From positions 1 to 37,650 of the forward strand of contig JANXZX010000128.1 of NCBI GenBank assembly GCA_025355325.1: DNA of 37,650 nucleotides, in the 5' to 3' direction. Source of the DNA: Geobacteraceae bacterium (GTDB lineage Bacteria; Desulfobacterota; Desulfuromonadia; Geobacterales; Pseudopelobacteraceae). Within the stretch, counting starts at the first letter, position 1, and every line of letters begins with the position of its first letter. The position numbers and the translations under genes were made by a program. Shown piece by piece: positions 1-37,650 of the stretch. The notes beneath the pieces are model-generated. The model had not been told where the DNA came from. It did not search any database and worked only from the letters and a program-made list of their open reading frames with translations.

Positions 1-685
1 ACATCTCGACAAAGTCAGAACCGGAAATCGAAAAGAAGGGGACGCCCGCCTCACCGGCAACAGCACGGGCCAAAAGCGTTTTACCGGTACCCGGAGGGCC
101 CACCAGCAGCACCCCTTTAGGAATTTTCCCGCCCAGCGCCGTAAACTTCTTCGGCTCTTTCAGAAAAGCGATGATCTCTTGCAGCTCTTCCTTTGCTTCT
201 TCAATACCGGCAACATCTTCAAAGGTGATCTTTCCCTGGGACTCGGTCAGCAGCTTGGCGCGGCTTTTGCCGAACGACATGGCCTTGCCGCCTCCCATCT
301 GCATCTGGCGCATGAAGAAAATCCAGACACCAACTAAAAGAATCAGCGGAAACCAGGATATAAAGATCGAAAACCAGGAGAATTTTTCCTCTTCAGGTTT
401 CGCATTGATCGTAACCTTCTTCTCCAACAGTTTTTTGGTCAAATCGGCGTCGGAATACGGTTTGTAGGTGTGGAACTCCTTACCGTCCTTACCGTCAAAT
501 TTCCCGGAAATATCGTTACCCTGAATAACAACAGCGGTAATTTTCCCGGCCTCGATCTGGGTCATAAAGTCGCTGAAATTAAGTTTTTCAGCAGTCGGTC
601 GCGGCTTATTGAACATGTTGAACAGCAGGATCATCATCAAGCTGATAACCAACCATAGTGAAAGGTTTTTGTAAAACTGGTTCAA
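1..685 (-). CDS. ftsH: ATP-dependent zinc metalloprotease FtsH, N-terminal part
   Basis: Membrane-anchored AAA+ protease that degrades misfolded membrane proteins and selected cytosolic regulators. About 228 residues are visible and the rest runs off the left edge of the window. I read a TTG start at 685 ([11 protein letters not shown]) preceded by a GGGGG ribosome binding site 7 bases upstream; no ATG gives a better N-terminus. Residues about 8-25 form the first membrane helix, followed by a periplasmic segment and a second helix at about 103-122 (ending FFMRQMQ). The AAA module begins with the conserved [14 protein letters not shown], and the Walker A motif GPPGTGKT is at residues 196-203 (window 77-100). 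Walker B, the SRH and the HEXXH zinc site lie outside the window. Assignment is firm; only the start codon is uncertain. Confidence 0.95.
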
Positions 686-849
686 GGTAAACCCCCGTAT
701 AAAAGTGCGTGTCTGTGGCGTTAAAAATTTCGTAAAGCTAGCATACTGACGGGATATTGACAAGCTGAATTGCGGATTTTGGTCTGATTATTAAACGTCC
801 AAGTGTGGTTCGAGGATCATCTACAGTACGGTCGGTTTCATCTTCCGGA

Positions 850-1374
850 TCAATCAAGGTTAAGTTGAAGTTCACGAGTACAGTCAATTATTCTTTCACA
901 GACTTCCTCTTGAGTCAGCCCCGTACAGGCAATAGTTATGTCCGCATAATTCGTGTACAGCGCACACCGCTCATGAAACAGGTCGGTAAAACTCTGATCG
1001 GGCCTTTTTGCAAGACCTCGTGTGCGATAGTCATGAATCCTTAATTCCAGTGCCGGTAAATCAACATCAAGAAAGATCACAAGACCATCTGACTTGAGGT
1101 GTTTCATGGCACCGTCACTATAGACAGCACTTCCGCCAGTGGCAATGACGCAGTTTTTGACTGAAAGCCCGCACAAAACATCAGCCTCAATGTTTCGGAG
1201 AACCACATAACCGTCCGTATCAACGATATCCTGCAATGTCCGTCGCTGTGAAATCTGAATGAGCAGATCAGTATCCACAAAGTCACGTGCCGTCAGCTTC
1301 GACAGAATAACACCGACAGTGCTCTTACCAGCACCGGGCATTCCGATTAACACGATATTTGAATATGATTGCAT
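850..1374 (-). CDS. Shikimate kinase-like P-loop kinase
   Basis: Predicted cytoplasmic kinase of the shikimate kinase family, which phosphorylates shikimate with ATP in aromatic amino acid synthesis. From the ATG at 1374 the protein has 174 residues, the usual length. Walker A is GMPGAGKST (residues 11-19), followed by a DTD acid pair (FVDTDLLI), an arginine in YVVLRNIEAD, the ATGGSAVY segment and a lid-like RGLAKRPDQSF. The shikimate-binding GGG of classical AroK is GGS here, and the usual FR(R)xE is LRNIE. It may therefore be a second, diverged shikimate kinase or a kinase with another substrate. A GTG at 1410 would add 12 residues, but neither start has a clear ribosome binding site. It is not next to aroB. 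The family call is good, the substrate is not proven. Confidence 0.8.
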   Translation of the reverse strand: MQSYSNIVLIGMPGAGKSTVGVILSKLTARDFVDTDLLIQISQRRTLQDIVDTDGYVVLRNIEADVLCGLSVKNCVIATGGSAVYSDGAMKHLKSDGLVIFLDVDLPALELRIHDYRTRGLAKRPDQSFTDLFHERCALYTNYADITIACTGLTQEEVCERIIDCTRELQLNLD

Positions 1375-1531
1375 GGCTGAATTCAAGCGATACTCCCACA
1401 CTGCTGGCACAAATGTTTGTTTTACAGAAGGTTTACTGAGACAAAGGAAAGGTAAAGGAGTTGGACAGCTCCCATTTTCCAGAGAACTTGTAACCTAGGA
1501 AACAGACCTGCGCCCCCCCCTGCTACACCCA

Positions 1532-2144
1532 TCAAGTCATCGGTTGTCTGATAATAGTTTTCCATTTTTCCGGCGCCGTTCGCCTCGGGTCACTCAAATA
1601 TATTTCATGGTGCTTTCCAACCCTCTGACTCCCTTTACCTTCTATGAACATGTGTACTTTCTCAATTGTCGGCCCCTCCTCTGAGAACAGGCCGATATAT
1701 AATGTCTGTGCCGCCTTTCCCTCTTTGAAAGATTCAAACCTTACCAACGGCAAGGAAACTGGTTTCTTCTTCCGCGCCACCTCTTCCGTTGTCTCTGAAA
1801 CCATTTCCTTGGTAATGAACCCCGGCTGCATAATCATCACAGTCCATTTCCAGGCATCCTTGTTTCCTGAACCAAATGCTGACATGTCATCAGCCCACCA
1901 AAGTGCTTCCAACGGCATAACCTCCATAGTCAATCGCCATTTGTCCTTTTTTAACCATGAACTTCAAAGTGTAGGAAACCGGATAGAGGGCTTCAATGGC
2001 GTCCTTAAATGACTGCGATGTATTAGGGTCTCCCATGCCATCAACCATCAGGAAATTCATTTCCGGAACATCAACGCACTTTATTTCCTTTGCCGAAGGC
2101 TTATACAGGTGATTTAACGTTTTTATTACGTCCATCTTCTCCAT
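1532..2144 (-). pseudogene. GyrI-like small-molecule-binding protein, frameshifted
   Basis: Two overlapping reading frames together make one GyrI-like (SAM-binding-like superfamily) protein. The 5' frame starts at 2144 (MEKMDVIKTLNHLYKPSAKE) and reads through the conserved PEMNFLMVDGMGDPNTSQSF. The 3' frame carries VMPLEALWWADD, KDAWKWTVMIMQP, EEGPTIEKVH and KHHEIYLSDPRRTAPEKWKT and ends at 1532. The switch falls at window 1921-1930, where one extra base in TATGG (window 1924-1925) separates the two frames. Removing it gives a continuous protein of about 203 residues, the normal family length. Members bind hydrophobic small molecules and some act as drug-binding modules. This is either a recent single-base inactivation or a sequencing error; the high conservation on both sides favours a very recent event. 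Confidence 0.8.
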
Positions 2145-2235
2145 GAAGTCCCCCTCTGTCAGGCGGAAAAAATATAATTAAGTACTACTCTTGCGACGAC
2201 ACCTTAACGCAGCAACATCGCAATGTGCATCACCC

Positions 2236-3135
2236 CTATTTCCCCAGATAGCGGCTCTTCAGATTGTACCCGATCATCCAGTCTGCCTGCGACCGCTTCG
2301 GCAACAGGTTCTTCATCTCTACTGCCATTGCATCAACATCTTTTGATTTTTTCGACAGCTCAGTCGCTTTGGCATCGAACAGAATCAGATACTCCTTCAT
2401 CTCGCGCAGATCCTTTTTGCCGGAGAGCGGACCATGTCCCGGTATGATCCGTTCAATGTCCATGGCAAGCAGTGCGTCGATGGTTTTAGTCCAGCCGGTG
2501 ATGTTGCCGTCAGCCATAAAGGGGTGAAAATCCGTAAAAAGAACATCTCCGGCAAAAAGCAGTTTTTGGGAGGGGACCAGCACGACGATGCTTCCCTCGG
2601 TGTGGGAAGGCAGCACCCGGATCAGCTCCACCGTTATGTCACCAAGATCAATCTGCATCCGGTCGCTGAAGGTCAGTGCCGGGTAGACAATCTCCGTGCC
2701 GATCATGTCTTCTAACTTCAGGCCATAGTTGCCGATATTCTGCAGTGTGCCGGTACCGATGCGCTCAAGCATTGAACGGTCAGCCGTATGAGAGATCACG
2801 GTGGCACCCAGTTTGGCAAAGACGCAGTTGCCGAAGGCATGATCCAGATGGGTATGGGTGTTTACCACGTATTTGATCGGCTTGTTCGTCACTTTACGGA
2901 TATCGGCCAGAAAGCGTTCGCCCTCTTTAGCCGAGATAAGCGTGTCCACCACCAACACAGAGTCTCGACCGATAACGATTCCGGCGTTAGCAGCATAACT
3001 GTGGGCAGGAGATTCATCTTTTTCACCGACGTAGGAGTAGACGTTATCTGCAATTCTGGTCAAGCCCTGGGCAAAAACGTTTTGCGCGAAAAGCAGCGAA
3101 ACAACGATAAACAGCATCATAGACATTCTTTTCAT
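2236..3135 (-). CDS. Secreted MBL-fold metallo-hydrolase
   Basis: Metallo-beta-lactamase-fold hydrolase of 299 residues, probably periplasmic. The start at 3135 is chosen because GGAGGG lies just upstream and the protein then opens with a clean signal peptide (MKRMSMMLFIVVSLLFAQNVFA). Metal ligands are visible: HTHLDH at residues 94-99, the later His in PSHTEGS, the bridging Asp in LLFAGDVLFTD and the final His in IIPGHGP. The spacing is that of the broad subclass B / glyoxalase II-like group, and the substrate cannot be deduced. The C-terminal 50 residues are charged and helical. It stands alone between the GyrI-like gene (92 bp downstream) and a PilZ gene upstream. Hydrolase fold is certain; a role in antibiotic resistance should not be assumed. 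Confidence 0.85.
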   Translation of the reverse strand: MKRMSMMLFIVVSLLFAQNVFAQGLTRIADNVYSYVGEKDESPAHSYAANAGIVIGRDSVLVVDTLISAKEGERFLADIRKVTNKPIKYVVNTHTHLDHAFGNCVFAKLGATVISHTADRSMLERIGTGTLQNIGNYGLKLEDMIGTEIVYPALTFSDRMQIDLGDITVELIRVLPSHTEGSIVVLVPSQKLLFAGDVLFTDFHPFMADGNITGWTKTIDALLAMDIERIIPGHGPLSGKKDLREMKEYLILFDAKATELSKKSKDVDAMAVEMKNLLPKRSQADWMIGYNLKSRYLGK

Positions 3136-3274
3136 ATTGTTACCCTCCTGGTCGTTTGCAAAGTCCGAATGATACAACAGGAATTATGTTAGTGTAACGA
3201 TAAAATAGGGAGAGTTTCAATTATTCCCAAATCCGAAATTATTAACGTCAAAGCCGGGAATCGCGAACAATCAA

Positions 3275-3317
3275 AAGCGGAAAAGGGGTACCCGGCTTGA
3301 GTACCCCTTTTCCGCTT
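3275..3317 (-). terminator. Hairpin terminator behind the PilZ gene
   Basis: A perfect 17-bp stem (3275-3291 with 3301-3317) encloses a 9-base loop. Read on the minus strand it is followed by TTTTGATTG, a short U-tract, and it lies 37 bp after the stop of the PilZ gene at 3354. No T-run follows it on the plus strand. Confidence 0.7.
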
Positions 3318-3353
3318 CACGGCAGGAATAGATGTTTTGTATTTATTAATTAT

Positions 3354-3620
3354 TTAAAATTGAAACTGCAAACCGATTCTGGTTGAGTTACATCGTACAA
3401 TTTTACCGCTGAACTCACCGCAAATAAACTGAGGATCATTGTTGATGATCAGACTGCATTGGCCTCCCTGGGACAGATCTGGACGATTTCTGGCTGTCAG
3501 CTTGAGCCGCGCACCGGTGCGGGATAAATCCTCAATGACTCCCCGGTATTTTTTACCATTAAAATTCAAATGACATTTGTTTGAGCAGGTGATTCTCTCG
3601 TACCTTCTTTTCTCTGACAT
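3354..3620 (-). CDS. Small PilZ-domain protein
   Basis: Stand-alone PilZ domain of 88 residues, a predicted c-di-GMP receptor. Both ligand motifs are present: RRYER near the N-terminus (RxxxR) and DLSRTG (DxSxxG) about 40 residues later. The C-terminal strand pattern GKIVRCNSTRIGLQF is typical. The ATG at 3620 is preferred because GGAGA stands just upstream; a longer frame from 3716 would add 32 residues unlike the family. The gene is monocistronic, with a hairpin terminator behind it. It is one of three small PilZ genes in the window (the others start at 34822 and 35937), but it is about 31 kb away and less similar to them than they are to each other. Its output partner is not visible. Confidence 0.85.
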   Translation of the reverse strand: MSEKRRYERITCSNKCHLNFNGKKYRGVIEDLSRTGARLKLTARNRPDLSQGGQCSLIINNDPQFICGEFSGKIVRCNSTRIGLQFQF

Positions 3621-3928
3621 GTGTCTTCTCCTTTTTTTGAGTGATGGTAATGAGGCGCTTTCAACCGCTTTAAACACACCTAATGTGCTTGATAAACTTT
3701 TATTTATCTCATTCATTGCGATTAATCAAGCTTTTTTTTAATTAGCAGTTTATTTTTTACAATAACAAATTCACAACGTTTTCCGGTTATATGTCATTTA
3801 GTGATTTAGAACCTGCACGTAGCGGTTGAAATTATTCTTTTCTCGGGATACTCTTGGCGCACACTGTCGCTCGTAAGTCATCAGACATATGTAACCGTAA
3901 CTCATTGAACCTAAAATCGGCAGTTCAT

Positions 3929-4065
3929 GAACCACAGAGCAACTGAGCAACAGAGGAATAAAACAGTTACATCAACAACAGGCATAACCAAAATGGTGAG
4001 TTATCATTTCTGGTTTTAACCTGAATTCTTCTTTTTTGCTCAGTTGCTCAGTTGCTCTGTGTTTC
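3929..4065. repeat. Long inverted repeat with unpaired centre
   Basis: The 19-bp arm CACAGAGCAACTGAGCAAC (3933-3951) is repeated as an exact reverse complement at 4043-4061. Pairing continues imperfectly inward for about 15 more bases, leaving a loop of about 60 bases. It fills most of the 528-bp gap between the PilZ and LysM genes and carries no open frame. Arms built from CACAGAG/CTGAGCAAC units look like dispersed intergenic repeats, but no second copy occurs in this window. The rest of the gap (3621-3928) is AT-rich and must hold the divergent promoters; I see no confident boxes. Confidence 0.7.
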
Positions 4066-4148
4066 AAATGCTTTGTTTAGGTTGAATGGCTTTGAATAAC
4101 ATGAAAACGGCAGGGATTTCCGACGAGGGTGATCAAGGAGCAGGGGCA

Positions 4149-5051
4149 ATGACATTATTGGGAAAAACAGCGGGGTTCATCCTTACGGCGGTTATATCAT
4201 TTCCCGGAGTAGTTGCTGCCGCACAGAATGACTTTGAAATTGACCTTACGGAGCTTCGAAGTATTACTCAACCCAAACCCGCAAAACAGCCGCTCCACAA
4301 ACGTGAAAGCCTGACTTCGGCACCGGAGACCGGCAACCCCGTTTCATCAGGGCAGGAAAGCATCTATGTGGTTCAGCCTGGAGAGCACCTGTTTAAAATC
4401 CTCATGCAGCGTTACGGCCTGTCCGACCCGGCCGCCGAGCGTCTGATTCCCGAAGTGATGCGCCTGAACAACATTTCCTCTCCAAAAGGGCTCAAAGTCG
4501 GGCAGCGCCTGCGCATTCCGCTGACTCCAAGGGAAGGAAAAAGTCCGGATTCAACTCGTGCCGTTACTTCAAAGACAGGACAGAAGCCAGGCGCAAAGAC
4601 ACTAACCACGATATCGGTTCCCCCACAGCGGTCAACGCCCCCTGACGAAATAGGCACCATCAGTATTGTCGAGGCACCATTGTGTGAACTCGCCCGCACT
4701 ATACCTAAAAAACTGGGACTGCTGACACCGTCCCGTATCGAGGGAAAGGGTATTTTCCGGGCCGAAAATTCCGACCGGAGCGTCACTGTCGCATGCGGAC
4801 TTTCCCGTGCAGAACAGTATTCCTATAATCGCGTGGTGACCCTTGGCCACGGGAAGTTCCTTGCCCTTGAAGGCAACGAATCAATTGATCGCATGGTGGA
4901 ACAACTGGCACACAGTCTGAATCTGGCGTATCAAAAGCATGATCCCGAGAAAAACACCCTGCCGCTGACCTATACATTCGCTCCCTTCGGCAACTGGCCG
5001 CGAGAGGTGCAGATGTCCATTCTTCCCGCCCTGAATTCCCCCAAAAAATAA
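4149..5051 (+). CDS. Secreted LysM-domain protein
   Basis: Exported peptidoglycan-associated protein of 300 residues. The ATG at 4149 is chosen over 4086 because AAGGAG precedes it and it opens directly into a signal peptide (MTLLGKTAGFILTAVISFPG, cleavage near VAAAQ). After a basic, proline-rich linker, one LysM module begins at YVVQPGEHLFKILMQRYG and ends GLKVGQRLRIP. A serine/threonine/proline linker leads to a C-terminal region (from about residue 185) that I do not recognise. LysM modules bind N-acetylglucosamine-containing glycans, so a cell-wall role is likely. No catalytic domain is evident. The gene is convergent with tilS (16 bp between stops) and is alone on its strand. Confidence 0.8.
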   Translation: MTLLGKTAGFILTAVISFPGVVAAAQNDFEIDLTELRSITQPKPAKQPLHKRESLTSAPETGNPVSSGQESIYVVQPGEHLFKILMQRYGLSDPAAERLIPEVMRLNNISSPKGLKVGQRLRIPLTPREGKSPDSTRAVTSKTGQKPGAKTLTTISVPPQRSTPPDEIGTISIVEAPLCELARTIPKKLGLLTPSRIEGKGIFRAENSDRSVTVACGLSRAEQYSYNRVVTLGHGKFLALEGNESIDRMVEQLAHSLNLAYQKHDPEKNTLPLTYTFAPFGNWPREVQMSILPALNSPKK

Positions 5052-5066
5052 GTTTTACCGCAGGGC

Positions 5067-6464
5067 TCAGCCCCTGTTCCACGCAACCCGAATCATAAGT
5101 GCAGACGGAGTATCAATTCTGGTCCGCTCTGATGCGCACACACCGGGAATCCAGATCAGATCATCGCCGCACCAGAGCAGCGGAATCTGCTTCCGCTCAG
5201 AGATTGGAATCTTCCGGTCTATGAATATATCTTTAATTTTTTTTCTGCCACTCATGCCGAACGGCGTCATGCGGTCGCCGGGACGGAAGGTGCGAACCAG
5301 CCAGGGAAACGGAGCCTTGGTCCGGTCGATATACATGGTGCCGGATTCGGGAGGAAAAGCAGCCTTATCAGTGAGCTCAACAGTCAGAGAACCGCCGGAC
5401 GGAATCTGATAACAACCCGGCCCCGGAATCAGCAGTTCATAATCGGTGTCACGCCCTGCCCTCTTTCCGAGCCTCCATATCAGATGATCATATTCTCTCA
5501 CAGGCGTAACTTCGTGCGGAAGTGTCACCATAGAATTGGGACGGTCGGAAATAATCATGTCGCAGATTGCATCTATATGGCTCAGACTGACGCTTTCCAG
5601 TGTACCGGCGACCTGCATGAAGAGGTAACGCAAAACCCTGCGGAGCAAGGGTGTGCTGAGAGAGCGAAGCTTCGCTATATCGCAGACGAGTTCCCCATCC
5701 CCGTCTCCCGCCAGGTGTACGTCGGCAACCGCCTGTTCCGTTAATTCGCACAGCAGAACTTCATCACCACTGATAATAGATGCTGTAGCACCCAGGCATG
5801 ATCGGATAGCCGGGTTGTACGTTTCCAGGAGCGGCAGCAGCTCATGGCGAACGCGATTGCGCAGATACACGGTATCGCTGTTGCTGGCATCCTCACGCCA
5901 GACTATTCCCTGTCCGCGAAGGTACGCTTCGATTTCTAAGCGTGATATTTCCAGCAGCGGACGAACATACCCCCTGGCATTACGGTACGCCATTCCCGAC
6001 AAACCGGTCATGCCGGAACCGCGCAGGAGGCGCATCAAAACCGTTTCGGCCTGATCGTCGGCATGATGAGCAAGCACAACCGCGGTCGCTCCGTATGCGG
6101 ATCTGATTTCATCGAAAAACGCGATTCTGGCCCGTCGTCCGGCATCTTCAAGATTAAGGCGGTCCGTCGAAGCCAGATCCTTGACATCAATGCGGCGCAC
6201 TTCAAATGGCACGGCGTAGCGTGCAGCCAGGCCCCGACAGAATTCTTCATCGGCATAAGATTCGGCGCCGCGCAGGCGGTGGTTCAGATGGGCGACGACC
6301 AGACGGAGGTTGTAGCCGGGAAGACGGGAGAGCAGGTCAAGCAGCGCAGTCGAGTCTGCACCGCCGGAAAGCGCGACAACCAGTGTGTCGCCCGGCTTGA
6401 AGAGATTCTCATGGCGGATTGCCCGTTCAACGCGGGAAACGAGTGTGGTTTCTGAGGAGTTCAT
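5067..6464 (-). CDS. tilS: tRNA(Ile)-lysidine synthetase TilS
   Basis: ATP-dependent enzyme that converts C34 of the CAU-anticodon isoleucine tRNA to lysidine, switching the codon read from AUG to AUA; essential in most bacteria. The N-terminal PP-loop is VVALSGGADSTALLDLL (SGGADS at about residues 33-38), followed by VAHLNHRLRG, VLAHHADDQAETVLMRLLRGSG and WREDASN, all signatures of the family. The C-terminal substrate-binding domain (FRPGDRMTPFGMSGRKKIKDIFID) is complete. From the ATG at 6464 it has 465 residues, the long form with the C-terminal domain. A TTG at 6512 would overlap the holin-like gene by 17 bases and add 16 residues; neither start has a strong ribosome binding site. It is the last gene of the glgP-led run. 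Confidence 0.95.
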   Translation of the reverse strand: MNSSETTLVSRVERAIRHENLFKPGDTLVVALSGGADSTALLDLLSRLPGYNLRLVVAHLNHRLRGAESYADEEFCRGLAARYAVPFEVRRIDVKDLASTDRLNLEDAGRRARIAFFDEIRSAYGATAVVLAHHADDQAETVLMRLLRGSGMTGLSGMAYRNARGYVRPLLEISRLEIEAYLRGQGIVWREDASNSDTVYLRNRVRHELLPLLETYNPAIRSCLGATASIISGDEVLLCELTEQAVADVHLAGDGDGELVCDIAKLRSLSTPLLRRVLRYLFMQVAGTLESVSLSHIDAICDMIISDRPNSMVTLPHEVTPVREYDHLIWRLGKRAGRDTDYELLIPGPGCYQIPSGGSLTVELTDKAAFPPESGTMYIDRTKAPFPWLVRTFRPGDRMTPFGMSGRKKIKDIFIDRKIPISERKQIPLLWCGDDLIWIPGVCASERTRIDTPSALMIRVAWNRG

Positions 6465-6495
6465 CTGGGCAAACGAAGTTGCGCGGCTGATTGAT

Positions 6496-6843
6496 TCACC
6501 GCTTTGTGCCAAACACCATGTTCAGGATAAAGCTGAACAGGCTGTAGAGTAGTGCAGCGACGACGGCAGAGCCGAAACCGGCAACATGGAATCCCGGCAC
6601 CAGTTGCGCGGCCAGATAGAAGATCAGACCATTGATCACAAAGGTGAACAGACCAAGCGTCATCACCGTAACCGGCAAGGTCAGCAGGAGAATTATGGGC
6701 CTCAGAAAAGCATTCAACAGACCGATGACCAGCGTCGCCAGCAACAGTTCCTGAAAACGGTCGATCTGAACGCCCTGGATCAGCTTCATAACAAAAAAAA
6801 GGGCAAAGGAATTAAGCGCCCATTTGAGTACAAGTCGTGTCAT
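6496..6843 (-). CDS. Phage holin family IV-type small membrane protein
   Basis: Protein of 115 residues with about four hydrophobic segments (LKWALNSFALFFVMKLI, LLLATLVIGLLNAFLRPIILL, TVMTLGLFTFVINGLIFYLAA and VVAALLYSLFSFILNMV). The LNAFLRPIILLLTLPVTVMTLGLF core is diagnostic of the widespread 4-TM 'phage holin family' (DUF/Pfam superfamily IV holin), which is chromosomal in most bacteria and not evidence of a prophage. Its function is unknown. The ATG at 6843 follows the corA stop by 8 bp and a GGGAC ribosome binding site, so the two are co-transcribed. It ends 31 bp before tilS. Confidence 0.85.
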   Translation of the reverse strand: MTRLVLKWALNSFALFFVMKLIQGVQIDRFQELLLATLVIGLLNAFLRPIILLLTLPVTVMTLGLFTFVINGLIFYLAAQLVPGFHVAGFGSAVVAALLYSLFSFILNMVFGTKR

Positions 6844-6851
6844 TTAAGTCC

Positions 6852-7925
6852 CTACAGCCAGTGTTTTTTTCTGAAAAATGCCACCATCAACAGCGACAGG
6901 GTTATCATCAAACCCCAGAGGAGAAAATATCCGTTCTGCCATTCCAGTTCCGGAAAATGTTTGAAGTTCATGCCGTACACCCCGACAAGAAACGTTAACG
7001 GCATGAAAATAGTGCCGATTACGGTCAGAAACTTCATCACCTCATTGGTGCGGTTGCTGATGCTGGAAAGGTAAAGGTCAAGCATGCCGGAGAGCAGATC
7101 ACGGTAGGTCTCGACCGTATCAATCACCTGCACCGTGTGATCGTACACATCACGGAAATAAAGCCGGGTTGCGTCATGGAGCAAAGGACTGTCGCCCCTC
7201 TCAAGAAACGAGATCGCTTCACGCACCGGCCAGACTGTCTTGCGCAGAAAGATGATTTCCTTTTTCAAATCGATGAGCAGATGAAGAGACTTCTGATCAG
7301 GTGTAAGCGTCAACTCCTCTTCAACATCGACCATTCGCTCGCCGAATCCTTCAAGCACCGAGAAATACCCGTCAACAATTGCATCGATCAGGGCATAGGC
7401 AAGATAATCGGCCCCCATGCCGCGAATTTTCCCCTTGCCGCTCCTGATACGTTCACGAACCGGGTCGAACGAATCACCCTTGATCCCTTCCTGAAACGTG
7501 AACAGATAGTCCGCCCCGAGAATGATACTGAGTTGTTCCGAACTGAAGTCTCCCCCCTCCGTCGGTCGCAGCATCCTCAGTACAATGAACAGATAATCGC
7601 CGTAATCCTCAATTTTCGGACGTTGTACGGTGTTGACGATATCTTCCATAACCAGTGGATGAAACGCATGTTTTTCGCCAAGGGTGCGGATCAATTCAAC
7701 ATCATGCACCCCTTCGATATTAACCCACACGACCCCGCCTTCGCAGGGATTATCCAGATACTCATCAATCTGTTCGAAGTGCCGCTCCTCGACTCCACCC
7801 GGTGCATAACCGATCACCGAAATCCGGGCTGCCATGCCCGAAGATTCCCCGATATGCACCAGCGAACCGGGCGGAAGGCCGCTCTTTACCGAGCGCTTCT
7901 TATGAAACCGTGAAGTTGCGCGCAT
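6852..7925 (-). CDS. corA: Magnesium/cobalt transporter CorA
   Basis: Inner-membrane pentameric Mg2+ (Co2+, Ni2+) channel of 357 residues. The large N-terminal cytoplasmic domain carries GVVWVNIEGVHD and the conserved HPLVMEDIVNTVQRPKIEDY. The long stalk helix follows (DQKSLHLLIDLKKEIIFLRKTVWP). Two membrane helices occupy the last 60 residues with the selectivity motif GMN in VGVYGMNFKHFPELEW between them, and the tail is basic (RKKHWL), as expected. The ATG at 7925 shares one base with the pfkA stop (TAATG), implying translational coupling. Assignment is firm. Confidence 0.96.
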   Translation of the reverse strand: MRATSRFHKKRSVKSGLPPGSLVHIGESSGMAARISVIGYAPGGVEERHFEQIDEYLDNPCEGGVVWVNIEGVHDVELIRTLGEKHAFHPLVMEDIVNTVQRPKIEDYGDYLFIVLRMLRPTEGGDFSSEQLSIILGADYLFTFQEGIKGDSFDPVRERIRSGKGKIRGMGADYLAYALIDAIVDGYFSVLEGFGERMVDVEEELTLTPDQKSLHLLIDLKKEIIFLRKTVWPVREAISFLERGDSPLLHDATRLYFRDVYDHTVQVIDTVETYRDLLSGMLDLYLSSISNRTNEVMKFLTVIGTIFMPLTFLVGVYGMNFKHFPELEWQNGYFLLWGLMITLSLLMVAFFRKKHWL

Positions 7926-8887
7926 TATATTCCAAGGACCTCCGACATATGCAGCAGGTCTTCATTTAACTTCTTCTGCCCGCCATTAATGACCATTTCC
8001 AGCAACGTCGTAGTGAGTGAATTGGCCGACAAGCCTACCATGACACCTTTGGTGCCGGAAAGCAGAAGCTCTACCGATCTCATACCAAAGCGGCTTCCGA
8101 GCAGACGGTCGAAGACCGATGGCGCCCCACCACGCTGATAGTGCCCCAGCACAGTTACCCGTGTTTCAAAGCCGATAGCATTTTTGATGCCGTCGGCAAC
8201 TTCCTGTGCATGTCCCGCACCCTCAGCCATAATGATCAAAGCGTTCGTCCTCCCTTCATCGTACCGCTGCCGCAGATGGTGACACATTTCACCCAGATCG
8301 AGTTCAACTTCCGGAACAATGGCAAACTCGGCGCCGGTCGCGATGGCTGCGGTCGAAGCCAGATAACCGGAGTTACGGCCCATAACTTCAACGATAAAAG
8401 CCCGGTCATGAGAACTGGCCGTATCTTTGATGCAGTCAACCGCATAAATAATGTTGTTGAGCGCAGTATCCACACCAAGCGCCATATCGGTATAGGCAAT
8501 ATCATTGTCAATACTGGCCGGGATACCGATCACCGGAAAACCCATTTTCTCCAGCGCCAACGCACCGCTTAAAGAACCGTCACCGCCGATCACGATCAAC
8601 CCTTCCACTTTCGCTTCGAGCAGATTGCTCAAAGCCTTTTTACGCCCCTCTTCAGTGCGGAATTCTGCCGAACGGGCCGATTGCAGAAAGGTTCCGCCGC
8701 GCTGCAGTGTCCCGGATACCGCCTGAGAATTGAGAATGATAAAATCGTTTTTGAGGAGGCCTGCAAACCCCTTGCGGTAGCCGATCATTTCGATGTCGTT
8801 GGCAATGGCGGTCCGAGCTGCCGCCCGGATCGTGGCATTCATGCCGGAACAGTCGCCACCGCTGGTTAAAATAGCAAGTCGTCTCAA
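7925..8887 (-). CDS. pfkA: 6-phosphofructokinase
   Basis: ATP-dependent phosphofructokinase that commits fructose 6-phosphate to glycolysis. The best start is TTG at 8887: GGAGG lies 7 bases upstream, and the resulting 320 residues match the classical bacterial length. An ATG at 8920 overlaps the previous stop but lacks a ribosome binding site. Motifs are in order: TSGGDCSGMNA at the N-terminus, GYRKGFAGLL, IGGDGSLSGA, PASIDNDIAYTD (PGTIDND in most PFKs, with catalytic Asp kept), EVMGRNSGYLA and GHYQRGGAPSVFDR. The GGDGS pattern indicates ATP rather than pyrophosphate as donor. It sits in the same run as glgP, so glycogen-derived hexose phosphate can feed straight into it. Confidence 0.95.
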   Translation of the reverse strand: MRRLAILTSGGDCSGMNATIRAAARTAIANDIEMIGYRKGFAGLLKNDFIILNSQAVSGTLQRGGTFLQSARSAEFRTEEGRKKALSNLLEAKVEGLIVIGGDGSLSGALALEKMGFPVIGIPASIDNDIAYTDMALGVDTALNNIIYAVDCIKDTASSHDRAFIVEVMGRNSGYLASTAAIATGAEFAIVPEVELDLGEMCHHLRQRYDEGRTNALIIMAEGAGHAQEVADGIKNAIGFETRVTVLGHYQRGGAPSVFDRLLGSRFGMRSVELLLSGTKGVMVGLSANSLTTTLLEMVINGGQKKLNEDLLHMSEVLGI

Positions 8888-8916
8888 GGTTGAGCCTCCA
8901 TATTTTCGATGAAATT

Positions 8917-9378
8917 TCATTTTTTTGGAAAAATTTTTGCCAGCGACGCGCTGCGGAAATCAAAAATTCGCCTGAGCCGGGGCGCGACAAAGAGAGTGTT
9001 GATAACACCTGCCAACTGGTCATAGGGTAGCAGGTAATGAACGAGGTCATGAACCTCAACGCCGCCTTCAACCTCGCGAAACCGGTGCTGATGGTGCCAG
9101 AAACGATACGGTCCAAACCGCTGTTCGTCAACAAAGAAATTGGGGCGGTCAACGTGGGTAATTTCGGTGGTCCAGCTAACGGCAACCCGGAACAACGGAC
9201 GCAAGGTATAGGTAATAATCTGTCCTGCATAGGTATCGCTCTGCGGCGGCGATGTGATGCGGAAATCCATTTTCTTCGGAGTGATCTTTACCAGATTGAC
9301 CGGGTTGGAAAAAAAATCCCAGGCCGTTTCAAGAGTGATCGGGAGAACCTGAGTGCGTTCTATGGTATGTGGTTTCAT
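8917..9378 (-). CDS. SRPBCC-family (START-like) protein
   Basis: Protein of 153 residues with the helix-grip START/SRPBCC fold, a hydrophobic ligand pocket. Recognisable segments are PITLETAWDFFSNPVNLVKITP, FRVAVSWTTEITHVDRPNFFVDEQRFGPYRFWHHQHRF and VHDLVHYLLPYD (quoted in part), the arrangement seen in bacterial cyclase/dehydrase-like members and in proteins sometimes labelled cell-division inhibitors. The ligand is unknown. The ATG at 9378 overlaps the rarA stop by four bases (ATGA) with GGCGGGG upstream, so it is coupled to rarA. The stop lies 29 bp before the pfkA start. Confidence 0.8.
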   Translation of the reverse strand: MKPHTIERTQVLPITLETAWDFFSNPVNLVKITPKKMDFRITSPPQSDTYAGQIITYTLRPLFRVAVSWTTEITHVDRPNFFVDEQRFGPYRFWHHQHRFREVEGGVEVHDLVHYLLPYDQLAGVINTLFVAPRLRRIFDFRSASLAKIFPKK

Positions 9379-10712
9379 GATTCCCCGCCTTTCTTTTGTT
9401 TCAGCCACTCCATACGCTCAAGAATATTCTTTTCATAGCCATGCCCTTTGGGCTCATAGAATTTCCGTCCGGCCAGTTTCTCCGGCAGACACTCCTGACC
9501 GGCATACCCGTCAACATAATCATGGGCATACTGATACCCTTTGCCATACCCCTGCTCTTTCATCAGTTTCGTCGGAGCGTTGCGGATGTACAGTGGGACC
9601 GGCAAGGCTCCGCTTTTCCGAACCTCGGCCAGAGCAGTATTAATGCCGACGTACGAGGCATTGGATTTTGGCGCAGTGGCCAGATAGGTAACCGCCTGTC
9701 CCATGATGATACGCCCTTCCGGCATCCCGATGACCTGAAACGCCTGCAAAGCGGAAACGGCTACCTGAAGAGCGCGGGGATCAGCGTTGCCGATATCTTC
9801 AGAGGCCATGATGATCATGCGCCGCAGAATAAAAATCGGATCCTCTCCCGCCTCCAGCATACGGGCCAGCCAGTAGAGGGCGGCGTCAGGATCGCTGCCG
9901 CGCAGCGACTTGATAAAGGCCGAGATGACGTTGTAATGTTCCTCGCCCCCCTTGTCGTAGAGCAGCGCTTTTTTCTGTAGCGCTTCCTGAGCGGTTTCAA
10001 GGGTTATACTGCCATCCGGAGTCAAACCTGCCGCTATCTCAAGCGTGTTCAACGCGGTGCGGGCATCCCCATCCGCCTGCATGGCCAAAAACTCCAACGC
10101 CTCGTCTGTTGCCGAAACAGCCTTGTTACCGAGGCCGCGTTCGCAATCAGTCAACGCCTGTACCAGCAGGCTGCGTACGGCTTCAGGTTCAAGCTGCTGC
10201 AACGTCAGAACCCGGCAGCGCGACAGCAACGGTGCGATAACTTCAAAAGAGGGGTTCTCGGTAGTGGCACCGATGACCGTGACAACCCCCTTTTCGATAT
10301 AGGGAAGGAACGCGTCCTGCTGGGATTTGTTAAAGCGGTGAATTTCATCGATGAACAATATGGTACGAATACCACGGGCCGCATAGCGCTCGGCTTCACG
10401 AAACGTTTCGCGGATTTCTTTGACACCGGACAGAATGGCGGAAAAGAAGATGAAATGTGATTTCGTTTCTGCGGCAATGATGTGAGCAAGCGTGGTTTTC
10501 CCGCATCCGGGCGGCCCCCAGAATATCAGAGACGCCAGTGAATCGGTTTCAATCATGCTGCGCAGAATGCGTCCCTCACCAAGAAGGTGTTCCTGACCGG
10601 AAAACTCGGCGACCGTACGCGGACGCATCCGCTCGGCCAGCGGCGCATGTGGTGAGACATGTGGTGCGGTATATGCTCCGGAGTCTTGCTCCCAGAGATC
10701 AGGCGTTTTCAT
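9375..10712 (-). CDS. rarA: Replication-associated recombination protein RarA (MgsA)
   Basis: AAA+ ATPase of 445 residues, a clamp-loader-like factor acting at stalled replication forks. Motifs are in order: MRPRTVAEFSGQEHLLGEG, Walker A FWGPPGCGKTTLA, Walker B TILFIDEIHRFNKSQQD, sensor 1 VIGATTENPSFE, and SRC arginine finger region PLLSRCRVLTL. The C-terminal tetramerisation domain (DPDAALYWLARMLEAGEDP, MIMASEDIGNADP) ends in LERMEWLKQKK. An AGGGAAG ribosome binding site precedes the ATG at 10712, 14 bp after the glgP stop. No disruption is seen. Confidence 0.95.
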   Translation of the reverse strand: MKTPDLWEQDSGAYTAPHVSPHAPLAERMRPRTVAEFSGQEHLLGEGRILRSMIETDSLASLIFWGPPGCGKTTLAHIIAAETKSHFIFFSAILSGVKEIRETFREAERYAARGIRTILFIDEIHRFNKSQQDAFLPYIEKGVVTVIGATTENPSFEVIAPLLSRCRVLTLQQLEPEAVRSLLVQALTDCERGLGNKAVSATDEALEFLAMQADGDARTALNTLEIAAGLTPDGSITLETAQEALQKKALLYDKGGEEHYNVISAFIKSLRGSDPDAALYWLARMLEAGEDPIFILRRMIIMASEDIGNADPRALQVAVSALQAFQVIGMPEGRIIMGQAVTYLATAPKSNASYVGINTALAEVRKSGALPVPLYIRNAPTKLMKEQGYGKGYQYAHDYVDGYAGQECLPEKLAGRKFYEPKGHGYEKNILERMEWLKQKKGGES

Positions 10713-10726
10713 GGACGGCGACTTCC

Positions 10727-13219
10727 CTAGTGCAGGTCACGCCGACTGTGACGGCTGACTTTTTCCGGTTTGATGTTCCAGATATCACGCGCATATTCGG
10801 CAATAGTGCGGTCACTGGAGAATTTGCCCATTCCGGCAGTATTAAGGATGGAGATGCGGGCCCATTCGTGGGGCTGTTGATACAGCTTGTCAACTTCGTC
10901 CTGACAGGCGATATAGGATGCATAGTCAGCCAGCAGCAGGTAATGATCGAGTCCCAGCAGCGTATCGACAATCGGCTTGAACAGGTTGGGGTCTTGAGGC
11001 GAGAAAGTGCCATTGCCGATCATGTCGATAGCCTGTTTCAATTCAGGATTATGGAAATAATAATCATAGGGCTGGTAGCCGGCCGCTTTCAACCCGGTGA
11101 CCTGATCAGCGGTCAGACCGAATATGAAGATATTTTCGCGACCAACCTCTTCCATGATCTCGATATTGGCGCCATCCAGAGTACCGATTGTCAGCGCGCC
11201 GTTCAGTGAATACTTCATATTTCCGGTACCGGACGCCTCGGTGCCGGCCGTGGAAATCTGCTCGGAAAGATCTGAAGCCGGGAAGATTCTCTCAGCCAGT
11301 GAAACTTTATAATTTCCGAGAAACACAACCTTCAGCAAATTGTTGATTGCCGGGTCGCTGTTAACGACGGCACCGACAGAATTGATCAGCTTGATGATCA
11401 GCTTGGCCATATAATATGAAGGAGCCGCCTTGCCGCCAAAAATTACTGTACGTGGCGCAAAATTACCATCGGGATCGGCCTTGATACGGTTGTAGCGGGT
11501 AACGACGTGCAGCACATTGAGAAGTTGTCTTTTATACTCATGGATTCGCTTGGTATGACAGTCAAACATCGAATCTGGAGACACATCAATGAAGTCATGC
11601 TCTCTAATATAATCGGCCAATTTCTGTTTGTTAGCCCGTTTCACTTCGATCCACTGCTGCTGAAAGTCGGGATCTTCAGCAAGAGGAATCAGTTTTTTCA
11701 ATTCGTCCAGATCGGAGACCCAGCCGGTGCCGATCTTTGACGAAATCAGGTCGGCCAGCCAGCGGTTGCAGTACTTCAGCCAGCGACGTTGAGTGATGCC
11801 GTTGGTCTTGTTGTTGAAGCGTTCCGGCCAAAGCTGGTAAAAATCGCGGAAAAGATCATCTTTCAGGATTTCGCTGTGCAGAGCGGAGACGCCATTAATC
11901 GAGTGGCTGCCGACTATGGCCAGGTGCGCCATACGCACACATCTCTCGCCATCCTCTCCGATAATAGACATGCGCCGCAGGCGATCATTATCTCCGGGGA
12001 AGCGGGAAATGATTTCCTGAATAAAGAGATCGTTTATCCGGTAGATAATCTGCAGATGACGCGGCAAAATCCGCTCCATCATCTCCACCGGCCACTTTTC
12101 GAGTGCCTCCGGAAGAACCGTGTGGTTTGTGTAGGCAAAGGTATTTATTGCGATCTTCCAGGCATCATCCCAACCGAGACGCTTGTCATCAAGCAGAATC
12201 CGCATCAGTTCGGGAATCGCCAAGGTCGGATGGGTATCATTCAGCTGGATTGCCACCTTATCAGGCAGCAAATTGAAATCGTTGTGCTGTTTGGCAAAAC
12301 GGTAGAAAATATCCTGTACCGTTGCCGAAGAGAGAAAGTACTCCTGACGCAGACGCAACTCTTTCCCCTCGGCCATATGATCGGCAGGGTACAGAACTTT
12401 GGAAATATTCTCCGTGCGCATTTTTGATTCAACTGCACCGATGTAATTGCCCTGGTTGAACGAACCAAGTTCAAAATCACGTGTCGATTTTGCGCTCCAG
12501 AGACGCATGGTATTGACCGTTTCGTTGCCGTAACCCGGAATCGGAAAATCGTAGGCCAATGCCATAACATCGGTGGTATCGACCCAGGAATAGCGTGTTG
12601 CTCCCTGTTCATCCTGATAACCTTCGACCCTGCCGTGGTACTTTATCTTATGCAAATGTTCCGGACGATCAAACTCCCACGGATTGCCGTAGCGCAGCCA
12701 GTTGTCAGGGAACTCGGCCTGAGCGCCGTTTATGATTTTCTGATAGAACATGCCGTATTCATAGCGGATGCCATACCCGTAAGCCGGCAGGCTCATAGTT
12801 GCCATTGAATCCAGAAAACAGGCGGCCAGACGTCCCAAGCCGCCATTACCCAATCCGGCATCCCATTCCTGCTCCTGAAGATCTTCAACATCAATCCCCA
12901 TCTGCTTGAGAGCCGTCTGCCACTCCTCCATAATCCCCAGATTAATCAGACTGTTGCCTAGAGTACGCCCCATCAGAAATTCCATCGAGAGGTAGTAAAC
13001 CCGTTTGGCGTCATTGATATAGTAAGACTGCTGTGTGTCAAGCCAGCGGTTTACCAGCACGTCACGCACGGCATGGGCCAGGGCCAGATACAAATCGGCT
13101 TTGGTAGCCGTGTACTTGTCCTTGACCAGGGTATATTGCAGATGACGGAGAAAAGAACGCTGCAAATGAGCTACAGTTGGCTGTTCATCGCGGGCTGGTG
13201 TCAAATCGGCAGGGGTCAT
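10727..13219 (-). CDS. glgP: Glycogen/alpha-glucan phosphorylase
   Basis: Cytoplasmic pyridoxal-phosphate enzyme that releases glucose 1-phosphate from the non-reducing ends of glycogen. The ATG at 13219 gives 830 residues; AAAGGA is correctly spaced before it, and upstream ATGs at 13228 and 13279 lack one. Key stretches are [53 protein letters not shown] and [16 protein letters not shown]. The PLP-lysine segment is [14 protein letters not shown] followed by [13 protein letters not shown]. It is the first gene of the minus-strand run that includes pfkA and diverges from smpB. Sequence context supports energy recovery from stored glycogen. Assignment is firm. Confidence 0.96.
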
Positions 13220-13328
13220 GGTATCCATCCTTTGAATAGAGATAACAGTTTGGGAATCATATAGATTTACATCTCCCATTGCAAGGATGACCATTCCAAT
13301 TTTGCGATATCTCTGTTATGGTGTGGGC

Positions 13329-13787
13329 ATGGGCGAAAAACTGATTTGCAATAACAAAAAGGCGTACCACGATTATTTCATCGAGGAAAAACTTGAAGCC
13401 GGTCTGGTTCTGCAAGGCACGGAAGTAAAGTCGTTGCGGGCCGGAAAAGCTAATTTGAACGATTCATTCATGCTGGTTCGTGACGGTGAAGCATACCTGC
13501 ATAACCTGAATATCTCCCAGTACGAATTCGGTAACCGCCAGAATCATCAACCGGATCGCAACCGAAAATTACTTCTGCATCGCAAAGAAATTGACCATCT
13601 ATACAGTAGGATTCGCGAAAAAGGTCTTTCGGTAATTCCGTTGCGGCTCTATTTCAAAGACGGCTTGGTAAAAGTCGAGATAGGTCTTGCCAAAGGAAAG
13701 AAACTGTATGACAAACGCGAAGACATGAAAACAAAAGACAGTCAGCGTGAGATGTCACAAGCGCTGAAGGCCCGGAATCGCGATTAG
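13329..13787 (+). CDS. smpB: SsrA-binding protein SmpB
   Basis: RNA-binding partner of tmRNA that delivers it to stalled ribosomes. The family N-terminus starts at the ATG at 13329 (MGEKLICNNKKAYHDYFIEE), giving 152 residues; the 14 codons open upstream are not family-like. Conserved stretches are LVLQGTEVKSLRAGKANL (LQGTEVKS), FKDGLVKVEIGLAKGKK and the basic C-terminal tail KLYDKREDMKTKDSQREM, which mimics the missing mRNA in the decoding site. Its partner gene ssrA is 1.3 kb downstream on the same strand, with one cytochrome gene between. A hairpin terminator follows. Confidence 0.96.
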   Translation: MGEKLICNNKKAYHDYFIEEKLEAGLVLQGTEVKSLRAGKANLNDSFMLVRDGEAYLHNLNISQYEFGNRQNHQPDRNRKLLLHRKEIDHLYSRIREKGLSVIPLRLYFKDGLVKVEIGLAKGKKLYDKREDMKTKDSQREMSQALKARNRD

Positions 13788-13808
13788 ACGTGCATTATTT
13801 GTATAGAG

Positions 13809-13861
13809 AGGCCTGTTTCCGTGACGGTGTAACTGCCGGTTATTGGTAACAGGCCTTTTTT
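13809..13861 (+). terminator. Rho-independent terminator of smpB
   Basis: AGGCCTGTT (13809-13817) pairs with AACAGGCCT (13848-13856) and a run of about seven T follows. It begins 22 bp after the smpB stop. Confidence 0.8.
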
Positions 13862-13869
13862 GGAGAAAT

Positions 13870-13901
13870 TTGACTTTTCTCTTTCTTTCAGTATATATAA
13901 T
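13870..13901 (+). promoter_or_regulatory. Possible sigma-70 promoter for the 12-haem cytochrome
   Basis: TTGACT at 13870-13875 is followed by an overlapping set of -10-like hexamers (TATATA, TATAAT) at 13892-13901, giving spacers of 16-20 bases. It lies 77 bp upstream of the cytochrome ATG. Eye-based call only. Confidence 0.4.
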
Positions 13902-13977
13902 CAGCACACGCTTGAATTAGACTACATAAATTTAATTAAATACAAGCTTTGTAAACTCCAGGTAAAAGTGAGGGATA

Positions 13978-14859
13978 ATGAGCACATCAACATGTATCAG
14001 CATTAGAAGGATTCTGTCAGGGGCGATAATTGCGTTGGCGTTCGCCGGGGTGTCTTTTGCAGCACAAGGGAAAAAGGTCGCGACGGTTACTATCGCACCG
14101 ACCCCCGAGCAATATGCCGTTGATCCGCAGCCACTTACGGTAAGCCAGTGTGCCCAATGCCACACCGGACCTTTCCAGAATCTGAAAACAGGCGGCGGAA
14201 AACACCAGTTCTCCTGTCAGGGCTGCCATAACGTCTTTCACGCCTATAGCCCGCGCAAAGGCAACTATGACGCAATCATGCCCAAGTGTTCCTCCTGTCA
14301 CGAAATGACTCCTCACGGGCCAAAGATTACCGACTGCAGCGTATGTCACTCTAATCCCCATGAGCCAAAGAAAATTACTGCGACGGCCCAACTGGCTAAC
14401 TTCTGTTTTGACTGCCACGGCACCGTTCGTAACCAACTGGCCCAATTCCCGAGCAAACATACCAAGGTAGCCTGTACAACATGCCACACGTCTCACGGGT
14501 TCAAACCAACCTGCTTTACCTGCCATAAGCCGCATGCCGCCGGGCAGACCGTGCCAATGTGCCTCCAGTGTCATCCGGTCCATCAGCCGAAACAGATTGT
14601 GTTTGCGACAAATGCTCCAACGAGCACCTGTAATACCTGTCACGCGGCAATTGTGACTAAATTGGCGAAGGGCACCAGCAAACATAAGGGATTAACCTGC
14701 GTAACCTGTCACAAGGACAAGCATCGCTACGTACCGCAGTGTGCTGACTGTCATGGCAAACCGCATAATGCAGCATTCCATGATAAATTCCCGCGCTGCC
14801 TCTCCTGTCATATCGACGTCCACGACCTTCCGGTAATGAAGAAGTCGCCATCCAAATAA
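13978..14859 (+). CDS. Periplasmic 12-haem c-type cytochrome
   Basis: Exported multihaem cytochrome of 293 residues with 12 CXXCH motifs, in order CAQCH, CQGCH, CSSCH, CSVCH, CFDCH, CTTCH, CFTCH, CLQCH, CNTCH, CVTCH, CADCH and CLSCH. That is one haem per 24 residues, so the fold is dictated by haem packing. The signal peptide runs to about residue 28 (LSGAIIALAFAGVSFAAQ) with no lipobox, suggesting a soluble periplasmic location. Extra histidines in motifs such as GGGKHQFSC and PHGPKITDC could be distal ligands. Dodecahaem periplasmic cytochromes serve as electron stores or shuttles in Geobacter; I cannot assign this one to a named member. GTGAGGG precedes the ATG. It is alone, between smpB and ssrA. 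Confidence 0.93.
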   Translation: MSTSTCISIRRILSGAIIALAFAGVSFAAQGKKVATVTIAPTPEQYAVDPQPLTVSQCAQCHTGPFQNLKTGGGKHQFSCQGCHNVFHAYSPRKGNYDAIMPKCSSCHEMTPHGPKITDCSVCHSNPHEPKKITATAQLANFCFDCHGTVRNQLAQFPSKHTKVACTTCHTSHGFKPTCFTCHKPHAAGQTVPMCLQCHPVHQPKQIVFATNAPTSTCNTCHAAIVTKLAKGTSKHKGLTCVTCHKDKHRYVPQCADCHGKPHNAAFHDKFPRCLSCHIDVHDLPVMKKSPSK

Positions 14860-14867
14860 TCACATGA

Positions 14868-14908
14868 CGCAGGATTCTCCCCCGGTTCAGCCGGGAGAGA
14901 ATCCTGCG
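14868..14908 (+). terminator. Hairpin behind the 12-haem cytochrome
   Basis: CGCAGGATTCTCCCCCGG (14868-14885) pairs with the 3' arm ending at 14908 through about 18 bp with a single mismatch and a 5-base loop. It starts 8 bp after the stop codon. The following T-tract is poor, so strength is uncertain. Confidence 0.6.
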
Positions 14909-15082
14909 CACAATTGTTCAGGTATAATATACAGAACAGCCATCTTTCAGAGCCCGGAAGACTTCCATCTTTAATACCGTGGACAGACACTCTTTGAGAT
15001 TTAGATTGCGGAGAGATGGCTTTGGGGCTACCATTATAGTGTGGGAAGAGCATAAACTAAAAAGTTGCAAAACTAATTTCAC

Positions 15083-15486
15083 GGGGGTGTAAAGGTTTCG
15101 ACAGGCGAAGATAAGTACTGATTGCGCTGGGAGGATGGTGGTTGGCCTCTAGAATAATCCACTACACAATAAATGCAAACAATACAACTGCTGCAGACAA
15201 TTACGCCTTTGCGGGTGCAATTGCTGCTTAGTACCAGCCTTAGATTCTTCGGAATCTAAGCGAGCTAGAGGGTAGACTTGATTCCCTGTGTAACCCTTCG
15301 GCTGTCAAAAAGAAGTAATTGTAATGGGACGGCGAGGATGGTCCGATATTCGTCGTATTTAGGAATCGGTTCTTGGTGCCGTGAGTGATGGCTTACCTTG
15401 AACTTAAACCCGTAATCAATCTATCAGCGTAGATGTTAGTATTGAAGAGCGTTTGGACCAGGGTTCGACTCCCTGCACCTCCACCA
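15083..15486 (+). ncRNA. ssrA: Transfer-messenger RNA (tmRNA)
   Basis: Rescues stalled ribosomes by acting first as alanyl-tRNA and then as mRNA. The 5' end GGGGGTG (15083-15089) pairs with CACCTCC before the encoded ACCA (15483-15486), forming the acceptor stem with the family's G-U at position 3. The T-arm GGGTTCGACTCCC is at 15460-15473. The resume codon is GCA at 15175, and the tag reads ANNTTAADNYAFAGAIAA followed by TAG at 15229-15231. The tag ends AIAA, a conservative variant of the usual ALAA protease signal. The single-piece gene is about 404 nt. Confidence 0.95.
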
Positions 15487-15492
15487 AAAAAT

Positions 15493-15544
15493 ACGCTGCA
15501 AGTGATTGGAATTATTTACATAAAATCACTTGTAGCGTTTTTTT
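15493..15544 (+). terminator. Rho-independent terminator of ssrA
   Basis: ACGCTGCAAGTGATT (15493-15507) pairs with AATCACTTGTAGCGT (15524-15538) with one G-U, followed by seven T. It begins 6 bp after the tmRNA 3' end. Confidence 0.85.
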
Positions 15545-15696
15545 GTGGCTAAAATTTTGGCCAAGCAACTATTTAATATTATTGGCCCGCGCAATCGGCA
15601 GAATTGCCTTAATGAAGAGGGTTTACGGTGGCTATTTGGCATAAATCCTGTTATTAATATGCCGACTTTTAATCCAGTTAACTTGTGGAAATTGTG

Positions 15697-17040
15697 ATGA
15701 TATTTCAAGAGACCGAAATCATTGAGCTGAAGAAATCTACCTCAGAGCTGAAAGAGGCAGTGATCTCACTTGTGGCGATGCTGAACAAGCATCAGCGGGG
15801 CGAAGTCATTTTCGGCATCAGAAATGATGGTACCGTTGTTGGTCAGCAGGTTTCCGATAAAACTATCCGTGATGTATCGAAGGCGATTGCCGATCATATC
15901 GAACCAAAGGTCTACCCTGTTGTTGAGCAGGTTTCCATTGACGCAAAGCAGTGCATCAAGGTGGAGGTAGAAGGTAGCGAGCACCCCTACTATGCCTATG
16001 GCCGGGCGTATATCCGTGTCGGTGATGAAGATCGTCAGTTAAGCGCCAAGGAATTGGAAAACCTGATCCTGGCCAAGAATCGTGACCGGTTGAGATGGGA
16101 CACTGAGGTATGCGCTAAAGCGACGGTTGGCGATATCGGCCCAGGTAAACTTAAATCATTTCTGAAACTCAGCGGTCTCAAGTTCGACACAATCCTAAAT
16201 TCTCTCGAAAAGCTGAATCTGGTGCAGGATGGCAAGCTGTTTAATGCTGCTGTGCTTTGTTTTGCCCGCAAACCAGAAAAGTTCTTCCCCAATGCCCGTT
16301 TACGTTGCGCTGTCTTTGGTACACTGGATACCACTGTCACCATCACCATGCAGGATTTCTACGGCGATGTCTTTTACCTGATCAGGAAAGCCGAAGAGTA
16401 CATTCTGGAACATATCAATATAGGAATGCGACTGGATGGGTTGTTTCGGGTTGATGTTCCCGAGATCGACCGTGAAGCGTTTCGCGAGGCGATCATCAAC
16501 GCGTTCTGTCATCGGGATTACCGGGAGTATGATTCCGTAAATATCGCCATCTTCAAGGATCGGGTTGAGATCAGGAGTCCCGGCCTTCTCTATGGTGGCC
16601 TGACCATTGCTTCTATCAGAAAGAAAATGGTTTCTGCACGACGGAATGAGTTGCTGGCAGAGTTGTTTCAACGTAGCCATCGCATTGAAAAATGGGGTCG
16701 CGGGATCAAGATGATTCTGGAACGCGAGCCGACAACCGAATTCGAGGAAATCGGAACAGTACAGTTTGTCACAACCTTTAAACGGAATAGCTACGAGCTG
16801 ACAAAACCGGATGGCGTCGGTGACACTACCCAGAAAAGTTCGGTGAAAAGTTCGGTGAAAAGTTCGGTGAAAATCATTGAGGCAATTCGTGAAAACAATA
16901 CAGTTACTGCTGTAGAGCTGAGTCAGCACCTTGACCTTACGCTTCGAGCAGTAGAGAAACAACTGGCGAAGATGAAACTGGAAGGTGTGCTTCGTCGTGT
17001 CGGGCCGGATAAAGGCGGGTATTGGGAGATTGTTGGTTAG
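15697..17040 (+). CDS. AlbA_2 (Schlafen-like) domain ATP-binding regulator
   Basis: Predicted transcriptional regulator of 447 residues. The N-terminal AlbA_2 domain shows ELKKS, HQRGEVIFGIRNDGTVVG and YIRVGDEDRQLSAKEL. A central region follows, then an HATPase_c_4-type ATP-binding domain with AIINAFCHRDYREYDSVNIA, VEIRSPGLLYGGLT and RIEKWGRGIKMIL. After a KSSV repeat linker the last 50 residues form a winged helix (TAVELSQHLDLTLRAVEKQL). The ATG at 15697 is preferred to a GTG at 15685; neither has a strong ribosome binding site. Such genes are common in mobile regions, and this one sits directly behind ssrA, a frequent integration site. No integrase or repeated ssrA end is visible, so acquisition is only a possibility. 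Confidence 0.85.
   Translation: MIFQETEIIELKKSTSELKEAVISLVAMLNKHQRGEVIFGIRNDGTVVGQQVSDKTIRDVSKAIADHIEPKVYPVVEQVSIDAKQCIKVEVEGSEHPYYAYGRAYIRVGDEDRQLSAKELENLILAKNRDRLRWDTEVCAKATVGDIGPGKLKSFLKLSGLKFDTILNSLEKLNLVQDGKLFNAAVLCFARKPEKFFPNARLRCAVFGTLDTTVTITMQDFYGDVFYLIRKAEEYILEHINIGMRLDGLFRVDVPEIDREAFREAIINAFCHRDYREYDSVNIAIFKDRVEIRSPGLLYGGLTIASIRKKMVSARRNELLAELFQRSHRIEKWGRGIKMILEREPTTEFEEIGTVQFVTTFKRNSYELTKPDGVGDTTQKSSVKSSVKSSVKIIEAIRENNTVTAVELSQHLDLTLRAVEKQLAKMKLEGVLRRVGPDKGGYWEIVG
16834..16869 (+). repeat. Three exact 12-bp repeats encoding KSSV
   Basis: AAAAGTTCGGTG is repeated three times without change (16834-16845, 16846-16857, 16858-16869) inside the AlbA_2 gene. It encodes KSSVKSSVKSSV in the linker before the winged helix. 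The unit is a multiple of three, so copy-number change alters linker length without breaking the frame. Confidence 0.95.
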
Positions 17041-17236
17041 TCGCCATGATAATCGTGGTGCCAACGTACCGAATGATAGGAATAACAATCCGTCGGGACT
17101 ACTGATTCAGAACAGCAAAAAACTACATGTTCAATCAACTATTCAGTGCATAATAAACTCAACCATAATAAAAAAATAGCGGTTTACTCCGGTTTGTTGC
17201 TTCAGCGCCGATAATCTATCGTGCGGTCGCCATTTT

Positions 17237-20200
17237 CTACTTCACAATAGCATTTAGTTCCACACGGCTACGGGGAACGCTCTCTTTTTCAGGCGCTTTG
17301 AACAGGTTATCGTTCTTTTCAAAAACCCGTTCAGCCGAAACATCTCCTTTTGCAATCAAATAATTTTTAACCGTGGCGATTCGTTCATGGGCAAGAGTCT
17401 GCAGTTCGGCCTCACCGACAATCGTGTTGGTAATGATGAGCTTCTTCATCTCATCCGGCGGCAGTTCCTTCACTAAACCAATCATATTTCTCGGCTTGGG
17501 AAACTTTTCTTTCTTATAGACGGCAGTAAGATACGTATTTTGCTCTTCAGGCAGCAGTATGACGCTTTCCTCTCCAACACCCTCTTTAATGGCTGCTGCC
17601 TTGCTCAGTGCCAGAAATTTCTCATGGCGCAGCTTGCGGTTTAGCAGTTCGTTGCGGAATCCTTCAGCATCTCTGTCGCGATCCACATACCCTTTCAATT
17701 CCATTTTCAAGTCTGGCCGGTCCGCAAGTGCCTTTGCAAGGGCAGCCAGTTTTGTTTCTTCGGATGTTGAAAGTGTGCTTGTACCGATGCTGAACTGAAT
17801 CACACTTAAATCCTGCCCTCCTCCGAACATGGATGAGAGAAGAGCAAAAGGTGAAGTAGCCGCCTTGACCAGCAGGTTTTTGACCACCTGCCACACAACA
17901 CCCCAGATGCTGAACTTTGGGTCGTCGGTGCGCCCGGTAACCGGCAGATCCAAATGGATCTCACCCTTTCGGTCTTTCAGTAGTGCCAATCCAAGTTTTA
18001 CCGGCAGCTTCGTCGCCGTATCACTTTCTACTTTTTCACCAAAAGTGAATTGGTCAATGAATACCTTGTTTTCCGAATCCAGCTGTTTCTTATCAATATG
18101 GTATTTCAAGTCCAGGAAAAGTTTTCCTTTTTCGACTGTGTACCCCAAGAACCTCCCCGAATAAGGTGTTACCGGCGAAAGTTCAATGTCACGGAAAGAA
18201 ACCTTCAGATCCACAAAAAGGTCATCTTTCAGTGGATTGATCTGGCCGGTAATCTGTAGCGGTGAATGGTTATCAAGATTTCCGCGCAGGTCCACGTCAG
18301 CGTGTTTTGTATCCTCGGAAGATAATCCGCTCACCCTTCCGCCAAGATTATAAAAAGTGGTGGCAAAATGCTGCGGCAGATGGTCGTCTGTGAATGAGAG
18401 AGTACCATTTTGAATAGTTATAGAATCGATAGCGATCTGCTTCCTGGCAGCCGCCGTCTGCTGCTGAATAACCGGGCTCGTTGAAGATGATGATGTGCTT
18501 CCCGCAGCGGCAGTTTGTGGTACTGCAACCGGCGGACTGTCTTGTTCCGGCTTTTCCACAAGATTCTGAAGATTTAAAGTTCCGTCCTTGCGGATGATAA
18601 TTCGGGAGTAGGCACCAGTGAGTGCAATCTGATGAAGAGAAAGGCTAAATGGTTCCAGGGTGCCCTGAATATCATCGAGATGCAGGCTCTCCCATTTGAG
18701 CAGGTCCTCTTCTGCCACGGAGTCAATGGCATGGAAGGAGCGGATTCCAGCATTCCCTTTATAATTTCCAACCAGCTTGCCATCCTTGAGGGCGATATCC
18801 AAATTCATATTGGTGTCAGCTGTACCTCCAAGCAGGAAGACGTTAATGTTGGAAGGAAAATATGCTTCGAAATCCCGCAGCGGCAGATGACCGACGCTAA
18901 TGTTTCCCTTGTAACGAAATGGGAGTGGGGTTAGCTCTCCACTGGCCTTGAGAGGGGTTTCCCTGTTAAAGACAGACGAAAAACGCAGCCCGGCGGGAGT
19001 AAATTGGGGCCCGTTGAGATTCGACAATGACAATGAGGCGTTATTCAAGGTAAAGCGCGGGGTGTCTTCAAGAGTTTTATCGGTGAAAGCAGCATTCAAT
19101 TTTTCAATCTGAAGTTTCTTAAGTCGGAACGACAGTTTCTGTGCTTGTGGTTGTTTATGTACCTGAGCGTTGGCTTTTTTCGATATCGGTGCGACTACTG
19201 TCGATGTCTGTGGAACAGCTGCTGTATTTTTTGCCTGTGAAGATTTCAGCAACGACAATAGAGAGATACTGCCGTCCGCCTCGCGTGAAAGAGACAGGTT
19301 ACCATTTGAGAATCTTATTTCGTCTATCTCAACCCTGTTTGTTTTTTGAGTGAATCCGATATTATTGATCTCGAAGCGATTAAGATCGAACTTTTCTTTG
19401 TCGCCATAGTGAGCAGAAAATCCACTGAGCAGCAATTTACCCTGCTCAACCGTTACCCCCGAAGCCTGGCTGAAGGCGATTTCAGAAGATACATCGATGG
19501 TGCCCTTGAGAGGTGCAGTCAGAAATTTCGATATATAGGGCCACGCCCGCTGGATCTTCAGGCCGCTTAATTCATTTGAAGATGTTGCGGCCAACGGAAG
19601 CAGCGAAAATGTGCCGTCGGCACTTAATGTTGCCTCGTTATCCACAAGCATTGAAAAGTCATATTCAGCAGAAGTATCTTTTGCGGTGGAAAAATTCTGC
19701 ACAGCAACGTCAATCTGGGTTATTTCACTTTTAAAGCCTCCGGGAGGCAGTGCGTCATGAAAGTGAATGATTCCATTGTTGAAAGTAAACGCTGTCACCT
19801 GTACCAAAGATCCACTGTTTTCCTGTTTGTTATCCCCGCCTGGTTCGGCTTTCTTCTCAACAGCAGCTGTTGTCAGCAACTGACTGTACATCCACGCACC
19901 TTTTGAATTGCGGCTTGCGAACAGTTCCAGGCCTTCAACCGTTACTGCATCAAACAGAAACTTCCCGGCAAACACTTCAAGGTCAGTAGCTTTCAACGTG
20001 AACGAAGGGAGTCGCAGCAATGGTTGCCCGCCGCTCAGGTTGACGGCAATTTTGTCCAGCGTAATTCCTCCCTTGATCCCTAATTCCGGTTTTTTTTCAG
20101 CGGAGACCCGGTACGTCACATCGCAATCGATTCCTAATGTTCCCGATACGAGATCGACAGGAGGTTTTACCGGCATATAGGCAATGTATTGCGGCAGGCT

Positions 20201-20875
20201 GAGTTGCTTCAGGTCAACATGCACCGAAGTCTCCAACGACTTGCTAAGTGGCTTGACCTTGCCGTCGAAGCGGAATGGAGCGTCGTTAACCAGGGCAGAG
20301 ACGTGAGGATCGGTGTACTTTTCTACCAGATAGGGGATATTGCTTATGAAGGGCACTGCGATTTTCAGGTTCCGGATGGTGTGTTTGCGTCCACCCGGTA
20401 CGGCCCGATCATCAAAATTCAGATTCCCATTCGTGATAGAGATATTATTGATTGAGAAGTGGAACTTGCTTTTGGACTCTTTCTTGGGGTTCAGCTTCTG
20501 GCGCTCAGTGATATCGTTAAAACTGTAGCTGTTTGCCGCCAATCGAGCAAAAGAAATGACTGGAGCATCAATAGATACTGCCGAAAGAATCAGAGCACGG
20601 CGGTAAATCGAGGCCAGTCCCAGGGAGGCACGTACGGTTTCGATGGAAATGAATTGACCGCCATCTTTAGCTTCAACAACACAGCCAGTTATAGTGACGG
20701 TAAGAGTGAAAGGATTAATGGCTATTTTTGCGATATGAGCCCTTCGCCCGGTTTCCTTTTCAATGGCGTCAACAGCCTGACTTCGAATGATAATCGGCAA
20801 AACGGCGATGATAAAAATCAGCAGAGCCGCCAACGAGCCGAGACATATCAGCAGTATCTTGTTTTTTCTGGACAT
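17237..20875 (-). CDS. DUF748 / AsmA-like giant envelope protein
   Basis: Protein of 1212 residues anchored by one N-terminal membrane helix (residues about 7-31, ILLICLGSLAALLIFIIAVL) with the rest in the periplasm. It has DUF748 features: repeated IDNFSLKNGTLSFTD-like segments such as INNISITNGNLNFDDRA and IDSITIQNGTLSFTDDH, and repeated PFRYKGNISVG-type strands typical of AsmA-like beta-repeat bridges. Near the C-terminus an OmpA-like stretch (VIQFSIGTSTLSTSEETKL, then LKMELKGYVDRDRDAEG) is characteristic of this family. AsmA-like proteins are thought to form lipid-transfer bridges between membranes; that role is inferred here. The ATG at 20875 is preferred (AGGTTG upstream). The neighbour is an MscS channel, 42 bp upstream and same strand, so both probably serve the envelope. 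Confidence 0.85.
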   Translation of the reverse strand: MSRKNKILLICLGSLAALLIFIIAVLPIIIRSQAVDAIEKETGRRAHIAKIAINPFTLTVTITGCVVEAKDGGQFISIETVRASLGLASIYRRALILSAVSIDAPVISFARLAANSYSFNDITERQKLNPKKESKSKFHFSINNISITNGNLNFDDRAVPGGRKHTIRNLKIAVPFISNIPYLVEKYTDPHVSALVNDAPFRFDGKVKPLSKSLETSVHVDLKQLSLPQYIAYMPVKPPVDLVSGTLGIDCDVTYRVSAEKKPELGIKGGITLDKIAVNLSGGQPLLRLPSFTLKATDLEVFAGKFLFDAVTVEGLELFASRNSKGAWMYSQLLTTAAVEKKAEPGGDNKQENSGSLVQVTAFTFNNGIIHFHDALPPGGFKSEITQIDVAVQNFSTAKDTSAEYDFSMLVDNEATLSADGTFSLLPLAATSSNELSGLKIQRAWPYISKFLTAPLKGTIDVSSEIAFSQASGVTVEQGKLLLSGFSAHYGDKEKFDLNRFEINNIGFTQKTNRVEIDEIRFSNGNLSLSREADGSISLLSLLKSSQAKNTAAVPQTSTVVAPISKKANAQVHKQPQAQKLSFRLKKLQIEKLNAAFTDKTLEDTPRFTLNNASLSLSNLNGPQFTPAGLRFSSVFNRETPLKASGELTPLPFRYKGNISVGHLPLRDFEAYFPSNINVFLLGGTADTNMNLDIALKDGKLVGNYKGNAGIRSFHAIDSVAEEDLLKWESLHLDDIQGTLEPFSLSLHQIALTGAYSRIIIRKDGTLNLQNLVEKPEQDSPPVAVPQTAAAGSTSSSSTSPVIQQQTAAARKQIAIDSITIQNGTLSFTDDHLPQHFATTFYNLGGRVSGLSSEDTKHADVDLRGNLDNHSPLQITGQINPLKDDLFVDLKVSFRDIELSPVTPYSGRFLGYTVEKGKLFLDLKYHIDKKQLDSENKVFIDQFTFGEKVESDTATKLPVKLGLALLKDRKGEIHLDLPVTGRTDDPKFSIWGVVWQVVKNLLVKAATSPFALLSSMFGGGQDLSVIQFSIGTSTLSTSEETKLAALAKALADRPDLKMELKGYVDRDRDAEGFRNELLNRKLRHEKFLALSKAAAIKEGVGEESVILLPEEQNTYLTAVYKKEKFPKPRNMIGLVKELPPDEMKKLIITNTIVGEAELQTLAHERIATVKNYLIAKGDVSAERVFEKNDNLFKAPEKESVPRSRVELNAIVK

Positions 20876-20917
20876 GGTTTCATACAACCTGATGTTTTGA
20901 TTTAATTCATGTAACTG

Positions 20918-21733
20918 TTATTGGTTCTGAACCATTACCATCTGTGCAGGCATTGGTGCCGGGAATCCAGCGGCAGCCAATGATTCACGAATAGTTCGGT
21001 TGCCGTCAAAATATACCTGCCAGTAATGGTCATTATGACAGAACGGCCGCACAGCAAGGACCGGTCCCACCAAGTTAAATTCCAGAATCTCTACCTGAAC
21101 CTCAGGCTGTGCCAGTACGTTGGGAATCGATGACAATTTCTCTTGTAGGAGCTGCATTGCTGCTACATGATCGGCACTTCCTGCCAATTGGCATTTTAGT
21201 TCGACCCTTCTGTAATCATTCACACTAAAGTTCTGAATCGTTTCGCTGAAAATTTTGGCGTTGCCGATGAGGGTAAGAACATTGTCAGGCGTGTTGATGG
21301 CAGTCACAAACAGGCCGATTTCTTTTACGGTCCCTGTTACTCCTCCTGCAGTAATGAAGTCACCCACTTTAAAGGGATGGAGAACTACAAGAAAAATACC
21401 CGCCGCCAGATTGGACAGCAGTCCACCCCAAGCAGCGCCAATGGCAAGGCCTATACCTGCAACAAGAGCCGCAAAGGTAGTCGTCTGGATGCCGCAGTAG
21501 CCAAGGATTGCGACCACCAGCACGATATTCAGGGTAACAGATACAAAGTTGCCAATATAGCGCATGAGGGTCGGGTCAACTTTTTGCTTTTCCATAACCT
21601 TCTGCAGCATTTGTCCAACAAAACCGATCAACCAGCGTCCAACGAGCCAAAAGAGAATAACCGCTACAACTTTTGTTCCAAGCTCAGTGCTGAACTTTAT
21701 TGCTAACTGTTGATATTGATTGAGATCTCCCAT
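20918..21733 (-). CDS. MscS-family mechanosensitive channel
   Basis: Small-conductance mechanosensitive channel of 271 residues, which opens on membrane tension during osmotic downshock. Three hydrophobic helices occupy residues about 20-115. The pore helix TM3 carries the glycine/alanine pattern FAALVAGIGLAIGAAWGGLLSNLAAGIF (quoted from its family-typical stretch), and the beta domain follows with HPFKVGDFITAGGVTGTVKEIG and LTLIGNAKIFSETIQNFS. AGGAG lies 8 bases before the ATG at 21733; an alternative start 19 codons upstream has no ribosome binding site. It probably forms an operon with the DUF748 gene. The diverged duplicated segment begins directly upstream. Confidence 0.93.
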   Translation of the reverse strand: MGDLNQYQQLAIKFSTELGTKVVAVILFWLVGRWLIGFVGQMLQKVMEKQKVDPTLMRYIGNFVSVTLNIVLVVAILGYCGIQTTTFAALVAGIGLAIGAAWGGLLSNLAAGIFLVVLHPFKVGDFITAGGVTGTVKEIGLFVTAINTPDNVLTLIGNAKIFSETIQNFSVNDYRRVELKCQLAGSADHVAAMQLLQEKLSSIPNVLAQPEVQVEILEFNLVGPVLAVRPFCHNDHYWQVYFDGNRTIRESLAAAGFPAPMPAQMVMVQNQ

Positions 21734-21888
21734 GACAGTGACTCCTTTCTCGTCCAAATGGATATTAGTCAGTGTATTTAATTTTACCACTGACCAAACA
21801 GCTTACAACTGTTTACAATATAAATTTCAGTTATATAAATGAAACATCCACAAATCTTCAGAGCAAATAGTGGGTTATGTTTCTTTTC

Positions 21889-21915
21889 TAAAAAAAAAGC
21901 AGACATTTCGCCTGC
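21889..21915 (-). terminator. Rho-independent terminator of small-ORF transcript A
   Basis: On the minus strand GCAGGC-GAAAT-GTCTGC forms a 6-bp stem (one G-U) followed by nine T. It lies about 165 bp after the small-ORF stop. The repeat copy at 28743-28764 has a similar hairpin and T-run. Confidence 0.75.
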
Positions 21916-22077
21916 AAATAGTGCCAGAAGCCAAAAGACATGCCAGTAAAATCAATTTTGAAATGACAGTGCGGGAGGTATAACAGGGAGAAATTTGAAG
22001 ATTATGTGGGAAATGCCTCGACAAATAATGTCTTTGGGTAGCGGCTTGCCAAGCCTGCAATAGTCACAGAGACGTTG

Positions 22078-22269
22078 TCATATATATCCTTGACTATTGT
22101 AGCAGATATCGGAATTCAGTCTTGAGCACCCTTGCCGAATATACGCGGATTCTCTTTGCATTTCGACAACCCAATAAAAACTGTCATAGCCAAGTATGAT
22201 TGCCACTGGCGTATCCAATGAGAATGCAAAAAGCTGAGCTGACGAGTAGAATTGAAATTTTGCGTACAT
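22078..22269 (-). CDS. Small conserved protein of unknown function, copy A
   Basis: A 63-residue ORF beginning MYAKFQFYSSAQLFAFSLDT and ending ICYNSQGYI. I do not recognise a named family; it is aromatic and hydrophobic in the first half, has no obvious membrane helix or signal peptide, and contains an FYWVVE segment. Its reality rests on comparison with the copy at 28914-29093: in codons 1-36 ten codons differ, eight of them synonymous third-base changes and two replacements (A23T, Y28H). GAGG stands 9 bases before the ATG. A sigma-54-type promoter, a 29-nt invariant leader and a downstream terminator frame the gene as a monocistronic unit. From codon 37 the two copies differ more, and an alternative frame also stays similar. 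Confidence 0.75.
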   Translation of the reverse strand: MYAKFQFYSSAQLFAFSLDTPVAIILGYDSFYWVVEMQRESAYIRQGCSRLNSDICYNSQGYI

Positions 22270-22277
22270 GGTTTTAT

Positions 22278-22306
22278 GCCTCGTTTCTGCCTTAGCTGGC
22301 GGATGA
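22278..22306 (-). promoter_or_regulatory. Invariant 29-nt leader of small ORF A
   Basis: The 29 bases at 22278-22306 are identical to 29101-29129, while flanking non-coding sequence has diverged. They lie in the predicted 5' untranslated region and include the GAGG ribosome binding site. Short GCC/GGC complementarity could form a small hairpin, but no known riboswitch motif is seen. Confidence 0.6.
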
Positions 22307-22325
22307 AATTTCTTATAATTGATAA

Positions 22326-22341
22326 AGCATAAGCTGTGCCA
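22326..22341 (-). promoter_or_regulatory. Sigma-54 (-24/-12) promoter of small ORF A
   Basis: On the minus strand TGGCACAGCTTATGCT has the GG-N10-GC spacing of RpoN promoters and a perfect TGGCAC -24 element. The -12 half is ATGCT rather than TTGCA. The equivalent site in copy B differs at one base. It lies 57 bp upstream of the ATG. Confidence 0.7.
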
Positions 22342-22390
22342 TATTGTATTATTCTGCAATAATAGGATGTTATGAAATAAGGGTATTTTT

Positions 22391-22440
22391 TTGACATTAC
22401 GGTACCGATGTGTTGACAAATATTAGGCATATTTTTGACA
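22391..22440. promoter_or_regulatory. Three TTGACA boxes at exact 22-bp spacing (copy A)
   Basis: TTGACA occurs at 22391, 22413 and 22435, a 22-bp period (two helical turns). Copy B has the same three positions with the middle box TTGGCA. The boxes lie 50-100 bp upstream of the sigma-54 promoter, where enhancer-binding activators normally bind. On the minus strand they read TGTCAA, resembling half-sites of OmpR/PhoB-type regulators. Confidence 0.6.
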
Positions 22441-22480
22441 AATAAGTGAAATAAGAGTGATGGAACAATTACATAAACTG

Positions 22481-22506
22481 AGGGGCAAGGTTGAACGCTT
22501 GCCCCT
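22481..22506. terminator. GC-rich hairpin after repeat copy A
   Basis: GGGGCAAG (22482-22489) pairs with CTTGCCCC (22498-22505) around an 8-base loop. A modest T-rich tract follows on the plus strand. No gene clearly ends here, so it may be a relic; copy B is bordered by a hairpin in the same place. The remainder of the gap to 22811 shows nothing I can support. Confidence 0.45.
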
Positions 22507-22811
22507 TGTGTTTATTAATCAGGCTTTAAAGCTTGAATATTTGAACAGCGGGAAACTGTAGCTGGGAAGTAGGTTTTGCACTATCAAAAGATGGACAATA
22601 ATAGCCAAGAGCAAGAATATTAATCATTTTAAAAGTATTTTCCATTTAGTGGACCTTGCCTATCTTCTATGCGGTGGTAGAATGATTCATATTGGGTGCA
22701 TTCCTCTAAATATATCTTTGATCGTGAACATTTTGCATCGCTGGTGCATCCAGTTTCATAGTAGAAGGCTGACGGCCTTTAGTTATCAATACAGAAAAAA
22801 GGAGAAGCGTG

Positions 22812-24062
22812 ATGAAAAAAAATATCCTGGTTGCAGTCTGTTTGTTATTAGCAATAGCCACGGCTTCCTCTGCCGCTAATGTGGCAGAGACGTTCTCAAT
22901 TTCACCTATGATAGGGGGCATTTCTTTTGAAGGCAAACAACACCTGGAAACAAATCCTGTCTATGGATTACGCCTTGGCTACAATTTCACCAAAGAGTTA
23001 GGTGTTGAGGCTTTGTTTGATTATGCCCACACTGAGCCGACTCTTACAGGCGGCAATGTTGATTTCTATCGTTATGGCGGTGAGTTACTTTATCACTTCC
23101 TCCCTGACAATAAATTTGTACCTTACATTGCTGCCGGATATGCTGCAGCCAGTTTCAATGGTTCCGTTCCACTCAGTAATTCAAACTTTACAAGAGGTGC
23201 GTTTGACTATGGTCTAGGTGCGAAATTTTTTCTCACAGATAAGATCGCTTTGCGCGGCGATATCCGACACCTTGTATATCACTTTGATGGGACCCAACAA
23301 GCAATAGAGTACATGGCGGGACTTTATATTCCATTTGGCGGCGCAAAACCGGTCGTTAAAGCTATCGAGTCGGCACAAGCGCCAATGCCGGTAGTTGTGC
23401 CGGCACTGGTCGTTGCCCCACAACCGGCGGTTCCGGCAGCCAATTTAACAATTTCTAAGCCTTCAATCACCAAAGGTGAACCGGCAACCCTGACTTGGAC
23501 TTCTCAAAACGCGTCAGCTTGCGACATTCAGCCCAATATTGGCAAAGTTCAGCCTCAGGGTTCACTGGCATTAACTCCTTTGGACTCGACCACCTATACC
23601 TTGACTTGTAACGGAGAAGGGGGTACGGCAAAAAAATCGGCAAATATAATTGTGCAAAAACCGGTGCCAGTTGTTGTTGTCCCGCCAGCGGAGGTTCCAG
23701 TCGCAAAACTCTGCAGTCCGACAGTAATAAACATTCAGTTTGACACCAATAAATCAGCTATCAAGCCCCAGTTCCACGGTGAATTAAAAAAACTTGCCGA
23801 TTTCCTCATTGAATTCCCAGAAGCAAAAGGAGAAATTGAAGGTCACACAGATAATGTAGGTGCCAAGGAGGCCAACATAAAACTATCTCAGCATCGTGCC
23901 GAAAGCGTTCGCAATTACTTGGTCAAGACTTTTGGCATTGCCCCCGAACGTATTAGCGCTAAAGGGTACGGACCTGCCAAACCGGTAGCAGATAACAAGA
24001 CTAAAGAAGGCAAGCTGCAGAATCGTCGCGTTGAAGCCAATTTTACCTGTGGCAACCAATAA
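22812..24062 (+). CDS. OmpA-family outer membrane protein with Ig-like domain
   Basis: Outer-membrane protein of 416 residues. A signal peptide (MKKNILVAVCLLLAIATASS) precedes an eight-stranded-type OmpA barrel of about 165 residues (GLRLGYNFTKELGVEALFDYAHTE in part, KFFLTDKIALRGDIRHL). A proline/valine-rich linker and an Ig-like segment (ISKPSITKGEPATLTWTS to TYTLTCNGEG) follow. The C-terminal OmpA peptidoglycan-binding domain has IQFDTNKSAIKPQFHGEL, GHTDNVGAKEANIKLSQHRA and RISAKGYGPAKPVADNKT. The ATG at 22812 is chosen (GGAG upstream). It is paralogous to the gene at 29416 and lies directly ahead of the porin-cytochrome operon on the same strand, though separated by a hairpin. Confidence 0.9.
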   Translation: MKKNILVAVCLLLAIATASSAANVAETFSISPMIGGISFEGKQHLETNPVYGLRLGYNFTKELGVEALFDYAHTEPTLTGGNVDFYRYGGELLYHFLPDNKFVPYIAAGYAAASFNGSVPLSNSNFTRGAFDYGLGAKFFLTDKIALRGDIRHLVYHFDGTQQAIEYMAGLYIPFGGAKPVVKAIESAQAPMPVVVPALVVAPQPAVPAANLTISKPSITKGEPATLTWTSQNASACDIQPNIGKVQPQGSLALTPLDSTTYTLTCNGEGGTAKKSANIIVQKPVPVVVVPPAEVPVAKLCSPTVINIQFDTNKSAIKPQFHGELKKLADFLIEFPEAKGEIEGHTDNVGAKEANIKLSQHRAESVRNYLVKTFGIAPERISAKGYGPAKPVADNKTKEGKLQNRRVEANFTCGNQ

Positions 24063-24083
24063 ATAAATGGGTTGAATATTATT

Positions 24084-24118
24084 AGTGCACTTCTCAGATT
24101 AGATATGGGAAGTGCACT
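24084..24118 (+). terminator. Hairpin terminator of the first OmpA gene
   Basis: AGTGCACTTC (24084-24093) pairs exactly with GAAGTGCACT (24109-24118) around a 15-base loop. It is 21 bp beyond the stop codon; the trailing T-run is short. Confidence 0.65.
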
Positions 24119-24219
24119 TTGTGGAGAAGTGTCATAATGACTTTTAATCGGCTTTTACAACTCTCACCTATATCAGGTTTCAGCCTTACCTTGTCATTCA
24201 CTAAATATCTCGCAGTTGT

Positions 24220-24247
24220 TTGACATGTTGAAAATCAGAGATAAACT
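24220..24247 (+). promoter_or_regulatory. Possible sigma-70 promoter of the porin-cytochrome operon
   Basis: TTGACA (24220-24225) and TAAACT (24242-24247) are 16 bases apart. This would give a leader of about 130 nt before the porin ATG. No regulatory site is recognised around it. Confidence 0.4.
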
Positions 24248-24323
24248 ACTTGATGTATACAGCTAGTGAACTGAAATAGATCGTTGCCGAAAACATTTGT
24301 AAATCCAAGTCTGGAGGTAATGC

Positions 24324-24338
24324 ATGGATAATAGGTAA
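24324..24338 (+). CDS. Minimal upstream ORF in the porin leader (MDNR)
   Basis: A GGAGG ribosome binding site at 24313-24317 precedes ATG-GAT-AAT-AGG-TAA, a four-codon ORF. It lies 50 bp before the porin ATG. The ribosome binding site is as good as that of the porin itself. It could be a leader peptide or coincidence; there is no comparative evidence. Confidence 0.3.
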   Translation: MDNR

Positions 24339-24387
24339 ACCGCGCATTTTCAATTACGCTGTGGAATTACATGAAAGGAGGTTTCTG

Positions 24388-25602
24388 ATGGCATGTAAAA
24401 GATATTTTTGCCTGCTGACTGTCACAACGATGCTACTAGCATCGACAGTTGCGTGGTCAGCAGAGATTCATGGCAGCAGCTCCACTCAGTACCAATGGTT
24501 CACAGATTACTTCACCGGTAACAAACAAGCTGAATTCGGCGAATACCTCAACCTGTCAATCTCAAAAATAGATACTGCCGGAAAATTGTCTTTTTCCGGT
24601 TACGGTCGTGTAACCCAGGATGTTATGAATGGCCAGAGCCTTAACGGCAGGCTCTACTTCCTGTACGGTGACTATAACAATATTTTTAACAAGGTTGATA
24701 TTCGACTTGGTCGCCAGTTTGTTAATTATGCTGCGGGAAGTGCTCTTGTTGACGGAGGCAAGATAGACCTGAAGAATGTCGGGCCGGTGGCCTTCTCCAT
24801 CATGGGGGGCCGTAACGTTATCTTCAATCTTGATGGAGAGGCGTCAAATAATAAGGACTTCGTCTGGGGTGTCGCTACATATTTGACAGGCTTCAAAAGC
24901 ACCGATGCCGAACTGAGTTATTTTATGAAACTTGACGAGGCTGGAGTTGCCCGTGATCAACTCGGCGGAACATTCAAACAGTATCTGTTCAATTCTCTGA
25001 AAGTCTATGCCAATACCCGCTTTGACTTGACGAGCGAGACCTTTAGTGAAGTACTGACCGGTCTTAAATATTTCCCGACTTCCGACCTTGTTCTGACCGG
25101 TGAGTGGTACCAGAGTTATCCCCTCTTCGACAATTCATCCATTTATTCTGTGTTTGCTGTTGATCGTTACCAGGAAGCCGTTTTCCGCGGTGACTATACT
25201 ATCAACGACATTATTGGCGTTAATGCCGGCTATTCACGACAGATGTACGGCGATGGCGCTGATACGGATGTTTACGAAATCGGCACCAGAATACGTCCGA
25301 TTGAAAAGGTTCAGATCAATCTGAACTATGATTATCAGCTCGGATATGGGGGCAAGTTGAATGGCGGCGCCATTGAAGCAACCTACGAACCCATCAAACA
25401 GCTCGCTCTCTCAGGTGGTATTCACTATGACACTTATGAGCGAGACCGGGTAACCGGGCTGGAAACAGCACGTAAGTACTGGATAGGTGGGAAGTACAAA
25501 ATTGCAAAAAACATGACTGCATCTATCCGTATTGAGGACAATGTCAATCATCAATACACAAGTGACTGGACTGGTCGCGCAGTCTTTAAATACGACTTCT
25601 AA
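24388..25602 (+). CDS. Outer-membrane beta-barrel of a porin-cytochrome conduit
   Basis: Predicted beta-barrel of 404 residues with signal peptide (CLLTVTTMLLASTVAWSA) and alternating aromatic/polar strands throughout (GKLSFSGYGRVTQDV, VDIRLGRQFVNYAAGS, KVQINLNYDYQLGYGG), ending in the outer-membrane signature FKYDF with C-terminal Phe. The order porin, small multihaem cytochrome, lipoprotein multihaem cytochrome is that of the Geobacter conduits (Omb/Oma/Omc and Ext types), in which the barrel sheathes a haem wire across the outer membrane. GGAGG precedes the ATG at 24388. The next gene begins 15 bp downstream. The barrel is confident; its membership in a named conduit is not determined. Confidence 0.85.
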   Translation: MACKRYFCLLTVTTMLLASTVAWSAEIHGSSSTQYQWFTDYFTGNKQAEFGEYLNLSISKIDTAGKLSFSGYGRVTQDVMNGQSLNGRLYFLYGDYNNIFNKVDIRLGRQFVNYAAGSALVDGGKIDLKNVGPVAFSIMGGRNVIFNLDGEASNNKDFVWGVATYLTGFKSTDAELSYFMKLDEAGVARDQLGGTFKQYLFNSLKVYANTRFDLTSETFSEVLTGLKYFPTSDLVLTGEWYQSYPLFDNSSIYSVFAVDRYQEAVFRGDYTINDIIGVNAGYSRQMYGDGADTDVYEIGTRIRPIEKVQINLNYDYQLGYGGKLNGGAIEATYEPIKQLALSGGIHYDTYERDRVTGLETARKYWIGGKYKIAKNMTASIRIEDNVNHQYTSDWTGRAVFKYDF

Positions 25603-25616
25603 GAAAGGGGGCCCGC

Positions 25617-26315
25617 ATGAAAAAGATAGTTTTCGTTCTCGCAGTTCTTGGTATTGGTCTGTTCTGCCTCCAGCAGAAGTCTTATGCCGAAAAAAAGACG
25701 GCCCACGTCGAATATAAGGATATGGCAATTAAAGAGTGCAGCTCCTGTCACAAATCGGAAGGAATTGCGCCTAACCATGATTCAGATTTTATCCGTGGGC
25801 ACCGAGTTCTTGCCAGCAAGTCGGGGAATAACTGCAGTCAGTGCCATAAGCAAAAGTGGTGTCTTGACTGCCACAGTGGCGGCAGCAGTGGAGACATTTT
25901 GGCTCAAGGCAATTCTGGCCGTGATTACAAACCCAAAAGCCATCGCAGTGACTTTATCTCCATTCACCCGTTAAAGGCTCAGGACAATCAGCAGCAATGC
26001 TATCGCTGCCATGACGCTGTAGCGTTTTGCAACTCGTGCCACAGCCGTTTCCCCAAAGGAAACTTGCGCATTAAATCGCATTTGATGACGGGATCTAACG
26101 GCCAGACGTATTCCTTTGCTTCAGGCGAGCATGCTACCGAAGCGCGCCGAAACCTGCAGTCATGCCAGACCTGCCACCCCGAGGGAGACGTCTGCATTCA
26201 GTGCCATTCCAGCGGCAAAACCAATCCTCACCCTCGCAGTTGGAAATCGGGAAATATTAAAAATAAAACCAATGCAAAGATGTGTCTTAAATGTCACCTG
26301 CCGGGAACGTATTAA
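25617..26315 (+). CDS. Periplasmic 8-haem c-type cytochrome of the conduit
   Basis: Exported cytochrome of 232 residues with eight CXXCH motifs: CSSCH, CSQCH, CLDCH, CYRCH, CNSCH, CQTCH, CIQCH and CLKCH. The signal peptide is MKKIVFVLAVLGIGLFCL, without a clear lipobox in the family position. Size and haem number match the small inner-side cytochromes (OmaB type) that hand electrons into the outer-membrane porin, but sequence alone cannot tell OmaB from Ext components. A strong GAAAGGGGG ribosome binding site lies in the 15-bp gap after the porin stop, so the genes are co-expressed. The third gene starts 28 bp later. Confidence 0.92.
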   Translation: MKKIVFVLAVLGIGLFCLQQKSYAEKKTAHVEYKDMAIKECSSCHKSEGIAPNHDSDFIRGHRVLASKSGNNCSQCHKQKWCLDCHSGGSSGDILAQGNSGRDYKPKSHRSDFISIHPLKAQDNQQQCYRCHDAVAFCNSCHSRFPKGNLRIKSHLMTGSNGQTYSFASGEHATEARRNLQSCQTCHPEGDVCIQCHSSGKTNPHPRSWKSGNIKNKTNAKMCLKCHLPGTY

Positions 26316-26342
26316 ATTAAAACACACTCAGGAGGACAAGCC

Positions 26343-28097
26343 ATGCATAACAAGAACTTCAGTTTCACGTTGTCGATTGGACTCTTCATTGCCGCACTTC
26401 TCAGCGGATGTGGATCCGACAGTAAAGAGGGAACCGTGTCTGCCGCAAAGGTTAATGATGCAACCTGCGCCGCTATCGCATGCCATGCCGGCCAGAAGAG
26501 CAGAATCACAAATCAGGAAATTATTCCTACATATCAGCAATCCCAACATGCCAAAACCAGCGTTTATCCGGGAGGCGTGGGCTGCCAGGACTGCCATGGT
26601 GGTGGTTCAATGCACTACGGCAAGGGTCCGTTGCCGTACCCCAATCCAGCCGCTGCGGGAAGATGCCAGGAATGTCATCAGCCCTACTTGCCTGCGGCCC
26701 ATTATAATGCCTTGACTCCTACAGCAGATGCACTATCTCCTGCCATGTACCTGGCCACGAACACCAAAAACTGCAATAATTGCCATGATCCTCATAATCC
26801 GAATCCGACCGCCACTCATACTGCCTATGCAGAATCAGGACATGGAAACGTAAACGGTGTCGCCTGGGCCACCGAAGACTTCAAAGAAAACTCAAGTTGC
26901 ATCCGGTGCCACACCACTACCGGATACGTTAACTATGTAACTCACTTTGCCGCCCCAACCACCGGCTTCGGAGCAGGTGATGCAACACGTGAAGTCCTTG
27001 CCTGTAACGCCTGTCATACCAGCTATGACTTCAAGAACAGCGTCCGCTCTGTCGCAGAATTCACCACATCCTATACTGGCAATGGTGGTTCGAGCCGGAT
27101 ACCTGATGTCGGCGAATCCAACCTGTGTATTCCCTGTCATACCGGTCGTGCGTCACAGGCTGACATACTGGCTCTTAGTGACACCGCCATGTCAAACACC
27201 AGCTTCAAAAACCCTCATTACATGCCCGCAGCCGGCATCATGTACATGAAAACAGGCTTTGTTAATTTTACCGGCGGCACGACTTACACCAAAAGCTACT
27301 CTCTGCCAATTACGACTGATGGCCGTGGTGGTGTTGGAGCAGAGTACGGCGGAATTGCCGGCGGCGTGAAGAGTGCGCACCGTGCTCTTGGAACCCCGAC
27401 CGTTACTCTCGCAGAAACATGGATAACCGACCCCGCCACATTGAACGGAAATAAAGGGCCCTGCGTGACCTGCCACATCAACGCTGAAATGAGCGGAATG
27501 CCTGCAGTCACCAACATCTTGGCAGCACCGTTTCTTCCTGCTGGAACGGTGATCCCAACAACCCGTGCCGGTTCAGGCCACAGTCTCTCTGCTGTTAGCG
27601 CTGACGCCGGCAAACAGTTGTGTCTGCCATGCCACAACGACGCACAGGAACTGAACTCTGCAAATCCAGTTTTGGGAGTTGAGGAAAAACTCCAAGAAGC
27701 CAAACCTTACTTTAAAGCTGGGCTGGCTGTACTCACCTCACTGTTCTCCAGTAATTATAACATCACGTTTGACAATGCTGCTTATCCATATTTTTATGAA
27801 AAAGGGACGACTACTGCTGTCAAGGACTGGACACGCAGTGGGACTTTGACTCCGGCTAATGCAAGAAAGCTTATGGGTGCCGCATACAACCTCAAGATGC
27901 TCAGTGCTGACGAGGGAGCATATGTTCATGGCCGCAGTTACGTCCAGCGCCTGATATTCGACTCCATCGACTTCCTCAATGACGGCGCAATGAATGCAAA
28001 TGCAGCTGATTCCATTGTTGCACTTGGTGACCCACTCCTGTTCCCAAGTAAAGTTGCAGACCATTGGCTCTTTAAAGCCGGAGGTGTACGTAAGTAA
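26343..28097 (+). CDS. Outer-surface lipoprotein multihaem cytochrome of the conduit
   Basis: Cytochrome lipoprotein of 584 residues with lipobox LLSGC at residues about 20-24, so it is expected on the outer membrane. Eight CXXCH motifs are visible (CQDCH, CQECH, CNNCH, CIRCH, CNACH, CIPCH, CVTCH and CLPCH). A ninth site, CAAIACH, is of the rarer CX4CH type and lies first after the lipid anchor. Haems are spread widely compared with the two other cytochromes, and the final 150 residues are haem-free. It is the likely extracellular donor to minerals, electrodes or nanowires. GGAGG precedes the ATG at 26343. A strong terminator follows. The family name (OmcB-, ExtG- or other-like) is not resolved. 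Confidence 0.9.
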   Translation: MHNKNFSFTLSIGLFIAALLSGCGSDSKEGTVSAAKVNDATCAAIACHAGQKSRITNQEIIPTYQQSQHAKTSVYPGGVGCQDCHGGGSMHYGKGPLPYPNPAAAGRCQECHQPYLPAAHYNALTPTADALSPAMYLATNTKNCNNCHDPHNPNPTATHTAYAESGHGNVNGVAWATEDFKENSSCIRCHTTTGYVNYVTHFAAPTTGFGAGDATREVLACNACHTSYDFKNSVRSVAEFTTSYTGNGGSSRIPDVGESNLCIPCHTGRASQADILALSDTAMSNTSFKNPHYMPAAGIMYMKTGFVNFTGGTTYTKSYSLPITTDGRGGVGAEYGGIAGGVKSAHRALGTPTVTLAETWITDPATLNGNKGPCVTCHINAEMSGMPAVTNILAAPFLPAGTVIPTTRAGSGHSLSAVSADAGKQLCLPCHNDAQELNSANPVLGVEEKLQEAKPYFKAGLAVLTSLFSSNYNITFDNAAYPYFYEKGTTTAVKDWTRSGTLTPANARKLMGAAYNLKMLSADEGAYVHGRSYVQRLIFDSIDFLNDGAMNANAADSIVALGDPLLFPSKVADHWLFKAGGVRK

Positions 28098-28123
28098 GAG
28101 GTAATATATCGGAAGTATCCTGC

Positions 28124-28150
28124 CCCCGCCTCGAAAGAGGCGGGGTTTTT
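28124..28150 (+). terminator. Rho-independent terminator of the porin-cytochrome operon
   Basis: CCCCGCCTC-GAAA-GAGGCGGGG (28124-28145), a 9-bp GC-rich stem with tetraloop, is followed by TTTTT. Confidence 0.93.
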
Positions 28151-28153
28151 ATG

Positions 28154-28222
28154 GTGCGTGCGCTAGGCAGGGCGCGTGGGGCGTAAGCCCCATCGAATCA
28201 GCTATGGTATCGAAGCACGCAC
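28154..28222. repeat. Compact multi-stem palindromic element
   Basis: GTGCGTGC (28154-28161) closes against GCACGCAC (28215-28222). Inside is a 6-bp hairpin TGGGGC-GTAA-GCCCCA (28177-28192). It sits between the operon terminator and a GGDEF fragment. It could be a repetitive extragenic palindrome or a remnant of a mobile element; there is no other copy in the window. Confidence 0.5.
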
Positions 28223-28252
28223 AATTAAGCCTCACTTACGGAGACTACCCCG

Positions 28253-28477
28253 CTAAATATTACTTTGTACTTGGTTGCGTCCGTCATCTTTGGCCCGATA
28301 CAGGGCAGCATCGGCACGTGATATTACAGTTTCGATACTGTCGTCATCGTGTAGTTGGGCAACCCCAACGCTGGTGGTGATAAATATTTCCTGTGCTTCG
28401 GTACTGAACATCATCTCTGCAACTGTTAGTCGTAGCCGCTCAGCCAGTTTGATGACTGGAACAATCCCGTTTACTTC
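28253..28477 (-). pseudogene. Truncated GGDEF (diguanylate cyclase) fragment
   Basis: A 74-codon frame without a start (preceded by TAA at 28478-28480) encodes the C-terminal third of a GGDEF domain: KLAERLRLTVAE, SVGVAQLHDDDSIETVI, then RADAALYRAKDDGRNQV and stop. The SxGxA and ADxALYxAKxxGRN motifs are unmistakable. The GG(D/E)EF catalytic half is missing, so it cannot make c-di-GMP. It ends just before the start of repeat copy B, suggesting that the duplication or an associated rearrangement cut the gene. Confidence 0.8.
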
Positions 28478-28742
28478 TTAAACTTGATTTTGCCATGTCT
28501 GCGCTTGCTCAAATTATTCTCGTCATTCTTGCAGTGCGGCTTCACATTCTCGTCAGTAACACCTATCTATGGAATTCGTATCCACTATTCAGGGAGGCTA
28601 TATGCAATAATGGCATTTACTCCGTATATTTAGCTTTACCACTGACCAGACTACTTGCAACTGATTTACAAAATTAATTTCGATTGTATGTATGGCCTGT
28701 CCGTACGCCTGAAGAACCAAGAGCAGATATAGTTTTTTCTGT

Positions 28743-28764
28743 AAAAAACAGTCTTTTAGCCTGT
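28743..28764 (-). terminator. Probable terminator of small-ORF transcript B
   Basis: On the minus strand ACAGGC-TAAAA-GACTGT with a central mismatch is followed by TTTTT. It corresponds in position to the stronger hairpin of copy A. Confidence 0.5.
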
Positions 28765-28913
28765 AAATAAATTTTGAAATGGCAGTGAGGTAAAGATACA
28801 AGAAGGAAGATTTGAAGATTTTTTGAGAGGGGTATCAGCGGATTATTGACTTTGGACAGCGGTTTATCAAGCCTGCTATAGCCTCTTTGACTGACGTAGC
28901 AACGACTCTATTC

Positions 28914-29093
28914 TTAACAATTGAAGCAGATGCCGGAATACAGTCTTGAGCAACCTTGCCGAATAAAAGTAGGCTCACTATTAACCTCAACTACCCAATA
29001 AAAACTATCATGGCCAAGTATGATTGTCACTGGCGTATCCAAAGAGAATGCAAAAAGCTGGGCTGATGAATAGAATTGAAATTTTGCGTACAT
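28914..29093 (-). CDS. Small conserved protein of unknown function, copy B
   Basis: A 59-residue ORF (MYAKFQFYSSAQLFAFSLDT, ending GICFNC) paralogous to 22078-22269. The first 36 residues differ at two positions only, although ten codons differ, so selection on the protein is evident. The C-terminal third is less conserved (VNSEPTFIRQGCSRLYS against MQRESAYIRQGCSRLNS) and the stop is four codons earlier. The ribosome binding site, invariant leader and sigma-54 promoter are shared with copy A. It is downstream of the second OmpA gene on the same strand but separated by its terminator. Function unknown. Confidence 0.75.
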   Translation of the reverse strand: MYAKFQFYSSAQLFAFSLDTPVTIILGHDSFYWVVEVNSEPTFIRQGCSRLYSGICFNC

Positions 29094-29100
29094 GGCTTAA

Positions 29101-29129
29101 GCCTCGTTTCTGCCTTAGCTGGCGGATGA
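29101..29129 (-). promoter_or_regulatory. Invariant 29-nt leader of small ORF B
   Basis: Identical to 22278-22306 over 29 bases; includes the GAGG ribosome binding site of the small ORF. Confidence 0.6.
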
Positions 29130-29148
29130 TACTTCTTGTAAATCATGA

Positions 29149-29164
29149 AGCATAAGATGTGCCA
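29149..29164 (-). promoter_or_regulatory. Sigma-54 (-24/-12) promoter of small ORF B
   Basis: On the minus strand TGGCACATCTTATGCT, GG-N10-GC spacing, one base different from copy A. It is 56 bp upstream of the ATG. Confidence 0.7.
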
Positions 29165-29214
29165 CATTGATTTATGTAAGGATAACGGCATATTAAGAAA
29201 TGATTACAACTTTT

Positions 29215-29264
29215 TTGACATTAAGAAATCGGTGTTTTGGCAAATATAAGGCATAATTTTGACA
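29215..29264. promoter_or_regulatory. Three TTGACA-like boxes at 22-bp spacing (copy B)
   Basis: TTGACA at 29215, TTGGCA at 29237 and TTGACA at 29259 keep the 22-bp period of copy A and stand 51-100 bp upstream of the promoter. Confidence 0.6.
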
Positions 29265-29343
29265 AATCTGTAAGGATAGCTGAAAACGTAATACCGCTTG
29301 ATCGTCAAAAACAACTGAAAATCATTTGCCTTACAAAATATGA

Positions 29344-29379
29344 AAACGGGGATTACAGCGTGAGCCGTAATCCCCGTTT
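29344..29379 (-). terminator. Rho-independent terminator of the second OmpA gene
   Basis: A perfect 13-bp stem (AAACGGGGATTAC with 29367-29379) and, on the minus strand, a TTTT tail. It lies 37 bp after the OmpA stop. Confidence 0.85.
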
Positions 29380-29415
29380 AAGGTGGAACGTTATGAGCAT
29401 GTCAACTGCTAAAGC

Positions 29416-30624
29416 TTATTCACACGTAAAGTTGGCCTCAATGCGACGATTCTTAGCCTTGCCCTTTGCGGTTTTATTGTCAGCTACCGGTTTGCTTGGT
29501 CCATAGCCTTTAGCGGTAATTCTATCGGGAGCAATTCCGAAATTGTCGGTCAGATATTTCTTGATGCTGTCCGCCCTGCGCTGGGAAAGCTTCTGGTTTA
29601 ACTCTTTGCCGCCGACATTATCAGTGTGACCGGAAATCTCACCTTTAGCCTTCGGGTATTCCTTCAGAAAATTTCCAAGCACTTTGAGCTCCGGCTCGTA
29701 ATTTGCTTTAATGGCGTCTTTTCCGGAATCGAACTGGATCGCAATTACTGCCGGTTTACTGCAATACTTTTCAGCTGCCACGACGGATGCCGCAGAAGCC
29801 GCCGGTACGACTACAGCAACCGGTGCGGGTGGAGGAGGCACCGGACAGCCATCTTTTTCAACTGCCACACCTGCCGGAGTATTCGGGCACTTGTCGAGAT
29901 AATCAGCTACGCCATCCTTGTCGGAATCAACGGGGCAGCCATACTGATCAACGGCAACGCCGGCAGGTGTATCCGGACATCTATCGGTTGCATCGGGCAC
30001 ACCATCACGGTCACTGTCCTTAGGTGGAGCTGGAATGACCACTGGAGGGGGTGGTTCAACTGCTTTGGCAACCGGTGGAGGCGGTACAGGCTTCGTAGCC
30101 GGTTTTGTCCCTCCAAAAGGAAAATGCAAACCAATAAGACCTTCAATATTATTGTAGGTTTTGTCATAACTGTAGATCAGGTGCCGAACATCCGCACGAA
30201 ACGCAAAATAGTCGTTTACAAAGAATTTTGCACCGACTCCGTAATCATACACGCCCTTGACTATACTGTTGCCGGTGTCAAACTGAACTCCGCCAAACCC
30301 TGCTGCCAGATAGGGAACAAAAGAACTGTCCGGCATGAAATGGTAGAGAAACTGACCGCCATACCGGTACATGTCAAGATTGGTTGAAGTACTTTCAATG
30401 TCAGTCTTTACATAGTCAAACACCCCTTCAAATCCTATGCGCTTGGTAATGTTATACCCTGCTCTTGCTCCATACATGAGCCTATCGGCCAGTCCCTGAG
30501 AATCCTGGTAGCCGTACAATCCCATGACCGGCGAGAAGGAGAAGCTCCCTGCCCGGTTCGCTGCGGAAGCGGTTGATGCTGCCGCACATAAACTTAACGC
30601 CACAACAACTAATGTCTTTTTCAT
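29416..30624 (-). CDS. OmpA-family outer membrane protein with thrombospondin type 3 repeats
   Basis: Outer-membrane protein of 402 residues, paralogous to the gene at 22812. A signal peptide (MKKTLVVVALSLCAAASTASA) is followed by an OmpA barrel (GARAGYNITKRIGFEGVFDY, KFFVNDYFAFRADVRHLIYS). A proline-rich linker leads to two calcium-binding TSP3 repeats (DSDRDGVPDATDRCPDTPAG and DSDKDGVADYLDKCPNTPAG). The C-terminal peptidoglycan-binding domain has IAIQFDSGKDAIKANYEPEL, GHTDNVGGKELNQKLSQRRA and RITAKGYGPSKPVADNKTAK. The ATG at 30624 follows AAGGAAA; an upstream start adds 14 residues. Where the paralogue has an Ig-like insert, this one has TSP3 repeats. Confidence 0.92.
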   Translation of the reverse strand: MKKTLVVVALSLCAAASTASAANRAGSFSFSPVMGLYGYQDSQGLADRLMYGARAGYNITKRIGFEGVFDYVKTDIESTSTNLDMYRYGGQFLYHFMPDSSFVPYLAAGFGGVQFDTGNSIVKGVYDYGVGAKFFVNDYFAFRADVRHLIYSYDKTYNNIEGLIGLHFPFGGTKPATKPVPPPPVAKAVEPPPPVVIPAPPKDSDRDGVPDATDRCPDTPAGVAVDQYGCPVDSDKDGVADYLDKCPNTPAGVAVEKDGCPVPPPPAPVAVVVPAASAASVVAAEKYCSKPAVIAIQFDSGKDAIKANYEPELKVLGNFLKEYPKAKGEISGHTDNVGGKELNQKLSQRRADSIKKYLTDNFGIAPDRITAKGYGPSKPVADNKTAKGKAKNRRIEANFTCE

Positions 30625-31042
30625 ACGGATTTCCTTTCTTGATGTAATTTTTCCCACCATATACAAAATATTTTTTAAAACACAAAGAAGACCGCATTTA
30701 CATTATTCAGCCAGTCCTTGATTCAACTGTCCAACCTGGATTTACTGATGGTGGGCTTTTAGTTTATCATGAGAAAAGTCTACCACAGGGATAATCAGAG
30801 TCAAGGTAGGCCAACTGAAATAAAAATTGACTCAAATTAAATGTAGCCGCAAATGTAACAGGCTATTACAGACGCAGATTACATTGCCGATGACGTACTT
30901 CATAAACAAACAAGTTTAAAAGAAGCGTAATGCTGCTCAGGTATAAATTTTTAAGCTTGAAAATAAACAGGCCTCCGGTTCTGAGCTTTCGTAATGTCAG
31001 CTTTGGCCGGTCGATCTGTATCGACAAGCCTCTGGTTCAGAT
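30625..31042. other. Intergenic region without recognisable gene
   Basis: 418 bp between the second OmpA gene and the alcohol dehydrogenase stop. It must hold the OmpA promoter, but no confident boxes are seen. A short hairpin GTCGAT-CTGT-ATCGAC (31010-31025) may help end the dehydrogenase transcript; there is no T-run. Confidence 0.5.
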
Positions 31043-32104
31043 TTATTCCGCCTTCAGCGAAGCCATGTCGATAGAGAAGCGGTACTTCACGTCAGACTTG
31101 GCCAAACGCTCGTATGCTTCGTTGATCTGCTGAATCGGGATGATTTCCACATCAGACGTGATGTTGTGCGAGCCGCAGAAGTCAAGCATCTCCTGTGTCT
31201 CCGCGATGCCGCCGATGAGCGAACCTGAAAGGCTTTTACGCCCGAACAGCAGTGCAAAAGCAGAAACCTGTAGCGGTGTTTCCGGTGCGCCAACGAGGGT
31301 TATGTTACCGTCGCGGCCAAGCATGTTGATGAAGGCATTTATGTCATGATCGGCAGCGATGGTGTCGAGGATGAAGTTGAAGGTTCCTGCGTGCTGCCGC
31401 ATCTCTTCAGCGTTGGTTGAAATAATAACCTCATGGGCGCCAAGACGGAGGGCGTCCTCTTTCTTGCTTGGAGAGGTAGTAAAGACTACCACGTGAGCGC
31501 CAAATGCTTTGGCAAACTTGACACCCATATGCCCCAGGCCACCAAGACCAACAACGCCGACTTTTTTCCCTTTAATGTCGCCCCAGCGGCGTATGGGAGA
31601 ATAGGTGGTAATTCCGGCACACAGCAGCGGTGCAACTCCGGCCAGATCAAGATTCTTCGGCACGCTCAGTACGAAGCGCTCATCGACAACGATGCTTTCG
31701 GAGTAACCACCGTAGGTAACAGGTGCTGTTCCATGCTTGTCGGGTGAGTTATAGGTGAATGTCCCGTTATGACAAAACTGCTCCAGATGATCCTGACAGG
31801 TGGGGCAGATGTGATCAGAATCAACCATGCAGCCGACTCCTACCAGATCACCCGCTTTAAACTGTGTGACTTCGGCACCGACCCTGGTAACCCGGCCGAC
31901 AATTTCATGGCCTGGAACGCAGGGGTACGTGGTGGGCATGACACTGTGCCATTCGTCACGGACTGTGTGCAGATCAGAGTGACAGATGCCGCAGAAAAGA
32001 ATTTCGATCTGCACATCACGCTCGGTTGCTTCGCGGCGCGGGATCGTGGCGGATGTAAATGGTGCGGTAGCACTGATAACGGAATACGCTTTTGCCTGGT
32101 ACAT
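31043..32104 (-). CDS. Zinc-dependent NAD(P) alcohol dehydrogenase (CAD/YahK type)
   Basis: Medium-chain dehydrogenase/reductase of 353 residues, predicted to reduce aldehydes with NADPH. The catalytic zinc site is present: FCGICHSDLH, PCVPGHEIVG and the later Cys in APLLCAGITTYSP. The nucleotide fold is VGVVGLGGLGHMGVKFAKA (GLGGLG). The structural-zinc lobe reads VDSDHICPTCQDHLEQFC, so the first of four cysteines is Asp, a variant seen in some members. GGAG precedes the ATG at 32104. It is 34 bp downstream of an aldo/keto reductase gene and probably co-transcribed, suggesting joint carbonyl detoxification. Confidence 0.92.
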   Translation of the reverse strand: MYQAKAYSVISATAPFTSATIPRREATERDVQIEILFCGICHSDLHTVRDEWHSVMPTTYPCVPGHEIVGRVTRVGAEVTQFKAGDLVGVGCMVDSDHICPTCQDHLEQFCHNGTFTYNSPDKHGTAPVTYGGYSESIVVDERFVLSVPKNLDLAGVAPLLCAGITTYSPIRRWGDIKGKKVGVVGLGGLGHMGVKFAKAFGAHVVVFTTSPSKKEDALRLGAHEVIISTNAEEMRQHAGTFNFILDTIAADHDINAFINMLGRDGNITLVGAPETPLQVSAFALLFGRKSLSGSLIGGIAETQEMLDFCGSHNITSDVEIIPIQQINEAYERLAKSDVKYRFSIDMASLKAE

Positions 32105-32138
32105 GGGTGTTCTCCTTTGTTTTAATAGTTTTGATGGT

Positions 32139-33155
<1,017 letters not shown>

Positions 33156-33404
33156 TCATCTGTTCAGCCAACCCGCTGATTGATTGTATCCTACATCTCG
33201 AAAAACAAAAGGCGATAGAACGATCCTGTTGATTTATTGCCTAATCGTGCATTTCACTGGAAAAGTATTGTAACGCCATAAGCGGTCAGATAGTATTTAA
33301 TCTGATGAAATAATCGACAAGGAGTCAATAGGCAACAAACTTCCGCACGTAACAAAATGAAAACGGCGGATTTGAACAATTGAAAATCCACAGGGAAGCA
33401 GGAT

Positions 33405-34007
33405 ATGAAAGAGAAAACTGGAATTACCGAGCAATTGCTGACCGGGGCTGCTGTTTCAGATGCACTGACTGATCTGGCGTCGCTTCGCTTGGACATCTTC
33501 ACGGAATATCCCTATTTGTACCAAGGGAGGAGGGAAGATGAACTCACATACCTGGCAACCAATGCCGAGGCACCTGAAGCCTGCGCCATTCTCGCCTATG
33601 ATGGATTGACAGTTATCGGGGCAGTAACCGGCATGCCTCTTGACCATGAAGACGCCCGGATGCTTGACGCCTTTGCCGGAACAACATTTCCGCTCAAAGA
33701 GATATATTACGTCGGGGAACTGCTCTTTCGCCCAGCATTCCGCAATTGCGGACTTGGTCAGAAACTGCTTGCCCGAATGGAACACTACATCCAATCTCTC
33801 GGCAGCTATCGCAAAATTACCTGCGCCACGGTTGTGCGACCCGAGGATCACCCCCTGTGCCCGTGTGACTACATCCCCATTTCAAGATTCCTTGCCAGAA
33901 CCGGTTTTGCCAGACTCTCCGGTGTGGCAACGTACTACACTTGGCGTGAGACTGATGGCATTAAGCGGGATCACGCCATGCAATTTTGGATCAAGGATCT
34001 GATTTGA
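33405..34007 (+). CDS. GNAT-family N-acetyltransferase
   Basis: Predicted acyl-CoA-dependent acetyltransferase of 200 residues. The acetyl-CoA pyrophosphate loop is RNCGLGQKLLARME, preceded by the strand IYYVGELLFRPAF. The C-terminus contains HPLCPCDYIPISRFLARTGF, whose cysteines may be structural. The substrate is not predictable. GGAAGCAGGAT precedes the ATG at 33405. It is monocistronic and is followed by two hairpins, the second a good terminator. Confidence 0.85.
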   Translation: MKEKTGITEQLLTGAAVSDALTDLASLRLDIFTEYPYLYQGRREDELTYLATNAEAPEACAILAYDGLTVIGAVTGMPLDHEDARMLDAFAGTTFPLKEIYYVGELLFRPAFRNCGLGQKLLARMEHYIQSLGSYRKITCATVVRPEDHPLCPCDYIPISRFLARTGFARLSGVATYYTWRETDGIKRDHAMQFWIKDLI

Positions 34008-34067
34008 TAAATTTCTATGACCGAATCTCTCAGCCACCGCTTGAAACAGCATTATCAAATATTTTTC

Positions 34068-34118
34068 TTAGGATGAACGAGTTTTCCGGTTAAGCTGTTG
34101 AACCGGATGAGATCCTAA
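34068..34118 (+). other. Nested two-stem hairpin behind the GNAT gene
   Basis: Outer stem TTAGGAT/ATCCTAA (34068-34074 with 34112-34118) and inner stem TCCGGTT/AACCGGA (34085-34091 with 34101-34107) are separated by an asymmetric internal loop. It may be a structured 3' untranslated element; I cannot match it to a known RNA class. Confidence 0.4.
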
Positions 34119-34134
34119 AGGTAGATAAATAATC

Positions 34135-34175
34135 AACGTAGAGTGAAACCCGGTGGGCTTTCTACGTTATTTTTA
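34135..34175 (+). terminator. Rho-independent terminator behind the GNAT gene
   Basis: AACGTA at 34135 pairs with TACGTT at 34163-34168 through an extended stem with one bulge and a GGT loop, followed by ATTTTTA. Confidence 0.75.
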
Positions 34176-34286
34176 TCAGTGTGAGAATCCACAATCATAA
34201 TAGGACAATAAAAGTCCTTTACTTCTCCTGCGGTTTGTCGATAGTATTGGTAAGGAACATGAATCGATACTTCAGGAGCGTGAGAG

Positions 34287-34727
34287 GTGAATCGGAGTAC
34301 CTGCATATTTATACTGGCTGTGATGACGACAATGTTGCTACAAGTTCACACCGTTTTTTCAGAAGAACCACATAGTGACTCAAATCTGATCGGTTCATGG
34401 ACGTTGATAGATAACGCAACTGACACATTTGGCAATCCTTGCCCCTCAATGCCTAGATCAATTGATTTCCATTTAGATCAGACTTTAACCACAAGTTTTG
34501 GTAACCGGTATGTTCCATACAAAACTACTGCATCAATGGCAGAGAGACATAAGATCATTAGAAGGGTTCCTGAATTTAGAAACAGGAACCTGATTATCAT
34601 ACGTCCTATTTCAGATGCAGAATGGGATTACATGCCGATGATGTATGCATACAAAGTCAATAATAACACACTTACACTTTCCCTTCCAAACTGGTCACCG
34701 GCTACTTATGTACGAACGGTGAGGTAA
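34287..34727 (+). CDS. Exported protein of unknown function
   Basis: 146 residues from a GTG start at 34287, with GAGAG upstream. The signal peptide is clear (CIFILAVMTTMLLQVHTVFS, cleavage near SEEP). The mature part (IGSWTLIDNATDTFGNPCP, then FHLDQTLTTSF and NNTLTLSLPNW) has the alternating beta pattern of small lipocalin-like or extracellular beta-barrel proteins, but I do not recognise a family. The codon use is more AT-rich than that of neighbours. It is monocistronic. Confidence 0.65.
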   Translation: MNRSTCIFILAVMTTMLLQVHTVFSEEPHSDSNLIGSWTLIDNATDTFGNPCPSMPRSIDFHLDQTLTTSFGNRYVPYKTTASMAERHKIIRRVPEFRNRNLIIIRPISDAEWDYMPMMYAYKVNNNTLTLSLPNWSPATYVRTVR

Positions 34728-34821
34728 GTAATCCCACACTCTCCCCTCACCTGCTATTGGTTTAGTATTTCGATGGCTTATTTCATCTGAAAAATAGTAT
34801 AGTTCACTTGAGGTGATTCTT

Positions 34822-35094
34822 ATGGGTAGCCGTAGGCAATACGACAGAATAAAGTGTGATTCACAATGTGTTCTCATGGATGCCGATGGCGACATCTTCG
34901 AAGCATTGCTAGAGGATATCTCTGTTGGTGGTGCCATGATTACAGTTAACGGAGGCATTCCAAAGAGTTTGAGTGACGGAGATGTTTGCAGCTTGATGCT
35001 ACGTCACGACACGACTTTAAGTCGCTCTTGCAACATCGTCTGGTGTGGATCTGAAAATATGGGTATCAGCTTTCTTACTTCGAGAGAGCAATAG
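34822..35094 (+). CDS. Small PilZ-domain protein, paralogue 1
   Basis: Stand-alone PilZ domain of 90 residues from the ATG at 34822 (GAGGTG upstream; the GTG at 34813 is less likely). Both c-di-GMP motifs are intact: RQYDR and DISVGG. It is closely similar in length and in segments (CxLM, ALLxDxS, CxLML) to the protein at 35937, and the hemerythrin gene lies between them. Predicted c-di-GMP receptor with unknown partner. Confidence 0.82.
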   Translation: MGSRRQYDRIKCDSQCVLMDADGDIFEALLEDISVGGAMITVNGGIPKSLSDGDVCSLMLRHDTTLSRSCNIVWCGSENMGISFLTSREQ

Positions 35095-35236
35095 CGGCTC
35101 TGTGCCTTACGGAAAGACGCTATGACTGTGGAAATAATATGTTTTACTTCAAGGGGTACTCGCTAATCGGGAATCCTTTTTTGTTTTCAAACAAGCTGAA
35201 TTGCGTATAAACACTGATACTTTCCCCTCCATATTC

Positions 35237-35265
35237 GTAACATAGTTACGGTGTAACCTAGTTAC
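35237..35265. promoter_or_regulatory. Tandem 13-bp palindromes, probable operator
   Basis: GTAAC-ATA-GTTAC (35237-35249) and GTAAC-CTA-GTTAC (35253-35265) are two near-identical palindromes 16 bp apart. A TAATAT hexamer follows directly, so the sites would overlap a promoter about 175 bp upstream of the hemerythrin ATG. The regulator is unknown. Nothing else was recognised in the 347-bp gap. Confidence 0.6.
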
Positions 35266-35441
35266 ATAATATGCTTGCTCAGCCTCTGTAAAGACTGCAA
35301 TATCAAAGCTGTACAGTCAAGGGATGTGGATTTTCTGCTTGCAAGAAGTTGGAAGAATCGCTAAAAATGGCCGATCGACTGCCGTTTTGAACCGATGTGA
35401 GAGCAATAAGACGTCCGTATTGGATATGGCCCGGAGATCCA

Positions 35442-35864
35442 ATGTCATTTATTGAATGGTACAAAACATATGAACTTGGAATCGAAGAGTTGGATGAACA
35501 TCACCGCCACCTTGTCGATCTTCTGAATATGGCTTATGACGGCTTAAATTGTGGTGCAGAACGTGATGAGCTTGAAGCGGTTCTGGATGAATTGGCCCGA
35601 TATGCAAAATATCACTTTGCCGCCGAAGAACACGGGATGGAGATTTATAAATTTCCGAACCCGTCATATCACCTGGAAGAGCATGAGAAATTCCGCGTCA
35701 GAGTTGATGGCTTTATTAAGGACTTTCATGACGGAAAAGCCAACTTGACCGTTCATGTGGTTCAATTTCTTTATAACTGGCTGATGCATCACATCCTTAA
35801 CACAGATGCTGAATACGGGCGCTATGTAAAAGGGCTTCCGGAAGGCTCACCAGGACATTTCTAG
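35442..35864 (+). CDS. Bacteriohemerythrin
   Basis: Four-helix-bundle protein of 140 residues that binds oxygen (or nitric oxide) at a carboxylate-bridged di-iron centre. The ligands are visible in order: the early His in DEHHRHLVDLLN, HFAAEEHGM, HLEEHEKF and the final WLMHHILNTDAEYG. GGAGA precedes the ATG at 35442, and 15 upstream codons from 35397 are unlike the family. In anaerobes these proteins are linked to oxygen sensing or detoxification. It is flanked by two PilZ genes and has a palindromic operator upstream. Confidence 0.94.
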   Translation: MSFIEWYKTYELGIEELDEHHRHLVDLLNMAYDGLNCGAERDELEAVLDELARYAKYHFAAEEHGMEIYKFPNPSYHLEEHEKFRVRVDGFIKDFHDGKANLTVHVVQFLYNWLMHHILNTDAEYGRYVKGLPEGSPGHF

Positions 35865-35936
35865 CTAATTTGAAACTAATTAATTTGCTTATTGTTTAGG
35901 TAAAGTAGTACTATGCACAGATGAGGAGTAAATCAC

Positions 35937-36251
35937 ATGAAAAACGAATCACATGATTTCAGCAGAAAAATAAACTCACAATGCCTCCTGATGGGCATTG
36001 ATGGAGTTACCTACCAGGCACTGCTCGGGGATTTATCAGTAACAGGAGCATTGATTACATTGGCTAAGAACACTCCGAATGGTTTGCACGTTGGTGAAAT
36101 GTGTGGCCTGATGCTCGGTGATAATCCAAAACTGAGTTCTGCAAAATATACGGGGAGGATAGTTAAACTTGATTCAGATAGTGTGGGGATCAGCTTTAAT
36201 CATCAGGAACATCAGCACCAGAAGAAGAAATACTCTCCCTCAACCTCCTGA
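35937..36251 (+). CDS. Small PilZ-domain protein, paralogue 2
   Basis: 104-residue PilZ-like protein; GAGGAG precedes the ATG. The DxSxxG motif is present (DLSVTG), but the RxxxR motif reads HDFSR, so the first arginine is absent and c-di-GMP binding is doubtful. It has an extra C-terminal tail rich in His, Gln and Lys (HQEHQHQKKKYSPSTS). It is paralogous to the protein at 34822. The gene converges with the HDOD gene. Confidence 0.78.
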   Translation: MKNESHDFSRKINSQCLLMGIDGVTYQALLGDLSVTGALITLAKNTPNGLHVGEMCGLMLGDNPKLSSAKYTGRIVKLDSDSVGISFNHQEHQHQKKKYSPSTS

Positions 36252-36323
36252 CTTCGGCCTTCGTCTTCACACATTCCGGATAATCCTGAGAGGTTTTCCC
36301 TTTCGTGTACATACAAAATGACG

Positions 36324-37166
36324 CTATAGAATCGCTTTTATAAAATCTGTTACATACGCCACATCATCTACATCAAGCTGTATTAACTCATCTTTTACTA
36401 AATTAAATTCCTGACTTGTTTCTGTTACATCAATTCCTTGTTCAATATAGTCATGCAGTTTGCAGGACAATCTGAGAGCCGCCACCATATAGTCATTTTT
36501 GCTGCATTTCCAATTATCGGCATCGAGTAATTCAAGTGTTTTTAAATATATTTCCGGAATATTCCAATACTGCATTACTTTGATGCCTTGCTGAATGTTG
36601 AGCTCTCCAAGTATTTCGTAAATCAGATCCATATCAATGTGCAGGAGATCTGATTTTATTAAGTTATCCATTGATTTCAGCAAATAGAGCTTCCCGATTT
36701 CATGAAACAATCCTGCCAGATAAACTTCATCGGCATTTATATCAAGCAGCTCGCCACCCTGCTTGACCTGTACAACCAGCCATGCGCTGGTAATAGCTAC
36801 CGTATGACAATGAATCCAAAGTTTTTTAAAATATGTATTTATTGCTGGATTGTCTGATTTACATGTCGCCATGCTCGCCGTAAATGCAAGGTTCACAATC
36901 TGCTGTGAGCCAAGCCTGACGATGGCGTTCTTGATCGTTGTGATTGGGGTTTTGCCTGAAACATAGGTATTATTTGCGTACCTGAGCATCTCTGAGGACA
37001 ACGCGGTATCCTCATGGACTAATGTTATGGCATCTTCAATTTTATACGAGTGGTTATTCATCATGCGCTGCAGGCGCATCGCCACCTCGTGAAAAACAGG
37101 GATGTCGACAGGCTGAGAGAGCAGAAGCTGAATAACTTCGTGTTTTGCAGAAGCGGAATTCTTCAT
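36324..37166 (-). CDS. HDOD-domain signalling protein
   Basis: Stand-alone HDOD domain of 280 residues from the ATG at 37166. Typical segments are LLSQPVDIPVFHEVAMRLQR, VHEDTALSSEMLRYANNTYV, TIKNAIVRLGSQQIVNLAFT and DEVYLAGLFHEIGKLYLL (H-E retained in place of HD). HDOD proteins are non-catalytic relatives of HD-GYP domains and serve as signalling scaffolds. It starts 14 bp after the stop of the STAS-like gene and is likely co-translated with it. No output domain is attached. Confidence 0.85.
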   Translation of the reverse strand: MKNSASAKHEVIQLLLSQPVDIPVFHEVAMRLQRMMNNHSYKIEDAITLVHEDTALSSEMLRYANNTYVSGKTPITTIKNAIVRLGSQQIVNLAFTASMATCKSDNPAINTYFKKLWIHCHTVAITSAWLVVQVKQGGELLDINADEVYLAGLFHEIGKLYLLKSMDNLIKSDLLHIDMDLIYEILGELNIQQGIKVMQYWNIPEIYLKTLELLDADNWKCSKNDYMVAALRLSCKLHDYIEQGIDVTETSQEFNLVKDELIQLDVDDVAYVTDFIKAIL

Positions 37167-37179
37167 ACGTATAGCCCGG

Positions 37180-37548
37180 TTACAACCATGTTTTGGCCTC
37201 TTCCATCGAATTAAACACTTTGTATTTCGCAGCAACTCCGGTTATTTCTGCAATTACCGTGTACATGCTCAACAAACCAAACTTATGATCAGAATTCCCG
37301 ATATATGCCGTTTTTCCACCTTTTCTGAAGCCATCATCTACAATTTTTTTCGTAGTCCTTGCAATTTCCCTGAATCCTTCGTGGGACATCAAATGCATTG
37401 ATCCATTTGTTAAATCCCAGACAACATCTTTTATAGCACTATTAGTATAATACCCATTAATAATTTCAATAACTTCTTCAGCCAACAATATTCCAGTTAC
37501 GGAGACGATCAAAAGGGAACCATCTGTCTGAATGTCAATTGTTGCCAT
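37180..37548 (-). CDS. STAS/SpoIIAA-like small protein
   Basis: 122-residue protein with the alternating beta/alpha pattern of STAS-like (SpoIIAA-like, DUF-type) proteins: SLLIVSVTGILLAEEVIEII, VVWDLTNGSMHLM, KTAYIGNSDHKFGLLSMYTV and KVFNSMEEAKTWL. The terminal Mee-A-xxWL is typical of this group. GAGG lies before the ATG at 37548. It is the first gene of a pair with the HDOD protein, suggesting a small signalling module; the partner and ligand are unknown. Confidence 0.75.
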   Translation of the reverse strand: MATIDIQTDGSLLIVSVTGILLAEEVIEIINGYYTNSAIKDVVWDLTNGSMHLMSHEGFREIARTTKKIVDDGFRKGGKTAYIGNSDHKFGLLSMYTVIAEITGVAAKYKVFNSMEEAKTWL

Positions 37549-37650
37549 GATAATAACCTCACTACAAAATATTTCTAGTTTTAGTGCTATTTTTCATTAT
37601 CGTGCCTTCTTACGCAAGTAACATCATAAGGTTTACCCCTGAAATCCTTC

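Follow-up and report, generated by a model that had tools for sequence, protein, structure and literature searches.

A stretch of 37,650 nucleotides from a Geobacteraceae genome, here called the window, carries the same short unit twice, which raises the question of what this unit encodes and how it is controlled. The initial annotation saw in it the best candidate for a self-contained, undescribed system. Comparison with related genomes gives a different picture: a paralogous gene with a conserved address exists elsewhere, also in the same genome (G000:C239:11562), and the two copies, A and B, have diverged from it. The copies probably represent an undescribed Geobacterales family of ∼55-residue proteins under flagellar-type sigma-54 control, acting as a small motility regulator or adaptor. 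Judged from its sequence, the unit is best read as the gene of a small protein that putatively belongs to the sigma-54 regulon of the flagellum.

Organization of the Duplicated Unit

Copies A and B lie on the minus strand as direct repeats, 6.8 kb apart. In each, TTTGTCA-like boxes set at intervals are followed by a TGGCAC-containing promoter of the GG-N10-GC form, a leader, and an open reading frame (ORF). The duplication described at first is confirmed, but it reaches further than 22078-22440 and 28914-29264. The ungapped direct repeats D1 to D5, with 78 to 84% identity, link 21757-22443 (copy A, ∼0.69 kb) with 28609-29267 (copy B, ∼0.66 kb), both segments being given without strand.

The leader, previously called invariant, comprises 28 nucleotides that are identical in copy A (22278-22305, minus strand) and, by sequence comparison, copy B (29101-29128, minus strand), and by eye it contains a likely ribosome-binding site. 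This identity is peculiar to the pair, since the upstream regions of the canonical genes differ. A terminator had been assigned to both copies but was found for copy A only, where a hairpin scan shows a terminator-like hairpin followed by a T run at 21899-21915 (minus strand), beyond the span first described; the same scan shows no such hairpin at the corresponding position downstream of copy B.

Several other features surround the two copies. An OmpA-type gene lies near each of them (22809-24062, plus strand, and 29416-30666, minus strand); their products share 67% identity over ∼116 C-terminal residues, the assignment coming from a Pfam scan of the first one. Downstream of copy B, a 53-codon remnant (28256-28414, minus strand) matches only the C-terminal end of the GGDEF diguanylate cyclase domain (E value of 3e-8). 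An inverted repeat, GTCAGTG...CACTGAC, is visible by eye at 21768-21794, between the end of copy A and an MscS-type gene; it belongs to the outer part of the duplication and is broken in copy B.

Reading Frames and Coding Selection

The ORF of copy A (22078-22269, minus strand) encodes 63 amino acids beginning with MYAKFQFYSSAQLFAFSLDTPVAIILG and matches the family profile with an E value of 1.3e-29. That of copy B (28914-29093, minus strand) encodes 59 amino acids and matches with an E value of 8.2e-29. Both lengths are counted in codons from ATG. The frame of copy A stays open for 51 codons further upstream, and a longer version starting at TTG is listed; the ATG is favored because the canonical genes support it.

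A recount of the differences between A and B in codons 1 to 36 agrees with the 8 synonymous changes out of 10 reported before (dN of 0.024 and dS of 0.487). Codons 37 to 59 show 12 differences, 2 of them synonymous, and the C-terminal ends are unlike. That a protein is selected for, as the initial annotation had argued from the pair alone, is borne out by the canonical genes, for which the median dN/dS is 0.15, far from 1, over the 167 of 630 pairs with unsaturated dS. Homologues beyond the window's genome are found as well: they are present in 40 further genomes, which excludes a chance ORF.

Distribution of the Protein Family

A profile search finds family members in 41 genomes, out of 141 for the order and 277 for the class, the window's own genome included in each count. 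All but one of these 41 belong to the same bacterial family as the window. The exception, G100, has a weak match to a distant homologue (L109, 6104-6238, plus strand), which is the sole match in the order outside that bacterial family; the promoter pattern is absent from the 250 nucleotides examined upstream of it. In a DNA search of 98 genomes, own included, the alignments cover mostly the first ∼36 codons, and the translated matches recur as MYAKFPFYSVAQMYALSLNTPVAIMLG.D.LYWVVD... The 37 aligned family sequences share 19 invariant columns. The 35 named loci used for comparison come from Oryzomonas japonica and from metagenome genomes of the Geobacter type.

Copies A and B share 56% identity with the canonical copy of their own genome, which lies on another contig. 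Together with one copy from G020 (L108), they form a separate paralogue clade with support values of 99 and 99, in a tree built on few columns with many unresolved forks and a bootstrap that had not settled. A far paralogue is found in G037 (L107, 6209-6370, minus strand), upstream of a transglycosylase (SLT) gene, a CheW gene, and a large gene that by eye resembles a chemoreceptor gene. It shows no convincing sigma-54 promoter, the one pattern match lying inside a coding-looking stretch. An origin as a phage or plasmid gene was rejected: none of the five stretches of viral contigs that match the pattern codes for a relative, and a tblastn search of plasmids and phages found no match.

Canonical genes share a typical neighborhood. 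Among the 35 named loci, some of which are cut by contig ends, the gene is flanked on one side by an HD-domain gene that diverges from it (31 loci) and on the other by an EAL-HDOD gene that converges with it (24 loci), one member of each having been checked with Pfam. Past the HD gene, in the same orientation, follow genes that by eye resemble pheA, tyrA, and aroA. The HD and EAL-HDOD neighbors tentatively suggest a relation to c-di-GMP-type signaling.

Promoter and Operators

The GG-N10-GC sigma-54 promoter reported for the unit is found in copy A (TGGCACAGCTTATGC; 22327-22341, minus strand) and in copy B (TGGCACATCTTATGC; 29150-29164, minus strand), and it is kept in the canonical genes. Upstream regions were compared for the 35 named loci, the canonical copy of the window's genome, and the two window copies; of these 38 regions, 36 contain the strict form TGG[CT]A-N7-TGC, and the remaining 2 retain GG-N10-GC. 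The promoter of the Oryzomonas japonica locus, L079, has AGGCAT in place of TGGCAT. The distance from TGG to the start codon varies between 58 and 86 nucleotides among canonical genes. The promoters correspond to the RpoN consensus of Geobacter sulfurreducens, TTGGCACGGTTTTTGCT (PMC2725144), with respect to TTGGCA[C/T] and [A/T]TGC at equal spacing in most copies. They differ in the gene that they control, which outside the window's bacterial family is found only as the weak match in G100.

Among the 34 canonical genes whose promoter has the strict form, 32 carry two GTCA-N6-TGAC operators upstream of it, 52 to 55 and 94 to 99 nucleotides from the TGG of the -24 element, at most 2 mismatches out of 8 being accepted per site. 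At random positions in the same loci, an operator-like site appears in 6 to 7% of cases per site. The two operators are spaced 42 to 44 nucleotides apart in most genes. The exceptions are L063, which has the distal operator only, and L074, in which two strong sites are shifted upstream by ∼10 nucleotides, roughly one helix turn. The 35 named loci together span 506 kb and contain exact GTCA-N6-TGAC 39 times; 14 of these occurrences fall at the two operator places. Scores are less telling. Against AT-rich control segments, from which the genes' own upstream regions are excluded, 14 of the 36 canonical regions score above the 95% level and 10 above the 99% level, and ∼8% of the control segments score as high as many canonical operator sites. 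Because the score distribution is lumpy, probably owing to an AT filter that favors a few loci, the argument rests on position and counts. Within the own genome, TGTCA-N6-TGACA with at most 1 mismatch is hardly enriched, with 136 matches versus 117 for the reversed pattern.

Copy A has both operators within 2 mismatches. Its proximal operator, GTCAAAAAAATACC (22382-22395, minus strand; 2 of 8 mismatches), lies 54 nucleotides upstream of TGG, and its distal operator, GTCAAAAATATGCC (22426-22439, minus strand; 1 of 8 mismatches), lies 98 nucleotides upstream. Copy B retains only the distal one, GTCAAAATTATGCC (29250-29263, minus strand; 1 of 8 mismatches), 99 nucleotides from TGG; the proximal site, GTCAAAAAAGTTGT (29206-29219, minus strand), is degenerate with 3 of 8 mismatches at 55 nucleotides. 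The boxes described earlier are indeed 22 nucleotides apart, but elsewhere the conserved unit is the pair of GTCA-N6-TGAC sites. The noted boxes are the left halves of the two operators and one extra half-box between them, TTTGTCA in copy A (22414-22420, minus strand) and TTTGCCA in copy B, which has no fixed counterpart in the canonical genes. In agreement with the initial annotation, a sigma-54 promoter served by an enhancer-binding activator is very likely. By eye, a stretch similar to ATAAC-N5-TGTATT recurs between the proximal site and the promoter of canonical genes (e.g., L071 and L072) and is also found in the flgB promoter of G002; it might be the site of a bending protein.

An alternative is that both copies have lost most of their function and are decaying versions of the canonical gene. 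The degraded proximal site and terminator of copy B, the 10 nonsynonymous differences out of 12 in codons 37 to 59 with their unlike C-terminal ends, and the fact that only one tree row from another genome joins the A/B clade could all be read in this way. Purifying selection on codons 1 to 36 and the retention of promoter and distal operator at equal distance in both copies argue against decay, which is considered unlikely.

Predicted Structure and Search for Relatives

AlphaFold2 models have a mean pLDDT of 87.6 for copy B and 89.4 for a canonical member, and both show the predicted order strand-helix-strand-strand-helix. Neither a signal peptide nor a membrane helix was noticed by eye, and the product is presumably cytosolic. 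The statement that no named family is known for the protein agrees with the database searches. Pfam and NCBIfam give no usable match for 37 members (best E values of 0.014 and 0.021, respectively), PADLOC gives no match for the same 37 members, and in PHROGs, searched with three proteins, the best E value is 0.11, with no fit. A search of solved structures by sequence reaches a best E value of 0.36, and no description of such a protein appeared among the open-licence papers listed by the literature searches.

Structure comparison of both models reveals no convincing relative by Foldseek or VIA-align. Foldseek yields no match at an E value of ≤0.001 for both models against the PDB or for the copy B model against BFVD. 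The best VIA-align Z value is 5.6, for human PrimPol, with 55 to 59 aligned residues and an rmsd of 2.4 to 3.5; rows for FlhA and MecA/YpbH lie at Z values of 2 to 3.1, with FlhA at 2.2 to 2.4, and all Z values here are in the range that the tool calls common.

Kinship with the ParB/sulfiredoxin-like domain was considered but is not claimed. By eye, the secondary-structure order is alike, as is an ungapped register PV.I...YWVVD...G, but the GERR motif is absent from the family. In an hhalign comparison with 28 ParB domains, the probability is 0.1 and the score of 7.9 falls below all eight shuffles (8.4 to 12.3) and the reversed control (11.9), although the alignment does show the expected register. 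ParB/Srx chains are absent among the structure rows listed, which proves nothing either way.

Link of the Operators to Flagellar Genes

Sites of the GTCA-N6-TGAC type are known from flagellar regulators. For DVU2894, a FlrA/FleQ-like regulator, the motif yGTCA-N6-TGACr was predicted, and the FlrA region of Vibrio cholerae contains GTCA-N6-TGGC (PMC4641369). The FleQ box of Pseudomonas aeruginosa is given as GTCaNTAAAtTGAC (cited in PMC6120874), and boxes of 14 bp that contain GTCAAT and ATTGAC are described for the same regulator (PMC10723142); the FleQ consensus is reported as unreliable genome-wide in Pseudomonas fluorescens F113 (PMC6120874). In Geobacter, FgrM is a sigma-54 activator needed for flagella (PMC8844916).

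Within the window's bacterial family, the motif is linked to flagellar genes. Exact GTCA-N6-TGAC is found within 260 nucleotides upstream of flgB in 13 of 27 parsed regions (30 loci given), and several of these sites form a tandem with a 3-nucleotide gap. The tandem GTCA-N6-TGAC-N3-GTCA-N6-TGAC, with at most 1 mismatch, is present in 47 of 76 genomes of the bacterial family and in none of the 10 genomes without an over-cutoff flgB; a control with the pattern reversed matches a single genome. There are 58 tandem sites, 39 of them within 800 nucleotides upstream of flgB. A further 16 lie within 8 kb of weaker FlgB-model matches, hand-picked among the matches listed, and 3 were not placed. Other genes of the rod type, flgF and flgG for example, would account for these weaker matches. 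A pattern of one site plus promoter has matches in 53 of the 76 genomes, versus at least 9 for the reversed pattern; 13 matches are canonical promoters by their place, and most others appear by eye to be chance-like matches inside genes. The flgB-flgC promoter of G002 carries sites at 53 and 87 nucleotides from TGG, the proximal one being placed as in the canonical genes. The likeness extends to the motif and not to the full arrangement, as the tandem at flgB has a 3-nucleotide gap, whereas the boxes at the small-protein gene are ∼43 nucleotides apart.

The small-protein gene also co-occurs with these features, as judged by Fisher tests, which ignore relatedness and include some incomplete genomes. 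For the gene and the tandem operator, 33 of the 76 genomes have both, 7 the gene only, 14 the operator only, and 22 neither (P = 1.3e-4); in the own genus, the corresponding numbers are 22, 3, 8, and 6 (P = 0.047). For the gene and over-cutoff flgB, 38 genomes have both, 2 the gene only, 28 flgB only, and 8 neither (P = 0.04), with 24, 1, 8, and 6 in the own genus (P = 0.005). The gene occurs without any flgB match in G057 and with only weak ones in G037. Since flgB is present without the gene in 28 of the 76 genomes, the gene is not needed for flagella. The pattern says that it accompanies flagellar control of this kind yet is dispensable for having flagella.

With respect to the activator, the FleQ N-terminal domain (PF06490) has weak matches in 32 of the 76 genomes, 27 of them over the cutoff; the activator may be of the FleQ, FlrA, or FgrM type. 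The unit shares with the regulons of the FleQ/FlrA (DVU2894-type) regulators and of Geobacter FgrM a sigma-54 promoter, upstream GTCA-N6-TGAC boxes, a motif linked to flagellar operons, and c-di-GMP-type genes, here adjoining the canonical gene. It is unlike them in its target, an undescribed 55-amino-acid protein canonically encoded beside housekeeping genes. Given the flagellar-type operators of its promoter, the unit seems to belong, as an outlier, to a regulon that is already known.

The protein could also be part of the flagellar structure or of its export machinery: the same operators would fit such a role, as would the weak FlhA rows of the structure comparison. It is nevertheless rather improbable that the protein is a component of this kind and not a regulator, as the structure matches are at noise level and the gene is found in just 38 of 66 genomes with flgB.

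Other sigma-54 activators recognize related sequences. The NifA consensus is TGT-N10-ACA, which TGTCA-N6-TGACA also spells, and the PilR site of P. aeruginosa consists of tandem TGTC boxes, which the tandem TGTC half-boxes of A and B resemble. Control by NifA or PilR, with the protein serving nitrogen fixation or pili, is nonetheless quite improbable. Among the matches listed, 55 of the 58 tandem sites have flgB or an FlgB-like gene nearby; the tandem is missing from genomes without a confident flgB, and many canonical sites retain GTCA...TGAC but lose the outer T and A. That the transcript is a regulatory RNA, with or without a peptide, as the identical leader and the conserved 3′ patches between A and B might suggest, is highly improbable: an RNA element was dismissed on the Rfam result, in which only a tmRNA at 15083-15486 exceeds the gathering score and the matches near copy A are at chance level, the leader folds no better than shuffled sequences (z values of -0.27 and -0.87), and the canonical genes retain the protein but not the leader.

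Proposed Mechanism

The following mechanism is proposed for a small protein under such flagellar sigma-54 control. Each gene would be transcribed from its own sigma-54 promoter. A flagellar-type activator with a FleQ/FlrA-like site may bind the GTCA-N6-TGAC operators ∼54 and ∼97 nucleotides upstream of the -24 element, contact the sigma-54 polymerase, and open the promoter along with those of the flagellar operons, as the anatomy of the region and the general sigma-54 mechanism suggest. The product, a compact β-α-β-β-α domain by prediction, would work by protein-protein contact within the motility program, probably as a regulator or adaptor; its partners are perhaps the neighboring HD and EAL-HDOD (c-di-GMP-type) proteins, which is a guess. 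Copies A and B would provide two further doses near the OmpA-like genes, and their diverged C-terminal ends may indicate partly different partners or decay under way. A bolder version is a doubtful but possible extension: a new class of adaptors that ties the motility activator to HD/EAL-HDOD signaling in iron reducers, and that the window's genome has expanded by two further copies, each with flagellar-type enhancers of its own.

Proteins this short easily escape annotation. If the proposed reading is true, a conserved protein of the flagellar program has stayed unnamed in the relatives of Geobacter, and the two-box operator predicts further members of the regulon. Expression of flagella leads to thicker anode biofilms in G. 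sulfurreducens mutants (PMC8844916), and a motility regulator there would accordingly matter in practice.

Elsewhere in the window, the tmRNA gene on the plus strand is matched by Rfam model RF00023 with 142 bits, and a long inverted repeat spans 3928-4066, with 35-nucleotide arms that are 89% complementary and 69 nucleotides apart.
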